A DNA stretch of 36,607 nucleotides from Flavipsychrobacter sp. GTDB lineage: Bacteria; Bacteroidota; Bacteroidia; Chitinophagales; Chitinophagaceae. The translations under genes were made by a program, and so were the position numbers. The DNA is taken from assembly GCA_025963465.1 (NCBI GenBank), contig JAOQAP010000249.1, positions 1 to 36,607 on the forward strand, in the 5' to 3' direction. Of the stretch, positions 1-36,607 are shown piece after piece. The notes beneath the pieces are model-generated. The model was not told where the DNA came from. It did not search any database and saw nothing but the letters and a program-made list of their open reading frames with translations. Numbering within the stretch: the stretch's first letter is position 1; each line of letters begins with the position of its first letter.

Positions 1-677
1 ATAATGCCTGCTATAATTAATATGCTGCGCTGTTTATTTTCGTTTTTATAAAAGAAGAATATCAACGGCAGGATAGCTAAGAACGTAACCACTGTTTCCT
101 TTGATAAAACAGATAAGAGTAGTAAAAAAATACCTGTAATTAACTGGTATAGCCTACCCTGCTTTACATAATCAATGAATAGATTAAGGGCAAGGAAAGC
201 AAAGAAAAAGCACATCAATTCATCACGGCTCTTGATATTTGCAACTACCTCTGTGTGTACAGGATGAACTGCAAATAATAGTGCCGCAACAAAGGCTACC
301 AGCAGCTTTCGGCCGTCAAAGAGCTTATTAAGGAATAAGAATAACAATACCACACAGGCGGCGAAAAATACAATATTGAAAAAATGACCTTCTGCAGCAT
401 TTAGTCCGAAGAACTGGTACTCAATAGCAAACATGACCAAAGAAAGGGGACGATAGTAGTCTGACACCTTGTTGGCACCAAATCCTTCGAGGTGATGGGT
501 TGTGAGTAATTCCGGGATGCCTTTTATACCCTCTTTTACGAGACGGTTCTCCGTTATCATCATCACATCGTCCATTACATAGTCATTACTTAATGTATTT
601 GCATATACCAGGCCAGCAATAAGCGTGAGGATGATGCAAAGTTTGGTCAGCAATGTAAGCGGAAACAGAGACTTCAT
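1..677 (-). CDS. TMTC-like GT-C membrane glycosyltransferase, 5' part only
   Basis: This gene reads leftwards from an ATG at 677 and stays open to the window edge, so only about 225 N-terminal residues are seen. The first hydrophobic helix lies near residues 9-26 and is followed by an Asp pair at residues 36-37 (DYVMDDV). Further on are the strings YRPLSLVMFAIEY and HPVHTEVVANIKSRDEL and several more membrane helices. This order resembles the N-terminal membrane half of TMTC-type O-mannosyltransferase-like proteins, in which acidic residues in the first loop are catalytic and a TPR tail follows. The TPR part would lie outside the window. The role is inferred to be sugar transfer from a lipid-linked donor to exported protein. 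A weak promoter-like TACCTTTA lies at 693-686, only 8 bases before the ATG. The gene is divergent from moaA. Confidence 0.7.
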   Translation of the reverse strand, partial: MKSLFPLTLLTKLCIILTLIAGLVYANTLSNDYVMDDVMMITENRLVKEGIKGIPELLTTHHLEGFGANKVSDYYRPLSLVMFAIEYQFFGLNAAEGHFFNIVFFAACVVLLFLFLNKLFDGRKLLVAFVAALLFAVHPVHTEVVANIKSRDELMCFFFAFLALNLFIDYVKQGRLYQLITGIFLLLLSVLSKETVVTFLAILPLIFFFYKNENKQRSILIIAGI

Positions 678-809
678 GTTACGGCTAAAGGTAAGGTGGA
701 ATTCGATATTATTATATAACTGCAAGTCCGTATTTAAAAACCTTAAAATATTCAATAATGTGATGCAGGCAATATAAAAAACCGAACTTTAGCCCAAAGA
801 AAGAAAATA

Positions 810-1784
810 GTGCTGTTAGACAATCATGGCAGGGTAATCAATTATTTGCGACTGGCAGTAACAGACCGGTGCAACCTGCGTTGTTTTTATTGTATGCCGG
901 AAAACGGCATAGACCTGCTCCCTAAAAAGGAGCTGCTGACCTACGAGGAAATGCTGCGGATATGTGGCGTCCTGGTAAAAACAGGCATAGAAAAGATACG
1001 TATTACCGGAGGTGAGCCTTTTGTGCGCAAAGACATGATGTCATTCCTGCACGACCTGTCGAATATAAACGGGCTAAAAGAGATCACTATTACAACCAAT
1101 GGTGTGCTAACTGCCCCCCTGGTGCCGGAACTGAAAAAACTGGGGATACGCTCCGTAAACCTGAGCCTGGATACGATAGACAGGAACCGCTTTTTTGCGA
1201 TAACACGGAGAGATGAACTGCCTAAGGTATTGCACACAATGGACGAACTGCTGCGACATGGAATAGAGGTGAAGCTGAATGCGGTAGTAATGGAAGGCAA
1301 GAATACGGAGGATATTATACCACTTGTAAACCTGACGAAGGACCTGCCGGTGAGTGTGCGCTTTATAGAAGAAATGCCATTTAACGGCACCGGTGCGTAT
1401 TACCCCAGCCTGCACTGGGACCACCTACAGATACTGAATACTATAAAAGAGCACTACCCGGAGATAGAGAAGATGCAAGACCCGCCATGGTCAACATCTT
1501 ATAATTACCGAATACCGGGGCATAAGGGCAGTGTGGGTATTATAGCCGCTTATACACGTTCTTTTTGCGGAACCTGCAACCGAATACGTATAACACCACT
1601 GGGCATGCTGAAAACATGCCTGTATGATGGAGGTGTGCTGAACATAAAAGATATAATGCGCAACGGGAATGATGATGAATACCTGCGATCAACAATAATA
1701 AATGCGATCAACAACCGGGCGAAGAATGGCTGGGATGCAGAACAAAACAGCCCTCACGAATCGATGTCGAGCATAGGAGGGTAA
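810..1784 (+). CDS. moaA: GTP 3',8-cyclase MoaA
   Basis: This radical SAM enzyme catalyses the first step of molybdenum cofactor synthesis, GTP to 3',8-cyclo-7,8-dihydro-GTP, together with MoaC. The N-terminal 4Fe-4S site is C21-x3-C25-x2-C28 (DRCNLRCFYC). The SAM-binding TGGEP is at residues 66-70. A second cluster site C253-x2-C256-x13-C270 binds the substrate-side cluster. The protein ends in Gly-Gly (SMSSIGG), the C-terminal motif that MoaA needs for activity. The length of 324 residues is normal. The start is GTG at 810, preceded by a purine-rich AAAGAAAGAAAA. It is the first gene of a plus-strand moa/moe/mob run and diverges from the gene at 1-677. Identification is secure; only the start codon is uncertain. 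Confidence 0.97.
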   Translation: MLLDNHGRVINYLRLAVTDRCNLRCFYCMPENGIDLLPKKELLTYEEMLRICGVLVKTGIEKIRITGGEPFVRKDMMSFLHDLSNINGLKEITITTNGVLTAPLVPELKKLGIRSVNLSLDTIDRNRFFAITRRDELPKVLHTMDELLRHGIEVKLNAVVMEGKNTEDIIPLVNLTKDLPVSVRFIEEMPFNGTGAYYPSLHWDHLQILNTIKEHYPEIEKMQDPPWSTSYNYRIPGHKGSVGIIAAYTRSFCGTCNRIRITPLGMLKTCLYDGGVLNIKDIMRNGNDDEYLRSTIINAINNRAKNGWDAEQNSPHESMSSIGG

Positions 1785-1852
1785 AGTTTGAACCTTGATT
1801 AAAGGATGTAAGGATTTTCTTGATGTCATATTTACGATTATAAAGATCATAC

Positions 1853-3058
1853 ATGATAAGTGTAGCTGAGGCAGAACAAATAATATTCCAGGAGGTACGA
1901 GATTATGGTGTAGAGGCTGTTCCTTTGGAGCTAGCTTTGGACCGTGTTCTTGCCGAAGATATACTTGCTGAAAGGGACATACCTGCCTGCAATAAAGCTA
2001 CTATGGACGGTATTGCTATTCTGTACAGTGCTTTTGATAAAGGGCTGCGCTCATTTAATGTAAAAGGAATAATAGCTGCAGGCAATACACCTATAGTAAC
2101 TGAAGCGGATAATGAGTGCGTGGAAATAATGACCGGCGCACCGGTACCTGATACACAGGATACTGTGGTACGTTATGAAGATGTGGAGATGAACAGTGAC
2201 AGTGCAACAATAAAAATTGACGAGATAAAGAAGGGACAAAATATACACAGAAGAGGCAGAGATAAACAGGAAGGGGATATTGTTGCTAGAGGTAATCAAC
2301 GAGTAGATGCAACAATAATCAGTGTGGCGGCATCAGCAGGCAAAAGCAAATTAATGGTTCGCAAGCTACCTAAAGTGGTCGTTATGACTACGGGCGATGA
2401 ACTGGTATCGATAGATACACTGCCTACTCCATACCAGCTAAGAGGTTCCAACAACCATATGATAAGGGCCGTATTGCAACAATATGCTGTGACATGTGAT
2501 ATGCTGCATATTCCGGACGATCCTGACGCAACGAAAGATCGTATACAGCAATGCCTTGATGAATATGATGTAATAATACTTACGGGTGGAGTATCTATGG
2601 GCAAGTATGACTATGTGCCGCAGGTGCTTGATGAATTGAAAGTAGTAAAGCAGTTCCATAAGATAATGCAAAAACCCGGCAAGCCATTCTGGTTCGGGAA
2701 ACATACAAGCGGAGCTTTGGTGTTTGCTTTTCCCGGCAATCCTGTATCTACATTCCTGTGCCTGCACCGGTATTTTATGCCGTGGTTAGAATTGAGTTTA
2801 TATAGGAGGGAGAAGAAAAGAAGTTATGCAGTATTAAACAGCGAAGTAACATTCTCCGCAGCACTGCAATATTTTATGCAGGTAAGCGTAGCCGTAAATG
2901 AAGATGGGCAATTGATAGCCAATCCAGCAGAAGGCAATGGGTCCGGGGATTTCTCTAACCTGGCTGATTCCAATGCATTTATGGAATTGCCCGCTGAAAA
3001 AAATATTTTTAAAAAAGGAGAGGCATACCGTATATGGCCATTTAAACAAATTGTATAG
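1853..3058 (+). CDS. moeA: Molybdopterin molybdenumtransferase MoeA
   Basis: MoeA inserts molybdate into adenylylated molybdopterin in the last step of basic molybdenum cofactor synthesis. The 401 residues show the full family layout. The N-terminal MoeA region has the signature KATMDGIA and MTGAPVPDTQDTVVRYEDVE. The central MoCF-fold domain has VVVMTTGDELVS, LTGGVSMGKYDYV and FAFPGNPVSTF, the motifs that form the pterin and metal binding face. A C-terminal beta domain follows. The gene starts with ATG 68 bases after moaA and its TAG is followed directly by the ATG of the next gene, so it belongs to one transcription unit with moaA and moaC. I see no damage or truncation. Confidence 0.97.
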   Translation: MISVAEAEQIIFQEVRDYGVEAVPLELALDRVLAEDILAERDIPACNKATMDGIAILYSAFDKGLRSFNVKGIIAAGNTPIVTEADNECVEIMTGAPVPDTQDTVVRYEDVEMNSDSATIKIDEIKKGQNIHRRGRDKQEGDIVARGNQRVDATIISVAASAGKSKLMVRKLPKVVVMTTGDELVSIDTLPTPYQLRGSNNHMIRAVLQQYAVTCDMLHIPDDPDATKDRIQQCLDEYDVIILTGGVSMGKYDYVPQVLDELKVVKQFHKIMQKPGKPFWFGKHTSGALVFAFPGNPVSTFLCLHRYFMPWLELSLYRREKKRSYAVLNSEVTFSAALQYFMQVSVAVNEDGQLIANPAEGNGSGDFSNLADSNAFMELPAEKNIFKKGEAYRIWPFKQIV

Positions 3059-3616
3059 ATGTGGACACACGTGAAATATGGGATTGCCGTTATCATCTTT
3101 GTGCTAATATTAATAGTATTATATGGAGTACATCTTATGTCTACTTTTAATGGTGGAGCGGGAGCTTTATCCACCTATAAATACCCCATTACAAAATACG
3201 AATTGGAAAAAGCTGTCAATAGTATATTAAAGAGTTATCCAAATATATCAAGAGACTCAACTGTCTCTTTTGTGTCATATGACTCAACAACGCAAGTAAC
3301 CACATACTCCCTTGACTCAACTAATAGTGCCAAAAGAGAAATCGACTATTATAACGATGGCATTTATACTTTGAGGATAAAAATCCGAAAAGACAGTATT
3401 TTTCATGAGTATTTTATTCGTTACTATGGAGACAGTTCATCTTGGAACAGGTCTGATGAATCAGAATTAGGTATTACTTACGCAGATGGATATAGTGAAG
3501 GTCAACGAAAACCAGACAATAAAATTCGAGAAAAATTGATAGCACTATTTGAAAGTGATTTTATTGATCGGGTTGACAAAGAATTAGGTATAACATGCCT
3601 TAAAAATGAAAAATAA
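3059..3616 (+). CDS. Uncharacterised membrane-anchored protein inside the moa operon
   Basis: I do not recognise this 185-residue protein. One strongly hydrophobic helix spans about residues 7-27, with no lipobox and no clear signal-peptidase site, so it is probably an N-terminal anchor with the rest outside the cytoplasmic membrane. The remainder is soluble, rich in Ser, Tyr, Asp and Lys, with alternating polar and hydrophobic stretches that suggest beta structure (YDSTTQVTTYSLDST, IYTLRIKIRKDSIFHEYFIRYYG). Its ATG abuts the moeA stop codon with no spacer and its stop lies 11 bases before moaC. It reads as more AT-rich than the moa genes on either side. This suggests a later insertion into the operon. 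No molybdenum cofactor role can be derived from the sequence. Confidence 0.75.
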   Translation: MWTHVKYGIAVIIFVLILIVLYGVHLMSTFNGGAGALSTYKYPITKYELEKAVNSILKSYPNISRDSTVSFVSYDSTTQVTTYSLDSTNSAKREIDYYNDGIYTLRIKIRKDSIFHEYFIRYYGDSSSWNRSDESELGITYADGYSEGQRKPDNKIREKLIALFESDFIDRVDKELGITCLKNEK

Positions 3617-3627
3617 AATTTAAAGCG

Positions 3628-4107
3628 ATGAACAATTTTACACACCTGGACGAAAAAGACCAGCCTTCAATGGTGGACGTAGGAGAGAAAGTATCAACGC
3701 TACGTATAGCTACTGCAAGAAGCATAGTAGTGATGCCCGATGTGGTGATGGATAAATTTGTGGACGGAGACATACAGTCTAAAAAAGGAAGCGTATTCCA
3801 GACCGCTATAATAGCCGGTATAATGGCTGCTAAGAAAACAGGGGACCTGATACCGCTATGCCACCCGCTGGGACTGGACAATTGCAAGGTGAACATTCAT
3901 GTAAACGAACAAAGAGAAGTGGTCATTGATTGTACAGCAAGCATAACCGCTAAAACAGGCATAGAAATGGAAGCACTCGTAGGCGCAAGTATAGCTGCGC
4001 TTACCATCTATGATATGTGCAAGGCACTAAGCCATGATATAGTGATCAAAGAAACAAAGCTGATGGAAAAAACGGGAGGTAAAAGTGATTTCAAAAGAAC
4101 ACAATAG
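3628..4107 (+). CDS. moaC: Cyclic pyranopterin monophosphate synthase MoaC
   Basis: MoaC converts the MoaA product 3',8-cyclo-dihydro-GTP to cyclic pyranopterin monophosphate. All family motifs are present in 159 residues. These are the N-terminal HLDEKDQPSMVDVGEK, the basic KKGSVFQTA segment, the LCHPL box at residues 77-81 with the active-site His79, KTGIEMEALVGAS, MCKALSHD and the C-terminal EKTGGKSDF. The length matches the usual 155-160 residues. The ATG lies 11 bases after the unknown gene upstream. The last 23 bases overlap the mobA start, whose ribosome binding site is embedded in the moaC coding end, so mobA translation is probably coupled to moaC. Confidence 0.97.
   Translation: MNNFTHLDEKDQPSMVDVGEKVSTLRIATARSIVVMPDVVMDKFVDGDIQSKKGSVFQTAIIAGIMAAKKTGDLIPLCHPLGLDNCKVNIHVNEQREVVIDCTASITAKTGIEMEALVGASIAALTIYDMCKALSHDIVIKETKLMEKTGGKSDFKRTQ
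4074..4080 (+). promoter_or_regulatory. Strong Shine-Dalgarno site for mobA inside moaC
   Basis: GGGAGGT lies 4 bases before the GTG at 4085 and within the last codons of moaC. It decides the GTG as the mobA start. It is notable because most genes in this window lack such a site. Confidence 0.75.
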
Positions 4108-4702
4108 TTCGGCGGCACCTGTATTATACGGACTTGTACTGGCCGGCGGTAAAAGCGTGCGTATGGGGCAAGACAAAAGCATCATGCACTGGCACGGAAA
4201 AGAACAACGGTATTATATGGCAGATATGCTGCAAAGCATTTGCACAGATGTATTTATCTCATGCCGGGCTGAACAAGTGCATGAAATAGACCCTGCATAT
4301 AAAACACTTACCGACAGCTACGAAGGTAGCGGGCCACTGATCGCCATCCTCTCTGCATTCAAAGAAAAGCCCGGTGCAGCATGGATGGTGGTTGCATGTG
4401 ATCTGCCTCTGATGGATAAGGACACACTACTATACCTGCTTCAAAACAGGAACACAGACTGTATAGCCACAACATTTGAAAGCCCATTTGACAAGCATCC
4501 CGAACCACTGATCACAATATGGGAACCTGGAAGCTACGAGGTATTGCTGGCTCATATGGCAGATGGATTTAAATGTCCGAGAAAAGCCTTGATCAGGAAT
4601 ACAGAGCGGGTAAGGATACTTATTCCACCAGATCCTAAAGCACTGATGAATGCCAATACACCGGAAGATGCTGCAACGGCAAAGGAATTACTGAGTAATT
4701 AA
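4085..4702 (+). CDS. mobA: Molybdenum cofactor guanylyltransferase, MobA family
   Basis: This is a 205-residue nucleotidyltransferase of the MobA family, which joins GMP to molybdenum cofactor or its precursor. The N-terminal signature LAGGKSVRMGQDK is the nucleotide-binding loop of the family. DSYEGSGPLIAILSAF and VACDLPLMDKDTL follow, the second carrying the metal-binding Asp. The C-terminal NANTPEDA is also typical. The GTG start at 4085 is supported by the Shine-Dalgarno site just upstream and overlaps moaC by 23 bases. The gene's stop overlaps the convergent moaE stop by 4 bases. A related family, MocA, transfers CMP and cannot be fully excluded by eye. Confidence 0.9.
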   Translation: MISKEHNSSAAPVLYGLVLAGGKSVRMGQDKSIMHWHGKEQRYYMADMLQSICTDVFISCRAEQVHEIDPAYKTLTDSYEGSGPLIAILSAFKEKPGAAWMVVACDLPLMDKDTLLYLLQNRNTDCIATTFESPFDKHPEPLITIWEPGSYEVLLAHMADGFKCPRKALIRNTERVRILIPPDPKALMNANTPEDAATAKELLSN

Positions 4703-5115
4703 GGGTGCGCCGCCACCCATACGGCCCCATCTTCAAAAAATTCTTTTTTCCAGATAGGCACGGTTTGTTTCAGGGCATCAATTGCATATCGGCACGCATC
4801 AAAGGCTGCATCGCGGTGGGCTGCAGATACAGCGATTACAACCGGCACCTCACCTACCTGTAGTTTACCTATGCGATGGTGAATAACGATGCTATGAACA
4901 GGCCATTGGATCATTATTACTTCCGCTATACTGTTCATCTCTTTGATCGCCATATCTTCATAAACTTCAAATTCCAGCCACAGCACCTTCTTACCCCTGG
5001 TCTCATTTCTTACAGTGCCAATAAAGACATCAATACCACCGACATCCGGCGCCATTACGCGGTTGATACAGGAAGCAATATCAATACTATGTTCTGTTAT
5101 CTGTATGTCTTTCAC
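4699..5115 (-). CDS. moaE: Molybdopterin synthase catalytic subunit MoaE
   Basis: MoaE is the large subunit of molybdopterin synthase, which adds two sulfurs to cyclic pyranopterin using thiocarboxylated MoaD. The 138 residues contain IHHRIGKLQVGE (residues 78-89), VSAAHRDAAFDAC and LKQTVPIWKKE (residues 115-125), including the conserved lysines around positions 116 and 123 that form the active site. The start is GTG at 5115; no strong ribosome binding site is seen. It follows moaD by 11 bases on the same strand, and the two are expected to be co-expressed because they form a heterotetramer. It faces mobA, with the two stop codons overlapping by 4 bases. Confidence 0.95.
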   Translation of the reverse strand: MKDIQITEHSIDIASCINRVMAPDVGGIDVFIGTVRNETRGKKVLWLEFEVYEDMAIKEMNSIAEVIMIQWPVHSIVIHHRIGKLQVGEVPVVIAVSAAHRDAAFDACRYAIDALKQTVPIWKKEFFEDGAVWVAAHP

Positions 5116-5126
5116 TATTGTGTCAT

Positions 5127-5369
5127 TTACCCCCCGCTTACCGGTGGTATTATTGCAACCTCATCATTTGCTGAGATAACTGCCGATGCCTGCGCATACT
5201 CACCGTTAACAGCGATCATAAAGGATGTAAGCTGTTTTAAAGCCGGGTATTGAGCTACCAGCAATGCCTTTAATACCTCTACAGTTATATTTTCGTCAAA
5301 CACAACATCTATTGTGCTGCTATTACATATTTCTCTCGCTATACCGAAAGCTAAAATCCTGATGCTCAT
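5127..5369 (-). CDS. moaD: Molybdopterin synthase sulfur carrier subunit MoaD
   Basis: MoaD is a small ubiquitin-fold protein whose C-terminal glycine is adenylated and thiocarboxylated to carry sulfur to MoaE. The 80-residue form starts at the ATG at 5369 (MSIRILAFGIAREIC), the usual N-terminus of the family, and ends in the required Gly-Gly (IPPVSGG). A longer reading from 5423 adds 18 residues (MRRDYTAKGVILSRRFFF) with no family likeness and is rejected. A weak TAGGT lies upstream of the chosen ATG. It is the first gene of the moaD-moaE unit and diverges from the NHL-repeat gene. Confidence 0.92.
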   Translation of the reverse strand: MSIRILAFGIAREICNSSTIDVVFDENITVEVLKALLVAQYPALKQLTSFMIAVNGEYAQASAVISANDEVAIIPPVSGG

Positions 5370-5484
5370 AAAAAAAAACCTACGGGATAAAATTACTCCT
5401 TTTGCTGTGTAATCGCGTCGCATATTAAAATTGCATTACTATTTTCATATTATTCTATTAAATTGCATGATATAAATTACAATA

Positions 5485-6891
5485 ATGAAAAAACTGATCC
5501 TGTTCGTCCTATTACTGCCCTCACTCGTCACGGCACAAACAATAAGCACAATAGCCGGTACCGGGAAGCTGGGAGATAGCGGATATGGAGGTATGGCAAC
5601 TGCCGCTGATATGCACTACCCTATGGGCATTACCTATGACAGGGCAGGAGGGTTTTATTTTACCAATCATGACCATGCTAATTTTTGCATCAGGAGAATA
5701 GATCCGGCAGGCATCTATACAAAATATGCAGGCACCGGGCTATTAGGACATACCGGCGACGGCGGGCCGGCAACAGCAGCAACATTCAACGACCCGTTTG
5801 GCTTATGCATTGACAAGGCAGGCAACCTGCTTATTGCCGAAGGAGATAACTCAGTAATACGCAAGATCAATACGACAACAGGAATCATTAGCACAGTGGT
5901 AGGCAAAGCGACTATGGGATATAGCGGAGATGGCGGACAAGCGACTGCAGCAGAATTAAACAGCCCATCAAGCGTAAAAACGGATACTGCCGGCAACATG
6001 TATATAGCAGACCAGCTAAATAATGTGGTAAGAAGAGTGAGCAAGACCGGCATTATAACCACAATAGCAGGAAACAATAGCCTGGGAGCCGGCTACAGTG
6101 GTGACGGAGGCCCTGCAACGGCCGCCCAGATGAACTGGCCTGCTGATGTAGCGATAGATACCGCAGGCAATATATACATCTCTGACTTTAAGAACAACGT
6201 TATCCGGATGGTGGGCAAGAATGACACAATATATACCGTGATAGGTACTACCGCCGGTGGTATACCATATGGTGGTGATGGTGGCCCGGCTACTGCAGCA
6301 CATCTATGGGGGCCGTTAGGTCTTGCACTAGACAGTACAGGCAACCTGTTAATAGCCGACAGCTATAATAACCGCATACGTAAAGTAACGCCGGGGAAAA
6401 TAATTACTACTGCTGTAGGCACCGGCGCCGGCTCTACTTCGTCTATTGGTTATTATTCAGGTGACGGCGGGCCAGCTACTGCAGCTGAAATATACCTTCC
6501 CACAAATATCACCATAGGTGCTGCAGGCAGCTTTTACTTTACCGACGAAGGAAACAATGTGATCCGTAAAGTAGATACAGTAACACCTAAGAACCCGTTG
6601 GCTACAGAACAGACCCATTTAGCAGTTACAAACAACATTGTCATATCACCAAATCCTAATAAAGGCTGCTTTACAATTCAGGGTTCATTATCATTAATAA
6701 CTGATGAGACAATAGTTGTAAAAGTGATAAATATTTCAGGTCAAATAGTATATCAAAACAGCATAGTCACAAAGAAAGGAGTAGTCAACACATCAATAAC
6801 ACTTAAAGAAGACGTGCGGCCGGGAATATACCTGCTGGAATTAAAGGCAGGCGACACTCATTCCGTTATACATTTCCTGGTAGATAAATAG
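5485..6891 (+). CDS. Secreted NHL-repeat protein with type IX (type A) sorting domain
   Basis: This 468-residue exported protein starts with a signal peptide (MKKLILFVLLLPSLVTA-Q). Six repeated units then follow, each with a form of GYSGDGGPATAA, a DTAGNxYIAD segment and NNVIRKV. This is the NHL beta-propeller pattern, so a closed six-bladed propeller is likely. The last 80 residues (from ISPNPNKGCFTIQG to SVIHFLVDK) form a type A C-terminal sorting domain of the type IX secretion system, with the usual PNP box, a central NISGQIV and GIYLLEL near the end. The protein is predicted to be secreted or surface-bound. No catalytic motif is seen, so ligand binding is all that can be inferred. The stop lies 2 bases from the end of the convergent permease gene. 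Confidence 0.88.
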   Translation: MKKLILFVLLLPSLVTAQTISTIAGTGKLGDSGYGGMATAADMHYPMGITYDRAGGFYFTNHDHANFCIRRIDPAGIYTKYAGTGLLGHTGDGGPATAATFNDPFGLCIDKAGNLLIAEGDNSVIRKINTTTGIISTVVGKATMGYSGDGGQATAAELNSPSSVKTDTAGNMYIADQLNNVVRRVSKTGIITTIAGNNSLGAGYSGDGGPATAAQMNWPADVAIDTAGNIYISDFKNNVIRMVGKNDTIYTVIGTTAGGIPYGGDGGPATAAHLWGPLGLALDSTGNLLIADSYNNRIRKVTPGKIITTAVGTGAGSTSSIGYYSGDGGPATAAEIYLPTNITIGAAGSFYFTDEGNNVIRKVDTVTPKNPLATEQTHLAVTNNIVISPNPNKGCFTIQGSLSLITDETIVVKVINISGQIVYQNSIVTKKGVVNTSITLKEDVRPGIYLLELKAGDTHSVIHFLVDK

Positions 6892-6893
6892 GT

Positions 6894-7649
6894 TTATTTG
6901 AACCATGGCAGATGCTTTATAAGCACTTCTGTACCTGCCGCAAAAACCAGCACTGCGGTAATACGGCGAACGATAGCATGATCGAACCGCATTGCGCCCA
7001 CACGCGAGCCGATCTGCCCACCAATGAATACAGCAGCACATAGCAGCCCGATATGGGTGTAATTAATATCGGCAGGTATAGTAGATAATTGTCCGGCTAT
7101 ACCTGAGACAGAATTCACTAAAATGAACAAGGATGCCGTAGCTGCTATCTTTTTAGGGTCATCCCATTTCATAAGATTGAGTAGCGGAGACAGGAAGATA
7201 CCGCCGCCTATACCTACCATACCTGATAAAAACCCTATAGCAACACCTAATGCGCCATCACGCATATAATTTGGTTGACCGAACAGCACATCTACATTTT
7301 TCCTTGTCTTTATCCAGAGCAACACCGCAGCAGTGAGCAAACTGCAGCCAAGAATAATGAAGAAAGTATCCACGCTCAGTTTCATTCTCGCACCAAAAAA
7401 TGCCATAGGTACACTCACCAATACAAGCGGAATGATCTTTTTCCAGGCAACCTGTTTACTACTTATATAGATGGCTGTGCCTCCTGTAACCACGATAATA
7501 TTGCAGACCAATGCGGTAAGCCGCATCTCCGGAACAGGCAATGCATATAGCGCCAATATTGCAAGATAGCTGGAGCCACCACCAAAACCCACAGAAGCAT
7601 AAACACCTGCAATAACAAAAAAGAAAAACAGAAGTTCCCAATGCTGCAT
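6894..7649 (-). CDS. TSUP (TauE/SafE) family permease
   Basis: This is a polytopic membrane protein of about 251 residues with eight predicted helices and the two-fold repeat typical of the TSUP family, which exports or imports sulfite, sulfonates or other sulfur compounds. The repeated family motif appears as GVYASVGFGGGSSYLAILALY in the first half and GFLSGMVGIGGGIFLSPLL in the second. The start is taken as ATG at 7649 (MQHWELLFFFF). The longer reading from TTG 7691 would translate a perfect terminator hairpin and is less likely. Its place near molybdenum cofactor genes may reflect sulfite or nitrate metabolism, but the substrate cannot be read from sequence. Confidence 0.85.
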   Translation of the reverse strand: MQHWELLFFFFVIAGVYASVGFGGGSSYLAILALYALPVPEMRLTALVCNIIVVTGGTAIYISSKQVAWKKIIPLVLVSVPMAFFGARMKLSVDTFFIILGCSLLTAAVLLWIKTRKNVDVLFGQPNYMRDGALGVAIGFLSGMVGIGGGIFLSPLLNLMKWDDPKKIAATASLFILVNSVSGIAGQLSTIPADINYTHIGLLCAAVFIGGQIGSRVGAMRFDHAIVRRITAVLVFAAGTEVLIKHLPWFK

Positions 7650-7679
7650 AAAAAGAACGATACCCGTTGGGTATCGTTC
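7650..7679 (-). terminator. Rho-independent terminator of the BNR-protein gene
   Basis: On the minus strand GAACGATACCC, loop AAC and GGGTATCGTTC form a perfect 11-bp stem followed by TTTTT. It lies 29 bases past the stop codon at 7708. The T-run ends directly at the ATG of the permease gene, so the hairpin occupies the place where a ribosome binding site would be. Confidence 0.85.
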
Positions 7680-7707
7680 AAATTTAATCAATCATTTGAT
7701 TTGCGGC

Positions 7708-8955
7708 CTATTCTTTAATGAACCGTGCAGACAGATCGCCACAGCGAACAACATATACACCGGGTATTAAAGTCGTCGTATTCAACAGCGTATTGTTTGT
7801 TTTAGAAGGTATAATGCTCTTCACTAACTGCCCGGCAACATTATATACTTGTATTACTGCAGCCTCATGCGATGCCGGCAATGTAATTGTGAGCATATCT
7901 TTTACCGGGTTCGGATAAACCCTGAGCTGCTGCACCGGGTTAAAATTGACCGGCGCCTGTGTGGCAGCATAATTGCTCACCTTCATGCCATTACCAAAAC
8001 TGGACACCCACATTTCACTTTTATTGAACGGATTAAAATACACCCGCTCCGGCTGACGAAACTTGTAAGAGGTTACAGGCGACCATGATGGTGTAGCCAG
8101 GTTCATATCATTGCTCATGAACAGCCCCTGCGTTTCTGTTGTCAGGTATGCCTTATTATTATTGAGCGGATCGAAAGTGATCGAAGTAACCCTGTCAAAT
8201 GTAGTGCCTGTAAGTTTTGTCCACACGCCGCCACGATTCGTTGTCTTATATAGCCCCCCCTGACCGCTGGCTGTAGTGCCCCAGTTAGTGAACACACATA
8301 CATACCATGTATTCTGTGTGGGGTCTGAAGGATCAAGTACTACGTCTTTTGTCCAGTAATGCATATTCACGGCACTTACATCGCTCCATGTGCCACCTGC
8401 CGGGTCATATAAAAATACTCCTGAACTCGCGGTAAATGTGCTACCTGATGATATACGGCCTGAATAGGTACATAATAACTTACCATCGTTCAATACAATA
8501 AGGCTTGCAGGATGTCCTTCTGTGCGTGGCGGTGCTGCAAGTTGAGTCCATGTACTGCCTGTCAATGCGTTAAGATTACTGGTCCTCCATACGCCGCCAG
8601 CCGATCCTGACCCCGCATTATTTATTACACTTGCATACATGGTATTCGTATCATTTGGATCTATTGCCAACCAGAATACCGGGTGACCAAAGGAGTGCAA
8701 CATGGTCCAGTTGGCACCACCATTTGCTGAATAAAATATTTTTCCATTAGCATCAGCGGCATCCAGCTGCGCATCTTTCAAACGTGTACTCTGGTACATA
8801 TCATGTATACCAGATGTACCTGCGAACATTGTCCCCCCAGGGGTCTCTGTAACACGATATACTGAATTGACACTCATACCACTGGCCGTATAGCTCCACG
8901 AATCTCCGCCATCAAGGCTACGGATACCACCAATATCACTAAAGCACGACATCAT
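7708..8955 (-). CDS. C-terminal part of a split BNR/sialidase-like T9SS cargo protein
   Basis: This reading frame gives 415 residues with several BNR-type repeats (SxDGGxxW: SLDGGDSWSY, SANGGANWTM, TTNRGGVWTK), typical of sialidase-like or VPS10-like beta propellers. A type A sorting domain closes it (VYPNPVKDMLTITLP to YVVRCGDLSARFIKE). It has no signal peptide. It is in exactly the same frame as the gene part at 8998-10236, with only one TAA and 14 sense codons between them. It is thus most likely the 3' half of an originally single gene of about 842 codons. The ATG at 8955 is a possible restart, but a product without a signal peptide could not use the type IX route. It is best read as part of a pseudogene, a readthrough product or a base-calling error. 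Confidence 0.7.
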   Translation of the reverse strand: MMSCFSDIGGIRSLDGGDSWSYTASGMSVNSVYRVTETPGGTMFAGTSGIHDMYQSTRLKDAQLDAADANGKIFYSANGGANWTMLHSFGHPVFWLAIDPNDTNTMYASVINNAGSGSAGGVWRTSNLNALTGSTWTQLAAPPRTEGHPASLIVLNDGKLLCTYSGRISSGSTFTASSGVFLYDPAGGTWSDVSAVNMHYWTKDVVLDPSDPTQNTWYVCVFTNWGTTASGQGGLYKTTNRGGVWTKLTGTTFDRVTSITFDPLNNNKAYLTTETQGLFMSNDMNLATPSWSPVTSYKFRQPERVYFNPFNKSEMWVSSFGNGMKVSNYAATQAPVNFNPVQQLRVYPNPVKDMLTITLPASHEAAVIQVYNVAGQLVKSIIPSKTNNTLLNTTTLIPGVYVVRCGDLSARFIKE

Positions 8956-8997
8956 GTTCGTGGCGCTATGCGAGTGTATATGACAGCACGTGGTATT

Positions 8998-9000
8998 TTA
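8998..9000 (-). other. In-frame TAA splitting the BNR-protein gene
   Basis: On the minus strand the frame reads SIGL-TAA-NTTCC and continues open to the sorting domain at 7708. A single G to T change (GAA to TAA) would explain it. There is no frameshift. Confidence 0.85.
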
Positions 9001-10236
9001 GAGCCCGATGGAATGATAGTTTGCGCCGGTTGGTGTTGCCGCACCCTTAGGGTGTGCATCTGCCGTCTTTACATAAGCCTGCTGCCATGTAGTGCCCCCA
9101 TCACTGGTGAGATGCACATCGCTATAGCTACCAAACATTGCTTTAGCAGAATTATTAGGTGCTACAGCGATACCAAAAACCGTTTCTCCCCAGCTCCATG
9201 CCTTATCGCCACTTTCACCTTCCCAGCCGGTAACAATGTTCGCATTGCCCATAGTGTTGAATACCTTATTCCATGTGGTAGCGCCATCTGAAGACTTATA
9301 GACAAGCGGCGCACCGAACGCCCTGTCTTTGCCTCCGAGATAAATGGTATTTATATCGTTCTCTGCCATCCCCACATACATCAGGTTGTCATTGGTGAGA
9401 AATATAGTCCCGGTCTTATTCACCCATGTGCCATTGGCGTTATCCATTGTGTACACACCTGCAGCCAACCCTGTGTAATCATAAGGCATCACCCCGTTGT
9501 ACACATATGCCGTAAGACCAGCTATGCATGTAAACCTTATTGCAGAACCGTTCTTTGCTCCTGCAAATTGCCATAACACCTGCCCCGCAGAAATGCCGGT
9601 AGTTGGCATAATAGAAAATGAAGTACCTGCATTGGTAGAATAATATATGCCCTGGTTAGTACCTATATAAATAGTATCGCCGGTAAAGAATGCACCGCCC
9701 ATTATCAGCCCTACAGACATACTTGAAGCAGTACCAACCGTGCTAAATGTTGTTCCGCCATCATTAGAAAAAACTATCTTGCCGTAATATGCCATCAATA
9801 ATTGTAATGGCTTATTGTAATTAGCCTTCATGGAATAAATAGAATAGTTGCCGGACACATCAGCAACATTGAAGCCGGGAAGCTTTACCCATGTAACACC
9901 ACCGTCGGTTGTCTTTACCGGATAGCCCTGGTTTCCATCATTGAAATTACTGTATGCTACAGATGCATTGTTCGTATATTCATACGTAGAAATATTTAAA
10001 CTTTGTAAACTGGTGAATGGCAACTGTGAATAACTCTGTCCATAATCAGTAGAATGGAACATCTGACTCATATCACATGCAACGTAAAAATCATTGTCAT
10101 TTCCCGGATTGATACGGGGAAAAAACAAAGCACCACCTCCTCCTATGCCTTTTGCCATGAAACCAGGAGGTTGTGCATTCCCATGTACGACCATTAAAAC
10201 GAACACTACAGTTAACAATGTGTATCTTTTTAGCAT
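8998..10236 (-). CDS. N-terminal part of the split BNR/sialidase-like exported protein
   Basis: The 412 residues begin with a signal peptide (MLKRYTLLTVVFVLMVVHGNA-Q). BNR-type repeats with the Asp-box pattern follow (STDYGQSYSQL, TTDGGVTWVKL, SNDGGTTFSTV, SSDGATTWNKV, TSDGGTTWQQA). The repeats suggest a beta propeller of the VPS10/sialidase-like type, likely carbohydrate-related, but no catalytic Arg triad or Tyr can be assigned by eye. The part ends in SIGL at a TAA, in the middle of the fold and without a sorting domain, and the same frame goes on downstream with 14 codons and then 7708-8955. Alone it would be exported to the periplasm but lack the type IX signal. It diverges from the M1 peptidase gene. 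Confidence 0.7.
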   Translation of the reverse strand: MLKRYTLLTVVFVLMVVHGNAQPPGFMAKGIGGGGALFFPRINPGNDNDFYVACDMSQMFHSTDYGQSYSQLPFTSLQSLNISTYEYTNNASVAYSNFNDGNQGYPVKTTDGGVTWVKLPGFNVADVSGNYSIYSMKANYNKPLQLLMAYYGKIVFSNDGGTTFSTVGTASSMSVGLIMGGAFFTGDTIYIGTNQGIYYSTNAGTSFSIMPTTGISAGQVLWQFAGAKNGSAIRFTCIAGLTAYVYNGVMPYDYTGLAAGVYTMDNANGTWVNKTGTIFLTNDNLMYVGMAENDINTIYLGGKDRAFGAPLVYKSSDGATTWNKVFNTMGNANIVTGWEGESGDKAWSWGETVFGIAVAPNNSAKAMFGSYSDVHLTSDGGTTWQQAYVKTADAHPKGAATPTGANYHSIGL

Positions 10237-10357
10237 AAAGGGAGGTTTACTTGTTAATAATATTGTTTAATTTTATTCAACAGAATTCATATCTTAACGA
10301 TTTGTCAGTGAGTTGTGAGCCGGGCGTATAGAATTATTATTACAATATACAATATTT

Positions 10358-12298
10358 ATGATAAAAAAAATATTTTTTGCCTGCTGTACATTAATTCTTG
10401 TTTCCACAAGTATATATGCTGCCGGCTATGGTGCCTGCTCCCATAAAAAAGACAAAAAAGCAGCAAAAACAACGCTGGCTGATCCCGGAGAAGATGAATA
10501 TGATTTGAAGTATCTTAAGTTCAACCTTCATGTCACTGATACTTCTGTATACCTGTGGGGCGATGTGACCACCACAGCACAGGTGGTTGCATCATCAATG
10601 ACCAACTATGTTTTTGAGCTGGATACGCTCATGGTCGTAGACTCTGCACTTGTAAACGGAACCTTATACCCTGTAACCAATACAAGTAATGTAAGAACGA
10701 TAACTCTTTCTACTCCATTGCCTGCGGGATCATCTTTCACTGCACAGATATTTTATCATGGTGTTCCGCCTCCGGGTGGCGGCTTCTTTAATGGCCTTAC
10801 ACATTCCATATCCGGCGCCGGTACTCATATGCTATACACCGTGAGCGACCCATGGGTAGCTATGGTGTGGTGGCCAACTAAACAGTCGGTAAATGACCAG
10901 ATAGACTCTGTAGACATGTTTATTACCGTGCCGCAGGATGTGGTGGATGGCAGCAATGGCGTGCTGGTGGATGTAGATAAAGTATCAAACCCAGGCTTCT
11001 GGACCTATCACTGGCAAACACACTATCCAATTGATTACTACCTGATCTCTATAGCTGTTGCAAAGTTCGGGGAGTATAAATCATACATGCACTTTACCGG
11101 TAGTCCAGATTCGATGCTAATACAGAATTTCTTTATTGACACCACTTCATTTAACCCTGCTTACAAAGCCAATTTCGATAGTCTTGACCAGTTCATTAAT
11201 TATTTCTCTTCTGTGTATGGACGTTATCCATTCTGGAAGGAGAAATATGGCGTATGTTTCACTACCCTCCCCGGCGGCATGGAGCACCAGACCATGACCA
11301 CTATAGGTGTACCCTACACATATATTATTGCACATGAACTGGCCCATCAATGGTGGGGAGACCATGTCACTTACAGAACGTGGGGCGACGTATGGCTGAG
11401 CGAGGGTTTTGCAACTTTTTCAGAACAGTTATTCCTTAGCCATTTCTGGGGAGAACCGGCTGCTAAAGCCCACAGATTGGCCTACCTTAATAATATCTTC
11501 AGTGCACCATGCGGGCAGTTGCACGTATCTGATACTTCAGGATCAAATACCCTGTTTGACGGAGCTACTGTCTACGCAAAAGGACAGGGCGTAGTAACTA
11601 TGCTACGCTATATTGCACCAACAGACAGCCAGTTCTTCCAGGTACTGCAGAACTACCAGCAAACCTACAGTTTTGGTAATGCAAGTACAGCAGACCTGAA
11701 AGCTATAGCAGAATCGGTATATGGTTTTAACCTGGGCACTTTTTTCAACCAATGGATCTATGGCCGTGGTTTCCCTCAATACAGAATGACATGGAACCAA
11801 TCAGGAAGTACTGTATTTGTAAGGCTACAGCAAACGACATCCTGTCCTGATTCCACCGCTCATTTTAGCACACCATTGGAGCTTCAGTTACACGCTACTA
11901 CCGGAGATACTATAATCAAGGTTTATAATACACTTGACAATGAAGTGTTCAGCTTTAACTGGGATCAATCTATATCAACTGTTTACCTGAACCCTGATGC
12001 ATATACGATATGCAAGCTATTAGGCACCGTAAAACAAGATACGACTCTCGGCTTCGGCAACATATTGCCGTACCCTATCAATATTTATCCAAACCCTACT
12101 AAAAATTTCTGGCACATAGATCAAATACCTGCTCACACTGCTCTTACCCTTACGGATATGAAGGGAAATGTAGTATGGAGAGGAACGAGTAACAACAGCA
12201 CAGCATGTGTACCCGGTACCAATCTGCCTGCAGGCAATTATGTACTGAACCTGGAGGGTGCCAGTTTTAAAGAAAGTGTAAAATTGGTGCACTGGTAA
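10358..12298 (+). CDS. Secreted M1-family zinc metallopeptidase with T9SS sorting domain
   Basis: A 646-residue exported peptidase. A signal peptide covers about residues 1-22 (IFFACCTLILVSTSIYAAG). The N-terminal beta-rich M1 domain follows, and then the catalytic domain. The zinc site is H326-E327-L-A-H330 with the third ligand Glu349 in WLSEGFATFSEQLF, matching HEXXH-x18-E. The substrate-binding motif, usually GxMEN, reads GGMEH here. A C-terminal part contains GRGFPQYRMTW and ends in a type A sorting domain (INIYPNPTKNFWHIDQ to SFKESVKLVHW). It probably cleaves N-terminal residues from peptides outside the cell. Its stop is followed directly by the ATG of the alpha/beta hydrolase, so the two form an operon. 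Confidence 0.93.
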   Translation: MIKKIFFACCTLILVSTSIYAAGYGACSHKKDKKAAKTTLADPGEDEYDLKYLKFNLHVTDTSVYLWGDVTTTAQVVASSMTNYVFELDTLMVVDSALVNGTLYPVTNTSNVRTITLSTPLPAGSSFTAQIFYHGVPPPGGGFFNGLTHSISGAGTHMLYTVSDPWVAMVWWPTKQSVNDQIDSVDMFITVPQDVVDGSNGVLVDVDKVSNPGFWTYHWQTHYPIDYYLISIAVAKFGEYKSYMHFTGSPDSMLIQNFFIDTTSFNPAYKANFDSLDQFINYFSSVYGRYPFWKEKYGVCFTTLPGGMEHQTMTTIGVPYTYIIAHELAHQWWGDHVTYRTWGDVWLSEGFATFSEQLFLSHFWGEPAAKAHRLAYLNNIFSAPCGQLHVSDTSGSNTLFDGATVYAKGQGVVTMLRYIAPTDSQFFQVLQNYQQTYSFGNASTADLKAIAESVYGFNLGTFFNQWIYGRGFPQYRMTWNQSGSTVFVRLQQTTSCPDSTAHFSTPLELQLHATTGDTIIKVYNTLDNEVFSFNWDQSISTVYLNPDAYTICKLLGTVKQDTTLGFGNILPYPINIYPNPTKNFWHIDQIPAHTALTLTDMKGNVVWRGTSNNSTACVPGTNLPAGNYVLNLEGASFKESVKLVHW

Positions 12299-12931
12299 AT
12301 GAGATTACTGATCACTACTATATTGATCCTGTCTATGACGATCTCTGCAGGTGCACAGAAATACGTGTTTTACCTGCATGGGCGGATAGTAGAAGAAATG
12401 GGGGCGAATGCTGTAGAGACCACACAGGGTTTTGGCGCATACGAGTATGAGCATATCCTCAGAGCTTTCCGAAAAGAAAATTTCACAGTTATCAGCGAAG
12501 TACGTGCAAAAAATACAGACCCAAAAGCCTATGCACACAAAGTAGGAAAGCAAATAGACAGCTTGTTGAAAACTGGCGTACAGCCCGGAAACATAACAGT
12601 TGTAGGTGCATCTAAAGGGTCAACAATTGCCATGTATGCATCTACTTTTCTAAAAAACAAAAACGTGAACTTCGTCTTCATGGCGGGTTGTTTTGATGAC
12701 GTAGCTACCAGTATGCCCGATATTAATTTTTGCGGCAATATTCTGTCGATCTACGAAGAGAGTGATGCGATAGGTCGTTCCTGCGCATCGCTGAAAAACA
12801 AAGCAGTTAACGGCATACCTCATTACCAGGAAATAGAACTGCATACAGGACTTAAACATGGCTTCCTGTACAAACCCTTGAAAGAATGGGTAACTCCTGC
12901 CGTTAAGTGGGCAAACGGGAATTACCAGTAG
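12299..12931 (+). CDS. Periplasmic alpha/beta-hydrolase-like protein
   Basis: A 210-residue protein with a signal peptide (MRLLITTILILSMTISAGA-Q). The mature part begins with a hydrophobic strand KYVFYLHGRIVEE, where the HG pair recalls an oxyanion loop. Further on is the nucleophile elbow ITVVGASKGSTIA with Ser105 in GxSxG. ESDAIG may supply an acid, and LHTGLKHGFLYKP may supply the catalytic His. This is a compact alpha/beta hydrolase without a lid domain. The substrate is unknown; esterase or peptidase activity is possible. The ATG abuts the stop codon of the secreted peptidase gene, so joint expression and a shared role in nutrient breakdown are likely. No type IX sorting domain is present, so it should remain in the periplasm. 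Confidence 0.75.
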   Translation: MRLLITTILILSMTISAGAQKYVFYLHGRIVEEMGANAVETTQGFGAYEYEHILRAFRKENFTVISEVRAKNTDPKAYAHKVGKQIDSLLKTGVQPGNITVVGASKGSTIAMYASTFLKNKNVNFVFMAGCFDDVATSMPDINFCGNILSIYEESDAIGRSCASLKNKAVNGIPHYQEIELHTGLKHGFLYKPLKEWVTPAVKWANGNYQ

Positions 12932-12943
12932 AACTCTACGAAA

Positions 12944-13831
12944 CTATTTACCGACAGTCATTTCGCTGTACAACATTTTGATAAGGCCATCAGCAAGGCC
13001 TATTTTAGGTACATATATTTCGTCAGCAAGCGCCCAGCGCATAATGGAAATAAAGACCTGCAGGGCCGGGACAATCACATCAGCTCGGTCATCCCTGAAC
13101 TGGTACAGGTGCTTACGTTCTGCTAGAGAAGTATAACTTAGCTCTTTATGGTAATCCTTCAGCAGATCGAGCGTTAGCGGCTTACCTTCTTTACGTTTTG
13201 AAATGGAGAATATCTTGTTGATATTGCCACCGGTACCTATCGCTTCTAATGGCTGATAGTTACGGGCATGGGTCTTTATATACCACTTCATGTGCTCCCA
13301 CTGCTCATCGGTCACCTTATTGTGCAGCAGGCGTATGGTACCTATATTGAATGACTCTTTGAAAATGGTATGGTTCTGGGAGAAAAGCGTGACCTCCGTA
13401 CTGCCACCGCCTACATCTATGTACAGGTAAGATTTGTTATCATTCATCTTCTCCGCAATATGCGTTTCGTATATGATGTTCGCTTCTTCCTGCCCGGTTA
13501 TGATATTTATTTTCAGACCTGTTTCTACAAATATTTCTTTCAGCAGCTCTGCCCCATTGGTAGCATCCCTCATAGCTGACGTTGCACATGCCTTATAAGC
13601 CTCTACCTCATAGATATTCATGAGTAGCTTGTAGGCTTTAAGTGTTTCAATCAGTTTTTCTTTTTTGGCATCGGATACGTGCCCTTTATCAAACACATCA
13701 AAGCCCAGGCGCAGGGGTATGCGCAACAGCGTAAGCTTAGTGAAATCGACAGTACCATCCTTATACGGCGACACTTCAGAGATCAGTAAACGGGCAGCAT
13801 TAGAACCAATATCAATTGCTGCAAGTATCAA
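12944..13831 (-). CDS. ppx: Exopolyphosphatase/GppA-family phosphatase
   Basis: A 295-residue member of the Ppx/GppA family (ASKHA ATPase fold). It would release phosphate from polyphosphate or hydrolyse pppGpp. The N-terminal phosphate loop is AAIDIGSNAARLLI, a second loop is ATSAMRDATNG, and the domain-two motifs are GQEEANIIY and YIDVGGGSTEVTLF, with a further phosphate-binding GTGGNINKI. The protein is the short single-module form, lacking the C-terminal HD-like domain of E. coli Ppx. The start is the unusual TTG at 13831, which overlaps the ppk1 stop in TTGA and gives the family's normal N-terminus. Translational coupling with polyphosphate kinase is thus likely. Which of the two activities dominates cannot be told from the sequence. 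Confidence 0.88.
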   Translation of the reverse strand: MILAAIDIGSNAARLLISEVSPYKDGTVDFTKLTLLRIPLRLGFDVFDKGHVSDAKKEKLIETLKAYKLLMNIYEVEAYKACATSAMRDATNGAELLKEIFVETGLKINIITGQEEANIIYETHIAEKMNDNKSYLYIDVGGGSTEVTLFSQNHTIFKESFNIGTIRLLHNKVTDEQWEHMKWYIKTHARNYQPLEAIGTGGNINKIFSISKRKEGKPLTLDLLKDYHKELSYTSLAERKHLYQFRDDRADVIVPALQVFISIMRWALADEIYVPKIGLADGLIKMLYSEMTVGK

Positions 13832-15906
13832 CGATGGTAGTGTTTGTTACGCAAATATTTATAAATAGCTTCCTGCGAGCGCACTTCGGGTTCATCTTCC
13901 TCTCTTTGCACATAATTGTTACTTTGATCGTTATCTAAGATACGACCTTTCACATTCTCCGCAAGCTGAATATCTAAAATATCCGTCAACTCCTGTTGAA
14001 TACTTTTATCATATATAGGACATGCTACTTCCACACGGTGGTCCAGGTTTCTTACCATCCAGTCTGCGGAAGATATATATACTACAGGCTCTTTACTATT
14101 ATTGAATACGAACACACGGGCATGTTCGAGGTAATCGTCTATGATACTAATGGCGCTAAGACGTTCCTTAAATGCTTTCTGTTCCGTATAGGCGCAGCAG
14201 ATGCCACGTATGATCATTTTTACATCTACTCCTGCTTTAGCAGCCGCATATAATTTTTCTATCAGCACTACATCTACAATGCTGTTCAGCTTTATGATAG
14301 CAGATGCCGGCTTCTTCTTCCTGGCTATTTTTATTTCCTTGTCTATCCACGACAGCATCACTTTTCTCATACTCACTGGAGACACAGCCAATGTTTTACA
14401 ATTTCTAAGGTTGGCCGCTTTCTTTACAGGGTTCTCCAGGTAATCAAAAACACGGTTGATGTCTGCAATAATGGCCCTGTTAGTAGTAAGCAGGCAATGG
14501 TCTCCATAATAACGGGCTGTATTCTCATTCAGGTTGCCGGTAGACACAAAACCATACTGTTTTGTCTTATTGAATTCCCTTTTCTTGATAACACATATCT
14601 TGGCATGCACCTTCATATCATGCAGGCCTAGTATCACTTTCACGCCCTCCTCCTCCAGTTGTGCTTTCCAGCGAATGTTTGCTTCTTCATCAAAGCGGGC
14701 GCGAAGTTCCAGCACCACTGTTACCTCTTTACCATTACGCACCGCATTGATCAGCGCATTGATAATTTTAGAATTTTTCGCCACTCGATAGCAGGTGATA
14801 CGTATGCTTTGTACGAACGGATCAATGGCCGCCTCACGCAGCATATCTATAATAGAGTCGAAAGAATGATAAGGCAGGTGCAGCATCACATCCTTCTTTT
14901 CTATTACATCCATAATACGGCATGGTTGCTGTAGCAGAGGATGTATGAATGGTTGTTGCCTAGGTTTAATGTCATGAAATATTGACGCCGGGAAGTCAAT
15001 GAAATCTTTAAAATTATGTATCCTACCTCCTGCTATCAGGTTATCTTTTTTACTAAGCCCCAGGCGCTTGGTCAGGTAATTGAGTAGGGCCGGGTCTATG
15101 TTACGGTCATATACAAAACGCGTCGCGCGGCCATGCTTGCGGTTCTTCAGGCCTTTTTCCAACTGTGTAATGATACTGGTATTCACATCATTATCTATCT
15201 CCAGTTCCGCATCCCTTGTTACTTTTATGATGTATCCCAAAAACCTGTCGAAACCAAAAGGAGCGAAGAGACTTGGCAGGTTATACCTGATAATATCTTC
15301 CAGCAATATCACATCTGTATGTCCTTCCGTACCCGGCATGATCACAAAACGGGGCAATACTTTTGTAGGTATCTCTATAAGTGCATAACGCTGCACCATA
15401 GATTCTTTTGTACTACCCAGCATGCACGCCAGATATATAGACTTATCACGCAGCAGAGGAATGTGCGGTATCGTCTCTATCATTAGCGGTATGATCTGTG
15501 TCCTTACTTTTTCTTCAAAGAACCTGGATACAAACTCCTTCTGCTGTTTAGATAGTTGTTTTTCGTTCTTGATAAATATTTTCTTCTTTTCCAGTTCGGT
15601 GATAATGTCGGAAAAGGTCATGTCAAATTCTGCCTGCTGGGTAATTACGGTCTGTTGTATTTTTCTGAGTATCTTATCAGGATTTGCCTCAAGGTGCATT
15701 TTGGCAGCTTTCCCCAGCAACACCATTTTATTCAGTGCAGCCACTCGTACCCGGAAAAACTCGTCCAGGTTATTAGAAAAAATACCAAGAAAACGGAGCC
15801 GGTCATGCAAATGATTGGTGGGATCATTAGCTTCTTGCAAGACGCGTGCATTAAATGCCAGCCAACTAATATCCCGGATTATAGTTTGTTTAGTTATTTT
15901 AACCAT
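13828..15906 (-). CDS. ppk1: Polyphosphate kinase Ppk1
   Basis: Ppk1 polymerises the gamma-phosphate of ATP into long-chain polyphosphate, reversibly. The 692 residues cover the four expected domains. The N-terminal domain has ISWLAFNARVLQEA and FLGIFSNNLDEFFRVR. The head domain follows. The two phospholipase-D-like catalytic domains contain VHAKICVIKK, with the phospho-accepting His434, and NLDHRVEVACPI, with the second conserved His near residue 623. The length is normal for the family. The start is ATG at 15906. The gene's stop overlaps the following ppx start by 4 bases, making a polyphosphate synthesis and breakdown operon. The intergenic region upstream is shared with the divergent PKD gene. 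Confidence 0.97.
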   Translation of the reverse strand: MVKITKQTIIRDISWLAFNARVLQEANDPTNHLHDRLRFLGIFSNNLDEFFRVRVAALNKMVLLGKAAKMHLEANPDKILRKIQQTVITQQAEFDMTFSDIITELEKKKIFIKNEKQLSKQQKEFVSRFFEEKVRTQIIPLMIETIPHIPLLRDKSIYLACMLGSTKESMVQRYALIEIPTKVLPRFVIMPGTEGHTDVILLEDIIRYNLPSLFAPFGFDRFLGYIIKVTRDAELEIDNDVNTSIITQLEKGLKNRKHGRATRFVYDRNIDPALLNYLTKRLGLSKKDNLIAGGRIHNFKDFIDFPASIFHDIKPRQQPFIHPLLQQPCRIMDVIEKKDVMLHLPYHSFDSIIDMLREAAIDPFVQSIRITCYRVAKNSKIINALINAVRNGKEVTVVLELRARFDEEANIRWKAQLEEEGVKVILGLHDMKVHAKICVIKKREFNKTKQYGFVSTGNLNENTARYYGDHCLLTTNRAIIADINRVFDYLENPVKKAANLRNCKTLAVSPVSMRKVMLSWIDKEIKIARKKKPASAIIKLNSIVDVVLIEKLYAAAKAGVDVKMIIRGICCAYTEQKAFKERLSAISIIDDYLEHARVFVFNNSKEPVVYISSADWMVRNLDHRVEVACPIYDKSIQQELTDILDIQLAENVKGRILDNDQSNNYVQREEDEPEVRSQEAIYKYLRNKHYHR

Positions 15907-16253
15907 ATATTATTGTCAGAAAAATCCTCAATTGAATTCATCTTACTGTTCGTAAAATTACTTCAAAATGGGTGGGTTGGTAATTGTTCACAATTTCTTA
16001 ATACTGCAGTAAATATTCATTCAAAATTAATGCCAGACGCAGATAAATATTTTAGTATATGAATTTTACTAACTTTATTGCCTAACTGTACGGCAGTCAT
16101 TGAATGATGAATATGCGGAATTGGTTTGATATTCCATTTAGTTAATAATTTATATTTATTTTTATTTATCACAAATACTTCCCTCTTTTTTAACAAATTA
16201 TTTTTATCTTTATTAGCTTTTATACTGCTATCAATAATTTACAATTTCAATCT
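15907..16253. other. AT-rich divergent intergenic region, ppk1 / PKD gene
   Basis: These 347 bases contain no credible gene and no strong hairpin. Both flanking genes must start here. Promoter-like pieces are weak: TAATTTTG (minus strand, 16029-16022) and TAATTTTA (minus strand, about 15961-15954) before ppk1, and TATCTTTA (plus strand, 16205-16212), 41 bases before the PKD gene. None has a TTTG at the right distance upstream. Confidence 0.5.
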
Positions 16254-19200
16254 ATGAAATTTGTTACCCGTATCACCCTATTACTGTTCTTTTTCTGTGC
16301 TTTCGCATTCACAGCCGGGGCAGTGACTGCCAGTTTCAGGGCCGACGTTTCTTCAGGTTGTGCTCCGCTTGTTGTGCATTTCACAAATACTTCTACGGGC
16401 GCTACATCTTATTACTGGGATCTGGGCAACGGTACTACTTCTACGTTGAAAGATCCATCTGGAACATACCTGACCGCAGGTACCTATACTGTAAAACTCG
16501 TCTCTACAAGCGGGGGAACATCGGTGACCTATACAATGACAATAACAGTGTACCCCCTGCCAGTAATATCTTTTTTTGCTGATGACACATCTGTATGCCC
16601 AGGCACAAAGGTCACATTTACAAGTACGACAATAGGCGGCGTACCGGGACCAATGACGTATTCATGGAACTTCGGCGATGGCTTCCTGGGTACAGGTACG
16701 CCTGTCACTCACGTCTACAATACTGCGGGTTATTACAATGTCACACTAACAGTGACCAATTCAACGGGGTGCATAAATACACTTACCGTACCTGCATACA
16801 TGCATGTATTTAATCCACCCATTCCAAATTTTGCGGTAACAGCATCACATCTTTGCTCAGCGCCGGGAACTGCTTTTTTCACCAATTTATCGTCCGGCAC
16901 ACCTGCACTTAGCTATAAATGGTCATTCGGCGATGGAGGGACTTCTATCACAACAAGCCCATCCCATACCTATGCAAGCGTTGGCAGCTATCCCGTGAAA
17001 TTAGTGGCTAAAGACGGTAATGGCTGCATTGATAGTATCACTGTACCTGGCTTTATTACGATAAGCAATCTAATAGCTTCATTTACCTCTGTAAGCTCTA
17101 CATGCCTTTACTCTTCTGTTAAATTCACAAATACTACTACAGGCTACACCTCCTGCAGCTGGGACTTTGGTGATGGGGCAACATCGGTAGTTCCATCTCC
17201 TACTCACGCATACACAGTTGCCGGTCCCTATAGTGTACGACTAATAGTAGACGATGGTTATTGCGTAGATACAGTGATACACTCAATTATGGTGAATGCA
17301 GGGCCTGTAGTCAGCATCACCCGAAACCCTCCGAGGCCATGTCCGCCACCTGTAGCTATAACGCTTGCAAATGGTGGACCAAGTAGCGCTACGATCAAAT
17401 GGATATTCGGCGATGGAACACCGATGGGTTCGGGCTCATCCATTACTCATACCTATACAAACAGGGGTGTCGATACCATAAAAATGATCGCAACAGACCC
17501 GTCCACCGGGTGCACAGATACTACAATTCGCATAGACACTTTTTATGATGCCAGGCTGGCTATTGTTGACACACCCAAAAAAGGCTGCAGGCCGCTGAAA
17601 GTGAATTTTAGTGCAAGTGTCCTTACTACGGCACCAGACACATTATCCCCTCCACATTTGTATCCATGGCCAATTACCAGCTATACCTGGGATTTTGGTG
17701 ATGGTTCTCCTACAGTAACAATACCAGCACCAGGAACACCCCCACCACATACATATACCTCGGTAGGTATATGGACAGTACGTGTAACAGCACTCACCAG
17801 CAATGGATGTATAATTACAGACTCGGTAAAAGTAATGGCCGGCGATGCACCTACTGTAACCGGCTCTGCCGCGCCCACACACATCTGCTGGGGAAAGTAT
17901 ATTAAGATACCAATAAAGGTAACTTCAGGTATGGCTGACGAATATTTCTGGGCATTCTCGGCACCTATAAGCAGCACGCTGGAAGAAACCGCAGATAGCC
18001 TTATCATGTATTTCCCGTTACCGGGTACATTTACTGTAACTGTATCTGCATCCTATCATGGGTGTATGAGTGTGCCATATCCAATACCTGTCACGATGAT
18101 CGTGGATTCACCAATGGCAAGAATGTCGAAAACATTCGCATGCTACCCAAGAAATACGGTAAACTTTTTTGATAACTCGTTAGGTGATGATACACACCTG
18201 TGGATATTTGGTGATGGTACTACATCTCCTTTAGCAAACCCGGTACATAGTTACCCCACCCTGGGGATATATACGGTCCAGTTGGCCACTTACAATATAC
18301 GAAGCGGGTGCAGGGACACCGCCACCGAAATAATAGACCTGCGACCGCCGATCTTTGATTTTGTGGCGGACAGGGTAGCTGTTTGCCGCGATGAGATCAT
18401 ACATGTTACACCGATCATAGTGCGGGATACACCACGAAGTTATGACTGGTACCTGAATGGTACGCATATATTTGACACCTTCCACGTCAATCCGCGGACT
18501 TATGTATTCACAGATACTTTCTTTGTTACAGGCCTGTACACACTTAGCCTGGTCATTAAAGATCACCTTGGTTGCGACGATACACTTACAAAAACAAACT
18601 ACCTGATAGTTGCAAAACCTATAGCTAAGATCTTAGTAACTCCGCCTTCGGGATGCAGATCATTACTGGTTACATTTAAAGACGTTAGCACGGATGTAAC
18701 GGGTGTAACATTAACTAATTTTGACTGGACATTTGGCGACGGAGGCACCGCCTCGGTAACCACTCCGACCACTACACATGTTTACACCCTAAATGGCAGC
18801 TATTCGGTAGACGAGATCGTAACCGATAACATAGGCTGCAAAGACACTACGCATTTCTCACCAATAGTCGTCTCGCGACCGCTCGCAGCATTTCATGCAA
18901 GCAATGAGACCCCTTGCGCCTGGGATAGCACCTATTTTGTAAATAACAGCCTTGATTTTGTAAGCTCTGTATGGGATTTCGGAGATGGTAGCCCTACAGT
19001 ATCTACTATGAATACCTGGCATACCTATAAAGCGCCGGGCAAATACACAGTACGACTGGTGGTTACTGACGCAAATGGTTGTAAAGACACTGCAACCTAT
19101 ATAGATTATATAAAGATCACCAAACCTTCGGCATCTTTCCACATGAGTGATTCTTTTGCGGTTTGTCCTCCGCTCACAGTTGTATTTTACAACACCAGCG

Positions 19201-20858
19201 GCGGCGGCGCAATAGCTTACAGCTGGGACTTTGGCGATGGCAATACTTCTGCTATATTATACCCGAGCGATATGTATACAAAGACCGGGAACTACGTGGT
19301 AACACTCGTTGCCATAGATGGAAACGGATGCCCTGACACGGCTATTGGAAACGTTAGTATTTTCGGCTATGCCGGTGCATTTACCTACACCCCGCTTAAA
19401 GGGTGCTCACCTCTGAACGTACATTTCAAATCGAAATTCAGTAATGTGGCAAGTATTATTTTCGACTTTGCCGATGGTGTAACAAGCACGCCATCCACCA
19501 TAGATAGCGCAGACCATGTATACACAGCTCCCGGTGAGTATATACCTAAGCTGATACTTAGTGACAACACCGGATGCCAGAATTCAAGCATGGGCCTGGA
19601 TACGATCAAGGTAAATAAAACAGATGCTGCGTTTACTACTGAGCCTACCCCTGTTTGCGAAAGAGGAACTTTCAATTATAAGGAAACCTCACACAGCTAC
19701 TTCGCTACAACGGTTGTAGCATGGCTCTGGACATTCAACAATACAGATACCAGCACACTGATGTCGCCGACCAACTCTTATAGTCTTGCAGGCACTTATC
19801 CTACCTCGCTTCGTGTTACAGATAGCTGGGGTTGTATAGATTCTGCCACTCAGTTAGTTGTAGTTATGCCGCCACCGGTAATAATAGCAAGTCGCGATAC
19901 GATCGTGTGCATTGGCGATGGTGCTACTATGACAGGATACGGTGGGGTAAGCTACATATGGTCTCCTGCAGCTACATTAAACTGTACCAACTGTAATCCG
20001 GCAATAGGCTCACCTAAAGTGGTTACGACCTACACAGTAACCGGTACCGATAAATTCGGATGTACAAATATTGATACGGTAACAGTACGACTGAAAACAA
20101 AAACTATAAGCGTAGGCCGTGGCGATACAACAGTATGTTTCGGGGTTGTTGTGCCTCTGTCCGATTCCGGTGCAACTAAATTTACCTGGGTACCTGCGGC
20201 AGGCCTTAGTGACCCGACAAGCAGCAACCCACTGGCATCGCCGGACACTACAACAAATTACATGGTCATAGCTCAGCTGGGCAGTTGCATACCGGACACC
20301 AACTACGTGCTCGTAACCATACATCCCGTGCCTGAAGTAGATGCAGGGCCTGACCAGACAATGGTTGCAGGTATGTCGGCAGACATCAGGGCATCAGGAT
20401 CTAATATATACAGCATCAGTTGGGGTGGCGATAGCACGCTCAGCTGCAATACGTGCCTGACACCTAAAGCAACTCCGTTCCAGACCACAAAGTATGTGAT
20501 ACATGTAACATCTTCATTTGGTTGTCCTAATACGGATACCCTTGTCATACACATATACTGCGACAAGAGCCAGATATTTGTACCAAATGCATTTACACCA
20601 AACGGAGATGGAGAAAATGATGTCTTCTATCCACGAGGCAGAGGTATATCTAAAGTTAAATCATTCCGTGTGTATAACAGGTGGGGACAGCTGATGTTTG
20701 AACGTTCTAACATACAGCTCAATGATGCGACCAATGGATGGGACGGTTCTTATATGGGCGATATGCCAAGACCGGACGTATTTGTGTATGTAGTAGAAGC
20801 GATATGTGATGCCGGTGACGCAGTGAATCTGAAAGGCGATGTAACCATTATCAGGTAA
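16254..20858 (+). CDS. Giant PKD-repeat surface protein with type B (gliding) sorting domain, copy 1
   Basis: A 1,534-residue exported protein. A signal peptide (MKFVTRITLLLFFFCAFAFTAGA) is followed by about 14 tandem PKD or PKD-like domains. Most carry the WxFGDG turn and a YTxxGxYxVxLxVxDxxGC end (for example YSWNFGDG, YKWSFGDG, HLWIFGDG, FDWTFGDG). Two units are degenerate (FWAFSAPIS, YDWYLNGTHIF). Three shorter modules with paired Cys and Pro-Ala-Thr follow (LNCTNCNP, LSDPTSSNP, LSCNTCLTP). The last 100 residues (from about 1436: FVPNAFTPNGDGENDVFYP to GDVTIIR) form the gliding-motility-associated type B C-terminal domain. It is predicted to reach the surface by type IX secretion as a long stalk-like adhesin. 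A paralog follows 31 bases downstream. No PorP/SprF partner gene, common beside such genes, is present. Confidence 0.9.
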   Translation: MKFVTRITLLLFFFCAFAFTAGAVTASFRADVSSGCAPLVVHFTNTSTGATSYYWDLGNGTTSTLKDPSGTYLTAGTYTVKLVSTSGGTSVTYTMTITVYPLPVISFFADDTSVCPGTKVTFTSTTIGGVPGPMTYSWNFGDGFLGTGTPVTHVYNTAGYYNVTLTVTNSTGCINTLTVPAYMHVFNPPIPNFAVTASHLCSAPGTAFFTNLSSGTPALSYKWSFGDGGTSITTSPSHTYASVGSYPVKLVAKDGNGCIDSITVPGFITISNLIASFTSVSSTCLYSSVKFTNTTTGYTSCSWDFGDGATSVVPSPTHAYTVAGPYSVRLIVDDGYCVDTVIHSIMVNAGPVVSITRNPPRPCPPPVAITLANGGPSSATIKWIFGDGTPMGSGSSITHTYTNRGVDTIKMIATDPSTGCTDTTIRIDTFYDARLAIVDTPKKGCRPLKVNFSASVLTTAPDTLSPPHLYPWPITSYTWDFGDGSPTVTIPAPGTPPPHTYTSVGIWTVRVTALTSNGCIITDSVKVMAGDAPTVTGSAAPTHICWGKYIKIPIKVTSGMADEYFWAFSAPISSTLEETADSLIMYFPLPGTFTVTVSASYHGCMSVPYPIPVTMIVDSPMARMSKTFACYPRNTVNFFDNSLGDDTHLWIFGDGTTSPLANPVHSYPTLGIYTVQLATYNIRSGCRDTATEIIDLRPPIFDFVADRVAVCRDEIIHVTPIIVRDTPRSYDWYLNGTHIFDTFHVNPRTYVFTDTFFVTGLYTLSLVIKDHLGCDDTLTKTNYLIVAKPIAKILVTPPSGCRSLLVTFKDVSTDVTGVTLTNFDWTFGDGGTASVTTPTTTHVYTLNGSYSVDEIVTDNIGCKDTTHFSPIVVSRPLAAFHASNETPCAWDSTYFVNNSLDFVSSVWDFGDGSPTVSTMNTWHTYKAPGKYTVRLVVTDANGCKDTATYIDYIKITKPSASFHMSDSFAVCPPLTVVFYNTSGGGAIAYSWDFGDGNTSAILYPSDMYTKTGNYVVTLVAIDGNGCPDTAIGNVSIFGYAGAFTYTPLKGCSPLNVHFKSKFSNVASIIFDFADGVTSTPSTIDSADHVYTAPGEYIPKLILSDNTGCQNSSMGLDTIKVNKTDAAFTTEPTPVCERGTFNYKETSHSYFATTVVAWLWTFNNTDTSTLMSPTNSYSLAGTYPTSLRVTDSWGCIDSATQLVVVMPPPVIIASRDTIVCIGDGATMTGYGGVSYIWSPAATLNCTNCNPAIGSPKVVTTYTVTGTDKFGCTNIDTVTVRLKTKTISVGRGDTTVCFGVVVPLSDSGATKFTWVPAAGLSDPTSSNPLASPDTTTNYMVIAQLGSCIPDTNYVLVTIHPVPEVDAGPDQTMVAGMSADIRASGSNIYSISWGGDSTLSCNTCLTPKATPFQTTKYVIHVTSSFGCPNTDTLVIHIYCDKSQIFVPNAFTPNGDGENDVFYPRGRGISKVKSFRVYNRWGQLMFERSNIQLNDATNGWDGSYMGDMPRPDVFVYVVEAICDAGDAVNLKGDVTIIR

Positions 20859-20889
20859 TACTGGTAACCAGACTCTATAATTATTTGCT

Positions 20890-23800
20890 ATGAAACCGAT
20901 AACCCGGATCTTTCTGTTATTACTTATATTATGTGCTTCTTCAACGATGGTGAAGGCTGTTACGGCAGGCTTTACAGTTGATAATAGTGCTGGCTGTGCA
21001 CCATTGGTAGTAAATTTCACGAATACATCTACAGGTGCCACCAGCTTTTTCTGGGACCTGGGTAATGGCACCACATCTACGCTTAAAAATGTTTCAGGCT
21101 CCTACACGGCCATTGGTACTTATACCGCAAAGTTAACAGCAACAAACGGAGGCACCTCAGTGACGTATTCAATGACGATCACTGTTTATCCACCACCCAT
21201 AGTTTCATTTTATGCAAACGATACTTCTGTTTGCCCGGGTACAGCGGTGACCTTCTACAGCACAAGCACTACCGGGGGGTCCCCCGGCCCAATGACCTAC
21301 ATCTGGAACTTTGGAGACGGTACCATAAGCACATTACCAACCCCTACACACGCATATACCTCACCAGGATTTTATAAGGTGACGTTATCTGTAGCTACAT
21401 CAATGGGTTGTATGAACAGCCTTGCTATAAATTCATACATGCATGTGTTCAACCCACCGGTAGCAAGTTTTACCGGATCTCCTACTAAATTTTGTACTGC
21501 ACCGGCTACGGTTACTTTTAAAAACTTCTCTACCGGCCCTCCGTCATTGTCTTATGCATGGGCATTTGGTGATGGAGGAAGTTCATCATCGCCGGCTCCA
21601 ACGCATACTTATGCATTAACCGGCAGCTTCAGCGTAACCCTTATTGTTACCGATGGCAATGGCTGCCAGGGTACCAGTATAATGCCGGCATATGTGAACA
21701 TTGGCCACGTTACTGCGGGATTTACAATGCCTGCAACAGCTTGTGCAGGCAGCAATGTAGGGTTTACTAATACCACAACCCCTACGCCCAGCACTAATAA
21801 ATGGAGCTTTGGCGATGGAGGTACGTCTACACTTTATGCTGTTAACCATACTTACACGGCACCCGGCACTTATACTGTAAAGCTTGTCGCATCTGACGGT
21901 ACCTGCCCATATTCCGTAACTCATACGATCACCATCAATCCTTTACCTACTGCAATTATAGGGCAGTCCTCGCCTCAGCCATGTCCACCTCCCACAAACA
22001 TGACGTTTACGGGAACAGTGTCTCCCGGCACTACGGTGTCATGGAAGTTTGGTGATGGCACTACCGGATCAGGCAACCCGGTATCGCATGTATACACAAA
22101 AGCAGGTATTGATACAATAACTATGACCGTTACGAATCCTATCACCGGATGCGTAAGCACCTCATACGTAATAGATACCTTTTTCGACATGACCTTTGAT
22201 ATGCTCGCATCACCATTGCGGGGCTGCAATCCACTGACGGTCAACTTTGATATTACGGCTATGACCACGCAACCTAATCCTTCATTGCCGGCACATCCAT
22301 ACCCATACCCATTTACCTCCTATTCATGGAATTTTGGTGATGGATCACTACTCTCATCCGTACCAAAACCATCACACACATACACTGCAGCCGGAATATA
22401 CAAAGCAACTGTAACTGTAGTGTCCAAAAATGGTTGTGTGTTTATGGACACAGTAACAATTACGGTCAGCGATCCCCCGGTAATTACTGCATCAGCTACC
22501 CCTACGCATATCTGCTATGGCAATAGCGTACACATTCCCATAACCGTACTTTCCGGCCTGGCCGACACGTTTATATGGACCTTCAGCGGAGGAATAAGTC
22601 CTGTTATCAAAAAAACAGGATCGCTGGATATTAAATTCCCACTGCCTGGTATTTATACATGTACGGTCACCGCCTCGTATCGCGGCTGTTTCGGTGCACC
22701 GTACGTCATACCTATTTCCATAATAGTAGATTCGCCTATAGCCGTAATGAAATGGGCCGGAGCATGTTCCCCACGCAATACCATCAACTTCTTTGATAAC
22801 TCATTAGGAGATGATACGCACTTATGGATATTTGGAGATGGTACTACGTCCACATTAAAAAACCCAACACATGCTTACCCTTACCTTGGCACGTTTACTG
22901 TTGTTCTGGCAACTTATAATATAAAAAGCGGGTGCAGGGATACTACTACCGACATAATAGATCTATCTCCGACAGTTTTCGATTTTACCGTAGATCACCC
23001 TACCATATGCAGGGATGATGTCGTAAACCTGACACCTTTCGTTATAGTGGGCGCTGCAAAAGCATACACCTGGTACCTCAATGGTGTCTCATATGGCCCG
23101 GGCGATCCTATCACACATGTACTAAGTGCATCATTACATGGTACCGGCATATATGATGTGCGGCTGGTCATATCTGACCAGCTGAATTGCCTGGATACCT
23201 TAACAAAAACAAGTTACATACAGGTTGCCAAACCGGTTGCCCATATAACATTGTCTCCCACAAAAGGATGCGCCCCTCTCCCTGTTCTGTTTACCGATGC
23301 AAGCACTGACATACCGGGAGCCACACTTAATCATTTTGATTGGACATTTGGCGACGGTGGGTCCGCATCTTTAACTGTCCCTACTGCTTCACATACTTAT
23401 ATCACCGGCGGCACCATTACAGTCACAGAAATTGTGACCGATAACTTCGGGTGTAAAGACACAACCAAAACCACAATAGTAGTGACCAGGCCTAATATAT
23501 CTTTTTCTGCCAGCACATTATTTCCCTGCCTGAATATCCCGGCTGTGTTTACTAATCACACACCATTGGTCGCAACAGCTTTATGGGACTTTGGCGACGG
23601 TACCACTTCCACATTGATATCGCCATCACATATTTATACAGCGACAGGCACATACACTGTGAAATTACACATTGTAGACATGGGCGGATGCATAGCCGAC
23701 ACAACAGCTGTCAGCTGCATGCATGTAGCCAAACCTACAGCTGATTTTAACATGACAGACTCCTTCTCCATTTGTCCTCCTATTACTGTTACGTTCTTCA

Positions 23801-25467
23801 ATACAAGTAGTGGTGTCGGCGCATTAGGCTACGATTGGTTCTTTGGCGACGGCAATTCTTCCACATTATATTCCCCAAGCAATCTTTATCTGAAGCCCGG
23901 GCACGATACTGTAACATTAACTGTTACAGACGCTAACGGATGTACGGACACCAAGACCAGGTACATGGACATTTTTGGCTATGCGGGAGCATTTAGCTAT
24001 GGCCCACTCACAGGGTGTGCACCATGGCTGGTAAATTTTAAGTCTACACTATCAAATGTCCCAAACATCATCTGGGACTTTGCCGATGGCATTATTGCTA
24101 AAGCTTCCAATAAAGATACGATTAGCCATGTATACGAGTTCCCCGGCGCATATGTTCCCAAACTCATCTTAAGTGATAATACCGGTTGCGAAAATTCCAG
24201 CGTAGGAATAGATACAATAAAAGTTGATGCGGTATCAATGGGCTTTACTACTGTACCATCTCCTGTGTGCGAAAATGTACAGGTGTATCTTAAGGATACT
24301 TCCTTTAGTTATTTTTCTACGGTAAATTCATGGATGTGGGTATTGTCAGATGGCGCTACCAGCACACTGCGATCTCCAACCTTCCTATACACGAAAGCCG
24401 GCACTTACGAAATCTCGCTCAGGGTATCTGACGGCTGGGGCTGCGCTGATTCCGGTAAACAACAGATCATCGTATACCCACCGCCTGTCATCACTACAAG
24501 TCCTGATAGTATTATATGCCTTACAGATGCTGCAACACTCACGGGGTATGGAGGTGCAACATATACGTGGGAGGCACCATCTACGCTTAGCTGCACTGCA
24601 TGTAATCCTACATTTGCATCGCCGCTTGTGGTGACTACCTACACCGTTACAGGAACAGATATACACGGCTGTAAAAATACAAATACTGTAACTGTGCGCC
24701 TGAAAACAAAAACAGTGAGTACCGGCCATGGCGATACCGCGGTTTGCTATGGCGTGGTTGTACCATTGTGGGATTCAGGAGCCAACAAATTTAACTGGAT
24801 ACCAGCTGAAGGGCTTAATGACCATACAAGCGGCAGACCTATAGCATCGCCTGAGCGGACTACAAACTATATGTGCATTGCGCAATTGGCGAGTTGTATA
24901 CCAGACACGAATTTTGTGCTGGTGACTGTTTACCCGGGGCCAATGGTAGATGCAGGGCCTGACCAAACGATCGTTGCCGGTATGTCGGCAGATCTGAGAG
25001 CCGCCGGTACCGATATAGCTTCTATTAGCTGGGGGCATGACAGTACGCTCAGCTGTGATGGCTGTATGACACCAAGGGCCATACCTTTCCAGACAACAGC
25101 TTACGTTATCCATGTAAAATCATCATTCGGCTGCCCCAATACGGATACAGTGGTGATCCATCTTTATTGCGACAAAGGGCAGGTATTCGTACCAAACACA
25201 TTTACCCCTAATGGCGATGGTGAAAACGATGTTTTCTATCCACGGGGAAGAGGTATATCGATCGTAAAGTCATTCCGTATCTACAATAGGTGGGGACAAT
25301 TATTGTTCGAACGGTCGAACATCCAGTTAAATGATGCGACCAATGCATGGGACGGTTCTTATATGAACGATATGCCAAGGCCTGATGTATATGTTTACGT
25401 TGTGGAAGCGGTATGTAATGCAGGCACCCCGATAAATATCAAAGGAGACGTTACCATCATCAGGTGA
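20890..25467 (+). CDS. Giant PKD-repeat surface protein with type B (gliding) sorting domain, copy 2
   Basis: A 1,525-residue paralog of the preceding gene with the same module order: signal peptide (MKPITRIFLLLLILCASSTMVKA), about 14 PKD-like domains, three Cys-pair modules (LSCTACNP, LNDHTSGRP, LSCDGCMTP) and the type B sorting domain (FVPNTFTPNGDGENDVFYP to GDVTIIR). The sorting domain is almost identical in protein sequence to that of copy 1, and the PKD part is more diverged. DNA comparison shows many silent differences even in the sorting domain, so the duplication is old and the protein is under selection. The 31-base spacer holds no terminator, so both are probably transcribed together; a strong terminator follows this copy. 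Adhesion or matrix building is inferred, not shown. Confidence 0.9.
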   Translation: MKPITRIFLLLLILCASSTMVKAVTAGFTVDNSAGCAPLVVNFTNTSTGATSFFWDLGNGTTSTLKNVSGSYTAIGTYTAKLTATNGGTSVTYSMTITVYPPPIVSFYANDTSVCPGTAVTFYSTSTTGGSPGPMTYIWNFGDGTISTLPTPTHAYTSPGFYKVTLSVATSMGCMNSLAINSYMHVFNPPVASFTGSPTKFCTAPATVTFKNFSTGPPSLSYAWAFGDGGSSSSPAPTHTYALTGSFSVTLIVTDGNGCQGTSIMPAYVNIGHVTAGFTMPATACAGSNVGFTNTTTPTPSTNKWSFGDGGTSTLYAVNHTYTAPGTYTVKLVASDGTCPYSVTHTITINPLPTAIIGQSSPQPCPPPTNMTFTGTVSPGTTVSWKFGDGTTGSGNPVSHVYTKAGIDTITMTVTNPITGCVSTSYVIDTFFDMTFDMLASPLRGCNPLTVNFDITAMTTQPNPSLPAHPYPYPFTSYSWNFGDGSLLSSVPKPSHTYTAAGIYKATVTVVSKNGCVFMDTVTITVSDPPVITASATPTHICYGNSVHIPITVLSGLADTFIWTFSGGISPVIKKTGSLDIKFPLPGIYTCTVTASYRGCFGAPYVIPISIIVDSPIAVMKWAGACSPRNTINFFDNSLGDDTHLWIFGDGTTSTLKNPTHAYPYLGTFTVVLATYNIKSGCRDTTTDIIDLSPTVFDFTVDHPTICRDDVVNLTPFVIVGAAKAYTWYLNGVSYGPGDPITHVLSASLHGTGIYDVRLVISDQLNCLDTLTKTSYIQVAKPVAHITLSPTKGCAPLPVLFTDASTDIPGATLNHFDWTFGDGGSASLTVPTASHTYITGGTITVTEIVTDNFGCKDTTKTTIVVTRPNISFSASTLFPCLNIPAVFTNHTPLVATALWDFGDGTTSTLISPSHIYTATGTYTVKLHIVDMGGCIADTTAVSCMHVAKPTADFNMTDSFSICPPITVTFFNTSSGVGALGYDWFFGDGNSSTLYSPSNLYLKPGHDTVTLTVTDANGCTDTKTRYMDIFGYAGAFSYGPLTGCAPWLVNFKSTLSNVPNIIWDFADGIIAKASNKDTISHVYEFPGAYVPKLILSDNTGCENSSVGIDTIKVDAVSMGFTTVPSPVCENVQVYLKDTSFSYFSTVNSWMWVLSDGATSTLRSPTFLYTKAGTYEISLRVSDGWGCADSGKQQIIVYPPPVITTSPDSIICLTDAATLTGYGGATYTWEAPSTLSCTACNPTFASPLVVTTYTVTGTDIHGCKNTNTVTVRLKTKTVSTGHGDTAVCYGVVVPLWDSGANKFNWIPAEGLNDHTSGRPIASPERTTNYMCIAQLASCIPDTNFVLVTVYPGPMVDAGPDQTIVAGMSADLRAAGTDIASISWGHDSTLSCDGCMTPRAIPFQTTAYVIHVKSSFGCPNTDTVVIHLYCDKGQVFVPNTFTPNGDGENDVFYPRGRGISIVKSFRIYNRWGQLLFERSNIQLNDATNAWDGSYMNDMPRPDVYVYVVEAVCNAGTPINIKGDVTIIR

Positions 25468-25480
25468 TGATCATAAAGCT

Positions 25481-25524
25481 AAATGGAAAAGTCGCAGATT
25501 TTGAATCCTGCGGCTTTTCCATTT
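25481..25524. terminator. Bidirectional rho-independent terminator
   Basis: AAATGGAAAAGTCGCAG (25481-25497) pairs with CTGCGGCTTTTCCATTT (25508-25524) over 17 positions, with one G-U pair and a 10-base loop. A- and T-rich flanks on both sides allow it to stop both the PKD unit (plus) and the convergent panD unit (minus). Confidence 0.85.
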
Positions 25525-25535
25525 TACAGTATTGT

Positions 25536-26027
25536 TTACAAACTCTTGATCCGGTTAATAATGGACGTAGTTGAATAACCGGTAACAAATGGAATGATCT
25601 CTACTTTACCACCGGTACTTTGTACGAAATCGGCACCTATTATTTTATCTATAGTATAATCCCCGCCTTTCACCAGCACATCCGGCTGTAGCAACTTTAT
25701 CAGTTCTTCAGGTGTATCTTCATCAAACAGGCATACAGCATCTACACAAAGCAGTGATGCTACCTGGAAAGCTCTGTCCTGTTCATTGGTCACAGGTCGG
25801 TCCGGCCCTTTAAGCCGTTGCACGGAACTATCTGTATTCAGTCCCAGTATCAGTATGCTGCCCAGATCTGCAGCTTTTGCCAGCAGGTCCAGGTGGCCAT
25901 GGTGCAGTATATCAAAACATCCGTTGGTAAATACGATCTTTTTGCCACTGGCCCGCCATACGTTGCATTGACGTACGAGGTCTTCGCTGTTATAAATTCT
26001 CTGTTGTATCCAATGCAGCTTTTGCAT
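25536..26027 (-). CDS. HldE-C/RfaE2-like sugar-phosphate nucleotidyltransferase
   Basis: A 163-residue member of the cytidylyltransferase-like superfamily, resembling the adenylyltransferase half of HldE (RfaE domain II), which makes ADP-heptose from heptose 1-phosphate. Key motifs are VFTNGCFDILHHGHLDLL with the HxGH nucleotide-binding box at residues 42-45, GLNTDSSVQRLKGPDRPV, and VKGGDY near the C-terminus. YSTTSIINRI matches the ISxTxI-type motif of the superfamily. The start is taken at the ATG at 26027. A longer reading from 26075 adds 16 residues but would overlap the upstream gene by 86 bases. The chosen start still overlaps it by 38 bases, pointing to coupled translation. The exact sugar phosphate is not certain. 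It is the last gene of the panD unit. Confidence 0.85.
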   Translation of the reverse strand: MQKLHWIQQRIYNSEDLVRQCNVWRASGKKIVFTNGCFDILHHGHLDLLAKAADLGSILILGLNTDSSVQRLKGPDRPVTNEQDRAFQVASLLCVDAVCLFDEDTPEELIKLLQPDVLVKGGDYTIDKIIGADFVQSTGGKVEIIPFVTGYSTTSIINRIKSL

Positions 26028-27006
26028 CTCTTTTGCGGTTGTATGGATGAATGTATAAAAGTGAAAATACACCAAGTATAATGATCAGTACCGTTTGCAC
26101 CGCCCATGCTATCCAGCCGAATGCCTGTGCAGGCACATCAGGGATTTTATAGGCTGCCAGTATCTGTGCGACAAGCAATGTATACAACCCTATACCTCCC
26201 GGGGTAATAATAAGCCCTACACTGCCGTACACTAAAACGACGAGTGATGTAAGTGGCCCTAAGTGATGCGTATCCGGCAGGCATTTCAGGCCTATGTATA
26301 TCTGCAGTACATACATCAGCCACATAAGTACCGTCAGCCCCATGAACTGCCATCTCTTCTTCATGTGGATAATGGAAAATATACCGTGGCTCATTTCTTT
26401 CATTATCGTACCCGCCTTATTATGTTTGTTCCTGCGGTACACCACCACCAAAACGACTATGATAGCAATAATAACAAACAATATAGTTAGCAGTACATTT
26501 CCATGCCGCTCTATCTTGCCGGAGAGTTCATGCATCTTTTCACTAACGTAGTCGTTGATCACATGCATTTGCAGGAGAAAGGTGGCTATTGTAATAACAA
26601 GCAGGCAAATGATATCAAAAGCGCGTTCTGCAACTATGGTACCTATCATTTTGTGGGCAGGCATCTTTTCATATTTTGCCAGCACAGTGCATTTTGCCAC
26701 CTCGCCTGCACGCGGCAATGCCAGGTTGGCTACATACCCGATCATCACGGCGAAAAAAGTGTTGGCAACTGTGGGACGCATGTCCATGGTTTCCAACAGG
26801 TAGCGCCAGCGCAATGCACGAAAAAAGTGGGAAAAGAAGCCAACAATACAGATCGGGATGAGGAACCATGCATTAATACTTTCTATTGCATTGATCAGCT
26901 CAGCTGTTTCTTTGTCACTCAGCTGGTGCAGCATGTGGTAAATGATCCATATGCCCAAACCAAGAAAGACCAGGTACTGTAATATTGTAATGATGGCTTT
27001 CTTCAT
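25990..27006 (-). CDS. Flippase-like membrane protein (LPG synthase TM/UPF0104 family)
   Basis: A 338-residue inner-membrane protein with about eight helices, belonging to the lysylphosphatidylglycerol synthase transmembrane-domain family. Family signatures are FFSHFFRALRWRYLL, NLALPRAGEVAKCTVLAKYEKMP (with the conserved RAGE), GTIVAERAFDII, and ITPGGIGLYTLLVAQIL near the C-terminus. It lacks the C-terminal aminoacyl-transferase domain of MprF, so only a lipid or polyprenol-sugar translocation role can be suggested. It lies 77 bases after panD and overlaps the nucleotidyltransferase gene by 38 bases. Together with that gene it may serve envelope glycan or lipid synthesis. The start ATG at 27006 gives the usual N-terminus. 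Confidence 0.88.
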   Translation of the reverse strand: MKKAIITILQYLVFLGLGIWIIYHMLHQLSDKETAELINAIESINAWFLIPICIVGFFSHFFRALRWRYLLETMDMRPTVANTFFAVMIGYVANLALPRAGEVAKCTVLAKYEKMPAHKMIGTIVAERAFDIICLLVITIATFLLQMHVINDYVSEKMHELSGKIERHGNVLLTILFVIIAIIVVLVVVYRRNKHNKAGTIMKEMSHGIFSIIHMKKRWQFMGLTVLMWLMYVLQIYIGLKCLPDTHHLGPLTSLVVLVYGSVGLIITPGGIGLYTLLVAQILAAYKIPDVPAQAFGWIAWAVQTVLIIILGVFSLLYIHPYNRKRDAKAALDTTENL

Positions 27007-27083
27007 AGGCTATAAAGATACTAATGGAAAACGACAAAACACCCCACATAAATGTGCGGAAATTATTTTATCTGTTCCTTAAC

Positions 27084-27428
27084 TTACAGTGTATTATCTT
27101 CTTTTGGGAAGATGATGAAAGGCTTGTGTTTTTTGGCTGCCTCAAAATCCATACTGGCATATGAAACAATAATCACAGTATCTCCGACAGATATTTTACG
27201 TGCTGCAGGGCCATTCATACAGATCATACCCGAGCCTCTTGTACCCTTTATAATATAAGTATCCAGGCGGGAGCCATTGTCAATACTTAACACACTTACT
27301 TTCTCATTTTCTATCATATTGGCTGCATCCATCAGATCTTCATCTATAGTGATACTGCCTATATAATTAAGGTTAGCTTCGGTGATCTTTACCCTATGTA
27401 TTTTAGACTTTAATACTTCTATCTGCAT
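27084..27428 (-). CDS. panD: Aspartate 1-decarboxylase PanD
   Basis: PanD makes beta-alanine from L-aspartate for pantothenate and coenzyme A synthesis. It is a pyruvoyl enzyme made by self-cleavage of a proenzyme. The 114 residues have the cleavage site YIGS, between Gly24 and Ser25, within [15 protein letters not shown]. The catalytic-fold motifs are [36 protein letters not shown] and VIIVSYASM. The length and motif order are normal. It heads the minus-strand unit and is divergent from the histidine kinase gene. A TACCTTTG promoter element ends 7 bases before the ATG, which suggests a leaderless or nearly leaderless transcript. Confidence 0.96.
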
Positions 27429-27435
27429 AGCGGCG

Positions 27436-27443
27436 CAAAGGTA
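27436..27443 (-). promoter_or_regulatory. Candidate -7 promoter element of panD
   Basis: TACCTTTG on the minus strand matches the Bacteroidota -7 consensus TAnnTTTG exactly. No TTTG is seen at the -33 position. It ends 7 bases before the panD ATG, so transcription would begin at or next to the start codon. Confidence 0.5.
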
Positions 27444-27583
27444 AGTCGTTTAGTTGATTTCTTGATTATGGCATCATTCTTAAAAATAATATCAGCTAAA
27501 TTTCTGTACTTACCATCTTGCTTTGCTCCCTTGCAGGAATGTTAAATAAGGTTAAACGGAGTAATATGTTGATCTTTGCATAT

Positions 27584-27591
27584 TACATTTG
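27584..27591 (+). promoter_or_regulatory. Candidate -7 promoter element of the histidine kinase gene
   Basis: TACATTTG matches TAnnTTTG exactly and ends 6 bases before the ATG at 27598. A -33 TTTG is missing. The position implies a leaderless transcript, if the element is used. Confidence 0.5.
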
Positions 27592-27597
27592 TAATGT

Positions 27598-28923
27598 ATG
27601 ACGGGAATTAAAAAAACTAAACTACAACGTATAAAATGGTTGCTGCTTATCAGCCAGGTAGTGCTGCTGCTGTTTACTGCGCAATGGATGGTCAGCCAGT
27701 ATAATGATCAGCAGGCGCAGCTGAAAAAGAACCTTGTCAAATTATTCACCGACGTACAGCGAAATATTGCTGACTCACTGGTGCTCGCACATATAGAACC
27801 TGCATTCATCAACAAGGCTGCTGCAATCAAAGAACCCGGACAGTGCTGTGAAACCGACTCTGATGCATATACAAATGTGGCTTTATCATCTCAAGGCATT
27901 CACCGCTTATTAAGTGGTACTCCTATTTCAAAAGCAGACGAAAAAAGGTTATTCAACCTGGATACGACCATTTTTAATGAAATGTTTATCAGCGAGATGA
28001 AACATAATGGCTGGAACTTCCAGTCGGAATGGATCAATAGTACTGATAGCAATAGTAAAGGACAAAGGGCAATATTCATTCAGAGCAATTTCTTTACTAA
28101 TGCAAATGGTATAGTAATAGATAATTACAACTGGTACCTGCTCGGGAAGCTATTACCCCAATTATGTTTTGTGCTGATATTGCTGGTACTCACGGGGGCC
28201 GCGTCATGGATCACCTACAGAAGCCTGCAGGCACAAATAAAGCTTAGCCAGCTGAAAGATGACTTCATCAGCAATATGTCTCATGAGTTGAAAACACCAA
28301 TAGCCACAGTGAAAGTAGCGCTCGAAGCACTGAACAACTATAATGTAATAGATAATCCTAAAGTAAACAGGGAATACCTGGGCATGGCCACTGCAGAGAT
28401 GGACAGGCTGGAACTACTGGCTACAAGGGTACTGAACACATCGCTGCTGGAAACCGGCAAAATGTACCTGCAAAAGGAAAGCTACGACCTTAAAAAACTA
28501 GTAGACGAAGTAGTGCAGAATATGCAGCTGCGCCTGCAACAACATAATGCAACGATCTCTTTCCGTTCATCGGGCAATAATTTCCTGATACCTGTAGATA
28601 AACTGCATACCCAGGGCGTACTGGTGAACCTGCTGGACAATAGTCTAAAATATGGCGTATCTCCTGTTCATATACAAATAGACCTCACAGAAAGTAACGG
28701 TGCCGTAAAGCTCACTCTCTGTGATAATGGCCCCGGCATACCGGAGGAATACCGCGAAAAAGTATTTGAAAAATTCTTCAGGGTGCCTACAGGCAACAGG
28801 CATAATACAAAAGGATATGGGCTGGGCCTTAGTTATGCAGCACAAGTAATGCGCCAACACAATGGAAGCATTAATGTAAATAATGTTGCCGAAGGCGGAT
28901 GTATGTTCACACTTACTTTTTAG
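27598..28923 (+). CDS. Two-component sensor histidine kinase
   Basis: A 441-residue membrane sensor kinase. One helix lies at about residues 14-30 and a second at about 180-204. A periplasmic sensor region of roughly 150 residues lies between them and resembles no named domain that I can recognise. The HisKA segment follows (DDFISNMSHELKTPIATVKVALEAL) with the phospho-accepting His229. The ATPase domain shows the N box NLLDNSLKYG, the G1 box LCDNGPGIPEEYREKVFEKFFR and the G2 box KGYGLGLSYAAQVM. There is no HAMP domain between the second helix and HisKA. The response regulator gene begins 66 bases downstream, so the two form a pair. The signal sensed is unknown. Confidence 0.95.
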   Translation: MTGIKKTKLQRIKWLLLISQVVLLLFTAQWMVSQYNDQQAQLKKNLVKLFTDVQRNIADSLVLAHIEPAFINKAAAIKEPGQCCETDSDAYTNVALSSQGIHRLLSGTPISKADEKRLFNLDTTIFNEMFISEMKHNGWNFQSEWINSTDSNSKGQRAIFIQSNFFTNANGIVIDNYNWYLLGKLLPQLCFVLILLVLTGAASWITYRSLQAQIKLSQLKDDFISNMSHELKTPIATVKVALEALNNYNVIDNPKVNREYLGMATAEMDRLELLATRVLNTSLLETGKMYLQKESYDLKKLVDEVVQNMQLRLQQHNATISFRSSGNNFLIPVDKLHTQGVLVNLLDNSLKYGVSPVHIQIDLTESNGAVKLTLCDNGPGIPEEYREKVFEKFFRVPTGNRHNTKGYGLGLSYAAQVMRQHNGSINVNNVAEGGCMFTLTF

Positions 28924-28989
28924 ATAACACAATAGATCCATTATCAAGAAGGGAACTGTTTATAGCCCCTCTTTAAGTATTAATGCCGT

Positions 28990-29682
28990 ATGAAAAAAAA
29001 GGTGCTGTATATAGAAGATGAATCTTACCTGGCGCGCATAGTGAAAGACACACTTGAGCTGAAAGGTTATGAAGTACTACATAAAAAAGATGGTATTCAT
29101 CTTGCGGATGCGATCAGCAGCTTTTCACCTGATATCTGCCTGCTTGACGTGATGCTGCCACATATAGATGGTTTTACGCTTGCCAATCATATCCGAAACA
29201 TAAACACTAACCTGCCTATCATATTCCTTACAGCACGTACACAAACAGACGACCTGGTAAAAGGCTTTTCTTCCGGCGGTACCGACTACCTGAAAAAACC
29301 GTTCAGCATGGAAGAACTGATAGTGCGGATAGATAACCAGCTAAAAATAATGAACAGGGATGCCTCTGCCCTACAGTCATTACCGGATGAAGTGGTACTG
29401 AAACAATTCAGGTTCTATCCCGGTCGTTTTGAGTTACATACACCATCTGGAATTGTGAAGTTATCCAATCGTGAATCACAGATATTGGGTATGCTGTGCG
29501 CACATACCAATAACACGGTAGACCGCAGGGCATTACTGAACATGGTATGGGGTGATGATTCCTTTTTCAATTCCCGCAACCTGGACGTATACATCAGGAA
29601 GCTTAGAGGGTATTTTTCAGGGGCAGAGGGAATAGAGATCGTCACCTTAAAAGGCAAGGGTTATCACTTCGTAGTGAGTTAG
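28990..29682 (+). CDS. OmpR/PhoB-family response regulator
   Basis: A 230-residue regulator, the partner of the kinase just upstream. The receiver domain (residues 1 to about 118) has the acidic pocket E9-D10, the phospho-accepting Asp53 in CLLDVMLPHIDG, the conserved Thr in IIFLTART and Lys103 in YLKKPF. The C-terminal winged-helix DNA-binding domain (about residues 135-230) has the usual LSNRESQILGMLCAHTNNTVDRRALLNMVWGDD and NLDVYIRKLRGYF, ending in VTLKGKGYHFVVS. Target genes are unknown; the nearest downstream gene, DUF3276, has its own promoter and need not belong to its regulon. Confidence 0.95.
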   Translation: MKKKVLYIEDESYLARIVKDTLELKGYEVLHKKDGIHLADAISSFSPDICLLDVMLPHIDGFTLANHIRNINTNLPIIFLTARTQTDDLVKGFSSGGTDYLKKPFSMEELIVRIDNQLKIMNRDASALQSLPDEVVLKQFRFYPGRFELHTPSGIVKLSNRESQILGMLCAHTNNTVDRRALLNMVWGDDSFFNSRNLDVYIRKLRGYFSGAEGIEIVTLKGKGYHFVVS

Positions 29683-29789
29683 TTACATGCTTTTAGCAAC
29701 TTTATTGCCATCTATCCCTTAATACATAATAATATATTAAATTCAGAGAGCAAGTATTTTCAATTCATACCATAATTCATTGGAAATAA

Positions 29790-29820
29790 TTTGGATACTT
29801 CACGTCTTTAATTAAATTTG
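29790..29820 (+). promoter_or_regulatory. Full Bacteroidota-type promoter of the DUF3276 gene
   Basis: TTTG (29790-29793), 19 bases, then TAAATTTG (29813-29820) fits the published Bacteroidota consensus TTTG-N19-21-TAnnTTTG at every fixed base. Transcription should begin near 29825-29828, after the GTG at 29820, so translation must start later, at the GTG at 29850. Confidence 0.8.
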
Positions 29821-29849
29821 TGTCATATTACTCACTAAAAACAGAAATT

Positions 29850-30326
29850 GTGGCGTACGAAAACAAAAACTTTGGAGATAATCGTGGCGAGAACCGTGGC
29901 GAGAACCGTAATGAAAGTTTATTCAGCAAACGCATAAAAGCAGGTAAAAGAAGGACTTACTTTTTTGATGTTCGCTCAACACGTGGGAATGATTACTTCA
30001 TCACCATCACAGAAAGCAAAAAGCGTTTTGATGATAACGGATATGACAGGCATAAGATGTTCCTGTACAAAGAAGATTTTAACAAGTTCCTGGCCGGTCT
30101 TACAGATACCATTAATTATGTAAAGACAGACCTGATGCCTGATTTTGATTTTGACGCGTTCAATCACGACCAGGAAAATGAGGATGGCTCCCCTATGTCG
30201 TCTGTAGAAGGCGAAGCTGCTGAGGTAAGTGAAACTACTGAAGTGTCTGAGCCAATTACTATGTCTGCAGTATCTGAAGTAGCTGGCATCAATGACAATT
30301 CCAGTGTAGATGACTGGAAGATGTAA
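29850..30326 (+). CDS. PUR-alpha-like protein, DUF3276 family
   Basis: A 158-residue protein of the Bacteroidota-specific DUF3276 family, related to the PUR nucleic-acid-binding repeat of PUR-alpha. The core domain is ESLFSKRIKAGKRRTYFFDVRSTRGNDYFITITESKKRF through KMFLYKEDFNKFLAGL, roughly residues 22-90. It is preceded by a polar repeat (GDNRGENRGENRNE) and followed by a long acidic tail rich in Glu, Ser and Val. RNA or single-stranded DNA binding is inferred from the fold. The start is GTG 29850, because the promoter's -7 element covers the longer reading's GTG at 29820. A strong terminator follows at 30350, so it is a single-gene unit. Confidence 0.88.
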   Translation: MAYENKNFGDNRGENRGENRNESLFSKRIKAGKRRTYFFDVRSTRGNDYFITITESKKRFDDNGYDRHKMFLYKEDFNKFLAGLTDTINYVKTDLMPDFDFDAFNHDQENEDGSPMSSVEGEAAEVSETTEVSEPITMSAVSEVAGINDNSSVDDWKM

Positions 30327-30349
30327 TCCAGAAAAACACCAACATATGT

Positions 30350-30390
30350 AAAGCCCCTTTACGATCAACGTAAAGGGGCTTTCTTTTTTG
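30350..30390 (+). terminator. Rho-independent terminator of the DUF3276 gene
   Basis: AAAGCCCCTTTACG (30350-30363) and CGTAAAGGGGCTTT (30369-30382) form a perfect 14-bp stem with loop ATCAA, followed by CTTTTTTG. On the other strand the same hairpin has only a short T-run, but it could also help to end the convergent GT4 gene. Confidence 0.92.
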
Positions 30391-30398
30391 TAATGAAC

Positions 30399-31634
30399 TT
30401 ATTTACCGGATAACTTTAGCTTGCTGTATCGTGCCAAAGCGATGGCCCTTGAATATAGCATGGCAGAAAATGAAAGAGTGATTTCAGGGACCGGTGTATT
30501 CTTTTCAGGTATGTGAGCTATTACATCAAGGTACCTGTCAAGACATACCTGCATGGTAAATTCCATTTCGGCCAGCTTCCTTGAAGCTACAGCCCGTTTA
30601 TCTTTAGGTACTGCAGCTATGTCATTGATCTTGGCTATAGCATCAGCTATATCACCTACTTCAAATACCCTGTAACAGTCGCTGGCCAAAGCATGATGCT
30701 CATAATCTTCTATGCCACTTACCCTTGTACCCACCACACTGCAACCTGCAGCAAGCGCTTCCATCATCGCTATTGGGGTACCTTCAAAATCAGAAGTGAG
30801 TATCAGTATATCTGACACCGCCAAATGGCGGGCAACTTCCTGCTGCGACAACCATCCCCAAAAGGTAACACGGTCTGACAGCCCTGCATCTTTAAGCCCT
30901 TGCTCAAGAGTAGTTCGTGCTGTTGCCCCATCCCCTATAATATCTAAATGAAATTTAGTATTATTCTTTGCCAGTTCCACTGCTATTTTTAGCAGGTCAC
31001 CTGTTCTTTTCTGGTAATTACTGATGCGCCCTACATATACAAGGCGTAGTGTATCATTGCTATTATAGTTGCTTGGGTGTGTAGTTGCCAATGCGATGCC
31101 ACACGGTATGGTATATAAATGCTTCGGAGAAAATGCAGGCACTAGTTCCTTTACTATTCTGCTCACCCGTTTAGACACACAGACAAGTATATCTATACGG
31201 CTATGATATTTTGCCGCAAGATTGTAATAATGCTTTTCATCGGCATGCAGTACTCCTACTACAGGATATGACCCATAGAGTGCTGTTGCTGCATCCCATG
31301 TGGGTGCGCTATCAGAAAGGATAACGGGAGTACCTGCAGGCAATCGGGCCAACAGTTTCTTATATACATAGGCACGGTATTCATCCGTACCAAATTCAAA
31401 TTCATATCCTGCACTACTTTTTATGACATTTACCTTATTACCATCTTTAGCCAAAAGCTGCAGCATGGTCTCCTTTCCTTTCGCTGAAAAAAACTCCTTT
31501 ACCGGTTCTACCGTGATGAAGTAAATTGTATGCCCTTTTGAGGCCAGCGTTATTGCAGCGTCTGCCATCCACCTGGTTACCCCACCCCTGTGGTAGGGAT
31601 GGCACAAAAATGCTATTCTTCTTTTTTCTGTCAT
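30399..31634 (-). CDS. GT4-family glycosyltransferase beside the lasso-peptide genes
   Basis: A 411-residue GT-B glycosyltransferase of family 4. The N-terminal domain starts RIAFLCHPYHRGGVTRWMADAA, with the glycine-rich acceptor loop. The C-terminal domain has LRLVYVGRISNYQKR, FHLDIIGDGATARTTLEQ, VTFWGWLSQQEVARHL, and the donor-binding EX7E form SDFEGTPIAMMEALAAG. No signal peptide is present, so it is cytoplasmic. It is divergent from the B1 (PqqD-like) gene of the lasso locus by 165 bases and is followed by the terminator near 30382. It may modify the lasso peptide or may be an unrelated envelope enzyme; only the position supports the first option. A TAATTTTG element at 31655-31648 could be its -7 promoter box. 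Confidence 0.85.
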   Translation of the reverse strand: MTEKRRIAFLCHPYHRGGVTRWMADAAITLASKGHTIYFITVEPVKEFFSAKGKETMLQLLAKDGNKVNVIKSSAGYEFEFGTDEYRAYVYKKLLARLPAGTPVILSDSAPTWDAATALYGSYPVVGVLHADEKHYYNLAAKYHSRIDILVCVSKRVSRIVKELVPAFSPKHLYTIPCGIALATTHPSNYNSNDTLRLVYVGRISNYQKRTGDLLKIAVELAKNNTKFHLDIIGDGATARTTLEQGLKDAGLSDRVTFWGWLSQQEVARHLAVSDILILTSDFEGTPIAMMEALAAGCSVVGTRVSGIEDYEHHALASDCYRVFEVGDIADAIAKINDIAAVPKDKRAVASRKLAEMEFTMQVCLDRYLDVIAHIPEKNTPVPEITLSFSAMLYSRAIALARYSKLKLSGK

Positions 31635-31647
31635 TATTTATCGCTTT

Positions 31648-31655
31648 CAAAATTA
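31648..31655 (-). promoter_or_regulatory. Possible -7 promoter element of the GT4 gene
   Basis: TAATTTTG on the minus strand matches TAnnTTTG and ends 13 bases before the ATG at 31634. The -33 TTTG is missing, so the call is weak. Confidence 0.35.
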
Positions 31656-31799
31656 TAACTAAAACAACATAAAAACGGCTATAGTAGCGCAAAAGCAGCT
31701 AATACACACAAAATCCTGCACTATGGGGATGATTAGTTGTAAAAATGTTTTTTAAGAATGCAATAACTGTCCCATATTTGCAGTCAGATAAATGGGAAA

Positions 31800-32096
31800 A
31801 TGGCCAACACTGATATTATTACACCGGATACTGTAGTCGTGAGAAACGATAAAAAATTTATTACCAGCCCTATCGGTGATGAAATTGTCATGATGAGTAT
31901 TGAAAGCGGCAACTATATTGGTATCAATGAAGTAGCCAGTACTATATGGAAGAAACTTGAAACACCCCTAACAGTAAAAGACCTCGTTACCTACCTTTTG
32001 GCTTCCTACGATATAGGAGAGAAAGAGTGTGAAGAGAAGACAATCGCACACTTAGATGACATGCTGAAGAAAAACATGATCAGCATTGTTCCGTAG
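31800..32096 (+). CDS. PqqD-like leader-peptide-binding protein (lasso B1, RRE)
   Basis: A 98-residue PqqD-family protein, the RiPP recognition element that binds the leader of a precursor peptide and presents it to the peptidase B2. The sequence shows the winged-helix pattern of the family: VVRNDKKFITSPIGDEIVMMSIESGNYIGINEVASTIWKKLETPLTVKDLVTYLL, then CEEKTIAHLDDMLKKNMI. It is a free-standing protein, as in the split B1/B2 lasso systems, while E. coli McjB has both parts fused. It is on the plus strand, convergent with the precursor gene, whereas the other processing genes are on the minus strand. A degenerate promoter box CATATTTG is at 31773-31780. The ATG at 31800 gives the normal family length. 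Confidence 0.88.
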   Translation: MANTDIITPDTVVVRNDKKFITSPIGDEIVMMSIESGNYIGINEVASTIWKKLETPLTVKDLVTYLLASYDIGEKECEEKTIAHLDDMLKKNMISIVP

Positions 32097-32141
32097 GTTA
32101 ATGATTAACAATCAACTCTTTGGCCATTAATAAACACAAAT

Positions 32142-32176
32142 AAAAATTCGGAAATTTCTATTGAAATTCCCGAATT
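32142..32176 (-). terminator. Terminator of the lasso precursor transcript
   Basis: On the minus strand AATTCGGGAATTTC (32176-32163) pairs with GAAATTTCCGAATT (32158-32145) over 14 positions with one A-C mismatch and a 4-base loop. A T-rich run follows. The opposite strand has no T-run. It would end transcription 50 bases past the precursor stop codon. Confidence 0.65.
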
Positions 32177-32225
32177 AATGCTATTAATATGTAGTTAAAC
32201 TAGTATAGTATATTTATGCAGTAGC

Positions 32226-32369
32226 TTAGCTTAAAGTACCAGCAGGGCCACCATCATCTCCAGGATTAGTACTACCAAGAGTATTCTCGTTAATAGAAAG
32301 AACAGTGATTTTTGGATCAGACCATGACTTTTTTATAACTGTGATAGCTTCTTTTCTTGCTTTTTCCAT
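32226..32369 (-). CDS. Lasso-peptide precursor (leader 31, core 16 residues)
   Basis: A 47-residue peptide from the ATG at 32369. Leader residues 1-31 contain WSDPKITVL, which fits the YxxP-type motif that lasso leaders use to bind B1, with Trp for Tyr. Thr30 sits at position -2 from the cut, as lasso leader peptidases require. The predicted core is GSTNPGDDGGPAGTLS: Gly1 provides the amine, and Asp8 (or Asp7) provides the side chain for an 8- or 7-residue ring. The tail is only eight residues and has no aromatic or large basic residue, so the usual steric plug is absent. The C-terminal Ser16 is the residue that lasso-associated HPr-like kinases phosphorylate. The longer reading from 32441 is rejected because it would start upstream of the predicted transcription start. 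Genes for B1, B2 and cyclase surround it. Confidence 0.8.
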   Translation of the reverse strand: MEKARKEAITVIKKSWSDPKITVLSINENTLGSTNPGDDGGPAGTLS

Positions 32370-32401
32370 GTTGGTAATATTATGAAGATTGATTTCAAGT
32401 G

Positions 32402-32432
32402 TAAAATTACAAAAAAAATTGTAAAAACCAAA
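32402..32432 (-). promoter_or_regulatory. Promoter of the lasso precursor gene
   Basis: On the minus strand TTTG (32432-32429), exactly 19 bases, then TAATTTTA (32409-32402) fits the Bacteroidota consensus except for the last base. Transcription would start near 32396, giving a leader of about 27 bases before the ATG at 32369. A second -7-like box, TATGTTTG (32456-32449), lacks a -33 partner. Confidence 0.55.
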
Positions 32433-32472
32433 CCTGTTCAAAGACTTGCAAACATATATTTTTTTAAAATTT

Positions 32473-34365
32473 CTATTCCGAAAATATATATTTGTTATCC
32501 TTTAGCAATTGCAGGAAAACACATGCAATAACGCCTTGGATGATCCTGATACCCGCTATTTCATGTGGTTTCGTCACGCCGGCAATAGGCTTCAGTCCAT
32601 CAATATTGCTTACGATTTTGTTTTTATCTATGTATTTTGATACAAAAGTATCGCTATCGGAGTGAATAATTTTATTAACAAATTGTTTATTTTTTAAGAT
32701 TCGGTTTATGTAATCAGGAGAATAGGCAAGTTTATCTTTGCGCCATTGTATCTCTTTCGGCAATATCCCTTCCATAGCCCGCCTTACCAGGCTCCTCTTT
32801 ACGCCACCTACCACAAATTGCTTTACAGGGACATTCAGCATGAATTCGTTGATCTTTCTGTCAAAAAGGGGTAATTCGCACCTCATACCAAACCGTTCAT
32901 TGCGGTTGGCAAACTTACCCATAGTGCGGCTTACGTATCCGGATGCTATATAACCGGCCATAAATAAGCTATTATCTATTGTATCACTAAAATCAAGCTG
33001 GCCTTTGTACCCATTTACGAATGTATCTTCCAAGGGAGTATAATGCAGCCAGTTTACCCTTTTCCTGTGTTTGATGGAACTAAACAGCTTAAAAGCCCCG
33101 GTATGTGCAATTACTTCTTTTTTGAGTATTCGAAGGAACGGACGCTTTTCATTGCTGCTAAATTGTTGCAGTAATTCAATAGCGTCTGTTAATTTCAGAT
33201 CGCTTACCATTTGATAAATGGCTGTGGACCCGGGATGAGATACCAGGAAATCACCGCCATACCCGGAAAAGAAGGTCCTTATATTTTTTGCCTGTGCAGC
33301 CTCACATATTGCCCTATCCATGTAGAAAAAAGCATTAGGAAAAGTTTCTTCTATATCAGATGCAAGTTCCAGACCACTGAAAGGCCCGATATCATTAGCT
33401 GCTACATATACCTGTTCCAGGTTGCTGATATGGTCACCCACTATCTTTATGTACTTACGCTCATCCAGTTCTATACCGGAATGGCCAGCTGGCAACACAG
33501 ACGAAAACGCATATAACGGTTTGTTTCTTTTTTTAAGGATACTACCTGCTATACAGGCTATTGATGAAGAATCCAGCCCCCCGCTTAAACTTATACCCAC
33601 CGGCAGGTCTGTATTCATTCTGTTTTCAACGGCCTGTATCATCAGTTCGCAAAGGCATTCAGCCCAGTCGGCATCTTTTTTGAAATTATAGGTTCCTGTT
33701 TTTTCAGGTTTCCAATATTGTTGCTTTCGCAGTCCTTTGCTGTCGATAGTCAATTTATTGCCGCCGCATAAGGCAAACACTTCATTATTATAAGTCCCTG
33801 ATTGATCAGACTGGAGAAAAAAGTATTCTATCAGCGATTCGGGATTGAATACATTGGGTGTTTTTTTAACACTGAGCACTCCCTTCATTTCACTCGCAAA
33901 AACGAACATTTCAGGGCTATCATAGTAAAACAGTGATCTGCTCCCCATATGATCTGTTACCGCATGTAATACGTGCTGCTCCTTATCCCATATCACAAAT
34001 GCATACTCCCCATCCAAATGGTTCTGGAAATCATTGCCCCACTTTTTATAAGCAGCAAGTATAAGCAGGCTATCGGGATAAGTACTTCTTTGCTCCTTCT
34101 CAATATTCAGGTTGCTAAACAGTTCATCCCTGTTATGAAGGCTTGCATCAGCAGCTATTACAAGGTTTCCGTCTTCATAAGGTTGTCTTTCGTGTCGTTG
34201 CTCCGGAGATACAATAAACTGGTGATGGCCAATAAATCCTTGTTGCCACTTCCATATGGCCCTACCATCAATAGCCCTGTGTTTCAGTGCGTGCTGCATT
34301 GAAACAATATCTGCCATCATTGACACAGGATATTTTTTATATATTATACCAAAAATGGCACTCAT
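32473..34365 (-). CDS. Lasso cyclase, asparagine-synthetase-like (C protein)
   Basis: A 630-residue homolog of class B asparagine synthetase, acting as the ATP-dependent enzyme that closes the lasso macrolactam by adenylating the ring Asp/Glu and letting Gly1 attack. The N-terminal domain (about 1-200) has the glutaminase fold but begins Met-Ser-Ala; the catalytic Cys2 of true asparagine synthetases is missing, so it cannot release ammonia from glutamine. The synthetase domain has the pyrophosphatase loop S259-LSGGLDSSS and the conserved FFSGYGGDFLVS. The C-terminal part (RCELPLFDRKINEFML, LPKEIQWRKDKLAYSPD) also fits the family. The gene begins 9 bases after B2 and ends 104 bases before the precursor start. 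The context and lost Cys argue for cyclase over asparagine synthesis. Confidence 0.92.
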   Translation of the reverse strand: MSAIFGIIYKKYPVSMMADIVSMQHALKHRAIDGRAIWKWQQGFIGHHQFIVSPEQRHERQPYEDGNLVIAADASLHNRDELFSNLNIEKEQRSTYPDSLLILAAYKKWGNDFQNHLDGEYAFVIWDKEQHVLHAVTDHMGSRSLFYYDSPEMFVFASEMKGVLSVKKTPNVFNPESLIEYFFLQSDQSGTYNNEVFALCGGNKLTIDSKGLRKQQYWKPEKTGTYNFKKDADWAECLCELMIQAVENRMNTDLPVGISLSGGLDSSSIACIAGSILKKRNKPLYAFSSVLPAGHSGIELDERKYIKIVGDHISNLEQVYVAANDIGPFSGLELASDIEETFPNAFFYMDRAICEAAQAKNIRTFFSGYGGDFLVSHPGSTAIYQMVSDLKLTDAIELLQQFSSNEKRPFLRILKKEVIAHTGAFKLFSSIKHRKRVNWLHYTPLEDTFVNGYKGQLDFSDTIDNSLFMAGYIASGYVSRTMGKFANRNERFGMRCELPLFDRKINEFMLNVPVKQFVVGGVKRSLVRRAMEGILPKEIQWRKDKLAYSPDYINRILKNKQFVNKIIHSDSDTFVSKYIDKNKIVSNIDGLKPIAGVTKPHEIAGIRIIQGVIACVFLQLLKDNKYIFSE

Positions 34366-34374
34366 AATAGCTCT

Positions 34375-34794
34375 TTAACTACCAAACCAGCTAACTACAG
34401 TATACTTTGTTACATCAGGCCCTCCGGTAACTACTATTTTATCCACGGTAAGCCATGCATGCGCCTTCAGTTCATCTGCAGCATCTTTAAACACACCCAA
34501 AAATAAAAGGCTTTTAATGCTCCTCAACCGCAACATGATCTTTGCTGCGATAGCCTGTTCAAAACATTTTGTGCGCCATGGTGAGTAACGGCCTGCGCGC
34601 AAAATACAGATACCGATATTCTGCACAATGCCTGTAGGCTGTTCATTATCATCTATCGATTTGTCACTCATTAATTTACCTAGCATTGGCGCTATCCGTT
34701 TAAAAGGCAACACGACCAGTATCATTCTGGCAATAGCAAGAAAGATCCAGGCTTCCATAAACAGCAGGTATTCTTTGAGTGCTCTTTTAGCCAT
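34375..34794 (-). CDS. Lasso leader peptidase, transglutaminase-like (B2 protein)
   Basis: A 139-residue protein matching the C-terminal, peptidase half of McjB. It removes the leader from the lasso precursor with a Cys-His-Asp triad. Cys77 lies in SPWRTKCFEQAIAAKIMLR and His112 in LKAHAWLTVD, 35 residues apart as in the family. Asp118 or another downstream acid completes the triad. GVFKDAADELKAHAWL is the characteristic region before the His. The N-terminal 30 residues are hydrophobic (FMEAWIFLAIARMILVVLPF), so membrane contact is possible. Its ATG overlaps the stop codon of the upstream membrane protein by one base (TAATG), and the cyclase follows after 9 bases, so the three are translated as a tight unit. 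Confidence 0.9.
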   Translation of the reverse strand: MAKRALKEYLLFMEAWIFLAIARMILVVLPFKRIAPMLGKLMSDKSIDDNEQPTGIVQNIGICILRAGRYSPWRTKCFEQAIAAKIMLRLRSIKSLLFLGVFKDAADELKAHAWLTVDKIVVTGGPDVTKYTVVSWFGS

Positions 34795-35831
34795 TAGCTT
34801 ATCCTTTTTTCTTCGCTCTTATGGAACAACCGCCCCAGTTCATCTGCCGACAGAGCAACTATTACACACAGCACAGGCATTGCAAGGTAAAACATTCGCT
34901 CCATGGAGCCGGACAAAAGCATCTGTAATACCACTGATAGCATGAACCAAATAAGGTACCGGTCTAGCGATCGCAAAATAAATTTACCCTGCGTAGGACT
35001 AATGAAAAAGACAAGCAACGGCGCTGCTATCCAAAACCCGGTATTCATTAATATCTTGAAAAACGTGGACAAACTCAGCAATTTGGGCAGGTTACGCACC
35101 AGGTTTGGCACATGGCTCATATCAGCTTTCAGCCCTCCCATTACAGATACCGGAGCATAAACGTCATATATATAACGGTAGGCAAATACCAATACCCCAG
35201 ACGCTAAAAAGTACAATAACAGTTTCTTCTTGTCTATATGGCTAAAGAAAAATATCAGCGGAGCTATGAATATAAAAGACTCCTTGGAAAATGGTCCCAG
35301 GAAAACGGCCCATAAAAGCATTGTGGTATTTTTTTCTTTCAAGCCGCACAAAGTCATGGCTATTACCACACAGAACAGCGAATCTACTAATGGATAAGCC
35401 GCCATGTATATAGTATAGCGGCAGGTAAGCATAGCCAGTGTACCGATCACCGCAGATGCCCTGCTGACACCAAAAGCTTTGCAATAACGGTATATGAGTA
35501 CACCATAAAAGGCGGTCAGCAATGTATTTACCAGAAAAAAGCTGAAGGCCAATGAATAATCGTTAGCGAAATAAGATGGGCTGAACTTTGCGATCAAAGG
35601 ACCGAATAATGCATTAATAGCAGCAGCAGCAAAGGGAATTATTACCCTGTATCGCCTTACCGCGCTTTGAGCAAGATCAAAATGCGCAAGGCCCATGTAT
35701 GTCTGGCAGTCAGGAAAATGAAGCAGGTTATGCTCAAAAAGGATAGCTATTGCAGGGCCGGTAATAACGGCCAGGCAAAACAGGAACACCAGTAAATATT
35801 CATTTGATACAATATTCCTTAATACCCGCAC
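34794..35831 (-). CDS. Polytopic membrane protein, GT-C-like, coupled to lasso B2
   Basis: A 345-residue integral membrane protein with about nine or ten helices. I do not recognise a named family. The layout (helix 1 at about residues 12-31, then a loop with Asp41 in FPDCQTYMGLAHFDLAQ, then many helices) recalls GT-C glycosyltransferases, whose first loop carries a catalytic Asp or Glu. GPFSKESFIFIAPLIFF recalls the SKE segment seen in TMTC-like proteins, including the partial gene at 1-677. No ABC-transporter motif is present. It starts with GTG at 35831, 80 bases after the kinase gene, and its stop overlaps the B2 start by one base. The coupling suggests a role in maturation, modification or export of the peptide, but this is inference from position only. 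Confidence 0.75.
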   Translation of the reverse strand: MRVLRNIVSNEYLLVFLFCLAVITGPAIAILFEHNLLHFPDCQTYMGLAHFDLAQSAVRRYRVIIPFAAAAINALFGPLIAKFSPSYFANDYSLAFSFFLVNTLLTAFYGVLIYRYCKAFGVSRASAVIGTLAMLTCRYTIYMAAYPLVDSLFCVVIAMTLCGLKEKNTTMLLWAVFLGPFSKESFIFIAPLIFFFSHIDKKKLLLYFLASGVLVFAYRYIYDVYAPVSVMGGLKADMSHVPNLVRNLPKLLSLSTFFKILMNTGFWIAAPLLVFFISPTQGKFILRSLDRYLIWFMLSVVLQMLLSGSMERMFYLAMPVLCVIVALSADELGRLFHKSEEKRIS

Positions 35832-35875
35832 TATTCCGGTTTTTTTTATAAACGGTAAGTTACTTATTGTCTTTG

Positions 35876-35883
35876 CAAAAGTA
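35876..35883 (-). promoter_or_regulatory. Possible internal -7 element before the GT-C-like gene
   Basis: TACTTTTG on the minus strand matches TAnnTTTG in the 80-base gap between the kinase and membrane-protein genes. No -33 partner is seen; an internal start is possible but weakly supported. Confidence 0.3.
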
Positions 35884-35911
35884 TCTATGTTTTGGATAAT
35901 ACCTCTTAATA

Positions 35912-36607
35912 TCAGAACAATGATTCCAGGGTACCTGCAAGGTCCTCAATATTGCAGTTCACAGGCCTTATTACTTCATATACTGTAGTGCTACTGGTCA
36001 AAAGGGACATAATTCTAAAATGCAGCACCTTTAGTTCCGGATCGGCAATAAGATACTTCCGGTAGGTTTGTTTTTCCAGTTCACCGAAAGCCTCTATACC
36101 GCTTAGTGTACGATATGCCACCTTATCTACCGCTTCACTTTTCTTTAAAATGAATATCCTACCTATTATAAACGGCTCTTTAAGAAATGTATCGTAAAAA
36201 AAGTAGCCGTATTTATCCAGGTCATTGTTCACTTTAAAGGTCTTATCGCGGTAGGCATCCTGCCTAAGTTTGGAAACAGCGTCATCCCATAGTTTCAGCA
36301 TAGGGTATGAAGCTACACCAAGTACATGCTTATCATTTTCCGGATCAGCCTTCAGTATACATATATCATCCGTAAATATTCGATAGCCTTTAGAAACGAG
36401 GTACGCAAGTGAGGTAGACTTACCCGCACCGGAATCCCCGGTGAACAAAATAAGCCTGTCATCCTTTACTATTCCGGATGCATGTAAGGGCATCACTTTT
36501 CGCTGCAGCAATACTACGGCCATCACAGTAGCCAGTAAAAATATCCTTATCTCCCGGCCATGCCTGCCTTCAAAAGGCTCTATTATCACATCTTTGCCTG
36601 CCGTTAC
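35912..36607 (-). CDS. HPr-kinase-like lasso-peptide kinase, 5' end outside window
   Basis: The frame is open across the right edge (VTAGKDVIIEPFEGRHG just inside it), so the N-terminus is missing. The GTG at 36589 is internal and not the real start. The visible 231 residues show the family pattern: FLLATVMAVVLLQRKVMPLHASGIV, the Walker A loop ILFTGDSGAGKSTS, and the Asp pair in GYRIFTDDICILKAD. A C-terminal part specific to the stand-alone branch follows. In paeninodin-type clusters such HprK-like proteins phosphorylate the C-terminal Ser of the lasso precursor. Here the precursor does end in Ser, and the gene lies directly upstream of the coupled membrane protein, B2 and cyclase genes. Its role as a precursor kinase is well supported by context; HPr regulation is less likely. 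Confidence 0.88.
   Translation of the reverse strand, partial: VTAGKDVIIEPFEGRHGREIRIFLLATVMAVVLLQRKVMPLHASGIVKDDRLILFTGDSGAGKSTSLAYLVSKGYRIFTDDICILKADPENDKHVLGVASYPMLKLWDDAVSKLRQDAYRDKTFKVNNDLDKYGYFFYDTFLKEPFIIGRIFILKKSEAVDKVAYRTLSGIEAFGELEKQTYRKYLIADPELKVLHFRIMSLLTSSTTVYEVIRPVNCNIEDLAGTLESLF

Follow-up and report, generated by a model that had tools for sequence, protein, structure and literature searches.

A predicted lasso peptide cluster with an HprK-like kinase gene in a Chitinophagaceae genome

Gene content of the locus

The analysed stretch of DNA, referred to here as the window, comprises 36,607 nucleotides of contig JAOQAP010000249.1 from a Flavipsychrobacter sp. assembly. Five genes near its end (B1, B2, a cyclase, an HprK-like kinase and a 47-residue precursor) had been proposed as a lasso peptide locus in a sequence-only reading, and ORF and profile checks found them where that reading had placed them (Table 1). 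The minus strand carries, in order, the kinase (lacking its 5′ part because the contig ends there), a membrane protein, B2, the cyclase and precursor A. B1 lies on the strand opposite to precursor A, the two genes standing tail to tail. The membrane protein gene of the operon was absent from the earlier reading; its sequence shares a single base with the beginning of B2.

Table 1. Features of the predicted lasso peptide locus.
Feature	Coordinates	Strand	Length	Basis
B1, PqqD-like leader-binding protein (predicted)	31800..32096	+	98 aa	PF05402, NF033536
Putative terminator after A, hairpin followed by T-rich tail	32145..32176	-	14-pair stem	Stem length
Precursor A	32226..32369	-	47 aa	Conservation in relatives, next to the same enzymes
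Cyclase C, asparagine-synthetase-like	32473..34365	-	630 aa	NF033535, PF00733, PF13537
B2 leader peptidase (predicted), Transglut_core3	34375..34794	-	139 aa	NF033537, PF13471
Integral membrane protein	34794..35831	-	345 aa	Same place in relative L094; weak Foldseek matches
HprK-like peptide kinase K (predicted)	35912..36607	-		Motif; weak HprK-type matches; L094 homologue

B2 scored 95 bits against the NCBI lasso model NF033537, above its cut-off of 33, and 78 bits against PF13471. Cys77 and His112, the residues named in the initial assignment, are both present, and Cys...HAW occurs in all 26 B2 matches, including that of the window. At E 0.1, the PDB set contained no sequence relative of B2. 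The cyclase carries SGGLDSS and matches PF00733 and PF13537; its best match, the lasso model NF033535, reached 388 bits against a cut-off of 525. As previously claimed, it lacks a Cys2 nucleophile and has Ser at position 2; an MSA start was present in 31 of the 32 cyclase matches of the group described below, whereas in the remaining one, L105, the match begins only at residue 66. B1 exceeded the cut-off of PF05402 (57 bits), scored 70.8 bits against a cut-off of 80 for its best match, the lasso model NF033536, and gave 59 bits with PDB chain 9x90_B, a named lasso PqqD family chaperone. Since both B1 and the cyclase score below the curated NCBIfam cut-offs, they are divergent, which weighs against the lasso reading.

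The putative terminator has the longest stem among four terminator-like sites in 31600-36607, where shuffled sequences averaged 4.3 sites, and the fold of 32097-32225 had a z-score of -2.7. A scan for sigma-70-type promoters returned 12 sites against 14.7 in shuffles and is therefore uninformative. Neither a transporter gene nor a nucleotidyltransferase gene was seen from 31800 to the contig end. In an attempt to join the contig end, its last 200 bases shared only 14-32-base matches with other contigs.

The precursor and its relatives

Precursor A starts with ATG and consists of a 31-residue leader, with Trp(-16), Pro(-13) and Thr(-2), followed by the core GSTNPGDDGGPAGTLS. The predicted ring joins Gly1 to Asp8 (segment GSTNPGDD), leaving the eight-residue tail GGPAGTLS with Ser16 at the C-terminus. 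Calculated [M+H]+ values for this core are 1384.598 after loss of water, 1464.564 with phosphate added, and 1626.617 with both phosphate and hexose. The WxxP motif, Thr(-2) and Gly1 thus correspond to the initial description of the peptide. The frame is also open from a TTG at 32441; relatives favour the ATG. The peptide had been regarded as too small for routine gene calling; the length limit of Prodigal is 90 nt. The core is Gly-rich and its tail has no bulky residue to plug the ring, which counts against the lasso reading.

The strict motif W..P(10)T.G(6)[DE], searched in ORFs of 25-160 aa, matched once in the window and never in 150 dinucleotide shuffles. A looser motif matched once in the window, three times in the 150 shuffles and once in 745,230 bases of 53 other loci. 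A profile of 13 precursors matched a single site in the whole assembly, that of precursor A; no second precursor was found there.

Relative loci were collected by a cyclase alignment scan of genome contigs; a single-sequence cyclase scan of the contigs gave no matches. The relatives number about two dozen and come from Chitinophaga, Mucilaginibacter, Sediminibacterium, Emticicia and from uncultured Bacteroidota. A WxxP peptide directly follows the cyclase in 24 of the 31 loci of this cyclase group, and the initial reading thereby withstood its own conservation check. Among the other seven, four have a contig that ends at the cyclase (L096, L098, L114 and L120), L105 has its precursor upstream, and in L099 and L100 the pathway is split.

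Conservation of the precursor residues was assessed in 27 distinct peptides chosen by position and WxxP alone, all other residues being ignored. The residues expected to be conserved indeed were: Thr(-2) was found in 25/27, Gly1 in 23/27 and Asp8 in 23/27 peptides. The original assignment of the ring residue, Asp at 7/8, was correct as to Asp, but its ambiguity is removed by the alignment, which gives Asp8; with Asp8 in 23 of the 27 peptides, this residue is predicted to close the ring in the window. The four precursors without Asp at position 8 have the Asp shifted by one residue. Phe1 occurs in two of the 27, and Ile(-2) in the relatives L115 and L118. The full precursor pattern gave 36 matches in 27 of 33 loci, every one beside lasso genes, and the combination of Thr(-2), Gly1 and Asp or Glu at positions 7-9 found in the window is conserved in the cyclase group. 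Ten more distant loci with kinase-, B2- or cyclase-like genes yielded no convincing Thr-Gly1-Asp8 precursor, with one loose match (L012) and none in the rest. WxxP peptides near the cyclases of the distant loci L084 and L085 were rejected because they do not fit the precursor rule.

The position of B1 on the opposite strand, convergent with the precursor, had been considered unusual. The layout itself was found as described, but it is common in the group, where 18 of 21 loci have B1 and the cyclase on opposite strands; B1 shares the cyclase strand in all eight more distant loci with B1 (L012, L014, L016, L017, L019, L020, L084 and L085).

According to Tietz 2017, cited in an excerpt of PMC7533575, Bacteroidetes are under-explored with regard to lasso peptides. 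Together with its relatives the locus makes up a coherent group whose precursors can be read; several come from named strains, such as Chitinophaga ginsengisoli DSM 18107 and Sediminibacterium ginsengisoli DSM 22335. Natural variation within the group, namely Ile(-2), Phe1, split pathways and the extra membrane protein, is relevant to questions of leader recognition and tailoring.

The kinase, the membrane protein and alternative readings

An HprK-like kinase is present, as claimed, but its gene is incomplete, being open at the contig end and about 79 residues short by comparison with the 310-aa homologue in L094. Matches to HprK-type models were weak and fell short of the cut-offs: Pfam Hpr_kinase_C gave 21.8 bits (cut-off 33.3) and NCBIfam HprK_rel_A gave 35 (cut-off 200). 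The motif H-x14-G-x2-G-x-G-K-S-x15-DD is complete in the window, both with respect to H...GxxGxGKS...DD of BsfK (PMC10368454, excerpt) and to the His-Lys-Asp-Asp residues of paeninodin kinases (PMC9266682, excerpt). Of 29 kinase-like matches across the 33 loci, 22 fit this motif and seven deviate from it.

The predicted lasso peptide is probably phosphorylated. The window precursor and 15 of the remaining 26 distinct precursors end in Ser (16/27 in total), while the 11 precursors without a final Ser come from kinase-bearing Chitinophaga and [Flexibacter] loci. Three loci from two genomes (L109, L110 and L113) end in Ser without a kinase in the fetched stretch; in both genomes a kinase was found elsewhere. 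Because of these loci and the many kinase-bearing Chitinophaga loci not ending in Ser, a simple correlation between the final Ser and the kinase was rejected. Ser2, Thr3 or Thr14 are possible alternative sites to Ser16; BsfK acts on Ser3, according to the excerpted PMC10368454. It is unlikely that the peptide is left unphosphorylated, with a kinase that is degenerate or serves another peptide. Such a reading draws on the incomplete kinase, on the final Ser not being universal among kinase-bearing loci and on the distance of about 8 kb between kinase and cyclase in the genome of L109, but the visible catalytic motif is intact, and in the window, L094 and L095 kinase and B2 share a strand, with the kinase upstream.

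The membrane protein gene sits between the kinase and B2 in the window and in L094, is single-copy in both genomes, and was found in only these two of the 33 examined loci. The protein had no Pfam or NCBIfam match at E 1. Its model had a pLDDT of 69, and the top Foldseek matches were GT-C enzymes (best E 0.029, TM-score about 0.5), with no match reaching E 0.001. A search for sequence relatives among solved structures gave weak, implausible matches to chains of receptors and V-ATPases, none better than E 0.05, which were discarded. Five other genomes carry a homologue with no lasso gene in the fetched stretch, and in four of them it adjoins a gene that we take to be tuf; the membrane protein may therefore be a passenger.

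The shared position, the single copy in each genome and the GT-C matches, together with the hexose on phosphoserine in pseudomycoidin (PMC9266682, excerpt), would suit a GT-C glycosyltransferase that decorates the phosphopeptide and gives a phosphoglycosylated lasso peptide by a route unlike that of pseudomycoidin's nucleotidyltransferase homologue. We consider this improbable in view of the low-confidence model, the Foldseek values, the restriction to two loci and the homologues found apart from lasso genes. Less probable still is that the window and L094 form a sub-lineage which recruited such an enzyme, whose homologues in related genomes adjoin tuf, into a kinase-bearing lasso operon, where it would transfer a sugar from a lipid carrier to the C-terminal phospho-Ser; if so, the lasso peptide would be glycosylated at the membrane during export.

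A non-lasso RiPP made by the PqqD/Transglut_core3/amidotransferase set, with the 47-aa ORF as a chance reading, would agree with the sub-cut-off NCBIfam scores of C and B1 and with the missing motif at more distant loci with similar enzymes, but is very improbable given the exact Thr(-2)/Gly1/Asp8 spacing conserved in precursors and the strict-motif count of zero in shuffles.

Predicted pathway and comparison with known clusters

The initial call of a lasso peptide locus holds, with lasso-family enzymes and a precursor conserved in relatives. The analysis shows which genes are present, which families they match and how they are ordered and spaced, and that Trp(-16), Thr(-2), Gly1 and Asp8 are conserved across the group. 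Judged from sequence, the locus is very probably a Chitinophagaceae cluster for a paeninodin-type, phosphorylated class II lasso peptide; it belongs to an already known lasso class and not to a new one.

In the proposed pathway, B1 would bind the Trp(-16)/Pro(-13) region of the leader and pass the precursor to the kinase, which would phosphorylate a hydroxyl, most likely that of the C-terminal Ser16. B2 would then cleave after Leu(-1), adjoining Thr(-2). The cyclase would use ATP to activate Asp8 and link this residue with the Gly1 amino group while threading the tail through the ring, and the product may be secreted by an ABC exporter encoded past the contig end. Going by L094, exporter and NTP_transf_5 genes may lie beside K there.

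The paeninodin cluster of Paenibacillus dendritiformis (gene order C A K B1 B2 D) has in common with the window a split B1/B2, an HprK-like kinase, a cyclase before the precursor and a class II core ending in Ser (excerpts of PMC5067487, PMC9266682 and PMC8498205). In contrast to paeninodin, the window has the order K, membrane protein, B2, C, A with B1 on the opposite strand, its host belongs to Bacteroidota, and the stretch from 31800 to the contig end lacks a visible transporter gene. The Bradymonas bsf cluster (BsfA, K, B1, B2, C, D, N), as excerpted from PMC10368454, shares the kinase motif and the Gly1-Asp8 ring, and has a nucleotidyltransferase, as does L094. BsfA carries Ile(-2), a YxxPxL leader and phospho-Ser3, whereas the window precursor combines Thr(-2) with WxxP and ends in Ser. 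The pseudomycoidin cluster of Bacillus pseudomycoides is, like the window, a kinase-bearing lasso cluster, with a nucleotidyltransferase in addition (PMC9266682, excerpt); the window instead has the membrane protein and, from 31800 to the contig end, no visible nucleotidyltransferase gene.

The closest architecture was that of L094 (uncultured Bacteroidetes bacterium MJ-time_bin-6658), which has the window order K, membrane protein, B2, C, A, with no B1 within the 430 nt left before its contig end. It encodes a PF14907 protein, comparable to the nucleotidyltransferase of pseudomycoidin. Its cyclase is 57% identical to that of the window, and its core, GSLATSADTAVTGS, differs from the window core.

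Lasso genes and their distribution

All the lasso genes named in the sequence-only reading were found in the window where it had placed them. Against the NCBI lasso model for the leader peptidase B2, the window's protein scored 95 bits, above the cut-off of 33, and B1 passed Pfam PqqD with 57 bits; the best NCBIfam match of B1 was the lasso-PqqD model at 70.8 bits, under the cut-off of 80, and its closest solved relative was 9x90_B, a lasso PqqD chaperone. The cyclase, with Ser2, best matched the lasso cyclase model at 388 bits, under the cut-off of 525. Matches of the kinase K, incomplete at the contig end, to HprK-type profiles were weak and under cut-off. The kinase retains the full H...GxxGxGKS...DD motif reported for BsfK of the Bradymonas bsf cluster (PMC10368454); His-Lys-Asp-Asp is stated to be essential in paeninodin kinases (PMC9266682).

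The window spans an entire contig of the source assembly (4.18 Mb, 277 contigs), whose completeness is 97.5%. Few genomes of the family carry B2: 10 of the 294 sampled, the window's own included, and none of the four others from the genus. A cyclase profile was run against 396 genomes of the order and 395 of the class (overlapping sets) and against a genome-contig collection, and yielded closely related cyclases in Bacteroidota, here called the cyclase group. The 33 loci examined were the window, three others, 27 of the 80 returned by the contig search (L094-L120), L194 and L195. In the tree, the window grouped with L094, from an uncultured Bacteroidetes bacterium (96/92), and L095 joined next (87/94).

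Among the matches listed for published work on lasso peptides in Chitinophaga, Bacteroidetes/Bacteroidota and Mucilaginibacter, no title or abstract start describes these loci, an absence that is weak evidence. The Bacteroidota symbiont Amoebophilus is reported to carry a putative lasso cluster (PMC8831229). When nine lasso clusters were refactored, two yielded products, those of Bacillus cereus and Streptacidiphilus (PMC9576775).

Precursor conservation and variants

A loose precursor pattern gave 36 matches in 27 of the 33 loci, every one beside lasso genes. Since this pattern is circular, ORFs were re-chosen by position and WxxP only: all WxxP ORFs of 25-120 aa that share the strand of the cyclase gene and stop 60-700 nt beyond that gene, in the 31 cyclase-bearing loci. 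This gave 29 distinct tails, two of them too short to score. Counted from the leader Trp, the remaining 27 distinct precursors had Thr at W+14 in 25 cases, Gly (23) or Phe (2) at W+16, Asp at W+23 in 23, and Ser as last residue in 16. The four without Asp at W+23 all had Asp one residue off: L081 and L113 carry it at position 9, and L115 and one L118 peptide combine Asp8 with a leader shorter by one residue and Ile(-2), which is experimentally known in BsfA (PMC10368454). Such a WxxP peptide was absent beside the cyclase in L096, L098, L114 and L120, where the locus ends at the cyclase, in L105, whose precursor sits upstream, and in L099 and L100, the split-pathway loci described below. Across 150 window shuffles, the strict motif gave no match and the loose motif three; the latter matched once in 745,230 bases of 53 other loci from the contig search.

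Kept beside the same enzymes across the cyclase group, the 47-aa peptide is supported as a genuine precursor. Its core is GSTNPGDDGGPAGTLS; of the two ring positions first proposed for Asp, 7 or 8, alignment with relatives picks Asp8. The original call is sound, and it is now backed by a conserved group of loci instead of a single one. The loose pattern was also applied to ten more distant loci that carry kinase, B1/B2 or cyclase-like genes (L012, L014, L016-L020, L083-L085). It matched once, unconvincingly, in L012, and other WxxP peptides near the cyclases of these loci did not fit the Thr-Gly1-Asp8 rule. This precursor type is a trait of the window's cyclase group, not of all loci near it.

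Both Sediminibacterium ginsengisoli precursors have Phe1 in place of Gly; Asp occupies positions 8 and 9 in one and position 9 in the other. Two Chitinophaga loci carry four and three different tandem precursors after a single cyclase; the cyclase match of the former, L119, is in two pieces and contains stops. In Chitinophaga oryziterrae and Chitinophaga sp. YR573 the pathway is split: K, B2, the precursor and B1 stand together without a cyclase, and the sole cyclase of the window's group lies elsewhere in the genome. There it is followed by a 25-27-aa peptide with a lasso-like core (Gly1...Asp8) and a leader of about 10-12 residues without WxxP. It is conceivable as a lasso substrate because pseudomycoidin, according to one study's title, reportedly forms without leader and leader peptidase.

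Positions of features in the window and in other loci
Feature	Positions
Hairpin with T-rich tail 3' of the precursor gene	window 32176-32145
Adjacent 1534- and 1525-aa ORFs	window 16254-25467
Sediminibacterium ginsengisoli precursors	L110:10126-10263, L113:9969-10109
Four tandem precursors, Chitinophaga	L119:9684-10534
Three tandem precursors, Chitinophaga	L107:9872-10328
Split-pathway stretches	L099:9872-9955, L100:9845-9922, L194:6617-8680, L195:6438-8426
Membrane-protein homologues directly 5' of presumed tuf	L189:6823-9109, L190:6938-9236, L191:7369-9682, L192:4430-6725
Phage tail collar/formyltransferase-like neighbours	L075:7171-8671, L082:7082-8562, L194:3843-6535
Sulfotransferase (PF00685)	L015:15257-16111

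Gene order and the membrane protein

On the minus strand, the order is K, a 345-aa membrane protein, B2, cyclase and precursor. K and the membrane protein gene are 80 nt apart, the latter overlaps B2 by one base, 9 nt separate B2 from the cyclase and 103 nt the cyclase from the precursor, and we infer an operon. A 14-pair hairpin 3' of the precursor is the longest of four terminator-like sites in the 5-kb region; shuffles averaged 4.3 such sites, so length alone supports it. B1 and the precursor lie tail to tail, B1 ending 129 nt beyond the precursor. This opposite-strand layout had been called unusual, which holds against the more distant loci (B1 on the cyclase strand in 8 of the 8 that have a B1) but not within the group, where B1 is opposite in 18 of the 21 loci in which both genes were found (exceptions L081, L110 and L115). 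Among those 18, B1 is divergent from K in 12 and 3' of the precursor in six. In four of the six (the window, L082, L095 and L108) the distance is at most 400 nt, and in L097 and L111 it is about 2 kb.

The cluster belongs to an already known class; its extra element is the membrane protein, a gene missed by the sequence-only reading. It matched nothing in Pfam or NCBIfam. Its L094 homologue has the same position and is 68% identical, and no second copy was found elsewhere in that genome; the window's genome also has a single copy. Homologues occurred in five of 194 other family genomes, with no lasso genes in the stretches examined. In four (G171, of the same genus, G169, G079 and G156) the homologue adjoins what we take to be tuf (EF-Tu); in G182, tuf did not adjoin it within the 6.3-kb stretch. 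An AlphaFold model from seven sequences (pLDDT 69, pTM 0.72) ranked GT-C enzymes (oligosaccharyltransferases, ALG9, Pmt1) first against the PDB, with a best E of 0.029 and none at 0.001, offering only a suggestion that the protein may be GT-C-like.

Neighbouring genes

L094 has two genes divergent from K, encoding an ABC transporter (PF00005, PF00664) and an NTP_transf_5 protein (PF14907); counterparts of one or both likely lie beyond window position 36607. Recurrent neighbours of lasso loci were phage tail collar domain proteins (PF07484) and a formyltransferase-like protein (PF02911/PF00551), assigned by Pfam for L075 and L015 proteins only and by sequence likeness for the remaining ones. 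In L015, a sulfotransferase lies between precursor and kinase. The two adjacent long ORFs of the window have similar starts and are perhaps, as a guess, large surface repeat proteins.
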